From assembly GCF_020544405.1 (NCBI RefSeq), contig NZ_CP065410.1, positions 4,340,001-4,404,000 of the forward strand: a DNA stretch of 64,000 bases, given 5' to 3'. Below, in pieces: positions 1-64,000 of this stretch. Source of the stretch: Pseudomonas sp. IAC-BECa141. Its GTDB lineage: Bacteria; Pseudomonadota; Gammaproteobacteria; Pseudomonadales; Pseudomonadaceae. The position numbers and the translations under genes are program-made. The notes beneath the pieces were generated by a model. That model was not told where the DNA came from. It worked only from the letters and a program-made list of their open reading frames with translations, and searched no databases. Positions within the stretch are counted from its first letter, which is position 1. The number at the start of each line of letters is the position of its first letter.

Positions 1-743
1 TCTTTGGTTTCGCCGGTTCCCTGTTCTCGCTGTTCATCTCCAAGTGGATGGCGAAGATGAGCACCAGCACCCAGGTCATCACCCAGCCACGCACTCGCCA
101 CGAACAATGGCTGCTGCAAACCGTCGAGCAACTGTCCCGGGAGGCCGGGATCAAGATGCCCGAAGTCGGGATTTTCCCGGCCTACGAAGCCAACGCCTTC
201 GCCACCGGCTGGAACAAGAACGACGCTCTCGTCGCGGTCAGCCAGGGCTTGCTCGAGCGCTTCAAGGAAGACGAAGTGCGGGCCGTGCTGGCCCACGAGA
301 TCGGCCACGTGGCCAACGGCGACATGGTCACCCTGGCGCTGATCCAGGGCGTGGTGAACACGTTCGTGATGTTCTTCGCGCGGATCATCGGCAACTTCGT
401 CGACAAGGTGATCTTCAAAAACGAAGAAGGCCAGGGCATGGCCTACTACATCGCGACCATCTTCGCCGAACTGGTACTGGGCATTCTGGCCAGCGCAATC
501 GTGATGTGGTTCTCGCGCAAACGCGAGTTCCGTGCCGACGATGCCGGTGCACGTCTGGCCGGTACGGGCGCAATGATCAACGCCTTGCAACGTCTGCGCG
601 CCGAACAGGGCCTGCCGGTGCACATGCCTGACACCCTGAACGCCTTCGGCATCAACGGTGGTATCAAACAAGGGTTCGCCCGCATGTTCATGAGCCACCC
701 GCCGCTGGAAGAGCGTATCGACGCCCTGCGTCGTCGCGGTTGA
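1..743 (+). CDS. htpX: HtpX membrane zinc metalloprotease, 5' end cut off by window
   Basis: HtpX is an inner-membrane M48 protease that degrades misfolded membrane proteins, overlapping in role with FtsH. The reading frame is open from base 3, so the true start lies before the window; about 246 residues remain. The zinc motif HEIGH is at 294-308, and the sequence [11 protein letters not shown] downstream supplies the expected third, glutamate, ligand. Two hydrophobic segments follow the zinc motif (around 336-400 and 455-510), as in the family. A strong hairpin terminator follows at once. Identification is secure; only the N-terminal membrane segments are missing. Confidence 0.95.
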
Positions 744-764
744 TCAAACCGGCGCAACCATGAG

Positions 765-793
765 AAGGCCCGCAGTGATGCGGGCCTTTTTTT
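765..793 (+). terminator. Rho-independent terminator between htpX and tpm
   Basis: An aaggcccgca/tgcgggcctt stem with a four-base loop is followed by a T run. An A run on the other side lets it also serve the converging tpm gene, whose stop is at 803. Confidence 0.85.
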
Positions 794-802
794 GCCTGTC
801 GA

Positions 803-1456
803 TTACTGCCCGGAAATCCGGTACACCCGCTCCTCCAGCCGAGTTACGCCGGCCTGCACGAACTTCCAGCTATCACCGAGTACGTCCTGTTCTTCCAGCA
901 TCTCGACGCGCCAGACACGGCCCAGCAAACGCTGCACTTCGGCATCGTCCACGGAAAATGGCGGCCCGGGCATCTGCGACTGGTCGTAATCCAGCGTCAC
1001 CAGCAGCCCTCGGCAAGTCGGCAACAGGCCCTGCAAGTGCGCTGCATAACGTTCGCGCATCGACGGCGGCAAGGCAATCACCGCCGCCCGGTCGTACAAG
1101 GCGGTGCAACCGGCCACGTCAGCCGCCGTCAGCAAGAAGAAATCCCCGCACCACAACTCGATCGCGCCGGCGCGATAAATCTTGAAGTCGCCCTGCTCGC
1201 TGACCTGCGGCTGCAATTGCTGCTCAAGGAAAAAGTCTTCCACGGCCTTCTCCGACAGCTCGACGCCGAGCACCTGATAGCCACGGCCGGCGAGCCACAG
1301 CAGATCCAGGCTTTTCCCACACAACGGCACCAGCACACGTGCCTGCGCCGGGATGGCCAGATCGGGCCAGTGCCGCTGTAAATACGGGTTCACCTCAGGC
1401 TGGTGAAAGCCGATCTGGTTCGATTCCCACTTCTTGTGCCAAAACTCCGGCTGCAT
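803..1456 (-). CDS. tpm: Thiopurine S-methyltransferase
   Basis: A 217-residue SAM-dependent methyltransferase of the TPMT family. In Pseudomonas this family is linked to methylation of thiopurines and of selenium and tellurium compounds. The N-terminus [18 protein letters not shown] and the segment [17 protein letters not shown] (SAM-binding loop) are typical of bacterial TPMT. The start at 1456 is preferred over an ATG eight codons upstream because GGGAGGA lies just before it and the family begins MxPxFW. It converges on htpX with a shared terminator. Confidence 0.93.
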
Positions 1457-1558
1457 GCATCCTCCCAAGAATTCGATCAAAAGGCGTTAAAACTTATATT
1501 GGAATTAGATCAATGAACTGACTGAAGATGAGCCATCTTAACGCTCAGGAACCCTTCC

Positions 1559-2326
1559 ATGTTTCCCAGCCTGTTTATCTCTCACGGCTCACCTATGCTG
1601 GCGCTGGAACCCGGCGCCAGCGGCCCGGCCCTGGCGCGACTGGCAGCCGAACTGCCACGTCCGAAAGCCATCGTCATCGTTTCCGCCCATTGGGAAAGTC
1701 ATGAACTGCTGGTCAGCAGCCATGCGCAACCGGAAACCTGGCACGACTTCGGCGGTTTTCCCCGCGCGCTGTTTGAAGTGCAGTATCCGGCTCCGGGCAA
1801 TCCGCAACTGGCCCGCGAGGTCGCCGACTTGCTGACCGCCAACAACCTGCCGGCGCGTCTCGATCCGCAACGACCGTTCGATCACGGCGTGTGGGTGCCA
1901 CTGTCGCTGATGTATCCGCAGGCGGATATACCGGTGGTTCAGGTTTCCCTGCCCAGCCGAGGTGGCCCGGCGCTGCAGAACCGCGTCGGCCAAGCGCTGG
2001 CCAGCCTGCGCGATCAAGGCATTTTGTTGATCGGCTCCGGCAGCATTACCCACAACCTGCGGGAACTGGACTGGCACGCCGGCCCGGAAAGCGTCGAGCC
2101 GTGGGCCCGGGAATTTCGTGACTGGATTGTCGACAAGCTTGCGGCCAACGATGAAGCTGCCCTGCACGATTACCGCCAGCAGGCACCGAACGCCGTGCGC
2201 AGCCATCCAAGTGATGAACACCTGTTGCCGCTGTACTTCGCCCGAGGTGCCGGCGGTGATTTCAGCATTGCCCATCAAGGCTTCACCATGGGCGCGCTGG
2301 GCATGGACATCTACCGCTTCGGCTGA
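1559..2326 (+). CDS. DODA-type extradiol ring-cleavage dioxygenase (YgiD family)
   Basis: A 255-residue member of the class III extradiol dioxygenases related to 4,5-DOPA dioxygenase/YgiD. The N-terminal FISHGSPM and the later IVSAHWESHE carry the conserved histidines expected to bind the metal, and DHGVWVPLSLMYP and GSITHNLRE are further family signatures. The substrate in vivo is not known for most bacterial members. AGGA lies about nine bases before the start. It is a single gene, convergent with deaD across a shared terminator. Confidence 0.88.
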   Translation: MFPSLFISHGSPMLALEPGASGPALARLAAELPRPKAIVIVSAHWESHELLVSSHAQPETWHDFGGFPRALFEVQYPAPGNPQLAREVADLLTANNLPARLDPQRPFDHGVWVPLSLMYPQADIPVVQVSLPSRGGPALQNRVGQALASLRDQGILLIGSGSITHNLRELDWHAGPESVEPWAREFRDWIVDKLAANDEAALHDYRQQAPNAVRSHPSDEHLLPLYFARGAGGDFSIAHQGFTMGALGMDIYRFG

Positions 2327-2341
2327 TGCCCGAATTGCAGG

Positions 2342-2378
2342 CAAAAAAAAATCCCCGAACCAGTCGGGGATTTTTTAT
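2342..2378. terminator. Bidirectional terminator between the dioxygenase gene and deaD
   Basis: The inverted repeat aatccccga/tcggggatt with a short loop is flanked by an A run on the left and a T run on the right, so it can work for both converging genes. Confidence 0.85.
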
Positions 2379-2404
2379 GTTCGATCAATCAGCCCAAGGG
2401 CGGA

Positions 2405-4078
2405 TCAATCTTCGCGGTAGCGACGCAGCTTCAACTGCTTGCCGGCAACGCGAGTGTCCTTCAGCTTGGTCAGGAGTTTGTCCAGACCCTCTTCCGGCAG
2501 CTCGACGAGGCTGAAGCTGTCACGCACCTGGATGCGACCGATGGCTTCACGTGCCAGACCACCTTCGTTGAGGATGGCGCCCAGCAGGTTTTTCGCCGCG
2601 ATACCGTCACGCGCGCCCAGCGCGGTACGGCAACGGGCACGGCCTTCGCCCAAAGGCATTGGCGCACGACGCTCACGATCACCACGGTCCGGACGATCAC
2701 CGGAACGCTCAGGACGGTCGCCACGTGGCGCGCTGTTCGGCACCAGTGGACGTTCCTTCTCGATCGCTGCCAGGTTCAGCGCCTGACCATTGGTGGCCTT
2801 GCGCAGCAGAGCGGCAGCCAGGGCACGCGGGGTGCAACCGATGTCGGCGGTCAGGCGATCCAGCAGATCACCGTGAGTCGATTCGGCGTCAGCCACCAGC
2901 GGCGACAGGCTGTTGGTCAGTTTCTTGATGCGGGCATCGAGAACGGCCTGGGCGTCCGGCAGACGCACTTCGGCAACTTTCTGACCGGTTACACGCTCGA
3001 TCACTTGCAGCATGCGGCGCTCACGTGGCGTCACCAGCAGCAGCGCGCGGCCTTCGCGACCGGCACGGCCGGTACGGCCGATACGGTGCACGTAGGATTC
3101 CGGATCGTACGGCATGTCCACGTTGAACACGTGGGTGATGCGCGGAACGTCCAGACCACGGGCGGCAACGTCGGTCGCCACAACGATGTCCAGACGGCCA
3201 TCCTTCAGCGAGTCGATGACGCGCTCACGCTGGTTCTGGGCGATGTCGCCGTTCAACGCGGCGGCTTTGTAGCCTTTGGCGTCGAGGGCGCTGGCCAGAT
3301 CCAGGGTCGCTTGCTTGGTGCGCACGAACATGATCAGAGCGTCGAAATCTTCCACTTCCAGCAAGCTGAGAACGGCAGAAGTCTTCTGGTCAGCGTGAAC
3401 CAACAGGTGAGCCTGTTCGATCGCGGTAACGGTCTGGGTCTTGCTCTGGATCTTCACGTGCTTCGGATCGCGCAGGTGACGCTCGGCGATGGCACGGATC
3501 GATTGCGGCAGGGTCGCCGAGAACAATACGGTCTGACGGGTTTCCGGCATGGCCTTGAAGATGACTTCGAGGTCGTCCATGAAGCCCAGTTTGAGCATTT
3601 CGTCTGCTTCGTCGAGAACCAGGTGGTTCACGGTCTGCAGCACTTTTTCGTCGCGACGCAGGTGGTCGCACAGACGGCCCGGAGTGGCGACAACAATCTG
3701 TGCGCCATTACGGATTGCTTTCAATTGTGGGCCCATCGGCGCACCGCCGTAGACAGCCACAACAGTCACGCCCGGCATTTGCTTGGCGTAGGTTTCGAAA
3801 GCGGTTGCAACTTGCAGCGCCAACTCACGAGTTGGGGCCAGGATCAGAGCTTGCGGCTCGCGCTTGGACGGATCAATGCGGTGCAGGATAGGCAGGGCAA
3901 AGGCAGCGGTTTTACCGGTACCGGTTTGCGCCTGACCAATCATATCGTGACCGGCGAGGATGATCGGGATCGACTGCTGCTGAATGGCCGAAGGCTCTTC
4001 ATAGCCGGTAGCGACTACTGCAGCGACAATATTGGGATGAAGTTCAAGAGCGGCGAAGCCGCCGATTTCCTGGGTCAT
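2405..4078 (-). CDS. deaD: DEAD-box ATP-dependent RNA helicase DeaD/CsdA
   Basis: A 557-residue RNA helicase that remodels RNA in ribosome assembly, mRNA decay and cold adaptation. Visible motifs: Q motif near residue 33, AQTGTGKT at 50-57, PTRELA at 82-87, TPGR at 132-135, DEAD at 156-159, SAT at 187-189, then ARGLD and HRIGRTGRAGR in the second RecA domain. An Arg/Asp-rich linker leads to a DbpA-type RNA-binding domain near the C-terminus. The start at 4078 has AGAGG seven bases upstream and matches the family. The start codon falls within a perfect inverted repeat, listed separately. Confidence 0.95.
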   Translation of the reverse strand: MTQEIGGFAALELHPNIVAAVVATGYEEPSAIQQQSIPIILAGHDMIGQAQTGTGKTAAFALPILHRIDPSKREPQALILAPTRELALQVATAFETYAKQMPGVTVVAVYGGAPMGPQLKAIRNGAQIVVATPGRLCDHLRRDEKVLQTVNHLVLDEADEMLKLGFMDDLEVIFKAMPETRQTVLFSATLPQSIRAIAERHLRDPKHVKIQSKTQTVTAIEQAHLLVHADQKTSAVLSLLEVEDFDALIMFVRTKQATLDLASALDAKGYKAAALNGDIAQNQRERVIDSLKDGRLDIVVATDVAARGLDVPRITHVFNVDMPYDPESYVHRIGRTGRAGREGRALLLVTPRERRMLQVIERVTGQKVAEVRLPDAQAVLDARIKKLTNSLSPLVADAESTHGDLLDRLTADIGCTPRALAAALLRKATNGQALNLAAIEKERPLVPNSAPRGDRPERSGDRPDRGDRERRAPMPLGEGRARCRTALGARDGIAAKNLLGAILNEGGLAREAIGRIQVRDSFSLVELPEEGLDKLLTKLKDTRVAGKQLKLRRYRED

Positions 4079-4113
4079 GGGTCTGCCTCTAAGTGCATCC
4101 GCAAAGACCCATG
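4076..4113 (-). promoter_or_regulatory. Hairpin that includes the deaD start codon
   Basis: On the minus strand CATGGGTCT (4113-4105) is followed after 20 bases by its exact complement AGACCCATG (4084-4076). The ATG that ends the second arm is the deaD start codon, and the ribosome binding site AGAGG lies in the loop next to the stem. Such a 9-bp stem could make initiation depend on temperature, a protein or the helicase itself. The repeat is seen directly; the regulatory role is inferred. Confidence 0.5.
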
Positions 4114-4304
4114 CTCCAAAGCTGCACATGCCGTGTTGAGACTCAAGAGTCGCCCTGGCAGCTTTGTCGGCGGGGATTTGCGAAAACGAATGGATGGAAA
4201 AGAATCGTCAAGGAAGAGCCCGCAGTGCGGACGTGCAGCCGAAGCTGACTTCGGGGAATTGCGCTACCTAAACGCGGCCCGGTTAAAGGCCGGCGCGCAC
4301 TATA
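4079..4304 (-). promoter_or_regulatory. Long deaD leader with a candidate -10 element
   Basis: The 422 bases between deaD and the crotonase gene hold no convincing gene. On the minus strand TATAGT at 4304-4299 resembles a -10 box, though no good -35 is visible; it would give a leader of roughly 210 nucleotides. GC-rich inverted repeats lie in the leader (around 4214-4235 and 4275-4296). Long structured leaders are common for cold-shock helicase genes. The promoter assignment is tentative. Confidence 0.35.
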
Positions 4305-4500
4305 CCGGAATTTGCCCAAAAAGGGAGCTTTTTTTATCGGTGAAATACAGTTGTCACCGCTGTGTAACGGGGTTTTGCGGATAATCGGGCAAAGGTCTAT
4401 TTTTCAAAGACCCCGGCCCTGCGGGCGATGGCGCTTAAACGATTCACCGACATGCGACATCCGGTCGCTGCACCCTTTCTTCCCCTGCGAGGAAACACCC

Positions 4501-5292
4501 ATGAATCAGTCCTGCCCCGGCCGCGTGAGCCGTGCGCGTGACGGTCACGTGTACTTGATCGGCCTGGACCGCGCCGCCAAGCGCAATGCCTTCGACCTCG
4601 ACCTGCTCAACGATCTGGCCCTGGCCTACGGTGAATTCGAGGCTGATAAAGAAGCGCGGGTGGCGGTGGTGTTCGGACACGGTGAGCATTTCACCGCCGG
4701 GCTCGATCTGGTCAACGCCAGTTCCACCCTCGCCCAGGGCTGGCAGGTACCGCCCGGTGGCTGCGATCCATGGGGCGTGTTCGTCGGCCCCCGGGTCAGC
4801 AAACCGGTGATTGTTGCGGCGCAGGGTTATTGCCTGACCATTGGCATCGAATTGATGCTCGCCGCCGACATCAACCTGTGTGCCAGCAACACCCGGTTTG
4901 CCCAAATGGAAGTGCAGCGCGGAATCTTCCCGTTCGGGGGTGCGACGCTGCGCTTTCATCAGATCGCCGGTTGGGGCAACGCGATGCGCTGGCTGCTGAC
5001 CGGCGACGAGTTCGACGCTCATGAGGCCTTGCGCCTGGGGCTGGTGCAGGAAGTCATGGCCAGCGAGGATCTGCTGCCGCGCGCCATCGAACTGGCCGAA
5101 CGGATTGCCCGGCAGGCGCCGCTTGGCGTACAGGCAACCCTGATGTCGGCGCGTCAGGCGCGCTACGAAGGCGAGACTGCGGCGGCAAAAAGCTTGCCGC
5201 CGCTGGTTAAAAAGTTGCTGGCCAGTGAAGACGCCAAGGAAGGTGTGCGCTCGCTGGTGGAGCGGCGACCCGGTGTCTTCAAAGGGATCTGA
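4501..5292 (+). CDS. Crotonase / enoyl-CoA hydratase-isomerase family protein
   Basis: A 263-residue crotonase-fold protein. AKRNAFD near residue 28 and GEHFTAGLDL near residue 65 form the first part of the CoA pocket and oxyanion hole; AAQGYCLTIGIELMLAADI near residue 110 forms the second. The family includes hydratases, isomerases and hydrolases of acyl-CoAs; the sequence alone does not fix the substrate. GAGGAAACACC precedes the start, giving a good ribosome site. It is divergent from deaD and followed by a REP-type repeat. Confidence 0.88.
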   Translation: MNQSCPGRVSRARDGHVYLIGLDRAAKRNAFDLDLLNDLALAYGEFEADKEARVAVVFGHGEHFTAGLDLVNASSTLAQGWQVPPGGCDPWGVFVGPRVSKPVIVAAQGYCLTIGIELMLAADINLCASNTRFAQMEVQRGIFPFGGATLRFHQIAGWGNAMRWLLTGDEFDAHEALRLGLVQEVMASEDLLPRAIELAERIARQAPLGVQATLMSARQARYEGETAAAKSLPPLVKKLLASEDAKEGVRSLVERRPGVFKGI

Positions 5293-5310
5293 AATGGGTA
5301 GCGGTCATAG

Positions 5311-5425
5311 CGCCGCCTTCGCGGGCAAGCCCGCTCCGACAGTAACCGCGTCGTTCATAGATCTGTGTACGGCGCTAAAACTGTGGGAGCGGGCTGGGGC
5401 CGGGCGGCGATCCGACGAAGGGGCC
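5311..5425. repeat. REP pair (BIME-like) downstream of the crotonase gene
   Basis: Two inverted copies of the common Pseudomonas palindrome occur: cgccttcgcgggcaagcccg at 5313-5332, and gtgggagcgggctggggccg at 5383-5402 continuing to gatccgacgaagg. They are separated by about 45 bases. The element fills the gap between two convergent genes, where it may stabilise transcripts or act as a gyrase or IHF site. Confidence 0.75.
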
Positions 5426-5437
5426 ATCACTGACAAC

Positions 5438-6193
5438 TCAGGTCGCCGGGCGGATGCAATTGATCAACGACTGCAACGAGTATCCCAGCCTCGGCGCCAG
5501 CGCTTCAGCTCGCGCGGTAAGTGCCTGCATGTCCAGCACCTGATCGAGATCCGCCGGCACGATGAGAATCACGTTGCCCTCCTTCACCGGCAGTTCCCAG
5601 TAATGCCGGTGATAGAGCCCGCGCAGCAGCGCCGCGCCCAAGGGTTTGCCGTCATCGGTGGCCCATTGATTGATCACCAGCCAGCCACCGGGATTCAGAC
5701 GTTTCTGACAGTCACCGAGGAAATTCCACGCAAGGTGCCCTGCGCCAGGGCCGACATCGGTGTACAGGTCGACGAAGATCAGATCTGCAGGTTCAGCGGT
5801 CGGCAGCAGCTCAAGGGCATCACCGACGCGGATGTACAGCCGTGGATCATCATCAAGGCCAAGGTATTCGATGGCCAGGCGCGGTACATCCGGACGCAAT
5901 TCGATGGCTTCGACATCTTCCAGCGGCAGGAACTTGAGGCAGGCCTGGGTCAGCGTCCCCGCGCCCAAGCCGAGAAACAGCGCACTCTCCGGTTGTTCAT
6001 GGCACAGCGCACCAATCAGCATCGCCCGGGTGTAGTCGTACTCCAGCCAGCTCGGGTCGGCGGTAAACACGCAGCTTTGCTCGATCGCATCGCCGAACTC
6101 CAGAAAGCGGTAGTCGGCCACTTCCAGCACGCGAATCACGCCGAACTCATCCTGTACCTCGGCGAGCAACAGCTCGACGCGCTCCTCAGTCAT
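5438..6193 (-). CDS. Spermidine-synthase-like methyltransferase-fold protein
   Basis: A 251-residue protein with a spermidine-synthase-type Rossmann fold. ALFLGLGAGTLTQACLKFLP near residue 90 is the nucleotide-binding loop, VEAIELRPDV the acidic ribose-binding strand, and DLIFVDLYTD lies where the catalytic aspartates of aminopropyltransferases occur. It lacks a clear full N-terminal beta domain, so true polyamine synthesis is uncertain; such proteins are often annotated only as spermidine synthase-like. AGGAGAC lies five bases before the start. Confidence 0.75.
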   Translation of the reverse strand: MTEERVELLLAEVQDEFGVIRVLEVADYRFLEFGDAIEQSCVFTADPSWLEYDYTRAMLIGALCHEQPESALFLGLGAGTLTQACLKFLPLEDVEAIELRPDVPRLAIEYLGLDDDPRLYIRVGDALELLPTAEPADLIFVDLYTDVGPGAGHLAWNFLGDCQKRLNPGGWLVINQWATDDGKPLGAALLRGLYHRHYWELPVKEGNVILIVPADLDQVLDMQALTARAEALAPRLGYSLQSLINCIRPAT

Positions 6194-6343
6194 TTCGTCT
6201 CCTGGTGGTCACCGGGCGCGGTGACGCGATGGCACCGCTTTGGTGCCGTGGCAAAGCGGCGATTGTCGGCGAAGCGGCGGGAGCAGGTCACGCACTAATT
6301 GCTGCTAACATGGCCGTCCGTGCGTAGAACCTTAGAGACCGTG

Positions 6344-7690
6344 ATGAGCCAACCCTGGAGCCCTGACAGCTGGCGCGCCCTGCCGATCCAGCAACAACCC
6401 CAATACCCCGACGCCGCGCATCTGCGCCAGGTCGAGCAGACGCTGGCCAGCTACCCGCCGCTGGTGTTTGCCGGCGAAGCGCGCGAGCTGCGTCGTCAGT
6501 TTGCTGAAGTCACCCAGGGCCGGGCGTTCCTGCTGCAGGGCGGCGACTGCGCGGAAAGCTTCGCCGAGTTTTCCGCCGCGAAGATCCGCGACACCTTTAA
6601 AGTGTTGCTGCAAATGGCGATCGTCATGACCTTCGCCGCCGGCTGCCCTGTGGTGAAAGTCGGGCGCATGGCCGGTCAGTTCGCCAAGCCGCGCTCGGCC
6701 AACGACGAGACCATCGACGGCGTGACTCTGCCGGCCTACCGGGGCGACATCGTCAACGGCATCGGTTTCGACTCCGCCAGCCGCGTACCGGATCCGGAGC
6801 GTCTGCTGCAGTCGTATCACCAGTCCACCGCCACTCTCAACCTGCTGCGCGCCTTCGCCCAGGGCGGTTTTGCCGACCTGCATCAGGTGCACAAGTGGAA
6901 TCTGGACTTCATCGCCAACTCGGCGCTGGCCGAAAAGTACAGCCATCTGGCCGACCGCATCGATGAAACCCTGGCGTTCATGCGCGCCTGCGGCATGGAC
7001 AGCTCGCCGCAACTGCGCGAAACCAGTTTCTTCACCGCCCACGAAGCCCTGCTGCTGAACTACGAAGAAGCCTTCGTGCGCCGCGACAGCCTGACCAACG
7101 ATTACTACGATTGCTCGGCGCATATGCTGTGGATCGGCGACCGCACCCGTCAGCTCGACGGTGCCCACGTCGAATTCCTGCGCGGGGTGAACAACCCGAT
7201 CGGTGTCAAAGTCGGCCCGAGCATGAACCCTGACGATCTGATCCGCCTGATCGACGTGCTCAACCCGGACAACGATCCGGGTCGCCTCAATCTGATCGCG
7301 CGGATGGGCGCGAACAAGGTCGGCGATCACCTGCCGGCGCTGATTCGCGCGGTACAGCGTGAAGGCAAGCAGGTGCTGTGGAGCTCCGACCCGATGCACG
7401 GCAACACCATCAAGGCCAGCAGCGGCTACAAGACCCGCGACTTCGCGCAGATTCTTGGTGAGGTGAAACAGTTCTTCCAGGTTCACGAAGCGGAGGGCAG
7501 CTACGCCGGCGGTATCCACATCGAGATGACCGGGCAAAACGTCACCGAATGCATCGGTGGCGCGCGGCCGATCACTGAAGATGGCTTGTCGGATCGCTAT
7601 CACACCCATTGCGACCCGCGAATGAATGCCGACCAGTCGCTGGAGCTGGCGTTTCTGATTGCCGAGACGCTGAAACAGGTCCGTCGCTGA
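6344..7690 (+). CDS. Type II 3-deoxy-D-arabino-heptulosonate 7-phosphate synthase
   Basis: A 448-residue plant-type (class II) DAHP synthase, which condenses phosphoenolpyruvate and erythrose 4-phosphate in the first step of the shikimate pathway. The N-terminus [20 protein letters not shown], the [14 protein letters not shown] block (metal-binding Cys) and [10 protein letters not shown] are hallmarks of the class. Its length equals, as I recall, that of the P. aeruginosa primary-metabolism type II enzyme. The ATG at 6344 is chosen by family agreement; a GTG one codon upstream is possible and the ribosome site is weak. A second, unrelated type I enzyme is encoded at 21771-22847. Confidence 0.94.
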
Positions 7691-7716
7691 GTTCGGAAAC
7701 CTTCATTGTTTGATCG

Positions 7717-7818
7717 GGCCTCATCGCGGGCAAGCACGGCTCCCACAGGATCGAATTCGTACATTCAGTTTTTGAACGACTCGGTCACTGTGGGAGCTGG
7801 CTTGCCAGCGATGAGGCC
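7717..7818. repeat. REP pair (BIME-like) between DAHP synthase and ycaQ-like genes
   Basis: Inverted copies ggcctcatcgcgggcaagc (7717-7735) and gcttgccagcgatgaggcc (ending at 7818), each flanked by tcccaca/tgtggga, enclose about 55 bases. The whole can fold into a long hairpin and sits between convergent genes. Confidence 0.8.
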
Positions 7819-7821
7819 GGT

Positions 7822-9048
7822 TCAGTCGCAGCCGATGTGGACCATAGCCAGCCGAAGCCGCCCCGCACTTTCCCGCTGGCAATTGAGCTGCACCTGCTCA
7901 AGCCCCAACCAGTCCGCCATGCGCCGCAAGTTCAGCGCCAGTGCCAGCATCCCTGCATCATCCAGCCCCGTTTCTTCCTCGTGCACCGCATGCACTGCAA
8001 GGCGCCCCGCCGCCCGTTCGGCGCGCAGGTCAACCCGCGCCGCAATCCGTTCGTTGTGCAGGAACGGCAGCACGTAATAGCCGTAGACCCGCTTGTCCTG
8101 CGGGGTGTAAATCTCCAGCCGATAGCGAAAATCGAACAGTCGCTCGGTCCGGCTGCGTTCCCAGATCAGTGAGTCAAACGGCGACAGCAATGCACTGGCC
8201 TCAACCTTGCGCGGAATTTTCGGCTCGGGCAGGCAATAGGCGATTTGCCGCCACCCGGCGACTTCGCAGGTCAGCAATTGCCCGTCCTCGACCAGTTCGG
8301 CCAGACGCGGGCGGGCATCAGAGGGATTCAGTCTGAAGTAATCACGCAGGTCTTTTTCCGTGCCGACACCCAGCGCCTGCGCCGCATGCAACAGCAAACC
8401 GCGCTGCGCCTCGGCCTCATCGGGCAATGGCTGTTGCAGCACGGAGGCCGGAATCACTCGTTCCGGCAAGTCATACAATCGCTCGAAGCCACGGCGTCCG
8501 GCCACGGTGACTTCGCCAGCGGCAAACAGCCATTCCAGCGCATGTTTTTCCGCACTCCAGTCCCACCATGGCCCGGCCTTTTCCTTGCGGGTCGACAGGC
8601 TGCCGGCGCCCAGTGCGCCCTGCTCCCGGACCGACGCCAGCACCCGGCGGATGGTGTCCTGTTGCTCACGGCCGAATCGCGCCAGTTGCTGATAAATGTC
8701 CTCACCGCGCCTGGCCCGCTGCATGCGCCAGCCCATCAACGGATACATCGACAGCGGCAGCAACGAGGCTTCATGGCCCCAGTATTCAAACAGCGAACGA
8801 CGCCGCCCCGAACTCCAGGCAGCCTGGTCGAGCAAATCAGCAGAATAGGAACCGAGACGGGAGAACAGCGGAAGGTAGTGCGAGCGCACCACGGCGTTGA
8901 CGGAGTCGATCTGCAACAGGCCGAGGCGTTCGATCAGCCGGTTGAGGTGCATGGCCTTGACAGCCGGCGGCTGGCGCCCGTGAAACCCTTGGGCAGCCAG
9001 CGCCAGACGTCGAGCCTGTTTAAGGGAAAAGGACAATGTCGCGGGCAT
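7822..9048 (-). CDS. YcaQ/AlkZ-like winged-helix DNA glycosylase
   Basis: A 408-residue member of the HTH_42 family, which contains DNA glycosylases that unhook interstrand crosslinks and bulky alkyl adducts (E. coli YcaQ, Streptomyces AlkZ). The key Q-x-D motif is seen as LLQIDSVN near residue 44, followed by RSHYLPLFSRLG; FEYWGHEASLLP is a second conserved block. QxD rather than QxQ places it with the YcaQ-like branch. The start at 9048 is favoured by GGAGG seven bases upstream, over an ATG eight codons earlier. Confidence 0.85.
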   Translation of the reverse strand: MPATLSFSLKQARRLALAAQGFHGRQPPAVKAMHLNRLIERLGLLQIDSVNAVVRSHYLPLFSRLGSYSADLLDQAAWSSGRRRSLFEYWGHEASLLPLSMYPLMGWRMQRARRGEDIYQQLARFGREQQDTIRRVLASVREQGALGAGSLSTRKEKAGPWWDWSAEKHALEWLFAAGEVTVAGRRGFERLYDLPERVIPASVLQQPLPDEAEAQRGLLLHAAQALGVGTEKDLRDYFRLNPSDARPRLAELVEDGQLLTCEVAGWRQIAYCLPEPKIPRKVEASALLSPFDSLIWERSRTERLFDFRYRLEIYTPQDKRVYGYYVLPFLHNERIAARVDLRAERAAGRLAVHAVHEEETGLDDAGMLALALNLRRMADWLGLEQVQLNCQRESAGRLRLAMVHIGCD

Positions 9049-9112
9049 GTGTACCTCCATGTCTGCTCGCAACCTACCTCACTGCAAAGGGGTTTGTGTA
9101 GCAATGGCCTCA

Positions 9113-9328
9113 TCATTTATGCATCGGATCGTCCCAGAACGGCCTTACCGACTCATGTTCGACATCGGCTCGACTGACCCCGATGTCCTTCAGCGCTTCG
9201 TCGCTCAGACTGGCAAGCAACTCTCGTTCGCGGTGAAGTTCGTACCAGCGGCTAAACTTGTGCAGCAGATCGGAAATCAGATGGACCGGCACTCTGTCAT
9301 CGCTCACATACACTTTTTGACCTTTCAT
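9113..9328 (-). CDS. DUF1127 small protein
   Basis: A 71-residue protein whose C-terminal two thirds form the DUF1127 (YjiS-like) domain: RWYELHRERELLASLSDEAL followed by KDIGVSR. Small arginine-rich DUF1127 proteins have been linked to RNA metabolism and phosphate or carbon responses in other bacteria; no function is assigned here. AAGGAGGG lies just before the ATG at 9328, making this the start rather than the one 28 codons upstream. It is divergent from a LysR gene about 60 bases away. Confidence 0.85.
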   Translation of the reverse strand: MKGQKVYVSDDRVPVHLISDLLHKFSRWYELHRERELLASLSDEALKDIGVSRADVEHESVRPFWDDPMHK

Positions 9329-9389
9329 CGTGTTGCCCTCCTTTAGGGATGGCTCAAGTCTCGCGCCGGAGCTACGATCAATCCAACGA

Positions 9390-10280
9390 ATGTTTCTGAT
9401 GGCATGCATCACGGAGATTCATCAATTGTCGGCGTACCCGAGTATCGATACCGATGTCCTGCGCACCTTTGTCGCGATTGCCGATCAAGGCGGTTTTACC
9501 CGTGCCGGCGAAATGGTCAACCGCACCCAATCGGCGGTGAGCATGCAGATGAAGCGTCTGGAAGAGGATGTGTTGCAGCGCCAGTTGTTCGAGCGTGACG
9601 GGCGCCAGGTGCGCCTGACCGCCGAGGGCCAAGTGTTGCTCGGTTACGCGCGGCGCATCCTGAAATTGCACAGCGAAGTTTTCAACACCCTGCGCGAGCC
9701 GCACATGGTCGGCACGGTGCGGATCGGCACGCCGGACGATTACGTGATGCGGTTTCTGCCGGGGATCCTGTCGCGCTTCGCCCAGTTCTATCCGCTGATC
9801 CAGATCGAAGTGCATTGCGAGTCGACCAAACAGTTGCTGCAACGCACGGACCTGGATCTGTCGATCGTCACCCGCGAGCCGGGCAACGAGATTGGCCAGT
9901 TGCTGCGCAAGGAACGTTTTGTCTGGGCCGAGGCGCAGAATTTCAGCGCCCACGAACAGACGCCGTTGCCGCTGGCGATGTTCAACAGTGATTGTTTCTG
10001 TCGCCTGTGGGCCTGCAATGCGCTGGACGCGATGGGCCGCGAATACCGGATTGCCTACAACAGCACCAGCCTGTCGGCGTTGATGGCTGTGGTGAGCGCG
10101 GGTCTGGCGATCACCGCGCAGCTGGAAAGCCTGATCACCCCGGACCTGCGCATTCTTGGGGCCGCCGAAAATCTGCCACTGTTGCCCGAGGCCAGCATCA
10201 TGCTGATCCGCAACCTCAACAATCCCTCGCCGATCACCGAATGCCTGGCCGAGCACATCGTCGAAGGCTTCAAACTTTAA
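9390..10280 (+). CDS. LysR-family transcriptional regulator
   Basis: A 296-residue LysR protein. The N-terminal winged helix reads DTDVLRTFVAIADQGGFTRAG...RTQSAVSMQMKRLEEDV, and the effector-binding fold begins with VRIGTPDDYVMRFLPGIL. Starts at 9390 and 9399 are both possible; neither has a strong ribosome site. It is divergent from the DUF1127 gene, which is a plausible target. Its last 11 bases overlap the convergent TauE/SafE gene. Confidence 0.9.
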   Translation: MFLMACITEIHQLSAYPSIDTDVLRTFVAIADQGGFTRAGEMVNRTQSAVSMQMKRLEEDVLQRQLFERDGRQVRLTAEGQVLLGYARRILKLHSEVFNTLREPHMVGTVRIGTPDDYVMRFLPGILSRFAQFYPLIQIEVHCESTKQLLQRTDLDLSIVTREPGNEIGQLLRKERFVWAEAQNFSAHEQTPLPLAMFNSDCFCRLWACNALDAMGREYRIAYNSTSLSALMAVVSAGLAITAQLESLITPDLRILGAAENLPLLPEASIMLIRNLNNPSPITECLAEHIVEGFKL

Positions 10281-11034
10281 AGGCGAGCATCACCGCGGAC
10301 AGCACCAGGAACCCGCAGAACAGCCCGCGCAGGAGTTTTTCCGGCATTGCGTGGGCCACTTTCACGCCCCAACTGATGCTGGCCAGCCCGCCAATGGCCA
10401 GCGGCAGGCCGATCATCCAGTCCACTTCGTGATGCACCGCGTACGTCACCAGCGTCACGCCGGTGCTCGGCAACGCCAATGCCAGCGACAGCCCCTGAGC
10501 GACCACTTGAGTGGTACCGAACAGGCTGGTCAACACCGGCGTCGCCACCACCGCCCCGCCGACGCCGAACAAGCCGCCCATGGCGCCCGACGCCGCGCCG
10601 AGCACGCCCAGCCATGGCCACGAATAACGCATCTCGGAAGTCGCTGTCTGACGCGCGCCAAACATGCGCACCAGGTTGTAGGCCGACAACGCTACAAGGA
10701 ACGCGACAAAGCCGATGCGCATGGTTTGTGCGTCGATGCCCACGGCCCAGATTGAGCCGATCCACGCAAAGCAGAATCCCATCACTGCCAGCGGCAACGC
10801 ATGGCGGAGTTCGATGCGGTTACGCTGGTGATAACGCCACAGCGCCAGCATCACATTCGGCACCACCATCACCAGCGCCGTGCCTTGGGCGATTTGCTGA
10901 TCAAGCCCGAACCACACGCCCAGCAGCGGAATGGCAATCAAGCCACCGCCGATGCCGAATATTCCGCCCAAAGTGCCGAGGGCGGCGCCAAATACCAGGT
11001 ACAGCATAAAATCGATCACAGCGGCATTCCTCAT
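10270..11034 (-). CDS. TauE/SafE-family membrane transporter
   Basis: A 254-residue integral membrane protein with about eight hydrophobic segments arranged as two repeats: GTLGGIFGIGGGLIAIPLL near residue 20 and GAMGGLFGVGGAVVATPVL near residue 150. These glycine-rich halves are the hallmark of the TauE/SafE (DUF81) exporters of sulfite, sulfonates or other anions. Substrate unknown. The start could be the ATG at 11034 or the GTG at 11019, which has GAGG at a better distance. It is divergent from a LysR gene that may control it. Confidence 0.88.
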   Translation of the reverse strand: MRNAAVIDFMLYLVFGAALGTLGGIFGIGGGLIAIPLLGVWFGLDQQIAQGTALVMVVPNVMLALWRYHQRNRIELRHALPLAVMGFCFAWIGSIWAVGIDAQTMRIGFVAFLVALSAYNLVRMFGARQTATSEMRYSWPWLGVLGAASGAMGGLFGVGGAVVATPVLTSLFGTTQVVAQGLSLALALPSTGVTLVTYAVHHEVDWMIGLPLAIGGLASISWGVKVAHAMPEKLLRGLFCGFLVLSAVMLAFKV

Positions 11035-11131
11035 ACGTCAGTCAGCGCATCGTACGCAGTCGGTGCTGGCACGGAAACGCATAGCAACGCACAATGGCTT
11101 TGCCAAATTCGCATAGGCGCTGAGCTGATCG

Positions 11132-12088
11132 ATGAACCCCAATCAATTGACCGAACAACTTGGACTGTTCCTCGATGTGCTGGAGAGCGGCAGCTTTTCT
11201 GCTGCTTCACGGCGACATCCGCTGACGCCCTCGGCCGTCGCCCGGCGCATCGACAGTCTGGAAAGCGCTGTCGGCAGCCAGTTGTTTATCCGCAGTACTC
11301 ATGCGGTGCGCGCCACGCCCGCCGGTCTTGCGTTTGCCGAACGGGCACGGCGCATCGTGGCGGAGTTGCAACTGGCCCGGGCTGAAGCGGTGTCTCTAAG
11401 CAGCGCGCCGGAAGGCTTGATTCGGGTGGATGCGCCGGCGGCATTCGGGCGTCGGCATTTGGCCCCGGTGATTGCCGATTTTCTGGTGCTGTATCCGGGA
11501 CTCGACGTGCAACTGCATCTGATAGACAGCTTCGTCGACATGGACGGCTCGAACCTGGGCAAGGTCGACCTGGTGCTGCGTGCCGGACAGATGGCCGACA
11601 CCCGCCTGGTGGCCACGCCATTGGCGAGCATCGTGCGCATTGCCTGCGCCAGCCCCGACTACCTGAAGCGTCGGGGCGTACCGGGCGAGCCCGCGCAATT
11701 GAGCGAGCATGACGGCCTCGATTGGGACGGCCTCGCCCCACCTTTCGCCTGGCGTTTCGAGCAGGACGGACAGATGCAATTGCACCGCCCGGCACGGGTG
11801 CGCATGAGCGCTAACAACGCCGAGGCTTTAGTCTGCGGCGCACTGGCGGGGCTTGGGATTGCGCATCTGCCGACCTGGCTGGCCAGCGAATACCTGTTGC
11901 GTGGCGAGTTGCTGCCGCTGTTCTGTGAAAATGGCCTGCCTACACCGGAAAGCGCCGGCATTTACGCGCTGCGGCTGCAACAGCAGGCCAGCTCCCGCAG
12001 CCGCCTGTTGCTGGAATACCTCAAGACCCGGTTCAGCCCAGTGCCGCCGTGGGATCTGGCCCTGCAACGAGAGTTGGGCCGGCACTGA
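11132..12088 (+). CDS. LysR-family transcriptional regulator
   Basis: A 318-residue LysR protein of the CrgA-like branch. The N-terminal helix-turn-helix is FLDVLESGSFSAASRRHPLTPSAVARRIDSLE, and the effector domain begins with GLIRVDAPAAFGRRHLAPVI. It is transcribed away from the TauE/SafE gene with about 97 bases between the starts, so control of that transporter is the simplest guess. Only a weak GAG precedes the start. Confidence 0.9.
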   Translation: MNPNQLTEQLGLFLDVLESGSFSAASRRHPLTPSAVARRIDSLESAVGSQLFIRSTHAVRATPAGLAFAERARRIVAELQLARAEAVSLSSAPEGLIRVDAPAAFGRRHLAPVIADFLVLYPGLDVQLHLIDSFVDMDGSNLGKVDLVLRAGQMADTRLVATPLASIVRIACASPDYLKRRGVPGEPAQLSEHDGLDWDGLAPPFAWRFEQDGQMQLHRPARVRMSANNAEALVCGALAGLGIAHLPTWLASEYLLRGELLPLFCENGLPTPESAGIYALRLQQQASSRSRLLLEYLKTRFSPVPPWDLALQRELGRH

Positions 12089-12171
12089 CCGATTCGCCAC
12101 CGGGCACAATTGTCTGGCGCATTAAAGATTCGAGCGCTAGATTCATCGGTATCACCGTTCAAGGCACCGAC

Positions 12172-12636
12172 ATGACCAACGACCGCAACACCTCCGATCA
12201 CTGCGAAGACCTGCTGCTCGATAATCAGGCCTGCTTCGCCCTGCATTCCACTTCGCTGATGATGACCAAGGTCTACAAGCCACTGCTGCAAGCGCTTGGC
12301 CTGACCTATCCGCAATACCTGGCGATGATGGTGCTGTGGGAGAAGGATGGTTTGACCGTCGGAGAAATCAGCACGCGCCTGCTGACCGATCCGGGCTCGC
12401 TGACCCCGCTGCTCAAGCGTCTGGAGGGTGAAGGTTTGCTGAGCCGTACGCGAAGCCGTGAGGATGAGCGGGTAGTGATCGTTGAACTGACTGCCCAGGG
12501 ACGCGCCTTGAAAGACAAGGCCCGAACCGTTCCACAATGCATCCTCGGTGCCAGTGGCTTCACGCTGGAGCGTCTGCAAAACCTGCAAGCCGAGTTGCAG
12601 GCCTTGCGGGGTCATTTGCAGGACAGCCTCGCTTAA
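12172..12636 (+). CDS. ohrR: OhrR, organic-hydroperoxide-sensing MarR-family repressor
   Basis: A 154-residue MarR-type repressor. OhrR proteins sense organic peroxides through a reactive cysteine near the N-terminus, here Cys21 in NQACFALHSTS, and repress ohr. Tyr residues that assist sensing occur in KVYKPLLQALGLTYPQY. A second cysteine in the C-terminal third (VPQCILG) suggests the two-cysteine class. The winged helix is LTDPGSLTPLLKRLEGEGLL. The start at 12172 matches the family. It lies 271 bases upstream of ohr on the same strand. Confidence 0.93.
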   Translation: MTNDRNTSDHCEDLLLDNQACFALHSTSLMMTKVYKPLLQALGLTYPQYLAMMVLWEKDGLTVGEISTRLLTDPGSLTPLLKRLEGEGLLSRTRSREDERVVIVELTAQGRALKDKARTVPQCILGASGFTLERLQNLQAELQALRGHLQDSLA

Positions 12637-12647
12637 GACCTTCCCTT

Positions 12648-12906
12648 CCCTACGGGCGCAGCCTTGCGCCTGTAGGCGAATCGCCCCTTCCCGGCTTACC
12701 CACGAAAAAAAATTTCCTCTCGCTTACGTTAAAAAAATCTTATATATCAAAAACTTGAGATCACGACTCCACCTGATCCAAGTGCCAATTGCCGATCTTT
12801 TCGAAAATTTATCTTGCACGCTAAATATTCGCGCAGTACATTTACTTCGCACCTAGTTAGCGCGCAAACAATTAGCGCAACAAATCACACTTAATGAGGC
12901 TCACAC
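12648..12906 (+). promoter_or_regulatory. ohrR-ohr intergenic region with promoter and candidate operator repeats
   Basis: A hairpin, ctacgggcgca/tgcgcctgtag (12650-12675), may end ohrR transcription. The following 12700-12880 is AT-rich, unlike its surroundings. Just before ohr, ttagcgc occurs twice in the same direction (12857-12863 and 12872-12878), preceded by a related gcacgctaaat near 12817. These are candidate OhrR sites, but they do not match any operator I can recall exactly. GAGG at 12896 serves ohr. Confidence 0.4.
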
Positions 12907-12907
12907 C

Positions 12908-13327
12908 ATGCAAACTCTCTACACCGCAATCGCAACTTCCACCGGCGGCCGTGACGGTCGTGCGATCTCCAGCGACAACATCCTCGACGTCAAACTGGCC
13001 ACCCCGAAAGAACTCGGCGGTGCCGGCGGCGCGGCCACCAACCCTGAGCAACTGTTCGCCGCCGGTTACTCGGCCTGCTTCATCGGCGCGCTGAAATTCG
13101 TCGCCAGCCAGACCAAACGCAAAATCCCGGACGACTCGTCGATCACCGCTCACGTCGGCATCGGCCAGATTCCTGGCGGTTTCGGTCTGGACATCGACCT
13201 ACACATCAGCCTGCCGGGCCTGGAACAGGCTGACGCGCAAAGCCTGGTCGACGCTGCGCACCAGGTCTGCCCGTACTCCAACGCCACTCGCGGCAACGTC
13301 GATGTGCGTCTGCACGTCACCGTGTAA
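12908..13327 (+). CDS. ohr: Organic hydroperoxide resistance protein Ohr
   Basis: A 139-residue thiol peroxidase of the Ohr/OsmC fold that reduces organic and lipid hydroperoxides. Both catalytic cysteines are present: Cys57 in GYSACFIGAL and Cys121 in VCPYSNATRGN. The catalytic arginine is expected in the N-terminal half, near GGRDGR. It is preceded by ohrR and followed 33 bases later by a secreted esterase gene, so the latter two probably share a transcript induced by peroxides. Confidence 0.96.
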   Translation: MQTLYTAIATSTGGRDGRAISSDNILDVKLATPKELGGAGGAATNPEQLFAAGYSACFIGALKFVASQTKRKIPDDSSITAHVGIGQIPGGFGLDIDLHISLPGLEQADAQSLVDAAHQVCPYSNATRGNVDVRLHVTV

Positions 13328-13360
13328 TCACTGACACTCAGGCCCGTACAGGAAATGAAC

Positions 13361-14374
13361 ATGAACACTTTCAGCAAAGTCTTGACCGGTACCCTTCTCG
13401 CTCTGTCCATCCACAGCGCATTTGCCGGGGAGGTTGAACACAACACCCAGGCGTTCCTCGATGTGCTGAATGCCGGCACCGGCAAACCGATGGAACAGCT
13501 GACACCCAAGGATGCCCGAGCCGTTCTGACCGGCGCACAGTCCGGGGTCAAACTGACGTTGCCCAAGGCGGACGTCAGCGAGAAGACCATCCAGGTCGAT
13601 GGCCAACCGTTGAGCCTGACCATCGTCCGGCCGGCCGGAGTCAAGGGCGAGCTGCCGGTGTTCATGTTCTTCCACGGCGGTGGCTGGGTGCTGGGGGATT
13701 TCCCGACCCACGAACGTCTGGTGCGGGATCTGGTGGTCGGTTCGGGGGCGGCGGCGGTGTTCGTCAACTACACCCCTTCGCCGGAAGCGCATTACCCGGT
13801 GGCGATCAACCAGGCTTACGCGGCGACCAAGTGGGTGGCCGAACACGGCAAAGAAATCAACGTCGACGGCAAACGTCTGGCGGTGGCGGGCAACAGTGTT
13901 GGCGGCAACATGGCGGCAGTCGTCGCCCTGATGGCCAAAGACAAAGGCACCCCGGCGATCAAATTCCAGGTGCTGCTGTGGCCGGTAACCGATGCCAATT
14001 TCGATACGGGTTCGTATAACCAGTATGCCGAGGGGCACTTCCTCACCCGCAACATGATGAAGTGGTTCTGGGACAACTACACCACCGACGCCAACCAGCG
14101 TAACGAGATCTACGCCTCGCCGCTGCGGGCCACCACCGCGCAGTTGAAAGGTCTGCCGCCTGCACTGGTACAGACTGCGGGGGCCGACGTACTGCGTGAC
14201 GAAGGCGAAGCCTACGCCCGTAAACTCGACGAAGCCGGCGTGCCGGTAACCTCGGTACGCTACAACGGCATGATCCACGACTACGGTTTGCTCAACGTGG
14301 TCAGCCAGGTGCCGGCGGTGCGTTCGGCGATGCTGCAGGCTTCGGAAGAACTGAAGCAACACCTGAAGAAGTAA
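13361..14374 (+). CDS. Secreted alpha/beta hydrolase (hormone-sensitive-lipase family)
   Basis: A 337-residue esterase or lipase-like protein with a signal peptide (NTFSKVLTGTLLALSIHSAFA, cut before GEVEHN). It has the HSL-family oxyanion motif HGGGW near residue 107, the nucleophile elbow GNSVGGN near residue 176, and candidate acid and base residues in GADVLRDEG and MIHDYG. Substrate unknown. The ATG at 13361 has AGGA at a suitable distance; the one two codons earlier is too close. Pairing with ohr suggests removal of ester products in peroxide stress; OhrR-like control of an esterase is known, as I recall, in Xanthomonas. Confidence 0.85.
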   Translation: MNTFSKVLTGTLLALSIHSAFAGEVEHNTQAFLDVLNAGTGKPMEQLTPKDARAVLTGAQSGVKLTLPKADVSEKTIQVDGQPLSLTIVRPAGVKGELPVFMFFHGGGWVLGDFPTHERLVRDLVVGSGAAAVFVNYTPSPEAHYPVAINQAYAATKWVAEHGKEINVDGKRLAVAGNSVGGNMAAVVALMAKDKGTPAIKFQVLLWPVTDANFDTGSYNQYAEGHFLTRNMMKWFWDNYTTDANQRNEIYASPLRATTAQLKGLPPALVQTAGADVLRDEGEAYARKLDEAGVPVTSVRYNGMIHDYGLLNVVSQVPAVRSAMLQASEELKQHLKK

Positions 14375-14388
14375 TTTTCATCAGGTAC

Positions 14389-14422
14389 AAAAAAGCCCGA
14401 CTCAATGGTCGGGCTTTTTCTT
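14389..14422. terminator. Bidirectional terminator between the esterase gene and efp
   Basis: The stem aaagcccga/tcgggcttt with loop ctcaatgg is flanked by A and T runs, serving both convergent genes. Confidence 0.85.
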
Positions 14423-14439
14423 TCCGCAAAAAACAGTGC

Positions 14440-15009
14440 TTATTTGGCACGGCCTTTGTAGGAACCGCCTTCGCGGGTATCGATCTCGATCATGTCGCCG
14501 ATTTCGATGAAGTCAGCAACCGACAGCTCGGTACCGTTCTTCAGTTTGGCAGGCTTCATCACCTTGCCGGAAGTGTCACCGCGAGCGGAACCTTCGGTGT
14601 AGTCAACCTGACGCACGATGGTGGTCGGCAGCTCTACGGAAACCAGACGGCCTTCGAAGAATACCGCTTCGCAAACGTCGGTCATGCCTTCTTCCACGAA
14701 TGGCAGAACGCTTTCGATGTCTTCGGCGTTCAGCTCGTACATGGTGTAGTCGGTGGTGTCCATGAACGTGTAGGAGTCACCGCTGATGAAGGACAGGGTC
14801 GCTTCTTTACGATCCAGGATCACGTCGTCCAGCTTGTCGTCCGCACCGTAAACGGTTTCGGTCTTGTAACCGGTCAGCAGGTTCTTCAGCTTGGTCTTCA
14901 TGATCGCGCTGTTACGGCCCGACTTGGTGAATTCAGCTTTCTGAACCAGCCAAGGATCGTTGTCGATACGGATCACGGTACCGGGTTTGAGTTCTTTACC
15001 AGTTTTCAT
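14440..15009 (-). CDS. efp: Translation elongation factor P
   Basis: A 189-residue EF-P, which rescues ribosomes stalled on consecutive prolines. It has three beta-barrel domains, with the loop FTKSGRNSA placing arginine at position 32 rather than the lysine of the E. coli type. Arg32 is the residue rhamnosylated by EarP in Pseudomonas and Neisseria, and earP lies directly upstream (48 bases) on the same strand. The C-terminal [21 protein letters not shown] is conserved in the family. Confidence 0.97.
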
Positions 15010-15057
15010 TGCGAATATCCGAATTTGGATGGGATTTACAAAAATCTAGGCCGCGTA

Positions 15058-16200
15058 TCATATCCAATTTCGGTAAAACTGTACCAGCGCCGTCGCAAGA
15101 TCCGCCTGGGAGGCCTGTTCCAGACACCACGCGCGGGCATTTTCCTGCAGTGCAGGCCAGTGTTTTCGGGCCTCGAGCCAGTGATCGCCGATAGGCTGCC
15201 CGGCACTCCAGGCACGCCAGAGACCGTTCATCGCCTCGGCAGCTACGGGCGAAAGGCGCTTTGTGTAGAGCGCAAGGAAGGCGTCGAGCTTGTCGAGATG
15301 GATGTCTTCGTCCTGCTGATAGATGTGCCACAGCATCGGACGCCCCGCCCATTGCGCCCGGACAAACGAGTCCTCGCCGCGCACCGCATTGAAATCGCAG
15401 CACCAGAGCAATTGGTCATATTGATCCTGCCGGACGAACGGCAGCACCTGCACGGTTAGCGACTGGCGAACATGTTTCGACCCGACTGCCAGCGATTCGA
15501 CTTCGAGCCAGCGCGCGACATCACCGAGAATCCGCCCTTCCGGCACCAGCAGATGAGTGGGCGTCGAGTCAGCGGCGAGTACATCCAGCCAACTGGCGAG
15601 TCCGGCATTCTCGTAGGCAAACAGCGAAATCAACTGCGCACCGGGCACAGGAACGATCCCCAGACCGTGCAGGAATTGTCGCTGCGCCTCGGGATCCTGC
15701 TGAAACTGCTGGCGCCGCTCCAGCAAACCGCTCTCACGCAACAGGCCACCGGTCCCCGGCTGGAATCCCGGAAAGAAAAAGTACTTCTGCACCGACTTGT
15801 ACTTCACTGACGGCAGACCGTGGCAACCGACCACCCAGTCTTCGGCACTGAGGTAGTCGAGGTTCATCCACAACGGCGGCTTCTGCCGCGCGGCCATGGC
15901 GTCCATGTAGAGACTCGGCAACTGGCAGGCAAACGCGGCGATCACTACGTCGGCGGCGTCCGTTTCCGACCATTCAGCCGGCCAGTGTCGGACTTCGACA
16001 CCCTGCTGCCTTTGCTGGTCAAGATGGATGTCGATTTCCGGGCAGATGCGCTCGAAGGCGCGCAGGTCATCGACCCACAGTCGCACCGTCATTGCATGTT
16101 CACTGACCAGTTGCCGGGCCAGACGCCAGGTCACGCCGATGTCGCCGTAGTTGTCGACGACCGTACAAAAAATGTCCCAGCGGGTTATCGGTTGCGGCAT
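15058..16200 (-). CDS. earP: EF-P arginine rhamnosyltransferase EarP
   Basis: A 380-residue GT-B enzyme that transfers rhamnose from dTDP-rhamnose to Arg32 of EF-P. The N-terminal WDIFCTVVDNYGDIGVTWRL carries the conserved catalytic aspartates, and CDFNAVRGEDSFVRAQW carries the RGEDS motif that contacts the nucleotide sugar. Length fits the family (about 375-380). GGGAGCC lies five bases before the start. The order earP-efp on one strand supports a shared transcript. Confidence 0.95.
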   Translation of the reverse strand: MPQPITRWDIFCTVVDNYGDIGVTWRLARQLVSEHAMTVRLWVDDLRAFERICPEIDIHLDQQRQQGVEVRHWPAEWSETDAADVVIAAFACQLPSLYMDAMAARQKPPLWMNLDYLSAEDWVVGCHGLPSVKYKSVQKYFFFPGFQPGTGGLLRESGLLERRQQFQQDPEAQRQFLHGLGIVPVPGAQLISLFAYENAGLASWLDVLAADSTPTHLLVPEGRILGDVARWLEVESLAVGSKHVRQSLTVQVLPFVRQDQYDQLLWCCDFNAVRGEDSFVRAQWAGRPMLWHIYQQDEDIHLDKLDAFLALYTKRLSPVAAEAMNGLWRAWSAGQPIGDHWLEARKHWPALQENARAWCLEQASQADLATALVQFYRNWI

Positions 16201-16324
16201 TCAAGGCTCCCGTTGGCAAAAGCGCCGATTGTCCGCATAAATGTCTCCATGCAGAAGAGCCGACGGTAATTAATCTTCGTGCGACAATCGCCACTCGCCC
16301 GCATTCATCCGCCAGGAGGCAGCC

Positions 16325-16732
16325 ATGCCCTATCGTCCCAATCCCCGTCGCCCCTTGCCTGTTCAGCTTAGCGCGCTGCAATTGACCGGCAGCATTGCGC
16401 TGGGTTTGTGGCTGGGTTTCCTGGCCATTGCGCTGACGTGCTGGCTCGCCTCGTCTCTCTTCAGCCATCAGTTGCAGCCGGTGGCGCAGGCGGTACAACA
16501 ACTGAGCAAGCCTGCGGTGGCCGCCCAGCCACAGCCAGAACCTGAGCCACAAAACCGCCTGTTCGAGCAGTACGAAGAAAACCTGCGCAAGAACGAACAA
16601 CAGGCACGCCTGGATCAGGCCCGAGGCAACACACGCAATCTGTCGAATCCCAAATGCCAGTTCTGGCTGCAACAGGATCAGACGGCCCCGAGCGAAAAAA
16701 GCCGCGCCAATGTCCTGCAATTCTGCGATTGA
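16325..16732 (+). CDS. Conserved hypothetical membrane-anchored protein
   Basis: A 135-residue protein I do not recognise. A basic N-terminus is followed by one hydrophobic segment (residues about 20-45, GSIALGLWLGFLAIALTCWL), then a Gln/Pro-rich linker and a charged C-terminal part with cysteines near the end (NPKCQFWLQQ, LQFCD) that could form a disulfide if exported. GGAGG lies six bases before the ATG. The next gene begins two bases after its stop, so the two are probably co-translated. Confidence 0.7.
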   Translation: MPYRPNPRRPLPVQLSALQLTGSIALGLWLGFLAIALTCWLASSLFSHQLQPVAQAVQQLSKPAVAAQPQPEPEPQNRLFEQYEENLRKNEQQARLDQARGNTRNLSNPKCQFWLQQDQTAPSEKSRANVLQFCD

Positions 16733-16734
16733 TC

Positions 16735-17217
16735 ATGAATAAACAGACGGTTCACCAACTGATTCTCGACAGGCTGCGCGTCGACCTCGACATCGCCGAA
16801 CGCGCGGCGCAAACCGCTTACGAAACTGCGACCCACGAAGAGAACATCGCCGAAAACAAGTACGACACCCTGGGACTTGAGGCTTCGTACCTGGCGGCGG
16901 GCCAGGCAAAACGGGTCGAGGAGATTCGTCACTCGCTGGCGCTGTGCCAGAACCTGACGCTGCGTGCATACGACGATCAGCGAGGGATTGAAGTCGGCGC
17001 CCTGCTTGGTCTGGAAGACGAAAAAGGTCGCGAGCAATGGCTGTTTCTCGCGCCGGATGCCGCGGGCTTGAAAGTCGACGTGGTGGGTCAGCCGATTACC
17101 GTCATCACCCCGCGCTCGCCGCTGGGCAAAAGCCTGCTGGGCAAGTTCGAGGGTGACGAGGTGGAGATTCTGGTGGCAGGCACCCGGCAACAGTTTGCTG
17201 TCACCGAGGTGCTGTAG
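16735..17217 (+). CDS. GreA/GreB-like transcription factor, divergent
   Basis: A 160-residue protein laid out like a Gre factor: an N-terminal coiled coil with an acidic tip (HEENIAENKYDTLGLEASYL, compare GDxSENAEY in GreB) and a C-terminal FKBP-like domain (VITPRSPLGKSLLGKFEGDE). Gre factors enter the RNA polymerase secondary channel to rescue backtracked complexes. The tip departs from the classical motif, so a different channel activity is possible. A conventional GreB is encoded at 29520-30017. It starts two bases after the previous gene. Confidence 0.75.
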   Translation: MNKQTVHQLILDRLRVDLDIAERAAQTAYETATHEENIAENKYDTLGLEASYLAAGQAKRVEEIRHSLALCQNLTLRAYDDQRGIEVGALLGLEDEKGREQWLFLAPDAAGLKVDVVGQPITVITPRSPLGKSLLGKFEGDEVEILVAGTRQQFAVTEVL

Positions 17218-17239
17218 ACAGGCGCTTGGTGACAGGGGC

Positions 17240-18327
<1,088 letters not shown>

Positions 18328-18831
18328 TCAGCGATCCTCCCGACGCCGACGCTCCACCAACGGCACCAGATAAACCGGCACCTTGGACAATTGCAGCAGC
18401 CGTGCTGCCGTTCGCCCCAGGGGTGTCTCCGCCCCGACCCCATGGCTGTGACTCCCTACGATCAGCAAATCGACAGAGAGTTTCTGCACCTGATCGAGAA
18501 TCACCTGTGACGGATCGCCCTGCAGCACCCGTACTGCGCGTATCCGCTGCAGGTCCTGCTCGCCCTCGTCCCCCAGCTCTTCACGAAAGCTGTCGAGCAC
18601 CCGTTGCTCGATATTGGCGATAACGGTTTTCAGACCCTGACTGTGGAATTCGTTCAATGCCTGTTCGTCGAGATAGCTCTGCAACACCGATTCGGCAAAC
18701 AGCCCCATGGGCTCCACCGCGTGCACCACGTACAGATCGGCATTGAACGTTCGTGCCATTGCCAAGGCATGCTGCATCACTAACGGTGCGTACAGACCGA
18801 GGTCAGTGGCATACAGCATCGAACGAATCAT
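18328..18831 (-). CDS. UspA-family universal stress protein
   Basis: A 167-residue single-domain Usp protein. It begins MIRSMLYATDLGLYAPLVMQ, and the ATP-binding-type motif GSHSHGVGAETPLGRTAARLL near residue 130 is close to G2xG9xG(S/T). Such proteins bind ATP and protect during stress or anaerobic life; the precise role is unknown. GAGGAGG lies five bases before the start. It lies directly upstream of cysB on the same strand. Confidence 0.88.
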   Translation of the reverse strand: MIRSMLYATDLGLYAPLVMQHALAMARTFNADLYVVHAVEPMGLFAESVLQSYLDEQALNEFHSQGLKTVIANIEQRVLDSFREELGDEGEQDLQRIRAVRVLQGDPSQVILDQVQKLSVDLLIVGSHSHGVGAETPLGRTAARLLQLSKVPVYLVPLVERRRREDR

Positions 18832-18929
18832 ATGACCTCCTCGCGTGCCAACATGGCGGAGATTTGATTCAGCTTAGCAGTGCCTTCGCGAGTACGACGT
18901 GCGACGCAACGTCTTGAACCACGTGCGCT

Positions 18930-19835
18930 CTAGACCGCCGGTTCGTTGCTGATGCCGTGAGGTACGTGACCGGTTGCCACGACTTCCCGGGCCAACTCGC
19001 AGTGGCCGGCCTGATCGTCGAAAAACACGTCGGCGGCGAAGGCTTCGAGGAACGCCGATTTGTTCAAGCCACCGAGAAACAGCGATTCGTCCAGACGAAT
19101 GTCCCACTCACGCAAGGTGCGAATCACCCGCTCGTGGGCCGGAGCCGAACGCGCAGTGACCAGTGCCGTACGGATCGGGCATTCCTCATCGGAGAATTCG
19201 CGCTGCAACAGATTGAGTGCCGCGAGGAAGCCCTTGAACGGACCGCCGCGCAACGGTTCGCGCGCGGATTCACGCTCCTTGGCCTGGAAGGCTTCGAGGC
19301 CACCGGATTGATAAACCCGTTCCGACTCGTCGGAAAACAGCACCGCGTCCCCGTCGAAGGCGATGCGCAATTCATCGCTGGCCGCACGGCTGGCGCCGCC
19401 GGACAGAATGGTCGCCGCCGCAAAACCGGCATCCAGTGCGGCGCGCACGTCTTCGGCATGGGTGGAGAGAAACAGGTCGCAACCGAAAGCCTTCAGGTAC
19501 GGATAAGGACTGCGCCCGCCGACAAACGCAGCACGGGAAATCGCCAGGCCGTAATGACCAATGGAATTGAAAACGCGCAGGCCGGTGTCAGCACTGTTGC
19601 GCGACACCAGAATCACCTCGACCCGGGCGCGGCCGAGGCGACTGTTGAGGTTGAGCAGTTTTTCCACCAGCGGAAAGGCATCGCCCGGCGCGAGAATTTC
19701 GTCTTCGTGATCGATCTGATATTGCCGGTAGGCTTCCACGCCACTCGACTCATACACCTTGTGACTTTCGCTCAGGTCGAACAGGGCACGGGACGAAATC
19801 GCCAGCACCAGTTTGTCATCGATATTCTTGGCCAT
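18930..19835 (-). CDS. Cytosolic 5'-nucleotidase (NT5C1-like)
   Basis: A 301-residue protein of the 5'-nucleotidase family related to animal cytosolic nucleotidase I (PF06189). These remove phosphate from nucleoside monophosphates. It begins with KLVLAISSRALFDLSESHKV and carries VILVSRNSADTGLRVFNSI, RIAFDGDAVLFSDESERVYQ and VFFDDQAGHCE, which hold the expected aspartates of a HAD-type active site. GGGGGAAAGG precedes the ATG at 19835; a longer upstream frame has no such site and would overlap the next gene. Confidence 0.85.
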   Translation of the reverse strand: MAKNIDDKLVLAISSRALFDLSESHKVYESSGVEAYRQYQIDHEDEILAPGDAFPLVEKLLNLNSRLGRARVEVILVSRNSADTGLRVFNSIGHYGLAISRAAFVGGRSPYPYLKAFGCDLFLSTHAEDVRAALDAGFAAATILSGGASRAASDELRIAFDGDAVLFSDESERVYQSGGLEAFQAKERESAREPLRGGPFKGFLAALNLLQREFSDEECPIRTALVTARSAPAHERVIRTLREWDIRLDESLFLGGLNKSAFLEAFAADVFFDDQAGHCELAREVVATGHVPHGISNEPAV

Positions 19836-19858
19836 GCCTTTCCCCCCGTGCGACCGGT

Positions 19859-20812
19859 TTATACGTTGCGCCGATCGATAAAGCTCAATGTGCGATACAA
19901 CGACTCGATACGCGGCAACTCGCAGCCTGCCGCTTTTGCCGCCGCCAAAGGACGAGCGTAGATCGCCTCCAGTTCCAGTGGTCGCTTGTGCAAAAAGTCG
20001 TGGTACATGCTCGGCCAATAGTCGGGCATTTTCTCGGTCATCATGAACAGGTATTCGGCGTAACCGGGCGGCATGTCGTGGCCGCAGGCCCTGGCGCCCT
20101 GCACCACTTCAGCCATCAGCGCCTGAATCAATGCGCGGCTGTCAGTGTCGGCCATCAATGGCGTGGTGCCGGCACCGAGCAACACCGAAAGCCCGTTGTA
20201 GGGAATGTTCCACACCAGCTTCTGCCAGCGCGCCTGATGCAGGTTCGGCATCGCCTGGGAGTCGAGACCGGCGGCCCGAAACAGGCCGGCGCCCTCCTCG
20301 ACGATCGCCATGCGCGCCGCTTCATCCGGTGCCGGGCCGCTGTGATAACCGACGTTCACCGCCCCCAGCGCCTGGTGAGTGACCTGCCCCGGCCCTTCAC
20401 GGTGGACGCAGATCAGGCACAAGCCGCCCAGCAAATGCAGGGAATCGGGCAGCAATGCACGCAAGCTGTCTTCGACATCGAGGCCGTTTTGCAACAACAG
20501 CACTTTCGCGTCGGGTTTCGCCGCCTGAATGATCGACGGTGCCAGCCCGGCATTGCTGGTGGTCTTGGCGCCGACCAGCAGCCAGTCGCAGGGCGGCATG
20601 TCTTCTGCCGACGAATAGGCCTGCACCGGGTTCAGCGTCAATGCGCCATGCACGGCACTGTCCACTTGCAAGCCGCGCTCGGCGACTGTTGAAAATTCAC
20701 TGCGCAATAGAAAGTGCACATCGAATCCGGCCCGAGCCAGCATCACTCCGTAAAACCCTCCGATGGCGCCGGTGCCAATGATCCCCACCACCGGTTTGTT
20801 GACTGCTCCCAT
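19859..20812 (-). CDS. 2-dehydropantoate 2-reductase (PanE/ApbA family)
   Basis: A 317-residue NADPH-dependent ketopantoate reductase-like protein in pantothenate (CoA) synthesis. The N-terminal VVGIIGTGAIGGFYGVMLAR is the Rossmann loop; LLVGAKTTSNAGLAPSI and LVWNIPYNGLSVLLG match the catalytic lysine and Asn-containing helix. The family has many paralogues, so it may not be the main PanE. Its ATG overlaps the stop of the upstream thioredoxin-like gene as TGATG, which suggests translational coupling. Confidence 0.85.
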   Translation of the reverse strand: MGAVNKPVVGIIGTGAIGGFYGVMLARAGFDVHFLLRSEFSTVAERGLQVDSAVHGALTLNPVQAYSSAEDMPPCDWLLVGAKTTSNAGLAPSIIQAAKPDAKVLLLQNGLDVEDSLRALLPDSLHLLGGLCLICVHREGPGQVTHQALGAVNVGYHSGPAPDEAARMAIVEEGAGLFRAAGLDSQAMPNLHQARWQKLVWNIPYNGLSVLLGAGTTPLMADTDSRALIQALMAEVVQGARACGHDMPPGYAEYLFMMTEKMPDYWPSMYHDFLHKRPLELEAIYARPLAAAKAAGCELPRIESLYRTLSFIDRRNV

Positions 20813-21198
20813 CACGGCAACTCCTCTGCAATTCGACCCAGCGCCTGCGCCACGGCTGCGTTCAGCTCATCGACATTCAGGCGCGTGTGCACTGCCCCAA
20901 AAAACTCGCCGTCGCGCACCACAAACAGCGCCGGCAAATGAAAGACCTGATAACGCTCGACCAGTCCGCCGTTGTCACCGGCATCGATCCAGCACACGCG
21001 ATCGACGGTCAAGTCGAACCCCGGCAACACTTCGCGGGCATAGCGACAACTGGCGCAGCCGACACTGGTGAAGATCACCAGCGAAACGCCGTCCATCGCC
21101 AGCAGCCGTTGGTCGGCGTCGAAATCGGTCAGCTGCGATTCGACCACTATACTGGGGGAAACAATGTCAAATGGCCGACACAGGGAGTCTGTGCTCAT
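20812..21198 (-). CDS. Thioredoxin-fold protein with CxxC
   Basis: A 128-residue protein with a thioredoxin-like domain: SLVIFTSVGCASCRYAREVLP (CASC active site near residue 49) followed by VFHLPALFVVRDGEF with the cis-proline. The first 35 residues before the domain are unusual; a later start (Met35 at 21096) would leave just the domain. If the first ATG is used, the gene overlaps by about 35 bases the opposing PilZ-like gene. It is coupled to the reductase gene downstream. Confidence 0.75.
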   Translation of the reverse strand: MSTDSLCRPFDIVSPSIVVESQLTDFDADQRLLAMDGVSLVIFTSVGCASCRYAREVLPGFDLTVDRVCWIDAGDNGGLVERYQVFHLPALFVVRDGEFFGAVHTRLNVDELNAAVAQALGRIAEELP

Positions 21199-21640
21199 GG
21201 GACGGTTTATTCCTCATCCGGATGATGTGCCCGTTGAATTGACCTTGCTCACACCGGAGTGTATTTCGCGTCAACGGCTGCACACTATCAGCCTCGGCGG
21301 CATCGCTTGCAATTACCACCGTGCCTGGCGCCATGGCACCGCCTTGCAGGTACGCATGCCGACCCTCAACGCCGACATCTGTTATCCGGGCTACGTGGCC
21401 TGGTGCCTGCGACGTAAAAAAGGCTATCTGGTGGGCATCGCCTTCACCGACGAACAGACGCTGTTCAGTGCGCGAATGGGTGAACAGGTGTGTCAGATCG
21501 AACGCTATTGCCGACTCAACGATGCCCACGACGATCTCCAGGATATTCAGGCCCTGGCCCTGCAATGGGTCGAACAACACGCCGACGAGTTCTCTCACGA
21601 CACCGTTCGCAAAGCTTTTGCGCATCCAGTGCTGGACTGA
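21164..21640 (+). CDS. PilZ-like protein with degenerate c-di-GMP motif
   Basis: A 158-residue protein that looks like a PilZ domain: VPVELTLL, then RLHTISLGGIACNYH in place of (D/N)xSxxG, then GYVAWCLRRKKGYLVGIAF. The RxxxR motif that normally holds c-di-GMP is not visible, and Thr replaces Asp/Asn in the second motif, so it may not bind the nucleotide. The start at 21164 has GGGGGA about five bases upstream; 21197 is an alternative. It is divergent from and overlaps the thioredoxin-like gene. Confidence 0.7.
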   Translation: MSNGRHRESVLMGRFIPHPDDVPVELTLLTPECISRQRLHTISLGGIACNYHRAWRHGTALQVRMPTLNADICYPGYVAWCLRRKKGYLVGIAFTDEQTLFSARMGEQVCQIERYCRLNDAHDDLQDIQALALQWVEQHADEFSHDTVRKAFAHPVLD

Positions 21641-21770
21641 ACAGTTACTTGCCCATTGTCTAGCAGGCGCCTAACGCGATAAGGTTCGGCTCCCCGACGC
21701 GCTTAAATCCGCTGTGCTCCGCCGCGCGGGGATCGCTGGCGGCCGGCACCCGTGACCTGACGAGTAAACG

Positions 21771-22847
21771 ATGGCTGATTTACCGATCAACGACCTGAAC
21801 GTCGCTTCCAACGAGACCCTGATCACTCCTGATCAGCTCAAGCGTGATATCCCTCTGAGCGACGCTGCCCTGCGCACCGTCACCAAGGGTCGCGAAGTCA
21901 TCCGCAACATTCTCGATGGCACTGACCATCGTCTGTTCGTGGTTATCGGCCCCTGCTCGATCCACGACATCAAGGCTGCCCACGAATATGCCGATCGCCT
22001 GAAAGTGCTGGCGGCAGAAGTGTCGGACACCCTGTATCTGGTCATGCGCGTTTACTTCGAGAAGCCACGGACCACCGTCGGCTGGAAAGGCCTGATCAAC
22101 GACCCATACCTGGATGACTCGTTCAAGATCCAGGACGGTCTGCACATCGGTCGCCAGTTGTTGCTGGACCTGGCCGAGAAAGGCCTGCCGACTGCCACTG
22201 AAGCCCTCGACCCGATCTCCCCGCAGTATCTGCAGGACCTGATCAGTTGGTCGGCCATCGGCGCACGGACCACCGAATCCCAGACCCACCGCGAAATGGC
22301 TTCCGGCCTGTCCTCGGCGGTCGGTTTCAAGAACGGCACCGACGGCGGCCTGACTGTGGCAATCAACGCCTTGCAGTCGGTTTCCAGCCCGCACCGTTTC
22401 CTGGGCATCAACCAGGAAGGTGGCGTGTCGATCGTCACCACCAAGGGCAACGCCTACGGTCACGTGGTGCTGCGCGGTGGTAACGGCAAGCCGAACTACG
22501 ATTCGGTGAGCGTCGCCCTGTGCGAGCAGGCGCTGAACAAGGCGAAGATCAAGCCGAACATCATGGTCGATTGCAGCCACGCCAACTCCAACAAGGATCC
22601 GGCCCTGCAACCGCTGGTGATGGAGAACGTTGCCAACCAGATCCTTGAAGGCAACCAGTCGATCATCGGCCTGATGGTCGAGAGTCATCTGAACTGGGGC
22701 TGCCAGGCGATCCCGAAAGACCTCGCCGACCTGCAATACGGCGTGTCGATCACCGATGCGTGCATCGACTGGTCCGCTACCGAAAACACCTTGCGCAGCA
22801 TGCACGCCAAGCTCAAGGATGTCCTGCCGAAACGTCAGCGCGGCTGA
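21771..22847 (+). CDS. Type I DAHP synthase (AroF/AroG/AroH family)
   Basis: A 358-residue type I-alpha 3-deoxy-7-phosphoheptulonate synthase. Family blocks: LFVVIGPCSIHDIKAAHEYA near residue 58, MRVYFEKPRTTVGWKGL near residue 93, SWSAIGARTTESQTHREMAS, and IMVDCSHANSNKD near the C-terminus. It does the same reaction as the unrelated type II enzyme at 6344-7690 and is likely subject to feedback control by an aromatic amino acid; which one cannot be told. A good terminator follows. Confidence 0.94.
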   Translation: MADLPINDLNVASNETLITPDQLKRDIPLSDAALRTVTKGREVIRNILDGTDHRLFVVIGPCSIHDIKAAHEYADRLKVLAAEVSDTLYLVMRVYFEKPRTTVGWKGLINDPYLDDSFKIQDGLHIGRQLLLDLAEKGLPTATEALDPISPQYLQDLISWSAIGARTTESQTHREMASGLSSAVGFKNGTDGGLTVAINALQSVSSPHRFLGINQEGGVSIVTTKGNAYGHVVLRGGNGKPNYDSVSVALCEQALNKAKIKPNIMVDCSHANSNKDPALQPLVMENVANQILEGNQSIIGLMVESHLNWGCQAIPKDLADLQYGVSITDACIDWSATENTLRSMHAKLKDVLPKRQRG

Positions 22848-22864
22848 CAGCCGTTTCGCAGGCA

Positions 22865-22897
22865 TAAAAAAACGCCGGGCATTGCCCGGCGTTTTTG
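22865..22897 (+). terminator. Terminator after type I DAHP synthase
   Basis: The stem aacgccgggc/gcccggcgtt with loop att is followed by a T run and preceded by an A run, so it can also serve the converging acetyltransferase gene. Confidence 0.88.
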
Positions 22898-22915
22898 TGT
22901 GTGCGGTGAGGTCAG

Positions 22916-23197
22916 TCAGATCTTGGCGGTGCGCCGCTGATGACGCTCCATATAACGCTCCACGTAGGAGCACGAAGGAATGACCGTGTAACCCATTTCA
23001 TCGGCGTACTGCAACGCCCGCTCGGTGAGGGCAGCCGCGATGCCTCGGCCACGCAAGGCGTTGGGCACGAAGGTGCGGTAGATATCCAGGGTCTGTTTCC
23101 CCAGATCCATATAGGTCAGGTAGGCACGATGACCGTCCACATTGGTCTCGAACTGATGACCAGCCTGGTCATGGTGGATGGACAACGCCTCGCTCAT
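22916..23197 (-). CDS. Small GNAT-fold N-acetyltransferase (NATD1/YidJ-like)
   Basis: A 93-residue protein of the short GNAT_2 group. Recognisable blocks are LTYMDLGKQTLDIYRTFVP and the acetyl-CoA loop NALRGRGIAAALTERALQYA, then VIPSCSYVERYMERH. Such minimal acetyltransferases lack a known substrate. GAGGAG lies before the ATG at 23197, which is preferred over a start 22 codons upstream. Confidence 0.85.
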   Translation of the reverse strand: MSEALSIHHDQAGHQFETNVDGHRAYLTYMDLGKQTLDIYRTFVPNALRGRGIAAALTERALQYADEMGYTVIPSCSYVERYMERHQRRTAKI

Positions 23198-23724
23198 CAC
23201 TACTCCTCGCGGGTCTCGAATTCTGACCCCTACCTTACCGATGTTTTCCCGGCGAAGGAACATCTACGCCACCCTGTGCCTGATGGACACCGAGAAGAAC
23301 TGCACCGATCTCGCGCAACCCGAGCACGTATCAAATAGTAGGCACCATTGGCGAAAATGCTCAAGGTACGCTCGTCTTTACTCAGATCGACGGGGCAATT
23401 TCAGTGGACTCAGGTCCGGTTCGGGAGACGATCTTCCCGAGCCGAAAGGCTGAACATCGCCGGATGTTGAGACTTAAGACGAGCCCCCTGTTTTAAAGTC
23501 ACCTCAACATGGACAAAGATATGCGAGGCGCTGCGCAAATTCGCAACAGAAGTGTGGACGAATCCATATAGACAGACTTTAGCCACTACCTGCAAAACAG
23601 CGAAGGGCAACGGGAACTTTTTCTCATTAACTCACTCATCTCGCGGCTTACAGGTGGATATTTTTTATACAGCCCAGTTAAAAGTTGCTCGAAAAAGAAT
23701 CAACGCCTACAATTTTTTTGCTTC
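23198..23724. other. Long intergenic region upstream of oprI, no gene recognised
   Basis: About 530 bases whose reading frames resemble no protein I know and lack good ribosome sites. Composition shifts to clearly AT-rich from about 23560 onward. Short inverted repeats occur, for example ttcgggagacgatcttcccgag near 23418-23440 and tcatctcgcggcttac. A small RNA or a remnant cannot be excluded. Confidence 0.4.
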
Positions 23725-23753
23725 TTGCCTCACGTCAGTTTACTTACTACAAG
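23725..23753 (+). promoter_or_regulatory. Candidate oprI promoter
   Basis: TTGCCT (23725-23730) and TACAAG (23748-23753), separated by 17 bases, resemble a sigma-70 promoter in an AT-rich stretch about 80 bases upstream of oprI. This is the best-placed pair by eye; oprI is normally among the most strongly expressed genes. Confidence 0.4.
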
Positions 23754-23833
23754 TAATGGGTAGTATGTACGCCGGCTATTTCCTCAATCGGAGGAGACAG
23801 CCACTTAATTGAAAGTCCTTGAAGGGGAACACG

Positions 23834-24085
23834 ATGAACAACGTTCTGAAATTCTCTGCTCTGGCTCTGGCCGCAGTTCTGGCTACCGGTTGCAGCAGCG
23901 CATCGAAAGAAACCGAAGCACGTCTGACCGCTACTGAAGACGCAGCTGCTCGCGCCCAGGCTCGTGCAGACGAAGCTTACCGTAAAGCTGATGAAGCTCT
24001 GGCTGCTGCTCAAAAAGCACAACAGACTGCTGACGAAGCTAACGAGCGTGCTCTGCGCATGCTGGAAAAAGCTAGCCGCAAGTAA
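23834..24085 (+). CDS. oprI: Major outer-membrane lipoprotein OprI (Lpp-like)
   Basis: An 83-residue lipoprotein, the Pseudomonas counterpart of Braun lipoprotein. The lipobox is LATGCSSAS (Cys20), and the mature part is an Ala/Glu-rich heptad-repeat helix ([20 protein letters not shown]) ending in KASRK, whose terminal lysine can be joined to peptidoglycan. AAGGGGA lies before the ATG at 23834. An L,D-transpeptidase-family gene is next door on the opposite strand. Both length and sequence fit OprI closely. Confidence 0.97.
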
Positions 24086-24105
24086 TAGTCCTTCGGGATT
24101 GTTAT

Positions 24106-24138
24106 CAAGCCGACCCGTTTTTCGGGTCGGCTTTTTTG
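24106..24138 (+). terminator. oprI terminator
   Basis: A ten-base-pair stem agccgacccg/cgggtcggct with a short T loop is followed by TTTTTT, about 20 bases after the oprI stop. Confidence 0.92.
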
Positions 24139-24162
24139 TGCCTGCGGTTTTCGGCAGGCAAC

Positions 24163-24199
24163 AAAAAACCCGCCGCTGCGCAAGCCTCGGCGGGTTTCA
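24163..24199 (-). terminator. Terminator of the L,D-transpeptidase gene
   Basis: On the minus strand the stem aaacccgccg/cggcgggttt is followed by a T run. It lies ten bases after the stop codon of the gene at 24209-25180. Confidence 0.85.
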
Positions 24200-24208
24200 T
24201 CTTTCAGC

Positions 24209-25180
24209 TTATTGCTGCAGGTCGATCGGTGCGCTGGAGACCATTGGCGCCGAGGTGTTCGGTGTGCCGATTTCGGTTGGCAGGCCATCTTCGGCCGCCA
24301 CCACATCACGTACCACATCCCAGTTCATGCGCAGGTTGTTGGTGATGTCTTCGCGCTTGAGCATCGCGTTGATCACGGCGGTGTGCTTGTCGACCACCGA
24401 CGGGTTGCCCTTGTCGTCGATCGGCGTGTGCGCTTCCAGATAGATCTTGCCGCCACTGCGACCGAACTTGTAAGCGTCGTTGAGGATTCGTACCGAAGTA
24501 CCCACCGGCACCATGCTGGCCATTTCCAGCACGTTGTTGTTGAACATGCGGAAACAGCCATGGCTGGTACGCATGCCGATACCGAACTTCTTGTTCGAGC
24601 CGTGGATCAGGTAGCCCGGCGTGCCCAGAGTGAACTTGAACGGACCCAGTGGATTGTCCGGACCCGCCGGCACCACGTTCGGCAGCGGATCACCATCAGC
24701 GGCGTGTTCCGCCTTGATCGAGGCCGGTGGCGTCCAGGTCGGATTCGGTGTCTTGGCAGTGATCGTGGTGTGGGCGATCGGCGAGCCCCAGCCTTCACGA
24801 CCGATACCCAGCGGGAAGGTGTACACCACGTTCCGGCCTTTCGGGTAGTAGTAGAGGCGGTATTCGGCGAGGTTGATCACAATGCCTTCACGCGGGCCCG
24901 GTGGCAGGATGAAGCGGGTCGGAAGAACGATTTCGGTGCCGGCGCCCGGCAGCCAGGCATCGACGCCCGGGTTGGCCGCGACCATTTCCGAATAGCCAAG
25001 ATCGTAGGTGGTGCCCAGATCGGCAAAGGTGTCTTCGTACTTGGCCTTGATCACCTGCACCTGGCCGATGATGTCTTCACCAGGCGGTGGCAGGGGAAAC
25101 TCCAGTGCGGCAACGGGACCGGCCACGCACAGGGCGGCAAGAGACAGGCAGCGGGTGACGGCAGGAAAACGCGGCAACAT
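24209..25180 (-). CDS. L,D-transpeptidase (ErfK/YbiS/YcfS/YnhG family)
   Basis: A 323-residue secreted YkuD-domain enzyme that forms 3-3 crosslinks or attaches lipoproteins to peptidoglycan. A signal peptide ends near PVAALE (residue 26), a LysM-like segment follows (YDLGYSEMVAANPGVDAWLP), then the catalytic domain with HG at 193-194 and SHGC at 206-209, Cys209 being the nucleophile. The ATG at 25180 has GAAGGA eight bases upstream; the longer frame would start with TTG. Its location beside oprI suggests a role in anchoring OprI. Confidence 0.92.
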   Translation of the reverse strand: MLPRFPAVTRCLSLAALCVAGPVAALEFPLPPPGEDIIGQVQVIKAKYEDTFADLGTTYDLGYSEMVAANPGVDAWLPGAGTEIVLPTRFILPPGPREGIVINLAEYRLYYYPKGRNVVYTFPLGIGREGWGSPIAHTTITAKTPNPTWTPPASIKAEHAADGDPLPNVVPAGPDNPLGPFKFTLGTPGYLIHGSNKKFGIGMRTSHGCFRMFNNNVLEMASMVPVGTSVRILNDAYKFGRSGGKIYLEAHTPIDDKGNPSVVDKHTAVINAMLKREDITNNLRMNWDVVRDVVAAEDGLPTEIGTPNTSAPMVSSAPIDLQQ

Positions 25181-25330
25181 CCGGAGAATCCTTCGCAAGA
25201 TCGACAAGGGTAATAAGAACGCGATTGTACACCGCGCCCAGAGAATTCGGGGAGATGCGCCGATGGGCTGGCATCACTCTTCACGATTGAAGCTGGCGCT
25301 AGCTCCGACTGCATTCGGAGATGGCTGAGC

Positions 25331-25624
25331 TTAAAGCTCGAAACGCAACTCGGGCCAGATCGGCGAGGTGCCGCGCTTCTGCGATTCGAGGATCGCCCGG
25401 CACAGCGAGCACAGGCGCTGATCCTGAAACACCCGGCGATCCACGCTCGACCAGCGCGGTTGCGCCGGCAGCAGACTGCCGCACAGGGTCCGGTCTGCCG
25501 AGCCGCCGAGCTCCAGTTGACGGGTCACCAGATGCACCCGCACTTCCTGGCAGGCGAACAGATCCAGCTGTTCGTCAGGCTCGATCAGTTGGTAGGCAAA
25601 CAGGGACCAGGCAGGACGCGGCAT
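25331..25624 (-). CDS. Conserved hypothetical protein with CxxC
   Basis: A 97-residue protein I do not recognise. It begins MPRPAWSLFAYQLIEPDEQL and has a cysteine pair near the C-terminus, RLCSLCRAILE, which could bind metal. No signal peptide or membrane segment. GGAGC lies seven bases before the ATG at 25624, which is preferred to the earlier one. It is 57 bases upstream of nothing on its own strand; tesA ends just beyond at 25682 and reads toward it, so the two may form one transcript. Confidence 0.7.
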   Translation of the reverse strand: MPRPAWSLFAYQLIEPDEQLDLFACQEVRVHLVTRQLELGGSADRTLCGSLLPAQPRWSSVDRRVFQDQRLCSLCRAILESQKRGTSPIWPELRFEL

Positions 25625-25681
25625 CGGGGGCTCCAAATAAGGGGGCGCCACATTAGCCGAAAGCCTGCCGCTAGAAAAGCC

Positions 25682-26287
25682 TCATAGCAGCGGTTTTAGC
25701 GTCGGCCAGACATTTTCCAGCAACTTGCCCTGAGCCCCGGCTGCCGGGTGCAGACCGTCGGCCTGCATCAGGTCCGGATGCCCGCCCACGCCGTCGAGGA
25801 AAAATGGCACCAGCGGGATTTTTTTCTCCTCGGCGAGTTTGCCGTAAACCTCGGCAAAGGCATCGGTGTAGCGCTTGCCGTAGTTGGGCGGCAATTGCAT
25901 GCCAAGCAACAGCACCTTGGCACCGCTCTGCCGGGAGCTGTCGATCATCGAAGCAAGATTTTGTTGCAATTGCGTGGGCGGCATTCCGCGCAGGCCATCG
26001 TTGCCGCCCAATTCGAGGATCACCAGTTCCGGTTTGTGCTCTGCAAGCAGCGCAGGCAGCCGCGCCTGGCCTCCAGAACTGGTGTCGCCACTGATGGACG
26101 CATTGACCACTTTGTCGTCAAACCCTTCGGTCTTGAGCCGCTGTTCGAGCAACGACACCCACCCCAGCCGGGTATCCAGTCCGAAACCGGCGCTGATACT
26201 ATCGCCAACGATCAGGACTGTACCCGCCGCTGCGTTCTGGGCCATGCACATCAGGGCCAGGCCAGCACTCAAAAACCACACACGCAT
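25682..26287 (-). CDS. tesA: Periplasmic arylesterase / lysophospholipase TesA
   Basis: A 201-residue SGNH hydrolase. A signal peptide of about 21 residues ends in AQNAAA; block I is GDSISAGFG with nucleophile Ser30, block III is ELGGNDGLRG, and block V is DGLHPAAGAQG with the catalytic Asp and His. Substrates in the family are aryl esters, acyl-CoA and lysophospholipids. GGAG lies six bases before the start. The gene is divergent from the YbbA-like ABC gene with only ten bases between the start codons, as in many proteobacteria. Confidence 0.93.
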   Translation of the reverse strand: MRVWFLSAGLALMCMAQNAAAGTVLIVGDSISAGFGLDTRLGWVSLLEQRLKTEGFDDKVVNASISGDTSSGGQARLPALLAEHKPELVILELGGNDGLRGMPPTQLQQNLASMIDSSRQSGAKVLLLGMQLPPNYGKRYTDAFAEVYGKLAEEKKIPLVPFFLDGVGGHPDLMQADGLHPAAGAQGKLLENVWPTLKPLL

Positions 26288-26297
26288 CGGATTCTCC

Positions 26298-26981
26298 ATG
26301 GGCGCAAGCATTCTCACCGCGAAGAACCTTAGCAAAGTGGTTCCCAGCGCGGAAGGTGAACTGACCATCCTGCACGAACTCAGCCTGGAACTGAACAAGG
26401 GCGATAGCCTGGCCATCGTCGGCGCGTCCGGTTCCGGTAAATCCACCCTGCTGGGTCTGCTTGCCGGCCTCGACCTGCCGAGCAGCGGCGAAGTGACTCT
26501 CGCCGGGCAAGGCCTGAGCAATCTCGACGAAGACCAGCGCGCGCGCATTCGTGCCGAGCATGTGGGTTTCGTCTTTCAGTCGTTCCAGTTGCTCGACAGC
26601 CTCAACGCGCTGGAAAACGTCATGCTGCCGCTGGAGCTCGACGGCCGCAAAGACGCCAGAAGCCGCGCCACCGAACTGCTGCAACGGGTCGGCCTCGGCC
26701 AGCGCCTGACTCACTCGCCGCGCCAACTCTCCGGGGGTGAGCAGCAACGCGTTGCAATTGCCCGGGCCTTCGCCGCCGAGCCGGACGTGCTGTTCGCCGA
26801 CGAACCCACCGGCAACCTCGACAGTCACACCGGCGAGCGCATCAGTGACTTGCTGTTCGAATTGAACAAGGAACGCGGCACCACCCTGGTGCTGGTGACC
26901 CACGACGAACGCCTGGCCCATCGGTGCCGGCGCCTGATCCGTCTTGAAGCCGGCCTGTTGGTCGCCCCTCTGGAGCCTTGA
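26298..26981 (+). CDS. ybbA: ABC transporter ATP-binding protein (YbbA/LolD-like)
   Basis: A 227-residue ABC ATPase of the MacB/LolD group. Walker [17 protein letters not shown] near residue 44, signature [15 protein letters not shown] and Walker [14 protein letters not shown] are complete. Paired with the permease that starts one base inside its stop (TGATG). YbbA-YbbP-TesA sets are conserved, with an unclear role in export of hydrophobic compounds or envelope lipid turnover. No ribosome site is visible before the ATG, where the opposing tesA start lies. Confidence 0.9.
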
Positions 26982-29485
26982 TGGCACGTCTGCCGCTGTT
27001 GCGTCTGTTCAGTCTCGCCCTGCGCCAACTGATGCGCGATGCCCGCGCCGGTGAACTGCGGGTGCTGTTTTTCGCCTTGGTCGTGGCGGTGGCGGCGAGT
27101 ACCGCGATCGGTTATTTCGGCGCCCGCCTCAACGGCGCAATGATGCTGCGCGCCACCGAGTTTCTCGGCGCCGACCTGTCGCTCGAAGGCAGCTCGCCAG
27201 CCCGACCGGAGCAGATCCGGAGCGGCACCGAGCTGCGGCTGGACCATGCGCAGGTGGTGGAGTTTTCCAGCGTCATCGCTACGGACAACGGCATTCAGCT
27301 CTCCAGCATCAAAGCTGTCGACCGCGCCTATCCGCTGCGCGGCGAGCTGAAAAGCGCCCCCGCCCCTTACGCGACGGAAGAAGCCGGAGGCGAGCCGCAG
27401 CCCGGTGAAGCCTGGGTCGAAGCACGCCTGCTGACGGCGCTGGACCTGAAAATCGGCGACAGTATCGACGTCGGCATGAAGACATTGAAACTGACGCGAG
27501 TGCTGACCTACGAGCCCGATCGCGCGGGCAACTTCTACAGCCTCACACCACGCGTAATGATCAACCTTGACGACCTCGCCGCGACCGGCGTGGTGCAACC
27601 CGGCAGCCGGGTGAGCTATCGCGAACTCTGGCGCGGTGAGCCGCAAGCGCTGGAAACCTATCGTCAACTGATCAAACCGGGCCTCGCCGCCAACCAGCGG
27701 ATTCAGGATGCCCGCGACGGCAACCGACAGATCGGCGGCGCACTGGGCAAGGCCGAACGTTATCTGAACATGGCCAGTCTGGTCGCCGTGCTTCTGGCGG
27801 GGGTGGCGGTGGCGTTGTCGGCCAACCGCTTTGCCAGTCGACGTTTCGATGCCAGCGCCCTGCTGCGTTGCCTGGGCTTGTCGCGCCGGGAAACCCTGGT
27901 GCTGTTCAGTCTGCAACTGACAGTGCTCGGCCTGCTCGCCAGCCTCAGCGGCGCCCTGCTCGGCTGGCTCGCACAATTGGGATTGTTCGCGCTTTTGCAT
28001 GATCTGCTGCCGACCGACGTACCGCCGGGTGGCTTGCTGCCGGCGCTCGCCGGAATCGGCACCGGACTGGTCGCCCTGGCAGGTTTCGCCCTGCCACCGC
28101 TCGCCGCACTGGGCCGCGTGCCGCCATTGCGGGTATTGCGCCGGGACATGCTGCCGATTCCGTCGAGTACCTGGATGGTCTATGGCGCGGCACTCGGCGC
28201 GCTTGGGCTGATCATGTGGCGCCTGAGTCTGGACCTGCTGCTGACATTCGCCCTGCTTGGCGGTGGCGTGGTGGCCGCGCTGGTGCTCGGCGGCTTGCTG
28301 CTGTTGCTGCTGCAGAGTCTGCGTCGCCTGCTCGCACGCGCGTCCCTGCCGTGGCGGCTTGGTCTGGGTCAGTTGTTGCGCCATCCTTTGGCGGCGGCTG
28401 GCCAGTCATTGGCCTTCGGGCTGATTCTGTTGTCCATGGCTTTGATTGCACTGCTGCGCGGCGAACTGCTCGACACTTGGCAAAACCAGTTGCCGAAAAA
28501 CGCACCCAACTACTTCGCTCTGAACATCCTGCCGGCGGACAAACAGGCCTTCACCGATCACCTGATCAATGTCTCGGCCCAGGCCGCGCCGTTGTATCCG
28601 GTGGTGCCGGGACGGCTGATCAGCATCAATGGCGAGGCGGTGCAGCAGATCGTCAGCAAGGATTCGGCCGGCGACCGTGCCATCCAGCGCGACCTGAGCC
28701 TGACCTGGGCGGCCGACCTGCCGGCGGGCAATAAAATCACCGCCGGCTCGTGGTGGACCGGTCAACCTTCGGATGACGTTCCGGGCGTTTCGGTCGAAGG
28801 CAAAGTGGCCGAAAGCCTGAAACTCAAACTGGGCGATCACATGGTGTTCAGCGTCGGCGGGGTCAATCGCGAGGCGAAGGTCACCAGTCTGCGGGAGATC
28901 AACTGGGACAACTTCCAGCCGAACTTCTTCATGATCTTCCAGCCCGGCACCTTGAAGGATCTGCCGGCGACTTACCTGACCAGCTTCTATCTGGCGCCCG
29001 GCCACGATCAGCAGATTGTCGAGTTGTCGCGAGCGTTTCCGGCGGTGACCATCCTGCAGGTCGAAGCCTTGCTCGAACAGCTGCGCAGCATCCTCGCCCA
29101 AGTCACCCTGGCGGTGGAGTATGTGCTGTTGTTTGTGTTGGCGGCGGGGATGGCGGTGCTGTTTTCAGGGTTGCAGGCAACGCTGGATGAACGCATTCGC
29201 CAGGGGGCGCTTTTGCGTGCGCTGGGTGCCGAGCGGCAGTTGTTGATCAAGGCGCGACGGATCGAGTTCGGCTTGCTCGGCGCGGTCAGCGGATTGCTCG
29301 CGGCCATCGGTTCGGAAGTGGTGAGCCTGGTGCTGTATCGCTTCGCCTTCGATCTGCCTTGGCATCCCCATCCGTGGTTGCTGCTGTTGCCGTTGATCGG
29401 CGCGGCGCTGATTGGTGGCGCCGGGGTGTTCGGCACACGGCGTGCGCTCAACGCCAGCCCGCTGACAGTGTTGCGTGAGGGTTGA
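26981..29485 (+). CDS. ybbP: ABC transporter permease (YbbP-like, FtsX domains)
   Basis: An 834-residue inner-membrane protein. An N-terminal membrane segment (around residues 25-45) and a large periplasmic part precede a central group of several hydrophobic segments (about 265-480); a second periplasmic part and a C-terminal FtsX block of four segments (about 700-830, with [20 protein letters not shown]) follow. This double FtsX layout is that of YbbP. It overlaps the ATPase gene by one base and forms its transport partner. Confidence 0.9.
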
Positions 29486-29519
29486 TAGACTCCAGCCGTC
29501 TCCCTCAAAAGAACTTGCC

Positions 29520-30017
29520 ATGAGCCGTTATCGCCCTCCCCGCACCGCTGGCACCGCGCTGATCACCCCTGAGGGTGAAGCGCGGATGCGGGCCGAATTC
29601 CATGAGCTGTGGCATGTGCGCCGTCCGCAAGTGACGCAATCGGTCAGCGAGGCAGCGGCTCAGGGTGATCGTTCGGAAAATGCCGAGTACACCTACGGCA
29701 AGAAAATGCTGCGCGAGATCGACAGTCGCGTGCGTTTTCTCACCAAACGCCTTGAAGCGCTCAAAGTGGTCAGCGAAAAACCGAGTGATCCGAACAAGGT
29801 CTATTTCGGCGCCTGGGTGACCATCGAAGACGAGGACGGCAAACAGTCGCGCTATCGCATCGTCGGCCCGGACGAACTGGACCTGAAACTCGGCCTGATC
29901 AGCATCGACTCACCACTGGCCCGCGCCCTCATCGGCAAGGCGCTGGATGCGGAAGTGCGGGTACAGACGCCGACCGGCGAACAGTTCGTCTACATCGTGG
30001 CGATCGAATATCCCTGA
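29520..30017 (+). CDS. greB: Transcription elongation factor GreB
   Basis: A 165-residue Gre factor. The N-terminal coiled coil has the acidic tip [20 protein letters not shown]; the C-terminal domain contains [28 protein letters not shown]. The SPLARALIG block and the -YGKK- sequence place it with GreB rather than GreA. It stimulates cleavage of backtracked RNA by RNA polymerase. The ATG at 29520 matches the family N-terminus SRYRPP; a ribosome site is not strong. Confidence 0.94.
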
Positions 30018-30020
30018 CGC

Positions 30021-30329
30021 TCAGCGCCGGGTAATCAGGCCCTGGCGTGCGACGCGGGTCAGTTGGCGAATCATTTCCGGCGCTTCTTCAAGACTCGGAG
30101 CCTGAATGACGGCCAGATCGAAGCTGTCATCGGCAAAACGCGCCAGCGACTCACCGTCTTCGACAAACTGGATCAGAAATGCGGCAGGACCGCCGCTGCG
30201 ACGTGGCCAGCCATCGAGATAACGCAACAGCGTCGGCTGATGTTTGCCGCCAAGCAGGATTTTCGGATTGCGCTGGGTGATGTGTGCCGTGATCGGCGCG
30301 GGACGTGCTGGAGGGCGTAGTGCATTCAT
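30021..30329 (-). CDS. Hypothetical protein, possibly methyltransferase-derived
   Basis: A 102-residue protein without a recognised family. Its C-terminal half, ADDSFDLAVIQAPSLEEAPE followed by MIRQLTRVARQGLI, resembles the last strands of a class I SAM methyltransferase (SFD.V, then an R.L..G segment), but the SAM-binding loop is absent. It may be a regulatory remnant or a distinct small family. It converges on greB with a three-base gap. Confidence 0.55.
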   Translation of the reverse strand: MNALRPPARPAPITAHITQRNPKILLGGKHQPTLLRYLDGWPRRSGGPAAFLIQFVEDGESLARFADDSFDLAVIQAPSLEEAPEMIRQLTRVARQGLITRR

Positions 30330-30534
30330 CGTGTCGTGTCTCTGCCTCAAAAGTCTGCATGGCAGGTGAGAGGCAACACCGAACCAGCGCTTTAGCGGTA
30401 TTTCGAAGCCCTGTTCCGGCTTCTGACGGCAACTGAAGAATAGTCACCTGGCGCCCCGCAAGTAGCTGTTTAAATCGGCGCATGAGCGGCATCCTAGAGA
30501 ACGTGACCGGCCAGTGTCAAGAATCAGCCGCAAC

Positions 30535-30564
30535 AAAAAAGGCCCGCATAATGCGGGCCTTTTG
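30535..30564 (-). terminator. doxX terminator
   Basis: The stem ggcccgcat/atgcgggcc has a T run after it on the minus strand (and an A/T flank both ways). It lies about 16 bases after the doxX stop. Confidence 0.87.
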
Positions 30565-30579
30565 CTTGAGCCAGAGCCT

Positions 30580-31014
30580 TCAACCGGCGATGGCGCGATC
30601 CACCGAGAGCTTGCCGGCACCTTCGATCAGTACCGCGAGGCTGCCACCGAGCAGAGCCAGGGCGAACTCGTAACCATTGTTGGCCATGAACAGACCGTTG
30701 CTGATGTGCACAGTGAAAATGGCCACCAGCGACAGGAAGGTCAGACCCAGTGCCGCCGGGCGCACCAGCAGGCCGATGATCAGCGCCAGACCGGCGAAGA
30801 ACTCGGTGCCGCCGGCCAGTGTGGCCATCAGATAACCCGGGGTCAGACCGATGCTTTCCATGTATTGCGCGGTGCCTGCCAGACCGTAGCCACCGAACAG
30901 ACCAAAGAGTTTCTGCGAGCCGTGGGCGGCGAAGATCACGCCGACGGCAATGCGCAGAAGGGTCAGACCGTAGCCGGCGCGGGTGAACAGGACCTTGTTG
31001 ATCAGAGAGCTCAT
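30580..31014 (-). CDS. DoxX family membrane protein
   Basis: A 144-residue protein with four hydrophobic segments: GLTLLRIAVGVIFAAHGSQK, LMATLAGGTEFFAGLALIIGLL, ALGLTFLSLVAIFTVHIS and FALALLGGSLAVLIEGAG. This is the DoxX/DUF417-like pattern found in quinol-linked or redox-stress membrane complexes; the actual role is unknown. AAGGAAA precedes the start. Confidence 0.87.
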   Translation of the reverse strand: MSSLINKVLFTRAGYGLTLLRIAVGVIFAAHGSQKLFGLFGGYGLAGTAQYMESIGLTPGYLMATLAGGTEFFAGLALIIGLLVRPAALGLTFLSLVAIFTVHISNGLFMANNGYEFALALLGGSLAVLIEGAGKLSVDRAIAG

Positions 31015-31121
31015 GTTGCGTTTCCTTGTGGTCAGAAGTGCTTGTTGGTTGGCCGCTATATTAATCAGTTAATTTCATGTTAAAAGCGCAAAAAATCCGC
31101 CATAACAATCAACTTATTAGA

Positions 31122-32543
31122 TCATTTGCGTGAGACCACTTTTTGCCCTGCGGGCTCCAACGACTCCCGCTCCCGGTCGAACGCCAAGTAATACTTGTTC
31201 ACGCTATTAACATAGCTGACGGCTCCCATTCCCACCTGCTCCATGGCGATGCGCTCGACCTGGAAGAACCATTGGTTGGGATTCAGGCCGCGACGCCGCG
31301 CTTCTGCACGCATGCCTTGCACCCGCTCCGGCCCGATGTTGTAGGCGGCCAGAGTGAACGCCATGCGCTCGCGCTCGTTGAGTTTCGGGCTATTGAAGAA
31401 CTTGCGGCGGATCATCGCCAGGTACTTGGCCCCGGCCTGCACATTCGCATCGAGATTCTGGATATTGTTGACGCCGACCCGCTGCGCAGCGGACGGCGTG
31501 ATCTGCATCAACCCGGTTGGCCCGCCGCCGCTGCGCGCGCTGGGTTGCAGCGCAGACTCCTTGAAGGCCAGCGCCGCCAGGTTGAGCCAGTCCATATTTT
31601 GCGCTTCGGCGTGTTTCTGCAGCGTCGGGCGCAGTTTTTCCAGTCGCTGACGGTCAGCCTTGGCCAACGGATAGTGCACTTGATAGAGGCGGCGGTAGAT
31701 CCGCAGGAATGCCGCATCTTCGTTCGACGGTTTTTTGTAGCCGGTCAGGAAGCGGTCGATGCTGGCCCGTAACATCGAGGCATCGCGGCGCACGAACCAG
31801 TATTCCTCGCCCGGTTCGCTGATCATCACCTGCCGGTCGAAACGCAGCTTGGGCAGGATCTTGCCCCAACGCTCGGCAATCGGTTGCTCGACGATGGTCA
31901 GGTGGAAGATACCGCCCTGGACCATTTCCAGCACATCTTCGACCGCCAGCGTCGGATCGACCCATTCGATCTTGATCGGCGCCAGTTTGTGTAGCGCCAG
32001 CTTCTGGTTGAGCTGACTCACCGCCTCCCCTGCCGCACTGCCGGTGGGCAATGCCAGGGTTTTGCCGGCCAGTTGTTCGACCTTGGTGTAGCGCTTCTCG
32101 CCCTTGATGCCGACCAACACCAGCGGCACGTTGCTGGCAATCGGCTCGCTGCTTGCGACCGCGTGGCCCGGTTGCAACTCGAGCAGTTCGCCCGGCGCAA
32201 CAAGATCACCTTCGCCGCGCTGCAACGCGCCGAGCAATTGGTCCTTGGCTTTGGGGATGATCTTGAGGGTGACTTCCTGGCCGTCGCGGGCGTGGCCGTT
32301 GAGGTACTGCTCGAAGGCACGCAGACGGTGGTATTCGACGCCGATGGCCTGACCCTGGACTTCGCCAGAGCTGTTGCGGCTCTGGTTGACCAGCACCCGC
32401 AGGACGCGGCTGCTGCGGATCTCGGTCAGGTCGCGGACCTTGGCGGTCGGCACGGCTTGCAGCGGCCCGGGCAGCCGCGCGACCGCCGTCATCGGCAGCA
32501 GCAACGAACCACACAGCAGGAGCAAAACCGACGGACGAACCAT
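31122..32543 (-). CDS. Membrane-bound lytic transglycosylase, MltF-like
   Basis: A 473-residue periplasmic protein with a signal peptide (MVRPSVLLLLCGSLLLPMTAVA). Residues about 45-290 form a solute-binding-protein domain (SRVLRVLVNQSRN onward), as in MltF. The C-terminal SLT domain has the catalytic glutamate in ALAFKESALQPSA, then GPTGLMQITPSAAQRVG and LAAYNIGPERVQ. It would cleave peptidoglycan glycan strands with the N-domain acting as a sensor. GGAGAG lies close before the start. Divergent from tatD. Confidence 0.9.
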   Translation of the reverse strand: MVRPSVLLLLCGSLLLPMTAVARLPGPLQAVPTAKVRDLTEIRSSRVLRVLVNQSRNSSGEVQGQAIGVEYHRLRAFEQYLNGHARDGQEVTLKIIPKAKDQLLGALQRGEGDLVAPGELLELQPGHAVASSEPIASNVPLVLVGIKGEKRYTKVEQLAGKTLALPTGSAAGEAVSQLNQKLALHKLAPIKIEWVDPTLAVEDVLEMVQGGIFHLTIVEQPIAERWGKILPKLRFDRQVMISEPGEEYWFVRRDASMLRASIDRFLTGYKKPSNEDAAFLRIYRRLYQVHYPLAKADRQRLEKLRPTLQKHAEAQNMDWLNLAALAFKESALQPSARSGGGPTGLMQITPSAAQRVGVNNIQNLDANVQAGAKYLAMIRRKFFNSPKLNERERMAFTLAAYNIGPERVQGMRAEARRRGLNPNQWFFQVERIAMEQVGMGAVSYVNSVNKYYLAFDRERESLEPAGQKVVSRK

Positions 32544-32778
32544 CCACTCTCCGGAAAGAATACGGGCGTTTTCACCGCTGAACGGTCGCAAAACACCGAC
32601 GAAAACAGAGCGCCTGGAGCGCTGATAAAGTGCGAGAGACTGGCACAGTGATAGCAATGCTGTCACACCTGCCTGCCTCGCGGCCTCAACAGACAGCCAT
32701 AAGCCGTTGTAGTTCTTGGCTTTTCTTATAAATCTACAGCTCTGATATGCTTTCCGGCCTTCGGCCCGAGGTAGCACC

Positions 32779-33585
32779 ATGCAACTCATCGATATCGGCG
32801 TCAACCTGACCAACCCCAGTTTCGCCGACAAACACCAGGCCGTGCTCGACCGCGCCTACGCTGCCGGGGTCTGCCAACTGGTGCTGACCGGCACCAGCGT
32901 CGAGGGCAGCGAACAGGCGCTGGAACTGTGCCAGCAACTGGATCCGGACGGCCAGCGACTGTTCGCCACCGCCGGCATTCACCCGCATTCGGCCAGCGAC
33001 TGGAATGCCGACAGCGCACGGCGTCTGCGCAGCCTGCTGCAAGAATCGAACGTAGTGGCGGTGGGCGAGTGCGGGCTGGATTTCAACCGTGATTTCTCGC
33101 CGCGCCCGCAGCAGGAAAAAGTCCTCGAAGAACATCTGGCGCTGGCGGCCGAACTGCAATTGCCGGTGTTCCTGCACGAACGTGATGCGAACCAGCGCCT
33201 GCTGGAAATCCTCCGAGACTTTCGCGACAGATTGCCCGCCGCCGTGGTGCATTGCTTCACAGGTGAGCAGAAAGCGTTGTTCAGTTACCTCGACCTGGAT
33301 CTGCACATCGGCATCACCGGCTGGATCTGCGATGAGCGTCGCGGCACTCATTTGCATCCGCTGGTGAAGGAGATCAAACGCGGTCGCCTGATGCTGGAAA
33401 GCGATGCGCCGTACCTGCTGCCACGCACATTGCGGCCAAAACCGAAGAACGGTCGCAACGAGCCGGCGTATCTGACCGAAGTGCTGCGTGAAGTGGCCTT
33501 GCATCGAGGCGAGACCGAGGAAGATCTGGCGGCCCACACCACCGCCTGCGCGCGGGCGTTTTACGGTCTACCTACCCTGCCCTAG
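32779..33585 (+). CDS. TatD family metal-dependent hydrolase
   Basis: A 268-residue TatD-type nuclease of the amidohydrolase fold. The N-terminus [52 protein letters not shown] and [17 protein letters not shown] hold the metal ligands. The IGVNLT start and [11 protein letters not shown] tail match TatD itself more than YcfH/YjjV. A role in 3'-5' exonuclease DNA repair or RNA quality control is known for E. coli TatD. GAGG lies seven bases before the start. Confidence 0.9.
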
Positions 33586-33693
33586 CCGGGGCGAATGCAT
33601 CACTTGTTGATGCACATCAAAATCCGGGCACCTGGGTAGCGGCACAATAATGGCACCTTGCCAAAACTGTTTCCGCTATCAGAGAAGACCTCC

Positions 33694-35175
33694 ATGGGTG
33701 CCTGGCTTAGCAATATCTCGCTGAAATACAAATTCTGGGCGGTCAACGCGGTCGCCTTTGTCACCACCCTGTTGCTGGTGCTGTACGCCGTACAGCTCGA
33801 ACAACAGGCCCGCAGTCACGCCGCGCAAACCTCGGCCCAGGCCCAGGCACAGTTGCTCAAGGCCTGGCCGGCCGGGCAGGCGCTGCCCAAATCCGATCAA
33901 GTGCTGACGTTCAAACGCGGCGAAGCACCGCGCCTCAACGATCAGCCGTTGCTGGAGATCACCGACACCAACGGCTGGATCGAGATCAGTCACTTGCCGT
34001 TGTTCGGCGAAAACCCGCTGCTCGGCGCGGAGGTATTCAGCCGTGCCGATGGCCAGCAGGTCGCCGTGATCGCCTGCGCGCCCAGCCTCAGTCAAGTGTT
34101 CAGCGAGCGCTTCGCCAACTATGCGGTGGCGGTGCTCATCCTGATGCTGGCGATGCTTGGCGCTTCACAGTTGCTGATCCGCTTTCTGCTCAGCCAGCTC
34201 AACACCCTCAAGGACGTAATGCTGCACGTGGAGAAAACCGGCGACCTCGCCGCTCGGGTGCCGCTGGCCTGCAAGGATGAAGTCGGGCAGATGGCCAATG
34301 CGTTCAACGCGATGCAGGCCGGTTATCAGCGGGTGGTCACCACCGTGGCCAACACCGCGCGGCAACTGGATATCGGCGCCGCGCGACTGGCGTCGAGCAT
34401 GAACGAAGTGCGCCACGGCATGCTCGGCCAGCAGAGTGAAACCGATCAGGCCGCCACGGCGATCAACGAAATGACCGCCACCGTCTACCACATCGCTCAG
34501 CACGCCGGCGCCACGCGCGACCTGTCGCAGACCGCCGACGGCCTGGCCGGCAGCGGTCAGCAAGTGGTGAGCCGAGTGCAGACGTCGATTGCCGGGCTGT
34601 CCAGCGGCGTGCAGCAGACCGCCGAGATGATTCAGCGCCTGGCCGAGGACAGCCAGAAGATCAATGGCGTGGTCAGCGTGATTCACAGCATCGCCGAACA
34701 GACCAACCTGCTGGCACTCAACGCCGCCATCGAAGCGGCCCGAGCCGGGGAAATGGGCCGCGGGTTCGCGGTGGTCGCCGACGAGGTGCGCAACCTCGCC
34801 AAACGCGTGCAGACCTCCACCGATGAAATCACCACCATGGTGTCAGCGTTGCAGGCCGGCACCCGTGACGCGGTGGACTTCATGCAGGAGAGTTCGTACA
34901 AGGCCGACGACTGCGTGCAGCAGGCGCAAGAGGCCGGCGAAGCGCTGGCGGAAATCACGGGGGCGGTGGCGCAGATGCGTGAGAGCAACACGCAGATTGC
35001 GGTGGCGGCAGAACAGCAAAGTCAGGTTGCCGAAGAGATGAATCGCGCCGTGGTGAGCATTCGCGATGTCACCGAGAACACTGTGCAGCAGACCGTGGAT
35101 TCGGCGACCACCAGTAACGAGTTGGCGACGCTGGCCGGGGAACTGAACAAGGCGATCGGTCAGCTCAAGCTCTAG
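33694..35175 (+). CDS. Methyl-accepting chemotaxis protein
   Basis: A 493-residue chemoreceptor. The first membrane helix is at residues about 15-32, followed by a periplasmic domain of only about 100 residues, the second helix ([20 protein letters not shown]), a HAMP domain, and a cytoplasmic signalling domain with the conserved hairpin tip [20 protein letters not shown]. No pentapeptide for CheR/CheB is seen at the C-terminus. The short sensor domain gives no clue to the ligand. Start chosen at the Met after a short upstream frame. Confidence 0.9.
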
Positions 35176-35295
35176 GGCGCAACATCAAAAATGGCCATTG
35201 TCCCTATTACTTCAATAGCCAACCTTGATTCGCCGCTCTGGCTGCCCGGGCCTATTCTTCAACCATGTACTGAACATGGATCGAGGAGCAGCAAC

Positions 35296-35661
35296 ATGGG
35301 CAAACGTCACCCCAACCTTCCCGCGTGGCAATGGCGCGCATATCCGAACAACCATCAGCATCCGACCAATCTGGTGCTGCACCTGATTGCCGTGCCGCTG
35401 TTCATCGTCGCGTTTCTGTTGATCGTCTCCGGTGTGTTCAGCCTGAGTCTGGCCAGTGTGGCGATCGGCGTGATTGGTATCATCGCGGCGCTGGGTCTGC
35501 AGCGCCACGGTCACAGCCTGGAGGCGCAAGCCTCCGAGCCGTTCAGTGATCGCAAGGACGCCGTCTCGCGTCTGCTGGTCGAGCAGTTTCTGACGTTTCC
35601 GCGGTTCTTCCTCAGTGGCGGCTGGTACCGGGCCTGGCGTGAGCGTCACCGCCGCCATTGA
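35296..35661 (+). CDS. DUF962 / Mpo1-like membrane protein
   Basis: A 121-residue protein with two central hydrophobic segments (LVLHLIAVPLFIVAFLLIVS and LASVAIGVIGIIAALGL). The motif YPNNHQHPTNLVLHLIAVP has the spacing of conserved His and Asn residues of the DUF962 family, whose yeast member Mpo1 is an iron-dependent dioxygenase of 2-hydroxy fatty acids. Whether this protein keeps that activity is unknown. GAGGAG lies eight bases before the ATG. Confidence 0.75.
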   Translation: MGKRHPNLPAWQWRAYPNNHQHPTNLVLHLIAVPLFIVAFLLIVSGVFSLSLASVAIGVIGIIAALGLQRHGHSLEAQASEPFSDRKDAVSRLLVEQFLTFPRFFLSGGWYRAWRERHRRH

Positions 35662-35662
35662 G

Positions 35663-36457
35663 TCAGGCGAAGATCGTCACCGTCTGCCGGCTCATGGCAA
35701 TCAGTTCACCCTGCGCGCTCCACAGCTTGGCGGCGACATGGCCGTAACCGTCGGCCGCATACTCGATGTCCGCCAGGTACTGGCAAAAATCCAGCGTGCT
35801 CAAATCCCGTAACGGCTGAACGAATTCGATGGTCCAGGTCAACGTGCTGCCCGGTGCCGGTTTCTTCAGGTACGGCAACAGCGCCGGTGGCCAGGCATCG
35901 ACCAGCGCAAGCAGGTGCGCCTCGTTGACCGGCTCTTCCTTCACATCCCCGCGCAAGCGCACCCAACCGCCCATCAGCCGCGATTGAATGCCGGTGAACG
36001 GCATGCCGCCGACACTCCAGCGCATCGCCAGATGACGCATGAATTCCGGGGTTACGCCTTTGATGTATGGCAGTTCCTGGCAGTCGTCCCAATGTTTCAT
36101 CTCGGGTGCCGGATAGGCTTCCACCGCCACTTCCGACGGCCGCGAAGCCCCGAAGCTGCCTTGCACCATCGTCACCACCTGACCGTTCTGCACGGCGCGC
36201 CCCAGCACCTGACTGACCGCCTTGCCTTCGCGCAGCACTTCGACTTCAAAGCTCACCGGCACTTCGGGCTCGACCGGGCCGACAAAGGTGATCGCCAGCG
36301 AACGTACCGGCCGATCAGTCGGTACTCGGGTGCGCATCACTTCAAATTGCAGTGCTGCCACCAACCCGCCAAAACTGGCCCGGCCCTGGCCCCACTCCGC
36401 CGGAATCGTTACCTCCGGTTGACGACGGACAGCATCGATCAGATCGCAAAAGCGCAT
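35663..36457 (-). CDS. Acyl-CoA thioesterase family protein (TesB-like double hotdog)
   Basis: A 264-residue protein with two hotdog domains. ASFGGLVAALQFEVMRTRVP and SLAITFVGPVEPEVPVSFEV belong to the first, and TWTIEFVQPLRD to the second, like thioesterase-like superfamily proteins (4HBT_3). It probably hydrolyses acyl-CoA thioesters; chain-length preference unknown. The ATG at 36457 has GAGG six bases upstream; a GTG five codons earlier is less likely. It converges on the Mpo1-like gene with one base between stops. Confidence 0.85.
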   Translation of the reverse strand: MRFCDLIDAVRRQPEVTIPAEWGQGRASFGGLVAALQFEVMRTRVPTDRPVRSLAITFVGPVEPEVPVSFEVEVLREGKAVSQVLGRAVQNGQVVTMVQGSFGASRPSEVAVEAYPAPEMKHWDDCQELPYIKGVTPEFMRHLAMRWSVGGMPFTGIQSRLMGGWVRLRGDVKEEPVNEAHLLALVDAWPPALLPYLKKPAPGSTLTWTIEFVQPLRDLSTLDFCQYLADIEYAADGYGHVAAKLWSAQGELIAMSRQTVTIFA

Positions 36458-36578
36458 GGAAACCTCGGACACGAAAAAGGGAATGACCGGATCTTAACCA
36501 GCGCGGCAGAGCCGCGCAGCGTCCATTCCGGTCAAAGAGACTGACAGATAAGACAGCGGCGCTGCGCGCCAGCGGGTT

Positions 36579-37346
36579 TCAGGACTTGAAGCAGGCCGCG
36601 CTGAGTTTATCCAGTACCCGGTCGGCCTTGATTTCGGCTTTGGCCATGGTCGCCTGCCAGGTGGCGACGCAGGGTCGCAGATCCGGCTCCAGTTCGGCAC
36701 GCGCCAGCCATTGCCAGCAATCGTGCCAGTCACCGAGGGCACCTTGTGCGGATTTCAGACGGGTTAATGCGGCTTCCGGCAGACGATCGAGTTCCGGGTA
36801 AGCCTCGATGCCGTAACGCACGCGCTTGATCAGCAAACGCAGACGATGGCGGTCGTGGGCCGGGTCGTGCAGCGCCACGTCGAGGTTTTTCCATTGTTTG
36901 CCCAGACGTTTCTCGATGCGTTTGTCCAGGCGCTTGAGCAATCCCTGGCGCTGGGACGCTCGCAGAAAGCGCGGGAAGGCGTCGAGGATCATCAGCAGCG
37001 AAGCCACTTCGGCGCTGGCCGCCAGCGTCGGATACGCCTCGGCCATTTGCGCCATGCGGCGCTGCGCGGCTTCGGGCTGATCATGTTTGATCAGCCAGGC
37101 CGCCAGCACTTCGCGGTCGCGCCATGGCGTGGTCAGTTGCCCCACCGCAGCCGCCGCATCTTCCAGTTGCTCGACACCGGGCAAACCGCGCAACGGCCGC
37201 AACAGGCTGCGCAAACGGCGCACGGTGGTGCGCAAATCATGCAGCGCCTCAGGGTCGGTCCGCGCAGTCAGACGGGCCTGACAGCCCAGCAGCCGTACTT
37301 CCAGGCTCAGGACATGGGCCACCAGCCGATCAACCAACGCAGACAT
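36579..37346 (-). CDS. CHAD domain protein
   Basis: A 255-residue all-helical CHAD domain protein. The repeated conserved histidine-containing helix is visible as EALHDLRTTVRRLRSLLR and again as DRHRLRLLIKRVRYGIEAY, with many Arg/Lys residues lining a positive cavity. CHAD domains bind polyphosphate and localise to its granules. AGGAGC lies six bases before the ATG. Confidence 0.9.
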   Translation of the reverse strand: MSALVDRLVAHVLSLEVRLLGCQARLTARTDPEALHDLRTTVRRLRSLLRPLRGLPGVEQLEDAAAAVGQLTTPWRDREVLAAWLIKHDQPEAAQRRMAQMAEAYPTLAASAEVASLLMILDAFPRFLRASQRQGLLKRLDKRIEKRLGKQWKNLDVALHDPAHDRHRLRLLIKRVRYGIEAYPELDRLPEAALTRLKSAQGALGDWHDCWQWLARAELEPDLRPCVATWQATMAKAEIKADRVLDKLSAACFKS

Positions 37347-37423
37347 CGCTTGCTCCTGAATTCAATGGCTTTGCACGAGTGTGAACTGGCGCAAGACACC
37401 TGCCCTTGCGCCACGTCAGCAGC

Positions 37424-37702
37424 TTAGCGTCCGGCGCGGGATTCGCGAATGTAGAAACGCGCCTTTTCGGCCTTCTTGGTGCAGCCTTCGAAACCCTCGA
37501 ATTGCTGCTGAGTCTTGGCCGCCGTCAACAGCGACAACGCCTTGGAATAGCTGACGGTGCCGGCAAACCCTTCGGCCTTCGCCAGGTCCAGTTCATGCCA
37601 CGCCGCGTCGAGCTGGCTGCCGCAGCTGTCGCGATAAGCGGTCTTGCCGGCGCAACCGGCCAATGCCAGAGCCATCAACGGCACACAGATCCAGGCTTTC
37701 AT
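37424..37702 (-). CDS. Small lipoprotein of unknown function
   Basis: A 92-residue protein with a lipoprotein signal, MKAWICVPLMALALAGCAG (Cys17 expected as lipidation site). The mature part is short, has two further cysteines that could pair, and reads ELDLAKAEGFAGTVSYSKAL; this resembles small outer-membrane-associated proteins with one TPR-like hairpin. The start is the ATG at 37702; the GTG before it is less likely. It lies about 80 bases downstream of the CHAD gene, probably in the same transcript. Confidence 0.75.
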   Translation of the reverse strand: MKAWICVPLMALALAGCAGKTAYRDSCGSQLDAAWHELDLAKAEGFAGTVSYSKALSLLTAAKTQQQFEGFEGCTKKAEKARFYIRESRAGR

Positions 37703-37919
37703 CACTCACACCTCAAAGATAGGTCAACAGTCGTGCAGGTAAGACGGTAAGGCAGCGAAAAAGTGCCTTGTACCCCGCAATTGCACCGCACTGCAAAAGA
37801 TAGCGCCGACGGGTCATGAAGTATCGAAAAAACGACGCCATGGCCGCCCCGAGCGACCCCGGCGATTGAAGCCCGGCCCTCGATGGGTGCATTGTGGAAC
37901 CTTGCCGGGAGGAAGACGG

Positions 37920-38957
37920 ATGAAAAAACGTGTCGCACTGGTGCTGGGCTCCGGTGGCGCCCGGGGCTATGCCCATATCGGGGTCATTGAAGAGATCGAA
38001 CGACGGGGCTATGACATCAGTTGTATTGCCGGCTGTTCAATGGGGGCCGTGGTCGGCGGAATCTACGCCGCCGGCAAGCTCGACGAGTACCGCAACTGGA
38101 TCGAAAGCCTGGATTACCTCGACGTGCTGCGCCTGGTGGATGTCAGCTTCCGTCTCGGCGCGATCCGTGGCGAGAAAGTCTTCGGCCAGATCCGCAAGAT
38201 CGTTGGCGAGATCAACATCGAAAACCTGCGCATTCCCTACACGGCGGTGGCCGCCGACCTCACCAATCAGCAGGAAATCTGGTTCCAGGAAGGCTGCCTG
38301 CATCAGGCCATGCGCGCCTCGGCAGCGATTCCCAGTCTGTTTACCCCGGTGATGCAAGGCAACCGGATGCTGGTGGACGGCGGCATTCTCAACCCGTTGC
38401 CGATCGTGCCGGTGGTGTCGAGCCACTGTGACCTGATCATCGCGGTCAATCTCAACTCGACCAACCAGCGCCATTACAAACTGCCGGTGATCCAACGCCC
38501 CGCCGCGTTCCGTACGCGCTTCGACAGCCTGATCAGTTCGCTGGGTTCGAAGATGCCGTTCCGCCGCAAACAGGCCGAGCAACTGCTGATCCTGGAACAG
38601 GAAGCGCTGCGTGCCGAAGCGGCGGACATCAATCCTTGGGTCGAAAGCGCCGAGCCGGAAGCCCAGCAACCGGCCGCCGCCCCGGAGCGCGACGGCGCAC
38701 CCAAGTCCGCCACCGGTTCGTTCATCGTCGATAACGTCGGGCCGGCGTCATTGCTGGACCTGATCAACCAGAGTTTCGAGGTGATGCAGACCTCGCTGGC
38801 GCAGTACAAGATCGCCGGGTATCCGCCGGACATCCTGATCAACGTGCCGAAGCGGGTGTGCCGGTTCTTCGAGTTCTACAAGGCGCCCGAATTGATCGCG
38901 CTGGGTCGCGAGATCGCCCGGGATACGCTGGATCGCTACGAGAGCGAACAGAACTAA
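37920..38957 (+). CDS. Patatin-like phospholipase (RssA/YjjU-type)
   Basis: A 345-residue patatin family protein. VALVLGSGGARGYAHIGVIE (glycine-rich oxyanion loop), GCSMGAVVGGIYA (nucleophile Ser in GxSxG near residue 40) and LVDGGILNPLP (DGG with catalytic Asp) are all present. These act on membrane phospholipids or lysophospholipids. The C-terminal 100 residues are extra compared with short family members. GGGAGGAAG precedes the ATG. Its stop overlaps that of kdpE. Confidence 0.9.
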   Translation: MKKRVALVLGSGGARGYAHIGVIEEIERRGYDISCIAGCSMGAVVGGIYAAGKLDEYRNWIESLDYLDVLRLVDVSFRLGAIRGEKVFGQIRKIVGEINIENLRIPYTAVAADLTNQQEIWFQEGCLHQAMRASAAIPSLFTPVMQGNRMLVDGGILNPLPIVPVVSSHCDLIIAVNLNSTNQRHYKLPVIQRPAAFRTRFDSLISSLGSKMPFRRKQAEQLLILEQEALRAEAADINPWVESAEPEAQQPAAAPERDGAPKSATGSFIVDNVGPASLLDLINQSFEVMQTSLAQYKIAGYPPDILINVPKRVCRFFEFYKAPELIALGREIARDTLDRYESEQN

Positions 38958-39652
38958 AGGCTGCTCTCGCTCAACAAGCGATAACCGACACCGGCCTCGG
39001 TCACGATGAAACGGGGCCGGGTCGGATCGTCCGCCAGTTTCTGTCGCAGATGACCGACCACGATCCGCAGGTAGTGACTGTCCTCGGTGTGAGTCGGGCC
39101 CCAGATGTCCTTGAGCAATTGCTGCTGGGTGATCACCCGCCCCGGATGCCGCGCCAGTTGCGCCAACACTGCATATTCCTTGCGGGTCAGGGCGACTTCG
39201 ACGCCGTCGAGCAACACGCGGCGATATGCCAGGTCCACGGTCAGCGGGCCGAAATTCAACGCGGCCTGCTGCGCTTCGCCGGCCGGCGCCTGACGCAGCA
39301 ACGCGCGCACCCGGGCGAGAAATTCCTGAATGCCGAACGGCTTGGTCACGTAGTCATTGGCGCCGCCATCCAGCGCCTGGACTTTCTGCCCTTCGCTGGC
39401 ACGCACCGAGAGCACCAGCACCGGCGCCGTGGCCCACTCGCGAAACTCGCGCAGCACTTGCTGGCCGTCCATGTCCGGCAGGCCGAGGTCGAGCACCAGC
39501 AGATCGGGTTTGTTCAGCGCCGCCTGGGCCAGGCCCTCGGCGCCGGTGCCGGCCTCCAGCACTTTGTAGCCCTGGGAAGCGAGGCTGATACGCAGGAACT
39601 TGCGGATCTGCGGTTCGTCATCGATGACCAAAATGGTCGCGGTCTGGCTCAT
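38954..39652 (-). CDS. kdpE: KdpE, response regulator of the potassium transporter operon
   Basis: A 232-residue OmpR-class regulator. The receiver domain has VIDDEPQIRKFL, the phospho-acceptor LVLDLGLPDMDG and the KPF switch residue; the winged helix is VDLAYRRVLLDGVEVALTRKEYAVLAQLARHPGRVI. It activates kdpFABC under potassium limitation or osmotic stress. It follows kdpD after 48 bases. The stop overlaps that of the convergent patatin gene by two bases. Confidence 0.96.
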   Translation of the reverse strand: MSQTATILVIDDEPQIRKFLRISLASQGYKVLEAGTGAEGLAQAALNKPDLLVLDLGLPDMDGQQVLREFREWATAPVLVLSVRASEGQKVQALDGGANDYVTKPFGIQEFLARVRALLRQAPAGEAQQAALNFGPLTVDLAYRRVLLDGVEVALTRKEYAVLAQLARHPGRVITQQQLLKDIWGPTHTEDSHYLRIVVGHLRQKLADDPTRPRFIVTEAGVGYRLLSESSL

Positions 39653-39700
39653 GAATTCACATCAACACAAAAGAGTGGCAAGAGAGTAGCGCAGCGCGGT

Positions 39701-42352
39701 TCAGGCTTCACCGTCCATCCCCGGTTGCGTCTGCAACGGCAAGTGCAGGGTGATGCAGGTGCCGCGTCCGTCGATGCCGTCGCCGACACTGATCCGCCCG
39801 CCATGGGCGCCGACCATACCCTGACAGATCGCCAACCCGAGTCCCGTGCCCTGGCCGCCACGATCACCTCGGGCGGCGGTGTAGAACATGTCGAAAATCT
39901 TCGCCCGCTCATCGACGGGAATCCCCGGCCCTTCATCGCTGACCGAGAAAAACACTTCGCTGTCATCCGCCCCGGCGCGCAGTTGCAGACGGCCGTGAGA
40001 CGGCGAGAAGCGTGCGGCGTTTTCCAGCACGTTCACCAGCGCCTGTTCAATCAACGCGGCATGCACGTACAGCAGCGGCAGTTCGGCTGGCACATCGGTG
40101 CTCACCTGCAAAGATGAGAGCACTGCCCGCAGTCGATTGAGCGCACTGCCGACGATGTCCGCCGGCGACACCCAGTCCCGCGCCAACTTCAACGCACCAT
40201 GCCCGAGACGGGTCATGTCCAGCAGGTTCTGAATGTAGCGATCGAGACGTTCGGCTTCGTCGCGTGTGCCTTCGAGCAGCTCGCGGCGATCCTCCAGCGG
40301 GATCGCTTTGCCGAGGGCCAGCAGGCTGTCGATGCTGCCGCGCATCGAGGTCAGCGGCGTGCGCAGATCGTGGGACACCGAGGCCAGCAAAGCGCTGCGC
40401 AGTTGCTCGGTTTCACCGTGCAGGCGCGCGGCTTCCAGATCATCGGCCAATTGCGCCCGGGCCAATGCCTGGGCCAGCGGCTGACTCAACGCGGTCAGCA
40501 AACGACGACGCTGGCCGCTCAAGGTCCGGCCCTCTTTGGCGCACACCCCGAGCAGCGCCAGCGGTCCGTCCTCCACCGACAGCGGCCACCACCACCAGCG
40601 ACCGAACGGCAACGTGCCGGTGCCCATGCCCGCCGGTTGATCGTGTTGCCAGGCCCAGTCGGCGGCGGCGCGTTCGGATTCGGTGAACTGCAACGGCCCG
40701 CCGGTTTCGACTTTCCAGCCACCCTGCCCGTCACGATTTAGCAGGCACAGTTGCAGATCGCTCCAGCCATTGAGGTGTTGCGCGGCGGCGCTGACCACGG
40801 CCTGACGGTCGGTGGCGGCGGTGAGTTTGCGTGACAGGTCGAGCAGTTCGGTGGTCTCTTCCTGGGTATCGCGCAGCGCCTGCAATTGCCGCCGCTGTCG
40901 CGCCGCGAGGTTGCCGGTGAGCGCCGCCATCAGCAGGAAGAACAGCAAGGTCAGCACGTCTTCTTCGCGCTGGATGCTGAAGGAGAAATTCGGCGGGATG
41001 AACAGAAAGTCATAGGTCAGAAACGACAGCGCCGCACAGGCCAGCGCCGGGCCGAGGCTGCTGCGCACCGCCACCAGCAGCACCGCCGCAAGGAACACCA
41101 GCGAGATATTCGGCAACGGCAGCACGCTGGACACCGCCCACGCCAGCGCACTGGCCAGCACTGTGGCGACCAGCACCAGCGCATAGTCGAACCACACCAG
41201 CGTCGGCGCTACACGCGGGCGCGGCTGATGCTGTTCCTGGTCACTGTCCAGCACGTTGATTTCCAGGCCATGAGCCTGACGCAGCAAACGCGCCGCCAGC
41301 CCACCGCCGAACAGGCGCCTGCGCAGACGCGGCCGGGACTGGCCGACCAGCACCAGACTCGCCCGTCGTTCAGCCGCATGCTGGATCAGGGTTTTCGCCA
41401 CTTCGCCGGCCCGCAACAGCACCACCTCGCCGCCGAGGCGTTCGGCCAGTTGCTGGGCGCTTTGCAGGCGCAGGCGCGATTGCTCGTCGCGCACGCTGCC
41501 GTTATCGACGTGCACCAGACTCCATGGCAGATGTCGCCGCTGGGCGACGCGGCTGGCGTGACGCACCAGCCGTTCGGCCTGCGCATCGCCATCGACCCCG
41601 ACCAGCAAGCGCCCGCGCACCGCCGGCGCGGCCTGGCCGAGCTGGCGATAGCCCTGAGCGAGATCGTTATCGACCTGCGCGGCAGCGGTCTGCATCGCCA
41701 GTTCGCGCAGTGCGGTGAGGTTGGTCTGAGTGAAGAATGCATCGATCGCGGCGCGTGCCTGCTCAGGCACGTAGACCTTGCCTTCGCGCAGGCGCTCGAG
41801 CAGTTCGCGGGGCGGCAGGTCGATCAGCAGCAGTTCGTAGGCTTCTTGCAGCACCCAGTCCGGGAGGGTTTCGCGTACCTGGACACCGGTGATGCCGCGC
41901 ACCTGATCGTTGAGGCTTTCGAGGTGCTGGACGTTGACCGTGGTGTACACGTCGATACCGGCGGCGAGCAGTTCCTGAATGTCCTGCCAGCGTTTGGCGT
42001 GGCGGCTGCCGGGGGCGTTGCTGTGGGCAAGCTCATCGACCAGCACCAGTTTCGGCCGGGCCGCGAGCAGGCCATCGAGGTCCATTTCTTCAAGCGTCAC
42101 GCCACGGTATTCCGAGCGCACCAACGGCAGTTGCGGCAAACCGCCAAGCAGCGCTTCGGTTTCGGCGCGACCATGGGTTTCAACCACTCCGGCGATGACT
42201 TTCACGCCCTGGCGCAATTGGCTGTGGGCGGCCTGCAACATCGCGTAGGTCTTGCCCACACCCGGCGCAGCGCCGAGGAAAACCTTGAGCCGGCCGCGTC
42301 CATCGCGGGGCAAGTCTGCTAACAGCGCGTCGGCGCGGCCGGAGTCACTCAT
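39701..42352 (-). CDS. kdpD: KdpD, potassium-responsive sensor kinase
   Basis: An 883-residue sensor kinase of standard layout: an N-terminal KdpD domain with Walker motif FLGAAPGVGKTYAMLQAAHS; a universal-stress-like domain from RGRLLVGVDGDAQAERLVRH; four membrane helices at about residues 395-490 (FDYALVLVATVLASALAWAV onward); a GAF-like linker; then the kinase core with SVSHDLRTPLTSMRGS (phospho-His) and ATPase boxes NVLENAARFSP and DEGPGIP. AGGAAGAG precedes the start. A 120-base repeat separates it from kdpC. Confidence 0.97.
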   Translation of the reverse strand: MSDSGRADALLADLPRDGRGRLKVFLGAAPGVGKTYAMLQAAHSQLRQGVKVIAGVVETHGRAETEALLGGLPQLPLVRSEYRGVTLEEMDLDGLLAARPKLVLVDELAHSNAPGSRHAKRWQDIQELLAAGIDVYTTVNVQHLESLNDQVRGITGVQVRETLPDWVLQEAYELLLIDLPPRELLERLREGKVYVPEQARAAIDAFFTQTNLTALRELAMQTAAAQVDNDLAQGYRQLGQAAPAVRGRLLVGVDGDAQAERLVRHASRVAQRRHLPWSLVHVDNGSVRDEQSRLRLQSAQQLAERLGGEVVLLRAGEVAKTLIQHAAERRASLVLVGQSRPRLRRRLFGGGLAARLLRQAHGLEINVLDSDQEQHQPRPRVAPTLVWFDYALVLVATVLASALAWAVSSVLPLPNISLVFLAAVLLVAVRSSLGPALACAALSFLTYDFLFIPPNFSFSIQREEDVLTLLFFLLMAALTGNLAARQRRQLQALRDTQEETTELLDLSRKLTAATDRQAVVSAAAQHLNGWSDLQLCLLNRDGQGGWKVETGGPLQFTESERAAADWAWQHDQPAGMGTGTLPFGRWWWWPLSVEDGPLALLGVCAKEGRTLSGQRRRLLTALSQPLAQALARAQLADDLEAARLHGETEQLRSALLASVSHDLRTPLTSMRGSIDSLLALGKAIPLEDRRELLEGTRDEAERLDRYIQNLLDMTRLGHGALKLARDWVSPADIVGSALNRLRAVLSSLQVSTDVPAELPLLYVHAALIEQALVNVLENAARFSPSHGRLQLRAGADDSEVFFSVSDEGPGIPVDERAKIFDMFYTAARGDRGGQGTGLGLAICQGMVGAHGGRISVGDGIDGRGTCITLHLPLQTQPGMDGEA

Positions 42353-42380
42353 GCTTGAAGCTCTCTTCCTGAAGTTGATC

Positions 42381-42500
42381 GTTCCCACGCTCTGCGTGGG
42401 AAAGCAGCCCAGGACGCTCTGCGTCCCGCACAGGCTGACGCACAGCGTCTTTTAAGGCGTTCCCATGCAGACGGTTCGACGCCTGGACGTGGGAACGAAC
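42381..42500. repeat. Palindromic repeat element between kdpC and kdpD
   Basis: The element begins gttcccacgctctgcgtggg and ends cgtgggaacgaac, so its ends are complementary. Inside it, acgctctgcgt-type motifs recur (ggacgctctgcgtccc; gacgcacagcgtc). This is the imperfect palindromic family common in the P. fluorescens group. It sits inside the kdp operon, where it could fold in the mRNA. Confidence 0.7.
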
Positions 42501-42505
42501 ATCCA

Positions 42506-43051
42506 CTACAGCTTTTCCAGCGCCATGTTCAGCGTCAGCACATTCACCACCGGCGGGCCCACCAGCGGCTGTTCGATGTGCGCGTCGAGCAGTTGCTGCA
42601 AGGTCGCCACCGGCAGATTGCGCGCGGCCGCAACACGCGCCAGTTGATAGGCAATCGCCGCCGGTGGCAAGTGCGGATCGAGGCCACTGCCGGAGGTGGT
42701 CAGCAGCGCCAGCGGCACCGGGCCCTGACCGGGCACCTGCAGCTTGTTGGCGTCATCGATCACCCGAGTGGCCAGCGCCGGATTACTTGGCGACAGGTTG
42801 CTCGCGCTGCTCGACACGGTGGCAAAGGCACCGGCCGAAGGGCGCGGATGAAACCAGGCATCGCCGACAAAGTCCTGCGCGATCAGCGACGAGCCGCGCA
42901 CCTTGCCTTCGGCGTCGCGCACCAGGCTGCCGTTGGCCTGCTCGGGGAAGGCGACCTGGGCAACGCCGGTCACCACCAGCGGATAGGCAACGCCGGTGAC
43001 CAGGGTCATCAGCACCAACAGGCTCAGGGCCGGACGTAACATTGTGGACAT
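42506..43051 (-). CDS. kdpC: KdpC, potassium-transporting ATPase subunit C
   Basis: A 181-residue KdpC with one N-terminal membrane helix ([23 protein letters not shown]) and a soluble domain. [10 protein letters not shown] and [22 protein letters not shown] are family signatures. It stabilises KdpB and ATP binding in the KdpFABC pump. GAGG lies eight bases before the ATG at 43051, which is favoured over one 15 codons earlier. Confidence 0.97.
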
Positions 43052-43108
43052 TTCAAAATCCTCGAATTCGTGCTTGAAGCGGTGTGCCCGGCACACCGCT
43101 GTTCAGGT

Positions 43109-45166
43109 TCAAACCAGATGCAACGCCGTCAACAGCATGTCGATCGCCTTGATCCCCACAAACGGCACCAGAATCCCGCCCAGGCCGTAGATCAGCAGAT
43201 TGCGTCGCAGCAACGCCGCCGCACTCGCTGCCTGCACCCGCACGCCGCGCAGGGCCAGCGGAATCAGCACCACGATGATCAACGCGTTGAACACGATGGC
43301 CGACAGGATCGCGCTCTGCGGACTGCTCAACTGCATGATGTTCAGCACGCCCAGTTGCGGGTAGATCGCGGCAAACAGCGCCGGCAGGATCGCAAAGTAC
43401 TTGGCCACGTCGTTGGCGATGGAAAAGGTCGTCAGCGCGCCACGGGTCACCAGCAGTTCCTTGCCGATCTGCACCACGTCCAGCAGCTTGGTCGGGTCGC
43501 TGTCGAGGTCGACCATGTTGGCCGCTTCGCGCGCGGCTTGCGTGCCGTCGTTCATCGCCATGCCGACGTCAGCCTGGGCCAGCGCCGGGGCGTCGTTGGC
43601 GCCGTCGCCGCACATCGCGACCAGACGACCGTCGTTCTGCTCATGACGGATGCGCGCCAGTTTTTTCTCCGGTGTGGCTTCGGCCAGTACATCATCGACA
43701 CCTGCTTCAGCGGCAATCGCGGCGGCGGTCAGCGGGTTGTCGCCGGTGACCATCACCGTGCGAATCCCCAGCTTGCGCAGCTCGGCGAAACGCTCGCGGA
43801 TGCCCGGCTTGACCACGTCTTTCAGGTGGATCGCCCCGAGCAGTTTGCCGTCGGCGCAGACCAGCAACGGGGTCCCGCCGCTCTGGGCAATCTTGTCGAT
43901 TTCCCGGGACAACGGCGGGGCCAGATCCTTGCGTTGTTGACCGAGGAAGGCCAGCAGCGAATCCACCGCGCCCTTGCGAAATACACGGCCCTGATAGTCG
44001 ACTCCGGACAAGCGGGTTTCGGCACTGAACGGCACGGCGGTCAGGGTTTCCGGCGAAGGTTCCGGCTGCGGATTGGTGCCGCGCAGGTACTCGACGATGG
44101 ACTTGCCTTCGGCAGTTTCGTCAGCCAGCGAGGCGAACAGAGCGCCTTCCGCCAGCTCACGGGCGTTCACACCCGGCGCGGCATATACCGCGCTGCAACG
44201 ACGGTTACCGAAAGTGATGGTGCCGGTCTTGTCCAGCAGCAACACGTGCACATCACCCGCCGCTTCCACTGCACGACCGGACTTGGCGATCACGTTCAGG
44301 CGCACCAGGCGATCCATCCCGGCAATACCGATCGCCGACAGCAGACCGCCGATGGTGGTCGGAATCAGCGTGACCAATAACGCCACCAGGAACACCAGCG
44401 GCAAGCTGCCGTTGGCGAAGTGGGCGAACGGTTGCAGGGTCACGACCACCAGCAGAAAGATCAGGGTCAGGCCGATCAGCAGGATATCCAGCGCCACTTC
44501 GTTCGGGGTCTTCTGGCGTTTGGCGCCTTCGACCAGCGCGATCATGCGGTCAAGGGTCGATTCACCGGGGTTGGCGGTGATCTTCACCAGCAGCCAGTCG
44601 GACACCAGCCGGGTGTTGCCGGTGACGGCGGAACGGTCGCCGCCGGACTCGCGAATCACCGGCGCCGATTCACCAGTGATCGCCGCTTCGTTGACCGCCG
44701 CAATACCTTCGATGACTTCGCCGTCACCGGGGATCATCTCCCCCGCTTCAACGCGCACCACGTCGCCCTTGCGCAGGCTGGTGGCCGGTACGACCTGGAA
44801 GCTGCCGTTGGCCAGTTTGCGGCGGGCGCTGAGGCCTTCGCTGCCGGCCTTGAGGCTGTCGGCGCGGGCCTTGCCACGACCTTCGGCCAGCGCTTCGGCG
44901 AAGTTGGCGAACAGCACGGTGAACCACAGCCACAGGGCAATTTGCGCGGCCACGAAAGTCGGCACGCCGTTGTCGGGAATGAAGCACAGCACGGTGGTCA
45001 GGATCGCCGTCAGTTCCACCACCAGCATCACCGGCGAGCGCTGCAACTGGCGCGGGTCGAGCTTGACGAACGCTTGCACCAGCGCCGGACGCCACAGGGC
45101 GCTGATCGCGGTTTTCGCTTGTTCCGGCGCCTTGGCGACGACGGGTTTGATTGCGGGCATATTCAT
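43109..45166 (-). CDS. kdpB: KdpB, catalytic P-type ATPase subunit
   Basis: A 685-residue P-type ATPase. Conserved blocks: [15 protein letters not shown] (actuator TGES), [15 protein letters not shown] (phosphorylated Asp), [15 protein letters not shown] and [20 protein letters not shown] (hinge). Membrane helices are at both ends and centre as in KdpB. It supplies energy for high-affinity potassium uptake through KdpA. Two ATGs stand in tandem; AAGGAG fits the second (45166) best. Confidence 0.97.
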
Positions 45167-45176
45167 CATCAGCTCC

Positions 45177-46871
45177 TTAGAAGCCCATGCTCAGGTGTTC
45201 AGCGATTGGGCCCAGTGCGAGGGTCGGCAAGAATGTCAGGCCGCCCACCAGCAAAATGGTCACGGTCAACAGGGTCACAAACAGCGGGCCGTGGGTCGGG
45301 AAGCTGTTCTGGCCGATCGGTGCGGTTTTCTTCATCGCCAGGCTGCCGGCCAGAGCCAGTACCGGCAGGATGTAGCCGAAGCGACCGATCAACATGCCCA
45401 GTCCCAGCATCAGGTTGTGGAACGCGGTGTTGGCGCCGAAGCCGCCGAACGCCGAACCGTTGTTCGCGCTGGCCGAGGTGTAGGCGTAGAGCAACTGACT
45501 GAAACCGTGCGGGCCGGGATTGCTCACCGCCGCCACTGGGCCCGGCAGACTCGCGGCAATCGCGCCCAGCACCAGCACGCCGACCGGCATCACCAGCAGA
45601 GTGACAACCAGCAGCTGCACTTCACGGGCCTGAAGTTTCTTGCCGAGGTATTCCGGGGTGCGGCCGATCATCAGGCCGGCGAGGAACACCGCGATCAGCA
45701 CGTTCAGCAACATGCCGTAGAGCCCCGCGCCGACGCCGCCGAAGATCACTTCGCCGACCATCATGTTGACCAGCGCAACCATGCCGCTGAGCGGGTTTAG
45801 GCTGTCATGCATGCCGTTGACCGAACCGTTCGACGCCGCCGTGGTGGTCACCGACCAGAGCACGGTGGCGGTGGTGCCGAAGCGCGCTTCCTTGCCTTCC
45901 AGCGGCGCGGTCTGTTCGACGGCGACGTTGTTCAGCGCCGGATTCGGCTGGTACTCGGCCCACAGCGAAGTGGCGCCGCCGATGATGAACAGCGCGAGCA
46001 TGCAGCCGATGATGGCGCGGCTCTGACGCAGGTCCTTCACGTAATGGCCGAAGGTGAACACCAGCGCTACCGGGATCAGGATGATCGATGCGACTTCGAA
46101 CAGGTTGCTCCAGGCAGTCGGGTTCTCGAACGGATGCGCCGAGTTGACGCCGAAGAAGCCGCCACCGTTAGTGCCCAGTTGCTTGATCGCAATCTGGCTG
46201 GCGGCCGGGCCTAGCGGGATCACCTGATCAACACCCTGCATCGTCACTGCATTCACATATTGCGCGAAGGTCTGCGGCACGCCCTGCCACACCAGGTACA
46301 GCGCCAGCAGCAGGCACAGCGGCAGCAGACCGTAGAGCGTGGCGCGGGTCATGTCGACCCAGAAGTTGCCGAGGGTTTTGGTGGACTTGCGCCCGATGCC
46401 ACGGCACAGCGCAACCAGTACGGCGAGGCCGGTGGCGGCACTGACGAAGTTCTGCACGGTGAGGCCGACCATCTGGCTCAGGTAGCTGAGGGTCGCTTCA
46501 CCGCTGTAGGACTGCCAGTTGGTGTTGGTCATGAAGCTGACGGCGGTGTTGAACGCCTGGGTCCACTCCTGGCCCGGCAGGTTTTGCGGGTTCAGCGGCA
46601 GGTGATCCTGAAACAGCAGAATCGCGAACAGCAGCAGGAAACCGGCGAGGTTGAACGCCAGCAGTGCCAGCGTGTACTTCTGCCAGCTCTGTTCGTCCTG
46701 CGGATTGACCCCGGCGATGCGGTAACAGCCGCGCTCGACCGGGCCGAGAATCGGCGTCAGCCAGGTGCGCTGACCTTCCATCACTTTGTAGTAGAACCGC
46801 CCGAGGAACGGCGCCGGCAGCAACACCAACGCGAAAAACGCGAGGATCTGCCAATAGTCATAACTGTGCAT
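45177..46871 (-). CDS. kdpA: KdpA, potassium-binding channel-like subunit
   Basis: A 564-residue membrane subunit with about ten helices, usual length for the family. The selectivity-filter-like loops are visible as [37 protein letters not shown] (a KdpA hallmark), [13 protein letters not shown] and [18 protein letters not shown] lies five bases before the ATG at 46871. Part of the kdpFABC operon. Confidence 0.97.
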
Positions 46872-46879
46872 AACCGCTC

Positions 46880-46969
46880 CTAGTTCCGATCCGCGCGCAA
46901 CAGCGCAACCAACAGATAAATGAACAGCCCCACTGCCAGCAGCAGTGACACCCCGTCCAGAACGCTCAT
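46880..46969 (-). CDS. kdpF: KdpF, 29-residue membrane peptide
   Basis: A tiny single-helix subunit that stabilises the KdpABC complex: MSVLDGVSLLLAVGLFIYLL followed by VALLRADRN. GGAG lies seven bases before its ATG. It ends nine bases before kdpA and is the first gene of the operon, directly downstream of the KdpE box region. Confidence 0.93.
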   Translation of the reverse strand: MSVLDGVSLLLAVGLFIYLLVALLRADRN

Positions 46970-47060
46970 GGAAGATCTCCGTGTTACGGCGTATTGCCGC
47001 GTGTGGAGGCATTGTCGGAAAGGAGGCTGTAAAGGAACGAGACCGAGGGTGCGCGCGGGG
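46970..47060 (-). promoter_or_regulatory. kdp promoter and leader region
   Basis: This 91-base segment lies between the KdpE box and kdpF and must hold the core promoter and leader of the operon. It contains no open frame. The 47078-47400 remainder of the 431-base gap is filled by a REP pair and the upstream region of the permease gene. Confidence 0.5.
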
Positions 47061-47077
47061 CATAAAGAAAGCGTAAA
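47061..47077 (-). promoter_or_regulatory. KdpE binding site upstream of kdpFABC
   Basis: On the minus strand TTTACGCTTTCTTTATG, followed by CCCCGCGCG, closely resembles the E. coli KdpE box I recall as TTTATACTTTTTTTACA followed by CCCCGC. It lies about 92 bases before the kdpF start, a suitable place for an activator. No clear -35/-10 pair could be picked between them. Confidence 0.65.
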
Positions 47078-47125
47078 GAGTGGGTTTACGCGGGCGTTAC
47101 AGCAGAGTTTTGCGTCGTGTGGACG

Positions 47126-47240
47126 GGCCTCTTCGTCGGATCGCCGCCCGGACCAGGCCCGCTCCCACGTTTTGAAACGCGCTCGTCCAGACACCACTTA
47201 CACCTGTGGGAGCGGACTTGCCCGCGAAGACGGCAATACA
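47126..47240. repeat. REP pair (BIME-like) between kdp and the permease gene
   Basis: gggcctcttcgtcggatcgc (47126 on) with aggcccgctcccac, and the inverted copy gtgggagcggacttgcccgc ending cgaagacgg (to about 47234), are separated by some 35 bases. Same family as the elements at 5311 and 7717, here between divergent genes. Confidence 0.72.
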
Positions 47241-47400
47241 GACAACATCGCACCCAACTGGCGCACAACTCTGTGGGCATTGCGCCGCGAACATCCCCGA
47301 TACGACAGCTTTAAGCGCATTACGACCCGCCAATACAAAATGGCACGTCCACTGCACACGCCTTTCCCCGAGCTTTCCAAACCGTTCAGGGAGCAAACGC

Positions 47401-48765
47401 ATGAACACTCAACTCAAACCCACGCTGGGCACGTTGCATCTGTGGGGCATCGCGGTGGGGCTGGTGATTTCCGGGGAATATTTCGGCTGGAGTTATGGCT
47501 GGGGCGTCGCGGGAACTCTCGGCTTTCTGGTGACCTCATTCATGGTCGCAACCATGTACACCTGCTTCATATTCAGCTTCACCGAACTGACCACGGCGAT
47601 TCCCCACGCGGGCGGGCCATTTGCCTACAGTCGCCGGGCTTTCGGTGAAAAAGGCGGATTGATCGCAGGCCTGGCGACACTGATCGAATTCGTCTTCGCC
47701 CCGCCGGCGATCGCCCTGGCGATTGGCGCGTATCTGAACGTGCAGTTTCCGGCCCTCGACCCGAAACACGCGGCGGTCGGCGCATACATCGTGTTCATGA
47801 CCTTGAACATCCTCGGGGTGAAACTGGCAGCGACCTTCGAACTGGTGGTCTGCGTGCTGGCAGTGGCCGAGTTGCTGGTGTTCATGGGCGTGGTCGCCCC
47901 GGCGTTCAGTTTCAGCAACTTCGCGCTGAATGGCTGGGCCGGCTCGGACATCTTCGGCGCTCCGGCGATTGCCGGGATGTTCGCGGCGATTCCGTTTGCG
48001 ATCTGGTTTTTCCTCGCCATCGAAGGCGCGGCCATGGCCGCCGAAGAAGCCAAGGATCCGAAACGCACGATTCCCAAGGCCTACATCAGCGGCATTCTGA
48101 CCTTGGTGTTGCTGGCCATGGGCGTGATGTTCTTCGCCGGTGGCGTCGGCGACTGGCGCACCCTGTCGAACATCAATGATCCGCTGCCGCAGGCGATGAA
48201 AACCGTGGTCGGCGACAACTCCGGCTGGTTGCACATGCTGGTCTGGATCGGCCTGTTCGGGCTGGTGGCGAGTTTCCACGGGATCATTCTTGGCTACTCG
48301 CGGCAATTCTTCGCCCTCGCCCGCGCCGGTTACCTGCCCGCTTCGCTGGCGAAGCTGTCGCGCTTCCAGACCCCGCACCGCGCCATCATCGCCGGCGGCG
48401 TGATCGGCATCGCGGCGATCTACAGCGACGGGCTGATCAACCTCGGCGGCATGACCCTCACCGCCGCGATGATCACCATGGCCGTTTTTGGCGCAATCGT
48501 GATGTACATCATGAGCATGCTCAGCCTGTTCAAACTGCGTAAATCCGAACCAAATCTGGAGCGCACCTTCCGCGCGCCGTGCTATCCGCTGATTCCGTTG
48601 ATCGCGCTGGCGCTGGCCGTGGTGTGCCTGGTAGCGATGGCCTGGTTCAATGCGCTGATCGGGCTGATCTTTCTCGGCTTCATGGCGGTCGGTTTCGGCT
48701 ACTTCCTGTTGACCGGCCAATTGCGCGCCAACGCCCCGGCAGACGCCATGCTCACCGGACTGTAA
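47401..48765 (+). CDS. eat: Ethanolamine permease (APC superfamily)
   Basis: A 454-residue permease with about twelve hydrophobic segments. The N-terminus LHLWGIAVGLVISGEYFGWS and HAGGPFAYSRRAFGEKGG match the ethanolamine transporter (Eat) subfamily of amino-acid permeases. GGGAG lies eight bases before the start. No ethanolamine ammonia-lyase genes are within view, so import could serve a locus elsewhere. The nearby DUF1989 gene on the other strand hints at amine or urea-type nitrogen use. Confidence 0.87.
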   Translation: MNTQLKPTLGTLHLWGIAVGLVISGEYFGWSYGWGVAGTLGFLVTSFMVATMYTCFIFSFTELTTAIPHAGGPFAYSRRAFGEKGGLIAGLATLIEFVFAPPAIALAIGAYLNVQFPALDPKHAAVGAYIVFMTLNILGVKLAATFELVVCVLAVAELLVFMGVVAPAFSFSNFALNGWAGSDIFGAPAIAGMFAAIPFAIWFFLAIEGAAMAAEEAKDPKRTIPKAYISGILTLVLLAMGVMFFAGGVGDWRTLSNINDPLPQAMKTVVGDNSGWLHMLVWIGLFGLVASFHGIILGYSRQFFALARAGYLPASLAKLSRFQTPHRAIIAGGVIGIAAIYSDGLINLGGMTLTAAMITMAVFGAIVMYIMSMLSLFKLRKSEPNLERTFRAPCYPLIPLIALALAVVCLVAMAWFNALIGLIFLGFMAVGFGYFLLTGQLRANAPADAMLTGL

Positions 48766-48884
48766 ACCGCGACGGGCATAACCGGCCTAGAATGGAACCA
48801 CTGCGAATGCACTTCGCTCAAAGTGGTATGCAGCGTTGAACGGCGAAACCCTCGCCCGTCGACCTGTCTTTAAGGAGAGCCGTT

Positions 48885-49052
48885 ATGCCCTGGTATGCCT
48901 GGTTGATTCTGGTCGTTGCAATCGGCTCGATCGTCGGCGGTCTGATGATGTTGCGTGACACCGCCAACAAGGTCGAACTGACCGATGAACAGCGCAAGCG
49001 CGTCGCTGAACGCAATGCCGAAGCGGACATCAAGGACGCGCAGGACCGCTGA
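48885..49052 (+). CDS. DUF2897 small membrane protein
   Basis: A 55-residue peptide with one membrane helix (WYAWLILVVAIGSIVGGLMM) and a charged tail (TDEQRKRVAERNAEADIKDA). This pattern is that of the DUF2897 family of Pseudomonas. AAGGAG is eight bases before the ATG and a strong terminator follows, so it is a real gene though short. Function unknown. Confidence 0.85.
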   Translation: MPWYAWLILVVAIGSIVGGLMMLRDTANKVELTDEQRKRVAERNAEADIKDAQDR

Positions 49053-49055
49053 ACG

Positions 49056-49089
49056 AAAAACCCCGCCTGAATCGGCGGGGTTTGTTTTT
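49056..49089. terminator. Terminator between the DUF2897 and DUF1989 genes
   Basis: The stem aaccccgcc/ggcggggtt with loop tgaatc is flanked by A and T runs and lies between convergent genes. Confidence 0.87.
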
Positions 49090-49096
49090 ATCGCGG

Positions 49097-49948
49097 CTAT
49101 TTTTCCCATTCAGCCTTGGCGATGTGCAAGCCATGCAGGCCTTTGTACGCCGCGCGTTCCGGCTGGCTCCAGCCTTCGAGCAGCGCATCGTCCAGACGAT
49201 AGATTTCCACGCCGAGCGGGCGGCACACGGTCAGCGGATCCTGCGCATCCGGCCCCCACATCGCCAGCGACAGATCACCGCCGGGGCACGTCGACAATGC
49301 ACACAGCAAGTCGATTTCCGCAAAGAACTCCAGATAGTCACCCTTCTGCGCCGGGCAGGCCTTCATGAAGTACAGGTCATCGTGATTCAGGCCCGTGCAC
49401 TGGAAGATGTTCAGCACGTCATGCACGTCGAACTCGGTCAGGCCATGGGGCAACACGGCGCGGGTCAGGTTTGAATGGCAGTGATGATGGAAATCCTCGC
49501 CGGTGAGCATCTTGTTCACGTAGGGATCACAGCGCGTGCCGAGCAAATCGTGCAGGCGCCCACCGTGCTCGTCGATGCCATAGTCGGCCAGGCTGTCATC
49601 GGTGATGGTCACCAGCGGACGAAGAAAAGGCAGGTTCGACCAGAGCCGGTCGTGGGTGCTGACATGGGCGCCCTGCAATTGCCGGGTGCGCGCCGCCCAC
49701 ATCCGTTCACGCGGATCGTGTGCGTTCCACACATTGAAATCGCCCACTTGTGGCCCGACCGGTGTGGTGACACGAAACACATGCCCCGCCGGCACATGCC
49801 AGGCACGACCGGTGCGGATCGGCACTTCGAATTGTTCGATCAGTGTGCGCCCGTCCTTGCGGTCGCGAATCCGTTCGTAGAAAGGTGTATTGACCTGTAG
49901 CGCCGAGCCTTTGCTGACCTGATAGGCGGCCGGGTAGTCTTTGTACAT
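49097..49948 (-). CDS. DUF1989 (urea carboxylase-associated family) protein
   Basis: A 283-residue protein of the DUF1989 family, often found near urea carboxylase or amine catabolism genes. Blocks seen are HVPAGHVFRVTTPVGPQVGD, CHSNLTRAV, DVLNIFQCTGLNHDDLYFM and ALSTCPGGDLS with conserved Cys and His that suggest a metal site. No function is proven. AGGAG lies six bases before the ATG at 49948. It is divergent from a TetR gene across 175 bases. Confidence 0.83.
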   Translation of the reverse strand: MYKDYPAAYQVSKGSALQVNTPFYERIRDRKDGRTLIEQFEVPIRTGRAWHVPAGHVFRVTTPVGPQVGDFNVWNAHDPRERMWAARTRQLQGAHVSTHDRLWSNLPFLRPLVTITDDSLADYGIDEHGGRLHDLLGTRCDPYVNKMLTGEDFHHHCHSNLTRAVLPHGLTEFDVHDVLNIFQCTGLNHDDLYFMKACPAQKGDYLEFFAEIDLLCALSTCPGGDLSLAMWGPDAQDPLTVCRPLGVEIYRLDDALLEGWSQPERAAYKGLHGLHIAKAEWEK

Positions 49949-50123
49949 GATTCTCCTGCTCCTCAAGTGATGGCAACTTTGCAAGCTGCAACCACTATCC
50001 GTGCCAACCGTTTATGGTTGTTACGAACTTGTTGGATTCACCGGCAGGCTTTTTAGAAGTAGAAGTACAGTCACCATTCAATTTGCATTGGTTAAGATGG
50101 CGGTCTTGTTGCGGAGAGTTTAA

Positions 50124-50681
50124 ATGCGTTACTCGCAGGATCATAAAGCCCAGACCCATCAGCGCATTATCAAGGAAGCGTCCGAGCGGTTTCGCAAGGA
50201 CGGCATTGGTGCGACCGGGCTGCAACCCTTGATGAGGGCACTGGGCCTGACGCACGGCGGCTTCTATTCGCACTTCGCGTCCAAGGACGAACTGGTGGAA
50301 AAAGCGCTGCAAGCTGCCGGCGAGCAGGTAGCGGGGCTGTGCGCGGAAATCTTCGCCCAGGACAAACCGTTGGAGGTGTTCATCGACACCTACCTGTCCG
50401 AATGGCACCAGACAAGTCCCCATGAAGGCTGTCCGTTGCTGACCATTTCTTCGGAGCTTGGACTGCGTGGCCAGCCTAGTCCGACCAGCGATTCAGTCTT
50501 GAAGGCTCGCCTCGACCAGATCGAAGGCACCCTTGAAGGCGAGAACGCCGCCGAACGCAGCATCGTCATCATGGCGACACTGGCCGGGGCGCTCCTGCTG
50601 TCACGCAGTGTTGCGGATGCCGAATTTGCGCAGCAGATCCTCGACGTCACCCGCGAACACCTCAAGCGCTCCGAAGGCTAA
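50124..50681 (+). CDS. TetR/AcrR family transcriptional regulator
   Basis: A 185-residue TetR regulator. The DNA-binding helices are IIKEASERFRKDGIGATGL and MRALGLTHGGFYSHFASKDEL. The C-terminal half (TYLSEWHQTSPHEGCPLLTI) resembles the YxaF/LmrA-like C-terminal domain, where a conserved cysteine often lies. GGAGAG precedes the start. Its stop interleaves with that of the convergent FabF-like gene, a likely regulatory target together with the SDR gene. Confidence 0.88.
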   Translation: MRYSQDHKAQTHQRIIKEASERFRKDGIGATGLQPLMRALGLTHGGFYSHFASKDELVEKALQAAGEQVAGLCAEIFAQDKPLEVFIDTYLSEWHQTSPHEGCPLLTISSELGLRGQPSPTSDSVLKARLDQIEGTLEGENAAERSIVIMATLAGALLLSRSVADAEFAQQILDVTREHLKRSEG

Positions 50682-51952
50682 GCCTGCCAGCGCTTGAACA
50701 GCACGCTGGCATTGACCCCACCGAAGCCGAAGCCGTTGGATAACGCATACTCGATCGGCATCGACCGCGCCTGACCGTGGACGATGTCCACGCCTTCGCT
50801 CGCCGGATCGGGATTCTCGAAGTTGAGCGTTGGCGGAATGGTTTGATCGCGGATCGCCAGCAACGTGAAAATCGCCTCCAGACCTCCCGCCGCACCCAGC
50901 AAATGCCCCGTCGCGGATTTGGTCGAGGTCACGGCAATCTCGTTCTGGGTCCCGAATACCGATTTAATCGCGGCCAGTTCACCGAGATCACCCACTGGCG
51001 TCGAGGTCGCATGTGCGTTCAGATGTTGCACCTGATCCGGCGTGACACCAGCCTGGGCCAGCGCCAGAGTCATCGCCCGGCGTGCACCGCTGCCGTCTTC
51101 CGGCCCGGCGGTCAGGTGATAGGCGTCGGCGCTGGTGCCATATCCGACCAGTTCGGCTAATGGCTGCGCCCCCCGTGCCAATGCGTGCTCAAGTGATTCG
51201 ATCACCAGCAGCCCCGCACCCTCGCCCATCACGAAACCGTCGCGCCCGCTGTCGAACGGGCGTGAGGCGCGCTCAGGCGTCTCGTTGTAGCCGCTGGACA
51301 AGGCCCGCGCCGCCGCGAATCCGGCAAGGCTGACGCGATCGATGCATGCTTCCGCACCGCCGCACACGGCAATATCGGCCTCGCCGACATGAATCAGCCG
51401 AGCGGCATCACCGATCGCCTGCACGCCGGCGGCACACGCCGTGACCGGCGCACCGAGCGGGCCCTTGAGACCGTGCTGGATCGAGACATGGCCCGCCGCA
51501 AGGTTGACCAGAAACGAAGGGATAGTGAACGGTGACAAGCGACGCGGACCACGGCTGTCGGTGGTGCGAACCGCATCGGCGATTGCACCGAAGCCGCCGA
51601 CACCTGAGCCGATGATGGTGGCCGTGCGTTCCTGAGCGTGGGATTGCGTCGGGTGCCAGCCCGCCTGTTCAAGCGCCTGCCGTGCAGCCTCCATCGCGAA
51701 CAGAATGAAACGATCCATTTTCTTCTGTTCTTTGGGCGGCGTGGCGCGATCCGGATCGAACCCCGCTTCGGCGTCCTCCTCCATTGTCGGCACCACGCCG
51801 CCGACCCGCGTCGGCAGATCGGCAATGACCGCTTCCGGCAGGTTTCGCAATCCCGACCGCCCGGCCAGCAAGCGCTGCCAGACAACTTCGACGTCGCTTC
51901 CCAAGGGCGATACCAGGCCCATACCCGTGACAACTACTCGACGCTGATCCAT
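50678..51952 (-). CDS. Beta-ketoacyl-ACP synthase II (FabF-like)
   Basis: A 424-residue thiolase-fold condensing enzyme. The Cys-His-His triad is complete: Cys173 in VTACAAGVQAIG, His314 in LNAHATSTPVGD and His350 in KSATGHLLGAAGG. It is a FabF paralogue outside the main fab cluster, with no acyl-carrier-protein gene adjacent, so it may extend a special acyl chain. Start at 51952 with GAGG some ten bases upstream. 26 bases downstream of the SDR gene in one transcript. Confidence 0.9.
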   Translation of the reverse strand: MDQRRVVVTGMGLVSPLGSDVEVVWQRLLAGRSGLRNLPEAVIADLPTRVGGVVPTMEEDAEAGFDPDRATPPKEQKKMDRFILFAMEAARQALEQAGWHPTQSHAQERTATIIGSGVGGFGAIADAVRTTDSRGPRRLSPFTIPSFLVNLAAGHVSIQHGLKGPLGAPVTACAAGVQAIGDAARLIHVGEADIAVCGGAEACIDRVSLAGFAAARALSSGYNETPERASRPFDSGRDGFVMGEGAGLLVIESLEHALARGAQPLAELVGYGTSADAYHLTAGPEDGSGARRAMTLALAQAGVTPDQVQHLNAHATSTPVGDLGELAAIKSVFGTQNEIAVTSTKSATGHLLGAAGGLEAIFTLLAIRDQTIPPTLNFENPDPASEGVDIVHGQARSMPIEYALSNGFGFGGVNASVLFKRWQA

Positions 51953-51978
51953 ATCGGGTTGACCTCTCACGAATCAAT

Positions 51979-52773
51979 TTACTTGTAACGGCTGGCCGCC
52001 GAACTGTGGGACAGATTCGGGGCCATTACATGACGCGCGGCGACAAAGGCTTGCCATTCCCCGGCATCGGGCAGCGAAGGAATCGTGACGAGTTCGCCCT
52101 GATCCAGACCGGACAGCGCAGCATCGACCATCTCGCCCGCCTCCATGACCATTTCCGCCGGAATACCGCTGGCATCGAAACCGGAGCGATCCCAGATTTC
52201 GGTGCGTGTCACACCGGGCAATACCGCTTGCACCTTGACCCCGGTGCCTTCGAGTTCGGTATTGAGCGATTGAGTCAGGCTTAGCACGTAAGCCTTGCTG
52301 GCGCTGTAGGTGGCGTTGAAACGTTCGGGGAATAAGGCAACCACCGATGCAATGTTGATGATCGTGCCACGCCCGGCGCGGGTGAACGCCGAGGCTGCTG
52401 CGGCTGCCAGCCGGGTCAGGGTTGTGACGTTCAACTGGATCAGTTGCTCCAGCACCTCGGGATCGGCGTTGGCCAGCAAGCCGTTTACCGCTACGCCCGC
52501 ATTGTTGACCAGCAGGCTGATACTGGAGTCGCTGCGCAGGCGCTGCTCAAGCTTGAGCACTTCATTCTTCTGGGTCAGATCGGCTTTCAGGACTTCGACC
52601 TGAACGCCATGTGCGTCCCGAAGCTTGCTGGCCGCGGACTCCAGACGCTCCTGATCGCGAGCCACCAGCAACAGATCAAAACCACGTGCCGCCAACCGCT
52701 CGGCATACACCGCACCAATGCCGGAAGAAGCGCCAGTGACCAGCGCCGTGCCTTGGGATTTCGGGGAATTCAT
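51979..52773 (-). CDS. Short-chain dehydrogenase/reductase
   Basis: A 264-residue classical SDR. TGASSGIGAVYAERLAARG is the cofactor loop, LVNNAGVAVNG the NNAG motif, and the catalytic Ser, Tyr and Lys appear in NIASVVALFPERF and ATYSASKAYVLSLTQ. The position before a FabF-like gene suggests a ketoacyl reductase, completing a condense-and-reduce pair, but the substrate is unknown. AGGAG lies eight bases before the start. Confidence 0.9.
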   Translation of the reverse strand: MNSPKSQGTALVTGASSGIGAVYAERLAARGFDLLLVARDQERLESAASKLRDAHGVQVEVLKADLTQKNEVLKLEQRLRSDSSISLLVNNAGVAVNGLLANADPEVLEQLIQLNVTTLTRLAAAAASAFTRAGRGTIINIASVVALFPERFNATYSASKAYVLSLTQSLNTELEGTGVKVQAVLPGVTRTEIWDRSGFDASGIPAEMVMEAGEMVDAALSGLDQGELVTIPSLPDAGEWQAFVAARHVMAPNLSHSSAASRYK

Positions 52774-52942
52774 GACGATACTCCTGGAATGCGTGAGGAA
52801 TGAGCGACCGCTGAAAAGCAGAGGGCTTCAGTGGCGACTGAAATTATTATAGGCATAATCTCAAAGCAATATGATAGCCGTAATTTTCTATTTTCCGACG
52901 GAAAGGCTGTCGTCCTTCTGCGATGTACCCAAGAATCGGGAA

Positions 52943-52977
52943 CCAAAAAGGGCCGGTCAATGACCGGCCCCTTGGCG
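52943..52977 (-). terminator. Terminator of the comEA-like gene
   Basis: On the minus strand the stem ggggccggtca/tgaccggccc is followed by TTTTT. It lies some 15 bases beyond the stop at 52991. Confidence 0.87.
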
Positions 52978-52990
52978 TTGAACAATCAGC

Positions 52991-53326
52991 TTAGTTCACT
53001 TCCAGCTTGTCGCGATTGCGATCCAGGATCGCCTTGCCGATACCTTTCACCTCAAGCAATTCGTCCACCGATGCAAACGGCCCGTTTGTTTCACGATAAG
53101 CAACAATCGCTTTCGCCTTGGCCTCGCCCACGCCTGCAAGTTCCTTCTGCAGAGTGGCCGCATCGGCACCGTTCAGATCGACCTTCTGATTTTCAGAAGC
53201 GGCTGACGCGTCCATCACCACAGGCGCCCTGTTCGTTTCGGTAGACGCCAGAGGCGCAGCGATTGCGGCAATCGAGGCGCTGGTCAGCAAGGCAAAAATC
53301 AGGGAGTAGAAATAACCGGTACGCAT
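52991..53326 (-). CDS. ComEA-family helix-hairpin-helix protein
   Basis: A 111-residue exported protein. A signal peptide (MRTGYFYSLIFALLTSASIA, cut near IAAP) precedes a ComEA-type DNA-binding domain: VDLNGADAATLQKELAGVGE then KAKAIVAYRE and the second hairpin VKGIGKAILDRNRDKL. ComEA proteins bind incoming DNA in the periplasm in natural transformation; in Pseudomonas the role is unproved. GGAGCG lies before the ATG at 53326. Confidence 0.88.
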   Translation of the reverse strand: MRTGYFYSLIFALLTSASIAAIAAPLASTETNRAPVVMDASAASENQKVDLNGADAATLQKELAGVGEAKAKAIVAYRETNGPFASVDELLEVKGIGKAILDRNRDKLEVN

Positions 53327-53436
53327 AAGTGACGCTCCATCATCAATTGAGAAAGCAGCTTTTCCGAAGCTGCTCTCCAAACTTAGGCGATGATGGGAGC
53401 CTGTCAAAAACGTGTCCGTTACAGGATGTGAAACAA

Positions 53437-55434
53437 TCAGGGTTCGAGACGGCGCTGCTGGTAGATCCAGTCAACGATTTCGCCGTCAGGGGTGTAGCCG
53501 CTGACGGTTTCGCGCAGAATCTGGCGGACGCGGGAATAGTCATCCGCATCGACAGCAGCGAGCAGCTCTCCCAACCGGGATTTAAGAACATCCCAAGGCA
53601 AGTGATCCTCACTGGCGGTCATAATCATCGGATGCGGCGTCGCGGCAACGTTGTCGCCAATCAGCAGTTCTTCGTAGAGCTTTTCACCCGGGCGCAAACC
53701 TGTGAACTCGATGGAAATGTCGCCCTGCGGATTGCGCTCGGAACGAATACTCAAACCGGACAGATGAATCATTTTCTCGGCCAGTTCCACGATTCTCACC
53801 GGCTCGCCCATATCCAACACGAACACATCGCCACCCTGCCCCATGGAGCCCGCCTGAATCACCAGTTGGGCGGCTTCCGGGATCGTCATGAAGTAGCGGG
53901 TGATTTTCGGGTGTGTGACCGTCAGCGGACCGCCGGACTTGATCTGACTGTGAAACAGCGGGATTACGGAACCGGACGAACCCAGCACGTTGCCGAATCG
54001 GACCATGGTGAAGCGGGTCTTGTTGACCCGGGAGACGTTGGCTGCGTCACCAAACAATACCGGCGCCACCTCACGACTCAGCGCCTGGAGAGTCAACTCT
54101 GCAAGACGTTTCGTGCTACCCATGATATTGGTCGGACGGACAGCCTTGTCAGTCGAGATCAATACGAAATTCGAAACGCCTGACTGCAAAGCGGCTTGCG
54201 CAGTATTAAGCGTACCAATCACGTTGTTCAACACACCTTCAGCAATGTTGTGCTCGACCATCGGTACATGTTTGTAGGCCGCTGCGTGATAGACCGTGTC
54301 GACCCTCCAAGATTTCATCACGTCGAGAAGCTTTTGAGAGTGCCGGATCGAACCGAGTATCGGCAGTAACCGGACAGGGATCGATTCGCGACTGCCACGC
54401 TGTTCGAGTTCAGACAGAATGCTGTAAAGGTTGAATTCGCTGTGTTCGAACAGAATCAGGGTAATCGGTCCCAGCGCAAAGATCTGACGGCACAACTCAG
54501 ATCCGATCGAGCCTCCCGCCCCCGTCACCATCACGGTCTTGCCCTTGATGCAACGCTCCAAAAGGTCAGGCAACGCAGGAACAGCATCACGCCCCAACAA
54601 GTCGCCGATATCTACTTCTTGAATATCTTCGACCCTGACCCGACCACTGGCCAGGTCGGTAAAGTTAGGAACACTTCGAACATGTAGTGGAAAGCCTTCC
54701 AGAACGTTCAGGATTTCCCTGCGTCTTGCCCGGGTCGAAGAAGGCAAGGCGAGAAGAATTTCCTGCGCACCAGTAACATCAATCATTTGTTGAATATGTT
54801 TGGGTTTGTAGACCTGCAATCCTGAAATGGAGCGATCGGAAATACCCGGATCATCATCGATAAATGCTACCGGACGCATGACACGCCCCATGCGAAGGGC
54901 CGCCACCAACTGATTTCCGGCAACGCCGGCGCCATAGATGGCTACCTTGGTCAAACCATCATCGCGATTGGTAAAGGGAACGTGCTGGGCGGCAGTGAAC
55001 CAGTCGCCCATGAAATATTGACGCATCAGCAGGCGCAGGCCGCCGATGATCACCATGCTCACCCACCAGTAATTGAAGATTATCGAGCGAGGAACGACAG
55101 TTTCGTGATTGCTGTACCAGTAAACAATCAACGCCAGAATTAACGATGAAAGGCTGACGGCCTTGATGATCGCAACCAGCGCATCATTGCCGAAGTAACG
55201 CATCACAGCCCGGTACATACCAAAACGAATGAACAACGGAATAGCCACGAAAGGCGCCGAGGCAAACAACCAAAGATGAACACGCAGCGGGTTGTACATG
55301 TCATCGATGCCAAGACGAACGATAAAGGCCAACCAGAGTGCCAGCCACACCAATACTATGTCGGTGGCGACCTGAATCAGCCTTTTACGACGCCGGGGCA
55401 AACCCAGCAAATACGTTCTTACCTTGTCCATCAT
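53437..55434 (-). CDS. wbpM: WbpM-like UDP-GlcNAc C6 dehydratase / polysaccharide epimerase
   Basis: A 665-residue membrane enzyme that starts N-acetyl-fucosamine and quinovosamine synthesis. Four helices at the N-terminus (DIVLVWLALWLAFIVRL onward) are followed by a nucleotide-binding domain (VAIYGAGVAGNQLVAALRMG) and the main dehydratase domain (VMVTGAGGSIGSELCRQIF). In place of the SYK triad, NIMGSTKRLAEL shows Met-x-x-x-Lys, as in WbpM. The opening KVRTYLLGLPRRRKR matches WbpM. Tandem ATGs; the first, with GAGG at some distance, is used. Confidence 0.92.
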   Translation of the reverse strand: MMDKVRTYLLGLPRRRKRLIQVATDIVLVWLALWLAFIVRLGIDDMYNPLRVHLWLFASAPFVAIPLFIRFGMYRAVMRYFGNDALVAIIKAVSLSSLILALIVYWYSNHETVVPRSIIFNYWWVSMVIIGGLRLLMRQYFMGDWFTAAQHVPFTNRDDGLTKVAIYGAGVAGNQLVAALRMGRVMRPVAFIDDDPGISDRSISGLQVYKPKHIQQMIDVTGAQEILLALPSSTRARRREILNVLEGFPLHVRSVPNFTDLASGRVRVEDIQEVDIGDLLGRDAVPALPDLLERCIKGKTVMVTGAGGSIGSELCRQIFALGPITLILFEHSEFNLYSILSELEQRGSRESIPVRLLPILGSIRHSQKLLDVMKSWRVDTVYHAAAYKHVPMVEHNIAEGVLNNVIGTLNTAQAALQSGVSNFVLISTDKAVRPTNIMGSTKRLAELTLQALSREVAPVLFGDAANVSRVNKTRFTMVRFGNVLGSSGSVIPLFHSQIKSGGPLTVTHPKITRYFMTIPEAAQLVIQAGSMGQGGDVFVLDMGEPVRIVELAEKMIHLSGLSIRSERNPQGDISIEFTGLRPGEKLYEELLIGDNVAATPHPMIMTASEDHLPWDVLKSRLGELLAAVDADDYSRVRQILRETVSGYTPDGEIVDWIYQQRRLEP

Positions 55435-55540
55435 CCCGTCAAACACCTCAGCACTGTTCCTTTCAACTGACCTTACTATCACGCCTTCCCCTCAATGAGA
55501 GAGGGAGTAACACAGCATAACCAAACAGTAACATTGTTTT

Positions 55541-56569
55541 TCACGTGTTTGACGACCGGCTCTCCAACTGCCCTGCCTCGTACCTCACAGCCAGCCAAAC
55601 AAGAGGCAAGTAGGCCAGGATCAGAACCAGGGCACCATCCCAGTGAAAAACGACGACTCCCAACGCGAGTGGCAACAACCACAGCAAATTGATCAAACCA
55701 ACCGTCAATGTTACTGGCAAGTGAGCGCCATGGACGCGTGACGCAAACTGATAGGCATGACTGCGATGCGCCTCATAAACCTTATCACCACGTATGAGGC
55801 GTCGCAGCAAAGTGAATGTGGCATCAACAATGAAAACCCCCAGTAGAATCAGCCACCCCCATAACAACCCGGGACTGTTCCAGGCCGCCTGCAAAGACAT
55901 AAGCCCTAACACGATGCCAAGAAAGCCGCTGCCCGCATCGCCCATGAAAATTTTTGCCGGCGGGAAATTCCAGCATAGAAATCCCGCTACGCATGCGGCA
56001 AGCATTACGGATGGCCAGGCGACATCGGCTGCTCCACTGACCCAATAAAGAAGTGCGGCACCTAAACAGACACTCATCGCTTCGATACTGGCGATCCCAT
56101 CGATACCATCCATGAAGTTGTAAAGGTTGAGCATCCATACCAGATAAATCACGGCCAGAAGATGTCCGCTCCATCCGGAATCAAGGGTGAAACCGAAGAG
56201 TGTCACAGGCGCAAGCCCACCCAGCCAGTAAACGCCCCAACCTGCGGCCACAAAATGCGCAAGCAATCGCCACCGAGCTGCAATGTGTCCGTGGTCATCA
56301 AGAAAACCGATGACAGCGATGACTCCGCCTGCTCCAAGGAATGCCACAAAAGCGTCGAAAGAGATCAGTTTCCAGCCATACATCAACCCGAGTGCAGCGA
56401 GGAAGCTCAGGACGATCGCCACACCGCCCCCACGAGGCGTCGGCATGGAATGGGAACTGCGATCATTGGGAACATCGAGAAGGCTACGAGACATCGCATA
56501 ACGGCGCAATGTGGCGGTAAGTACAAAAGAAAGACCGGCCAGCGCCGGAGCAAGCCAACAAAAGTTCAT
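55541..56569 (-). CDS. wbpL: WbpL-like undecaprenyl-phosphate glycosyltransferase (GT-4/WecA family)
   Basis: A 342-residue multi-pass membrane enzyme that places a sugar-1-phosphate onto undecaprenyl phosphate to start O-antigen synthesis. Signatures: SHSMPTPRGGGVAIV, VIGFLDDHGHI (Asp pair), NLYNFMDGIDGIASIEA and KIFMGDAGSGFLG, with eleven or so hydrophobic segments. The ATG overlaps the stop of the upstream epimerase (ATGA). WbpL in P. aeruginosa uses UDP-FucNAc/QuiNAc and GlcNAc. Confidence 0.92.
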   Translation of the reverse strand: MNFCWLAPALAGLSFVLTATLRRYAMSRSLLDVPNDRSSHSMPTPRGGGVAIVLSFLAALGLMYGWKLISFDAFVAFLGAGGVIAVIGFLDDHGHIAARWRLLAHFVAAGWGVYWLGGLAPVTLFGFTLDSGWSGHLLAVIYLVWMLNLYNFMDGIDGIASIEAMSVCLGAALLYWVSGAADVAWPSVMLAACVAGFLCWNFPPAKIFMGDAGSGFLGIVLGLMSLQAAWNSPGLLWGWLILLGVFIVDATFTLLRRLIRGDKVYEAHRSHAYQFASRVHGAHLPVTLTVGLINLLWLLPLALGVVVFHWDGALVLILAYLPLVWLAVRYEAGQLESRSSNT

Positions 56570-57537
56570 TGTGATTGCGATTCCAGATAAGACTGAACGG
56601 TAGTTCTGATTCCGTGATCCAGACTAAAGGGTGGCACCCATCCCAAGAGCTGTCTGTTTTTGCTTATATCAACTTGAAGGGATCCGAAGAGACGCTGAGC
56701 GAGCGCATCCTTTCCAACAAGCTTCGCCCCAAATCGCATCAAGACTACGGGGAAAGAAATAAGCCTTGCCGGCTTGTTCAACGCATGACTGATTTTTCTT
56801 AGCAACTCAGTGGTGGAGACATCGGCCCCATCACTTGCAAGGAATGTCTGATTTGCCGCCCCGGGATGATCAAAACAAGTGACGATCAGGTCGATCAGAT
56901 TATCAAGGCTTACCAGGCTGCGTTTATTGTCGACTGCACCGAATGGCAGCGGCACACCACGTTCCAGCCAGCGAATCATGGTGAGAAAATTGGCCTTTAC
57001 CCCTGGGCCGTAGACCAGTACCGGACGAATGATGACCAGCTCCATTTCCGTCGAAGCAACGAATTCAGCAAGCGCCTGTTCTGCTTCATGTTTGGAAAGA
57101 CCGTAGGGATCGGCGGGCGAAGCCGGGTCGTTTGCAGTAAACGCTACCCCTGGCGCAGTGTTCTCACCATTGACCTTTACGGAGCTTATATAGATAAACC
57201 GCCGCACACCTGCCTGCGCAGCCTGTTGCGCCAGATTCATCGTGCCGTCGACATTGACCAGACGGAATTCTGCGAGTGGGTTCCGAGAGGACTCTTCCAT
57301 TACATGCACCCGTGCAGCAGCGTGAACGACGATATCGACGCCGGACAACGCTTGTCGCCAATCTTGCTGAGGTGTAAGACCCTCGATCGGGAAAGTTTGT
57401 ACTGATGACGGCAGATCCGCAGCCTGGCGCCTTGATGCTGTACGCAGAACGTAACGATTCAAGGGAACCAATGTCCTTAACAAGGCGCCGCCCAGAAAAC
57501 CTGATCCACCTGTAACAAGTAGGGTACTTGCGCTCAT
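56566..57537 (-). CDS. NAD-dependent epimerase/reductase (WbpV-like)
   Basis: A 323-residue extended SDR. TLLVTGGSGFLGGALLRTL is the NAD loop, YISSVKVNGE and DPYGLSKHEAEQALAEF hold the catalytic Ser, Tyr and Lys. In the order before wbpL and wbpM this is where P. aeruginosa has wbpV, the reductase that converts the WbpM product to UDP-QuiNAc (or a related epimer). Assignment is by context. Start at 57537; four-base overlap with wbpL shows coupling. Confidence 0.82.
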   Translation of the reverse strand: MSASTLLVTGGSGFLGGALLRTLVPLNRYVLRTASRRQAADLPSSVQTFPIEGLTPQQDWRQALSGVDIVVHAAARVHVMEESSRNPLAEFRLVNVDGTMNLAQQAAQAGVRRFIYISSVKVNGENTAPGVAFTANDPASPADPYGLSKHEAEQALAEFVASTEMELVIIRPVLVYGPGVKANFLTMIRWLERGVPLPFGAVDNKRSLVSLDNLIDLIVTCFDHPGAANQTFLASDGADVSTTELLRKISHALNKPARLISFPVVLMRFGAKLVGKDALAQRLFGSLQVDISKNRQLLGWVPPFSLDHGIRTTVQSYLESQSQ

Positions 57538-57919
57538 TAATCTCGTTCTTCTCAAGCATAATCATTTAAAAGCGAACCTGAAGGCTCAAGTCCTGGAGCG
57601 CTCCCCTGGATGCCAGTATCCACAGCGCTCCGCAAAAGGTGCAACCCACAGCTGGCATGTCTTCAAGACCGGCGGGGTTGATAAGGGTAAAGCCTTACAA
57701 TTTTCAGCGTCACTGGATGAGGAACATCATGAAATCCCTTGGTGAAGACTTCATGCGATCAAAGCGGTGAATCGATATCTTACCTGATAGCGGGTCGTCC
57801 GCCGGTCAATCTCCCTGCTCCATGGCAGTCAGGCACTATCAAGCACAAGCGCATTTTCGCTACAATGCCCGTTTTGATTTGGGTCATTCGATCTAGTATG
57901 TGCGTTGCATTCAGCAATC
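57538..57919. other. Divergent intergenic region of the O-antigen locus
   Basis: The 382 bases between the wbpV-like gene and the first plus-strand glycosyltransferase hold no convincing gene. TACAAT at 57861-57866 could be a -10 for plus-strand transcription, but no matching -35 is evident. I looked for a JUMPstart/ops element (GGCGGTAGC-type) and did not find one. Low GC relative to the window average. Confidence 0.4.
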
Positions 57920-58987
57920 ATGCTCTCGTTGAAAACCTTTCTGACCTTCGAGTCATTTTTGCAATGGAGTGCTAGGTTGCTTAACCCTTTACCACCAGAT
58001 CATCAAGTGGACGCCACCTCCCAAAGCCAAAGCAGGCATACAGATACTCTTCTTGGATCTTCGTCTAAAAGCGTTGCAGTGCTTATGTGCACGTATAACG
58101 GTCAGCGCTTTCTCGCCGAGCAATTGACGTCCATAGGGCGTCAGACCCACGACAACTGGACAGTCGTGATATCGGACGATGGTTCGACTGATAAGACCCT
58201 CGAGGTTATTGAATCGTTTGCCAATCGCCTCGATCAAATCGGTAAAGTCAGCGTCGTGCAAGGGCCTAAACGGGGATTTGCAGCCAATTTCCTGACTTTA
58301 GCCTGTCGTAAGGAAATCCAGGCAGATTTCTATGCCTGGTCTGATCAGGACGATATCTGGCAGGAAAATAAAATTGAAACAGCTTTGGACTGGATCAAGA
58401 CAATTCCTTCCCAGGTACCTGCGCTCTATTGCGGAAGAACCCGAGGAATGGACTCGCAGGGCACCCCCCTCGAATGCTCACCTCTTTTCTCTCGCCCCCC
58501 AGCCTTTGCCAATGCACTCGTGCAGAGTCTCGCGGGTGGCAACACCATGGTATTCAACCAAGCAGCGCGGGAGCTGTTCATCAGTGCGGGGGAGCAACTG
58601 GATATCGTTTCTCATGACTGGTGGGCCTACCTGCTGGTGACCGGTGCGGGCGGCCAGGTGTTCTATGACGCACAACCGTTCGTTCTTTACCGGCAACATG
58701 AAGACAATCTTGTAGGCTCGAATTCAGGCTTTACAGCACGGCTGTCCCGGTTGCGCATGATGCTCAAGGGTCGATTCTCGAACTGGACCGAGCAAAACAT
58801 CAACTGCCTGGGCTCAGCACACCACCTGCTGACAGTCGAAAACCAGCAAATACTGGAGCGGTTTCGCCTGGCAAGGCAGAGCCCTCTTCCACGCCGCCTG
58901 GTGGGGCTATTGCGTGCTGGTGTCTACCGACAAACATTGCCAGGCAATATCGGACTGTTCCTCGCAGCCATTGTGAGGGGCATTTGA
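57920..58987 (+). CDS. Family 2 glycosyltransferase (rhamnosyltransferase-like)
   Basis: A GT-A fold enzyme of about 355 residues. VAVLMCTYNGQRFLAEQLTS opens the nucleotide-sugar domain, VVISDDGSTDKTLE has the first aspartates and FYAWSDQDDIWQENKI the D-x-D; LVTGAGGQVFYDAQPFVLYRQH follows. The group includes rhamnosyl and other hexosyl transferases of O-antigens. The start is unclear: ATG at 57920 has no ribosome site, whereas TTG at 57977 has GGAG seven bases upstream. Low GC. Confidence 0.83.
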   Translation: MLSLKTFLTFESFLQWSARLLNPLPPDHQVDATSQSQSRHTDTLLGSSSKSVAVLMCTYNGQRFLAEQLTSIGRQTHDNWTVVISDDGSTDKTLEVIESFANRLDQIGKVSVVQGPKRGFAANFLTLACRKEIQADFYAWSDQDDIWQENKIETALDWIKTIPSQVPALYCGRTRGMDSQGTPLECSPLFSRPPAFANALVQSLAGGNTMVFNQAARELFISAGEQLDIVSHDWWAYLLVTGAGGQVFYDAQPFVLYRQHEDNLVGSNSGFTARLSRLRMMLKGRFSNWTEQNINCLGSAHHLLTVENQQILERFRLARQSPLPRRLVGLLRAGVYRQTLPGNIGLFLAAIVRGI

Positions 58988-59184
58988 CCGATGAACAAAA
59001 CACGAGTGTTGCATTCCATAATCGTCAACGCATGTCGATGCACGAGCCTCGGCGAGCATGAAACGGGAGAGACTTCTACGCGATCCCTGGATCGGCCATC
59101 GTCCCCAACGCACGAAATATTCAGCGCCGCTCATAAAATTTTTCGACATAAAGAACGGCTGCCATTGGAGCTATTGCCTTGAAC
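58988..59184. other. Gap between glycosyltransferase and wzm genes
   Basis: The region holds one small frame (58991-59182) of 63 codons without homology I can recognise and with no ribosome site; I treat it as non-coding. GGAG at 59167-59170 likely serves wzm. Could contain remains of a lost gene. Confidence 0.4.
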
Positions 59185-60012
59185 ATGCATGATTCATTTC
59201 CAACGTCGCCCCTGAGAATGTTGACGAGTGCGATCAGGAATCGCCAGTTGATCATTCAACTGACGAAACGGGAAATTTCTTCTCGCTACCGCGGTTCTGT
59301 CGGAGGCGTGGCATGGTCATTCATAAACCCGCTGCTGCTGCTCGCGATATACACGTTTGTATTTTCAACAGTATTCAATGCCCGGTGGGGAGGTGGCGCG
59401 GCCACAGGCTCCAAAGTCGATTTCGCGCTGATCCTTTTTACCGGCCTCATCATTCATGCATTCTGCGCTGAGTGCATAAATACCGCGCCGAAACTGATCA
59501 CGAGTAATGTCAACTTTGTAAAAAAAGTGGTTTTCCCTATTGAAACCCTCGCACCGACTTCCGTACTGAATGCGTTGTTTCATCTATGTGTCAGCCTTTC
59601 AGTCCTTTTGGTTGCGCAAATGGTATTCAACCATTCGATTCCACTTACTGCGCTCCTTTTTCCGCTGGTCCTGCTCCCGTTGATTCTGATGGTGATCGGT
59701 CTGTCCTGGATCCTGTCCGCGCTCGGCGCCTATATTCGCGACATAGGCCAGGTAACCGGCATGGCAGCAACGGCCCTGCTGTTCCTTTCACCTGTTTTCT
59801 ACCCGATCAGCGCCCTGCCGGAAGAGTACCGTGGCTGGCTCTACATCAACCCCCTGACGGCCATCATCGAGAATGGCCGTGCAACCCTGCTTTTCGGTCA
59901 AATTCCCGACCTGCATACACTCGGCACAAGCTACATCGTCGGGATCGTCATTTGCTGCCTCGGCTTTGCATTCTTTCAAAAAACTCGCGCAGGCTTTGCT
60001 GATGTCCTCTAA
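59185..60012 (+). CDS. wzm: ABC-2 type polysaccharide export permease (Wzm-like)
   Basis: A 275-residue membrane protein with six hydrophobic segments: VAWSFINPLLLLAIYTFVFS, FALILFTGLIIHAFCAEC, VLNALFHLCVSLSVLLVA, ALLFPLVLLPLILMVIGL, GMAATALLFLSPVFYPIS and IVGIVICCLGFAFF. This is the Wzm pattern for exporting finished O-polysaccharide on undecaprenyl diphosphate. The start is uncertain: TTG 59179 fits the GGAG best, ATG 59185 is used here, and ATG 59218 is possible. It overlaps wzt by 11 bases. Confidence 0.9.
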   Translation: MHDSFPTSPLRMLTSAIRNRQLIIQLTKREISSRYRGSVGGVAWSFINPLLLLAIYTFVFSTVFNARWGGGAATGSKVDFALILFTGLIIHAFCAECINTAPKLITSNVNFVKKVVFPIETLAPTSVLNALFHLCVSLSVLLVAQMVFNHSIPLTALLFPLVLLPLILMVIGLSWILSALGAYIRDIGQVTGMAATALLFLSPVFYPISALPEEYRGWLYINPLTAIIENGRATLLFGQIPDLHTLGTSYIVGIVICCLGFAFFQKTRAGFADVL

Positions 60013-61342
60013 AGATGTTGCCATTCACGTCAATGGCCTCTCAAAGCGTTTCAACATGTATGAGAAAGCACACGACCGCTTGCTCCAGATGATCCTGCCA
60101 TCGAAAAAGCTTCACCATGAATTCTGGGCGCTGAAGGACATAAACTTTGAAGTGGCACGTGGTGAGTCCGTGGGCATCATTGGCAAAAACGGATCGGGCA
60201 AGTCCACACTCTTGCAGATCATTTGCGGCACGCTCACGCCAACTACCGGAACGGTCAATGTTGACGGGCGTATTGCCGCACTGCTTGAGCTTGGTTCCGG
60301 GTTCAATCCGGAGTTCAGCGGGCGGGAAAACGTTTATCTGAACTGTGCGATTCATGGCCTGAGCCGAAGCAAGACCGACGAACTGATGGACGACATCCTG
60401 TCATTTGCGGATATCGGGGAATTTGTTGACCAGCCCGTCAAAACCTACTCAAGCGGCATGTTTGTACGCCTGGCATTCTCTGTGCAGGCCAACCTGAAAC
60501 CCGAAATCCTGATCGTCGACGAAGCTCTCGCCGTCGGCGATGCGCTGTTTCAGAAACGTTGCTATGAACGCATTGAAAAGCTCACAAGCAGCGGAACTAC
60601 TCTGCTGTTCGTTTCTCACGATGAAGAATCCGTTCGAACTTTGACACAGCGAGCAATTTTTTTATCGAACGGCAAAATCGAAAGCATTGGTTCATCGGCT
60701 GACGTCATTCTCGACTACCGCAGAAACCTGCACGAACAGGAAAGTCTTTACCTGCAACAGCTGACCAAAAGTCTTTCCGATAAAGCGGTTCAGCATCAGA
60801 AAGACAGCGGCCAGACAGAGAAGGCTGAATCGAAAACAGCGGATCGTTTCTCTTTCGGGAATCAGGACGCGGAAATTCTGGATGTCAGGGTTCTCAACGC
60901 AGCAGGCGAGGAAACTCAGGTTTTTTACGCAACAGACATCGCCGTCATTCGGGTCTCTTTCCGTAGCAATGTGGATCTTGAGCATCTAAACGTCAGTCTG
61001 CGTCTACGCAACAAGGAAGGCGTCAAGATTTACTCGTGGGGCACACTGAATCAGGACATGGCCATTGCCGCCAACCTGGCAACGGGCGAAACATTCTGGA
61101 ACAAGACGTTCTCCGCAGGCACGGAATCATCGGTGGACTTTCAATTTGAATGCAGCCTGGGCGCCAACCTTTATGAAATTCAGGCGGCCGTTTCCCAGGA
61201 AGGCAAACCTTACTACGCAGAACAACGCATTCTCCATTGGAGAGACGAAGCAGCATTCTTCACGGTGGCAACCAAGCCACGGGAGTATCACTTCGGCGGT
61301 GTATTGGATCTTCGCATGAAAGCAAATGAAATTAAGGGCTGA
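60002..61342 (+). CDS. wzt: ABC polysaccharide export ATPase with C-terminal glycan-binding domain (Wzt-like)
   Basis: A 446-residue ATPase. The N-terminal half is complete: Walker A GKNGSGKST at 61-69, signature YSSGMFVRLAFSVQ and Walker B ILIVDEALAVGD. After about residue 265 comes an extra domain of 170 residues of beta-sandwich character (RVSFRSNVDLEHLNVSLRLR, then FNKTFSA-type segments). In E. coli O9a and O8 this domain binds the modified end of the finished O-chain. Such a domain implies that a terminating modification exists, for which the next gene is the natural candidate. Confidence 0.92.
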   Translation: MSSKDVAIHVNGLSKRFNMYEKAHDRLLQMILPSKKLHHEFWALKDINFEVARGESVGIIGKNGSGKSTLLQIICGTLTPTTGTVNVDGRIAALLELGSGFNPEFSGRENVYLNCAIHGLSRSKTDELMDDILSFADIGEFVDQPVKTYSSGMFVRLAFSVQANLKPEILIVDEALAVGDALFQKRCYERIEKLTSSGTTLLFVSHDEESVRTLTQRAIFLSNGKIESIGSSADVILDYRRNLHEQESLYLQQLTKSLSDKAVQHQKDSGQTEKAESKTADRFSFGNQDAEILDVRVLNAAGEETQVFYATDIAVIRVSFRSNVDLEHLNVSLRLRNKEGVKIYSWGTLNQDMAIAANLATGETFWNKTFSAGTESSVDFQFECSLGANLYEIQAAVSQEGKPYYAEQRILHWRDEAAFFTVATKPREYHFGGVLDLRMKANEIKG

Positions 61343-61346
61343 GCCT

Positions 61347-64000
61347 ATGACTATCTCTGACACAAACATTTGCTCGGCCGCCGAAGCACACACGACCTCG
61401 CTGACAGCGGGAGAGCGCGCACAACTGGTGTCGCAGGTACTTTCCGCCTGTGGCAATGGCAACCTGCTGCATATCGGCCTGCCTGATACAGAACTGCTAC
61501 GCTCGTTCCTGTTGGAAGGCGTCCAGGTTTCCAGCGTTTACCCGGGAGCCGAAGTCGGCAATTACAATGCCCAGCTACCGGGTCGATTCATCGAATGGAA
61601 GAGCGACGATCTGCCATTGGGCGATGAGAGCTATTCGACGGTTCTGATCACCACCCGTGCTGACGACATTGAATTGTCGCTTCAGCGCTTGGCCATTGAG
61701 GCGACAAGAGTTTCTCGGCGCAATATTTTCCTGTTCCTGGATACTCGCACTGAACCCGATACGAAAGAGGCTCGCAAAGCCTGGGAAATGGTGTTTTTCG
61801 ACAACGGCGCTCGAAAACATCCGGCCTACTATCGCGTCAACGATTACCAATCCCTGCAATACGAACAGGGCAAAATCGCGATTCCACTTGAAAAACTGCC
61901 CAAGGAAGCCGCAGCCATTTATCCATTGGAAGCGCTTAAAGAAGAGCGCGACCTGCATATGGACATGACGCGCGAACCTGGCAGTCGCTCCGATGGCCAT
62001 ATCATTCGCTACTTGCTGGCAAGTCGTTATGTGCGCAATGGCGACCGTGTCCTGGATGCGGCCTGCGGACTGGGCTATGGCGCCTATACCCTGTTCAATT
62101 GCTCGGACGCCAGTTCGATCCTGGGTGTTGACGGAAGCAACTACGCGATCAAATACGCAGAAAAGAATTTCTCCGCCGTCAATCCACAACTGACCTTCAA
62201 AGAAGGCTGGTTGCCGGAAGCATTGAACGATATTCCGGACAACTCAATCGACCTGATCACATCATTTGAAACACTGGAGCACGTTCCGGACCCGGTCGGC
62301 CTGCTTGCCGAGTTCTACCGCGTCCTCAGCCCTTCAGGGCGAATTGTGCTTTCTGTTCCAAATGACTGGTCCGATGAAACCGGAGAGGATCCGAACGAAT
62401 TCCATTTCCATGTCTATACGTGGGAACGCATTCTCAAGGAACTTGAGAAGGACTTCATTGTTGAAGCGGCGTACGCTCAGACCGCCGATCAATACAAACC
62501 GAAAATCAACAACTCCTATGAATGGGCAGTCGGCGTTCGTGAAATGTACGAAGTCGACACCAAGACACTGATCGAAAAAGATCCGTCTTGCGAATGGTGC
62601 ATTCTGGTCGGGATGAAATCGCCGACACTGGGTGCGACAGTGCCTTACCGTGAAAGCACGTATGACCTTTATCCGGAAAATCCCGAGTGGAAAGTCACGC
62701 GCTTCGACGATTACGCCAACCCCTGGCTGGTAAAAGGACTGGTCACGATAGGTGACCGCATCGAGGATCGTCAGCAACTGCTTGAACTGTCCCGCGAAGC
62801 AGCCAGTCAGGCGTCGTCGACATCTCCCGATCTCGGCGCGGCGCTCTGCATTCAGGCCTATCAGCTCCTGCAAGCTTCAACGCTGACGGTGAGCGAGTTG
62901 GAAGTGTTTGCCCAAGGCACCGACACATACATGAACCAACTCGACCATTCCCCCCAGCAATTGCGCTGGAAAGTGTCGCTGGCGTTCGTCATGGCTCAAC
63001 TCTGGCAGGTCGTCGGCAATACGGCTCGCGCTATCGAACTGTATGAACGCTGCGTGGCATACGACTGCTTGCAGTACAGCCCGACACTGATCACCAAGCA
63101 GATTCGATCGTACCTGAATCTTGGCTTGATCGAGTCGGGCGCAGGCAACTATCAAAAGGCTGTGGAGTATTGGCGTGCAGGTGTTGCCGGCGCAGAAAAA
63201 GCGCTTGGTGCAGACTGGCGCTCGTCAATCGGTTCGCTCGACAAACCGACTGATTTCGGCCTGTCCGAGCTCGGTGCCATTGTCGAGCTCGCCTCCTCAT
63301 GCGCTTATGCCTTACGGTATGTTTCCAACGCTCAGAATCGCACCCCGCAATGGTGGCACCAACACCTTCGCGACCGCGACTCTCAATTGTCGAAAGTACC
63401 AGGTATCGTCGCCGAAACCGCGCGTCTGAATAAGGTGATCCTGCAGAAGGATGCGGCACTGCAGTCCATTATTTCAGACGCCAGCAAGGCCGCTCTGGAA
63501 GAGGCCAGGGCGGCAGCCAATGCAGCTCGGGAAGAGGCCAATGCAGCTCAAGAGCAGATCAACGCCCTGAACCAGCACCTGGAGCAGAAAAACGCGATTG
63601 TCCAGCTGCTGAATGCTGAAGTTGCACAGCGTGAACAACGCTTGCAAACCATTGCCCGGAGCCGTTTGTTCCGTTTGAGTCAAGCGTTTGCAGCTCAGCC
63701 CAGCGACCTGAAAAAATACCTTCGCGTGGCTTACGTACTGGCTTCCTTGGTGACACCAACACCGGTTCGACGCTTGCTGAGTCCGGCAGTTTCAGCTCTG
63801 AAGAAAAATCTCAAGCGCGAACCTGCCGCCACGCAGGTCACCGAAAAGACTTTCGACATCAACCAAGACACCTACATCGTCAAGCAACCGACCTCGCTCA
63901 ACGCAGCAAGGCCGCAAGTGCTGCATGTGATTGCGAACTTCATGACCGGGGGCTCCTCTCGTCTGGTGGTGGACATCTACGAGTACCTGGGCGGTCGGTT
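61347..64000 (+). CDS. Methyltransferase / coiled-coil / glycosyltransferase fusion (3' end outside window)
   Basis: The frame is open from the ATG at 61347 to the end of the window, 884 codons with no stop. Residues 1-200 look like a SAM-methyltransferase fold without its binding loop (LLHIGLPDTELLRSFLLEGV). Residues 215-400 are an intact class I methyltransferase: VLDAACGLGYGAYTL at 235-249, then SSILGVDGSNYAI and SFETLEHVPDPVGLLAEFYR. A helical, TPR-like stretch follows to about 680, then a coiled coil at about 690-770 with EEA-x-AA repeats. From residue 855 QVLHVIANFMTGGSSRLVVD opens a GT-B glycosyltransferase. It begins four bases after wzt, so it is in the same operon. Chain modification linked to export is inferred. 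Confidence 0.85.
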   Translation, partial: MTISDTNICSAAEAHTTSLTAGERAQLVSQVLSACGNGNLLHIGLPDTELLRSFLLEGVQVSSVYPGAEVGNYNAQLPGRFIEWKSDDLPLGDESYSTVLITTRADDIELSLQRLAIEATRVSRRNIFLFLDTRTEPDTKEARKAWEMVFFDNGARKHPAYYRVNDYQSLQYEQGKIAIPLEKLPKEAAAIYPLEALKEERDLHMDMTREPGSRSDGHIIRYLLASRYVRNGDRVLDAACGLGYGAYTLFNCSDASSILGVDGSNYAIKYAEKNFSAVNPQLTFKEGWLPEALNDIPDNSIDLITSFETLEHVPDPVGLLAEFYRVLSPSGRIVLSVPNDWSDETGEDPNEFHFHVYTWERILKELEKDFIVEAAYAQTADQYKPKINNSYEWAVGVREMYEVDTKTLIEKDPSCEWCILVGMKSPTLGATVPYRESTYDLYPENPEWKVTRFDDYANPWLVKGLVTIGDRIEDRQQLLELSREAASQASSTSPDLGAALCIQAYQLLQASTLTVSELEVFAQGTDTYMNQLDHSPQQLRWKVSLAFVMAQLWQVVGNTARAIELYERCVAYDCLQYSPTLITKQIRSYLNLGLIESGAGNYQKAVEYWRAGVAGAEKALGADWRSSIGSLDKPTDFGLSELGAIVELASSCAYALRYVSNAQNRTPQWWHQHLRDRDSQLSKVPGIVAETARLNKVILQKDAALQSIISDASKAALEEARAAANAAREEANAAQEQINALNQHLEQKNAIVQLLNAEVAQREQRLQTIARSRLFRLSQAFAAQPSDLKKYLRVAYVLASLVTPTPVRRLLSPAVSALKKNLKREPAATQVTEKTFDINQDTYIVKQPTSLNAARPQVLHVIANFMTGGSSRLVVDIYEYLGGR

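Follow-up and report, generated by a model that had tools for sequence, protein, structure and literature searches.

A window of 64,000 nucleotides from Pseudomonas sp. IAC-BECa141, the whole stretch of DNA analysed here, closes on a very long reading frame that begins directly behind the export ATPase gene wzt. The question raised by this locus is whether the encoded protein caps surface-sugar chains and sets their length while itself carrying a glycosyltransferase. The reading reached here is that it probably does: taken as a whole, it would be a terminator, ruler, and glycosyltransferase serving a surface polysaccharide (O antigen) whose export depends on an ABC transporter. The question matters because the length and end-capping of surface-sugar chains decide export and the encounter with phage and host.

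At the 5′ side of the locus lie two minus-strand open reading frames: one at the locus edge, presumably a WbpM-type dehydratase (53437..55482), and another that we take, from the look of its sequence, to be a WbpL/WecA-type initiating transferase (55541..56569). On the plus strand follow a GT2 glycosyltransferase (57905..58987; PF00535, E 2.6e-20), the ABC-2 export permease gene wzm (59182..60012; PF01061, E 4e-28), and wzt (60002..61342; PF00005 and PF14524), for which the start codon is the analysts' choice. As the original prediction had stated, Wzt carries a C-terminal domain, matched by Pfam Wzt_C (E 5e-22; residues 285-437 when translation is taken from 59999). The wzt stop at 61342 lies four bases before the ATG of the fusion gene, just as had been claimed, and an AAGGG stretch precedes this ATG. 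From 61347 the plus-strand frame is open to the window edge (61347..64000), and the earlier claim of at least 884 codons running off the window is borne out by extension to the stop codon: the strain's own genome (G000, a single contig of 6.22 Mb) places the gene end at G000:C1:4404937 (L006:8937), so that the 884 codons inside the window are the first of 1196. An alternative upstream ATG at 61326, in the same open frame, would give a protein of 1203 aa.

An AlphaFold2 model built on an alignment of 63 sequences (mean pLDDT 86), together with Pfam matches, gives the predicted domain order as a degenerate methyltransferase fold (MT1), an intact methyltransferase (MT2), TPR-like helices, a coiled coil, basic helices, and a GT4 module. 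MT2 (61983..62621; residues 213-425; PF13649, E 1.4e-17) combines a methyltransferase family match at residues 235-341 with the glycine-rich SAM motif LDAACGLGYG, as class I SAM-dependent methyltransferases do, and the glycine motif is retained in all 51 full-length members of the family. The original prediction had placed a SAM methyltransferase loop at residues 235-249, which agrees with MT2, but it overlooked MT1 (61404..61901); the single-methyltransferase reading is rejected because residues 20-185 fold as a second class I methyltransferase. In MT1 the SAM motif is degenerate (LHIGLPDTEL), and its GxG is kept in 0 of the 18 members of the window's clade versus 25 of 33 other members; MT1 has thus lost the motif in this lineage and probably does not bind SAM there. 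Foldseek also returned tandem phosphoethanolamine methyltransferases, at a high rmsd (13-16), and these were left unused.

The helical region foreseen next is present as model helices at residues 460-665 (62724..63341), where a TPR family (PF13374, E 2.9e-5) matches weakly at residues 587-624 (24.4 bits, the cut-off being 27.5). The predicted coiled coil (residues 677-770; 63375..63656), a candidate ruler, is followed by basic helices at residues 773-822 (63663..63812), a candidate membrane-contact region with net charges of +2, +3, and +4 and hydrophobic moments of 0.32-0.39, not above those of other helices. The GT4 module (residues 855-1196) starts at 63909 and leaves the window at 64000. 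Its GT-B fold is a model prediction, with a strand at residues 857-861 where the first GT-B strand had been expected near 858; Pfam GT4 matches fall within residues 1016-1160, with a weak one at 917-975, and both Pfam and the model point to one glycosyltransferase domain only. A VIA comparison using the whole model returned the glycosyltransferase domain only. MT2 therefore lies distal to the coil, in a protein encoded alongside wzm and a wzt bearing Wzt_C.

From this layout a mechanism may be proposed. The C-terminal GT4 module and the product of the next gene, GT4b, would add sugars near the membrane, where the basic helices may hold the GT4 module, while the coiled coil would keep the methyltransferase head at a distance. 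Once the growing non-reducing end reached MT2, it would be methylated and elongation would end; the C-terminal domain of Wzt would then bind the capped end, and export would start. Chain length would thus be set by coil length, with MT1 serving as a scaffold or glycan-holding domain, in this lineage probably without SAM binding.

One part of this scheme that is open to challenge concerns the fused GT4 module. GT4 retaining glycosyltransferases typically possess an EX7E motif. Across 115 aligned GT modules the motifs are near-invariant, with the first Glu of EX7E present in 115/115 and the second position occupied by Phe in 112/115. A scan of genome contigs recovered 61 loci with the GT module, the best segments of which are 37-56% identical across loci (32-56% with the head included). 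The fused GT4 could instead add a terminal or first (adaptor) sugar and take no part in chain building, a live rival that we consider rather unlikely: strong conservation of the module, when the polymers should differ, is what an adaptor step would produce, and the Phe in place of the second Glu also speaks for it. Set against this is the company that the module keeps—GT4b, at 200 bits or more, at 58/61 loci (starting within 150 bp of the GT-module stop at 39/61), GT4c at 30/61, and a GalE-like gene at 39/61—which resembles a conserved polymer-building set. Characterised terminators, moreover, have the capping enzyme distal and polymerising glycosyltransferases proximal, according to the relevant sections of PMC11231755. 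The fused module and GT4b are taken as the probable chain-building enzymes at the membrane end.

A second doubt concerns the strain itself. In the genome of the window's strain, the GT4b frame of 453 codons contains an in-frame stop at codon 82 (L006:9177-9179), and therefore the pathway may be off and the chain perhaps not made in this strain; the GT4b counterpart at locus L013, from a draft genome, is likewise split. The full fusion is also scarce, occurring in 3/398 genomes of the genus (own included), with a fourth, G377, having the head without the GT module. Among 274 genomes of the class, 398 of the phylum, and 390 of the order, heads at E up to 1e-40 comprise, besides the strain's own, one weak relative (G938, 32% identity), and a literature search on O-antigen clusters of this gene content carried by plasmids found nothing relevant. 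The GT4b stop and the scarcity would both suit a decaying locus in which the fusion is without function in this strain; we think this unlikely, as the fusion gene is intact with its motifs conserved and other copies of the locus (e.g., L105, L010, and L012) have a full-size GT4b.

The capping role draws support from Wzt. All 38 Wzts scanned (37 from GT-module loci plus the window's) contain Wzt_C, and wzt is found at 32/43 loci with an N-terminal part of at least 250 aa versus 5/18 with a shorter part. All seven genome loci in which the MT1-MT2-TPR fusion is complete (L009-L014 and L020) have the gene starting 0-67 bases from the wzt end. At 11/43 loci with a long N-terminal part wzt was not seen; for three of these (L017, L026, and L037) the sequence available upstream amounts to 0-2.9 kb. 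The N-terminal parts of the 43 loci belong to methyltransferase families in 26 cases and to GT2 in ten. Single scans of seven parts missed by local profiles found a methyltransferase in L021, L023, and L027, Methyltransf_24 in L048, and a sulfotransferase in L034, with no informative Pfam family in L032 and L033. For a profile of the 38 Wzts, the best full-length PDB matches are 8dku and 7k2t, covering profile positions 18-407; these we take to be the Aquifex protein (entry titles: 'ABC transporter'). The C-terminal domain of the window's Wzt alone has no PDB match at E up to 1.

Similarity of Wzt_C tracks that of the head once the ATPase domain is allowed for: the partial correlation is 0.86 over 37 loci (window included), with 0/2000 permutations as high, and 0.84 after thinning to 31. 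Head similarity here is that of the first 690 residues, which include the coil in some proteins, and Wzt_C identities come from an alignment with penalised ends. By contrast, GT-module similarity shows no such relation (-0.02; 1195/2000 permutations as high; 34 loci), nor does that of Wzm (-0.13; 1855/2000; 33 loci); with the head given, the GT module has a weak link to Wzt_C (0.24, 0/2000). Where a related head occurs without the GT module, at loci L100, L073, and L102, Wzt_C identity to the window's is still 0.46, 0.45, and 0.39, compared with 0.19-0.23 in four examples of loci sharing the GT module under other heads.

Such co-variation might arise merely because neighbouring genes move together, without Wzt_C reading any product of the head. 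We regard this explanation as quite unlikely, even though wzt comes immediately ahead of this gene among the nearest relatives and head similarity, with Wzm given, also correlates with the ATPase domain of Wzt (0.65), from which it follows that shared ancestry or linkage explains part of the pattern. The GT module, which is fused to the head, lacks the correlation, as does Wzm. Among pairs whose ATPase identity falls in one range (0.50-0.62), Wzt_C identity averages 0.44 where heads are similar (n=33), 0.40 where they are intermediate (n=24), and 0.21 where they are dissimilar (n=384).

There are exceptions: loci L032 and L033 have a Wzt_C in common with L039 (score 0.45-0.47; identity of the ATPase domains 0.79) despite a head similarity of 0.06, and because wzt lies more than 4 kb away here, the head fused at these loci is perhaps not the terminator. 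A related head on a plasmid of Aquicella has an FkbM methyltransferase as its neighbour, and the stretch contains no wzt. On balance, the co-variation fits a Wzt_C that reads the head's product, as in Aquifex aeolicus, where the C-terminal domain of Wzt binds 3-O-methyl sugars and so reads methyl-sugar caps, according to the part of PMC9445017 concerned; the window's Wzt_C is a candidate cap reader only.

Evidence for a ruler comes from the coil. The original prediction located it near residues 690-770; the model gives helices at 677-719 and 735-770, with pLDDT in the coil block at 37-69, and the family shares a hydrophobic periodicity whose mean peaks at 3.5 residues (13.1 versus 0.45-3.6 at ten other periods). 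At most 3/300 shuffles scored as high in 34 of 51 members. Control regions at the 1-in-100 level gave 0/11 for the TPR-like region, 0/11 for MT2, and 0/11 for the glycosyltransferase. A coil arising by chance is thus ruled out family-wide by periodicity, the window's own copy being moderately significant only (13/300 shuffles as high; 7/200 with a cruder score).

Length variation in the family is concentrated in this block. Across the 51 full-length members (window included), the block corresponding to residues 676-856 spans 120 to 551 residues (sd 104), with the window's coil a short one, whereas the four other blocks are of near-constant length (sd 3.5, 2.1, 1.5, and 0.4 residues). Three pairs more than 98% identical outside the coil differ there by 70, 126, and 42 residues. 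Of the 21 tree edges whose flanks are at least 0.85 identical, 18 show a changed coil length and four a changed flank length. Nine of the 18 coil-length changes are multiples of seven residues (P 0.00035 against 1 in 7), the other nine not being whole heptads; at five flank cut-offs the uncorrected P of this test ranged from 0.00035 to 0.0047, starting at 0.0005 for the four cut-offs other than 0.85. Such variation is unusual because coiled-coil regions vary less in length, on average, than other regions, according to the relevant passage of PMC5082667.

A likely source of these changes lies in the DNA. The coil regions of three long members (L012, L010, and L105) contain tandem repeats of 42, 84, 126, or 168 bp, all multiples of 21 bp, and slippage or unequal crossing-over is likely to be behind the change in coil length. 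At the same score threshold, no tandem repeat is present in the window's gene or in L014. A further 12-bp array in L105 falls outside the coil region. Literature searches yielded, among the papers listed, no recognised report of repeat-based coil variation. The length variation is consistent with the coil setting chain length, and this natural series, from 120 to 551 residues and with its three pairs more than 98% identical elsewhere, suits a test of the molecular ruler.

O-methyl groups also occur inside O antigens, and a related head lies away from wzt on the Aquicella plasmid, but a methyltransferase that modifies each repeat at internal or side-chain sugars, with the coil a flexible enzyme tether and length set elsewhere, is improbable given that mid-chain decoration would not predict a Wzt_C tracking the capping head in place of the GT module, and that length varies mainly in the coil block, often by whole heptads. 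The reading as terminator and ruler is therefore well supported by genomics—through the adjacent Wzt_C, its pairing with the head, and the length variation of the coil block—with capping and length control themselves predicted. This much of the original prediction stands; its single methyltransferase does not, and its WbdD-like label holds in part.

WbdD of Escherichia coli O9a likewise joins a methyltransferase head to a coiled-coil ruler and its chain is capped, according to the relevant parts of PMC3482155 and PMC5082667, the latter stating that WbdD coil length sets chain length. To this extent the WbdD-like claim holds, with methyltransferase and coiled coil in one protein, and the analogy is kept. 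Membership of the WbdD family is, however, rejected: in WbdD a kinase is present and the polymerase, WbdA, is a separate protein, whereas no kinase appears among the 15 Pfam families matched by the fusion protein or the best 25 of its 40 NCBIfam matches, the model has only helices and no strand between MT2 (residue 423) and the glycosyltransferase domain, and the 55 PDB sequence matches (E up to 0.1) include no chain named WbdD.

Klebsiella O12 WbbB, which has Kdo activity, and O4 ORF7 are, unlike the fusion protein, not methyltransferases. As in the fusion protein, WbbB unites terminator, polymerase, and coil, and O4 ORF7, which adds Kdo, has a TPR-like bundle ahead of its coil (both as described in the sections of PMC11231755 concerned). 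The same source gives Klebsiella pneumoniae O7 ORF6 as methyltransferase-kinase-CBM-coiled coil-GT2-GT2, which shares with the fusion protein a distal N-terminal terminator, a coiled coil, C-terminal glycosyltransferases, and a wzm/wzt locus (PMC11231755). It differs in that the fusion protein has two methyltransferase-fold domains, TPR-like helices, and one GT4 in place of two GT2 domains, with no kinase found.

WsaE of Geobacillus stearothermophilus also joins an N-terminal cap methyltransferase to glycosyltransferase activity, and the stop and start codons of wzm, wzt, and wsaE overlap; it has two rhamnosyltransferase domains, however, and the fusion protein, with one glycosyltransferase domain, does not share its layout (PMC2943079, in the relevant part). 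That part suggests that another length factor is possibly needed for WsaE and names no coil (PMC2943079). Fused machines of terminator, coil, and glycosyltransferase are thus already known from O7 ORF6 and O12 WbbB and, with no coil named, from WsaE, so the suggestion that capping and glycosyl transfer share one polypeptide holds for the layout and has precedents (PMC2943079 and PMC11231755, in the parts concerned). What is different here is the tandem methyltransferase with a degenerate first half, the single GT4, and the repeat-linked coil length; TPR-like helices are found in O4 ORF7 too.

A wider reading, which we put forward tentatively and which falls a little short of an even call, is that of a modular cap-and-reader code for ABC-exported surface glycans: head and Wzt_C would be swapped together, as a matched pair, and permease and glycosyltransferase modules reused. 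The heads would comprise several methyltransferase types and, newly, sulfotransferases, with sulfate terminating chains, and minisatellite in-frame repeats would resize the ruler and leave relatives differing mainly in coil length. The family would then illustrate the natural swapping and resizing of caps, cap readers, and rulers; cap type could be guessed from the Wzt C-terminal domain by a pairing rule, and sulfotransferases are pointed to as a candidate class of chain terminators. Among the papers listed by literature searches there was likewise no recognised report of sulfotransferase chain terminators. PMC4483657, in the part concerned, describes a sulfotransferase ORF of Aeromonas salmonicida situated between wzt and wbbB, with its function left unassigned by the authors.

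The same GT module occurs together with a sulfotransferase and a coil-like stretch in four proteins (L034, P0054, P0094, and P0114). With their sulfotransferase part as the query, 174 proteins were found, with lengths of 433-1363 aa among the best 120. Of two PAPS motif patterns, the first fits 85 and the second 115 of 117 new sulfotransferase proteins, and in the 50 proteins of 430-660 aa the stretch after the sulfotransferase has, as a mean, a 3.5-residue period (strength 6.6 versus 0.6-1.3). Within the genus, the sulfotransferase part matches (E up to 1e-40) in 12/398 genomes, at 13 places. The second PAPS pattern fits 13/13 of these and the first 5/13, which slightly lowers the odds of the cap-and-reader reading. 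A wzt adjoins the sulfotransferase-coil gene at six of the 13 places and was not seen within the flank examined at the other seven; of the six, two are cut off and four encode a Wzt of 442-448 aa bearing Wzt_C, these four extending to the edge of the examined flank. Among 42 Wzt C-terminal domains, those of the four match best that of L034 (a Methylophaga MAG), the one Wzt in the comparison set paired with a sulfotransferase head, at a score of 0.44-0.55 against 0.07-0.10 for the next, and therefore sulfate as a chain terminator is a testable prediction. The ATPase identity of the four Wzts to L034 is also raised, at 0.70-0.75.

The gene that follows the fusion, GT4b, lies immediately outside the window (L006:8934-10292, on the stretch of the IAC-BECa141 genome running past the window edge) and carries an in-frame TAG at codon 82 of 453 (L006:9177-9179). 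Its counterpart in L013, a locus from a draft genome, is likewise broken into two frames; full-size GT4b is found in other loci. In the alphaproteobacterial loci L056-L064, L066, and L067, the GT4 module occurs within short proteins of 255-656 residues, no full-length wzt was found, and GT4b is present in 10 of the 11; hence, the GT4 module and GT4b may also work as a pair apart from capped export. A single protein, P0083, joins the fusion's type of GT4 module to an ABC-2 permease domain, with a weak coil match.

Within the head of the fusion, the SAM motif of MT1, the first methyltransferase domain, is degenerate in another form, GDDSG or GDDKG, in P0019, P0022-P0025, and P0028, and MT1 decay may therefore, judging from these sequences, have happened more than once. 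Relatives of the MT1-MT2-TPR head are also encoded on plasmids: one of Pseudomonas aeruginosa (L100; NZ_CP083368.1) and six further plasmids of the same species. In L100, the single P. aeruginosa plasmid region examined, the relative is without the GT4a module and sits within a galE-wzm-wzt surface-sugar cluster. On an Aquicella lusitana plasmid (L101), the head relative adjoins an FkbM methyltransferase, with flagellar genes approximately 5 kb away; wzt was not found in the surrounding stretch, and this relative possibly serves another purpose.

Further giant methyltransferase-containing proteins, of 1587 and 1470 residues, are encoded in two loci of the same genus, L108 (genome G260) and L109 (G078). 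The Wzt-like ATPases of these loci are short (247 and 233 residues, respectively), leaving no room for a C-terminal reading domain. Sulfotransferase-coiled coil proteins (L110-L115; P0190-P0306), some stand-alone and others joined to various glycosyltransferases, are possible chain terminators of a sulfate type; in genomes of the genus, wzt adjoins the sulfotransferase-coiled coil gene at 6 of 13 places.
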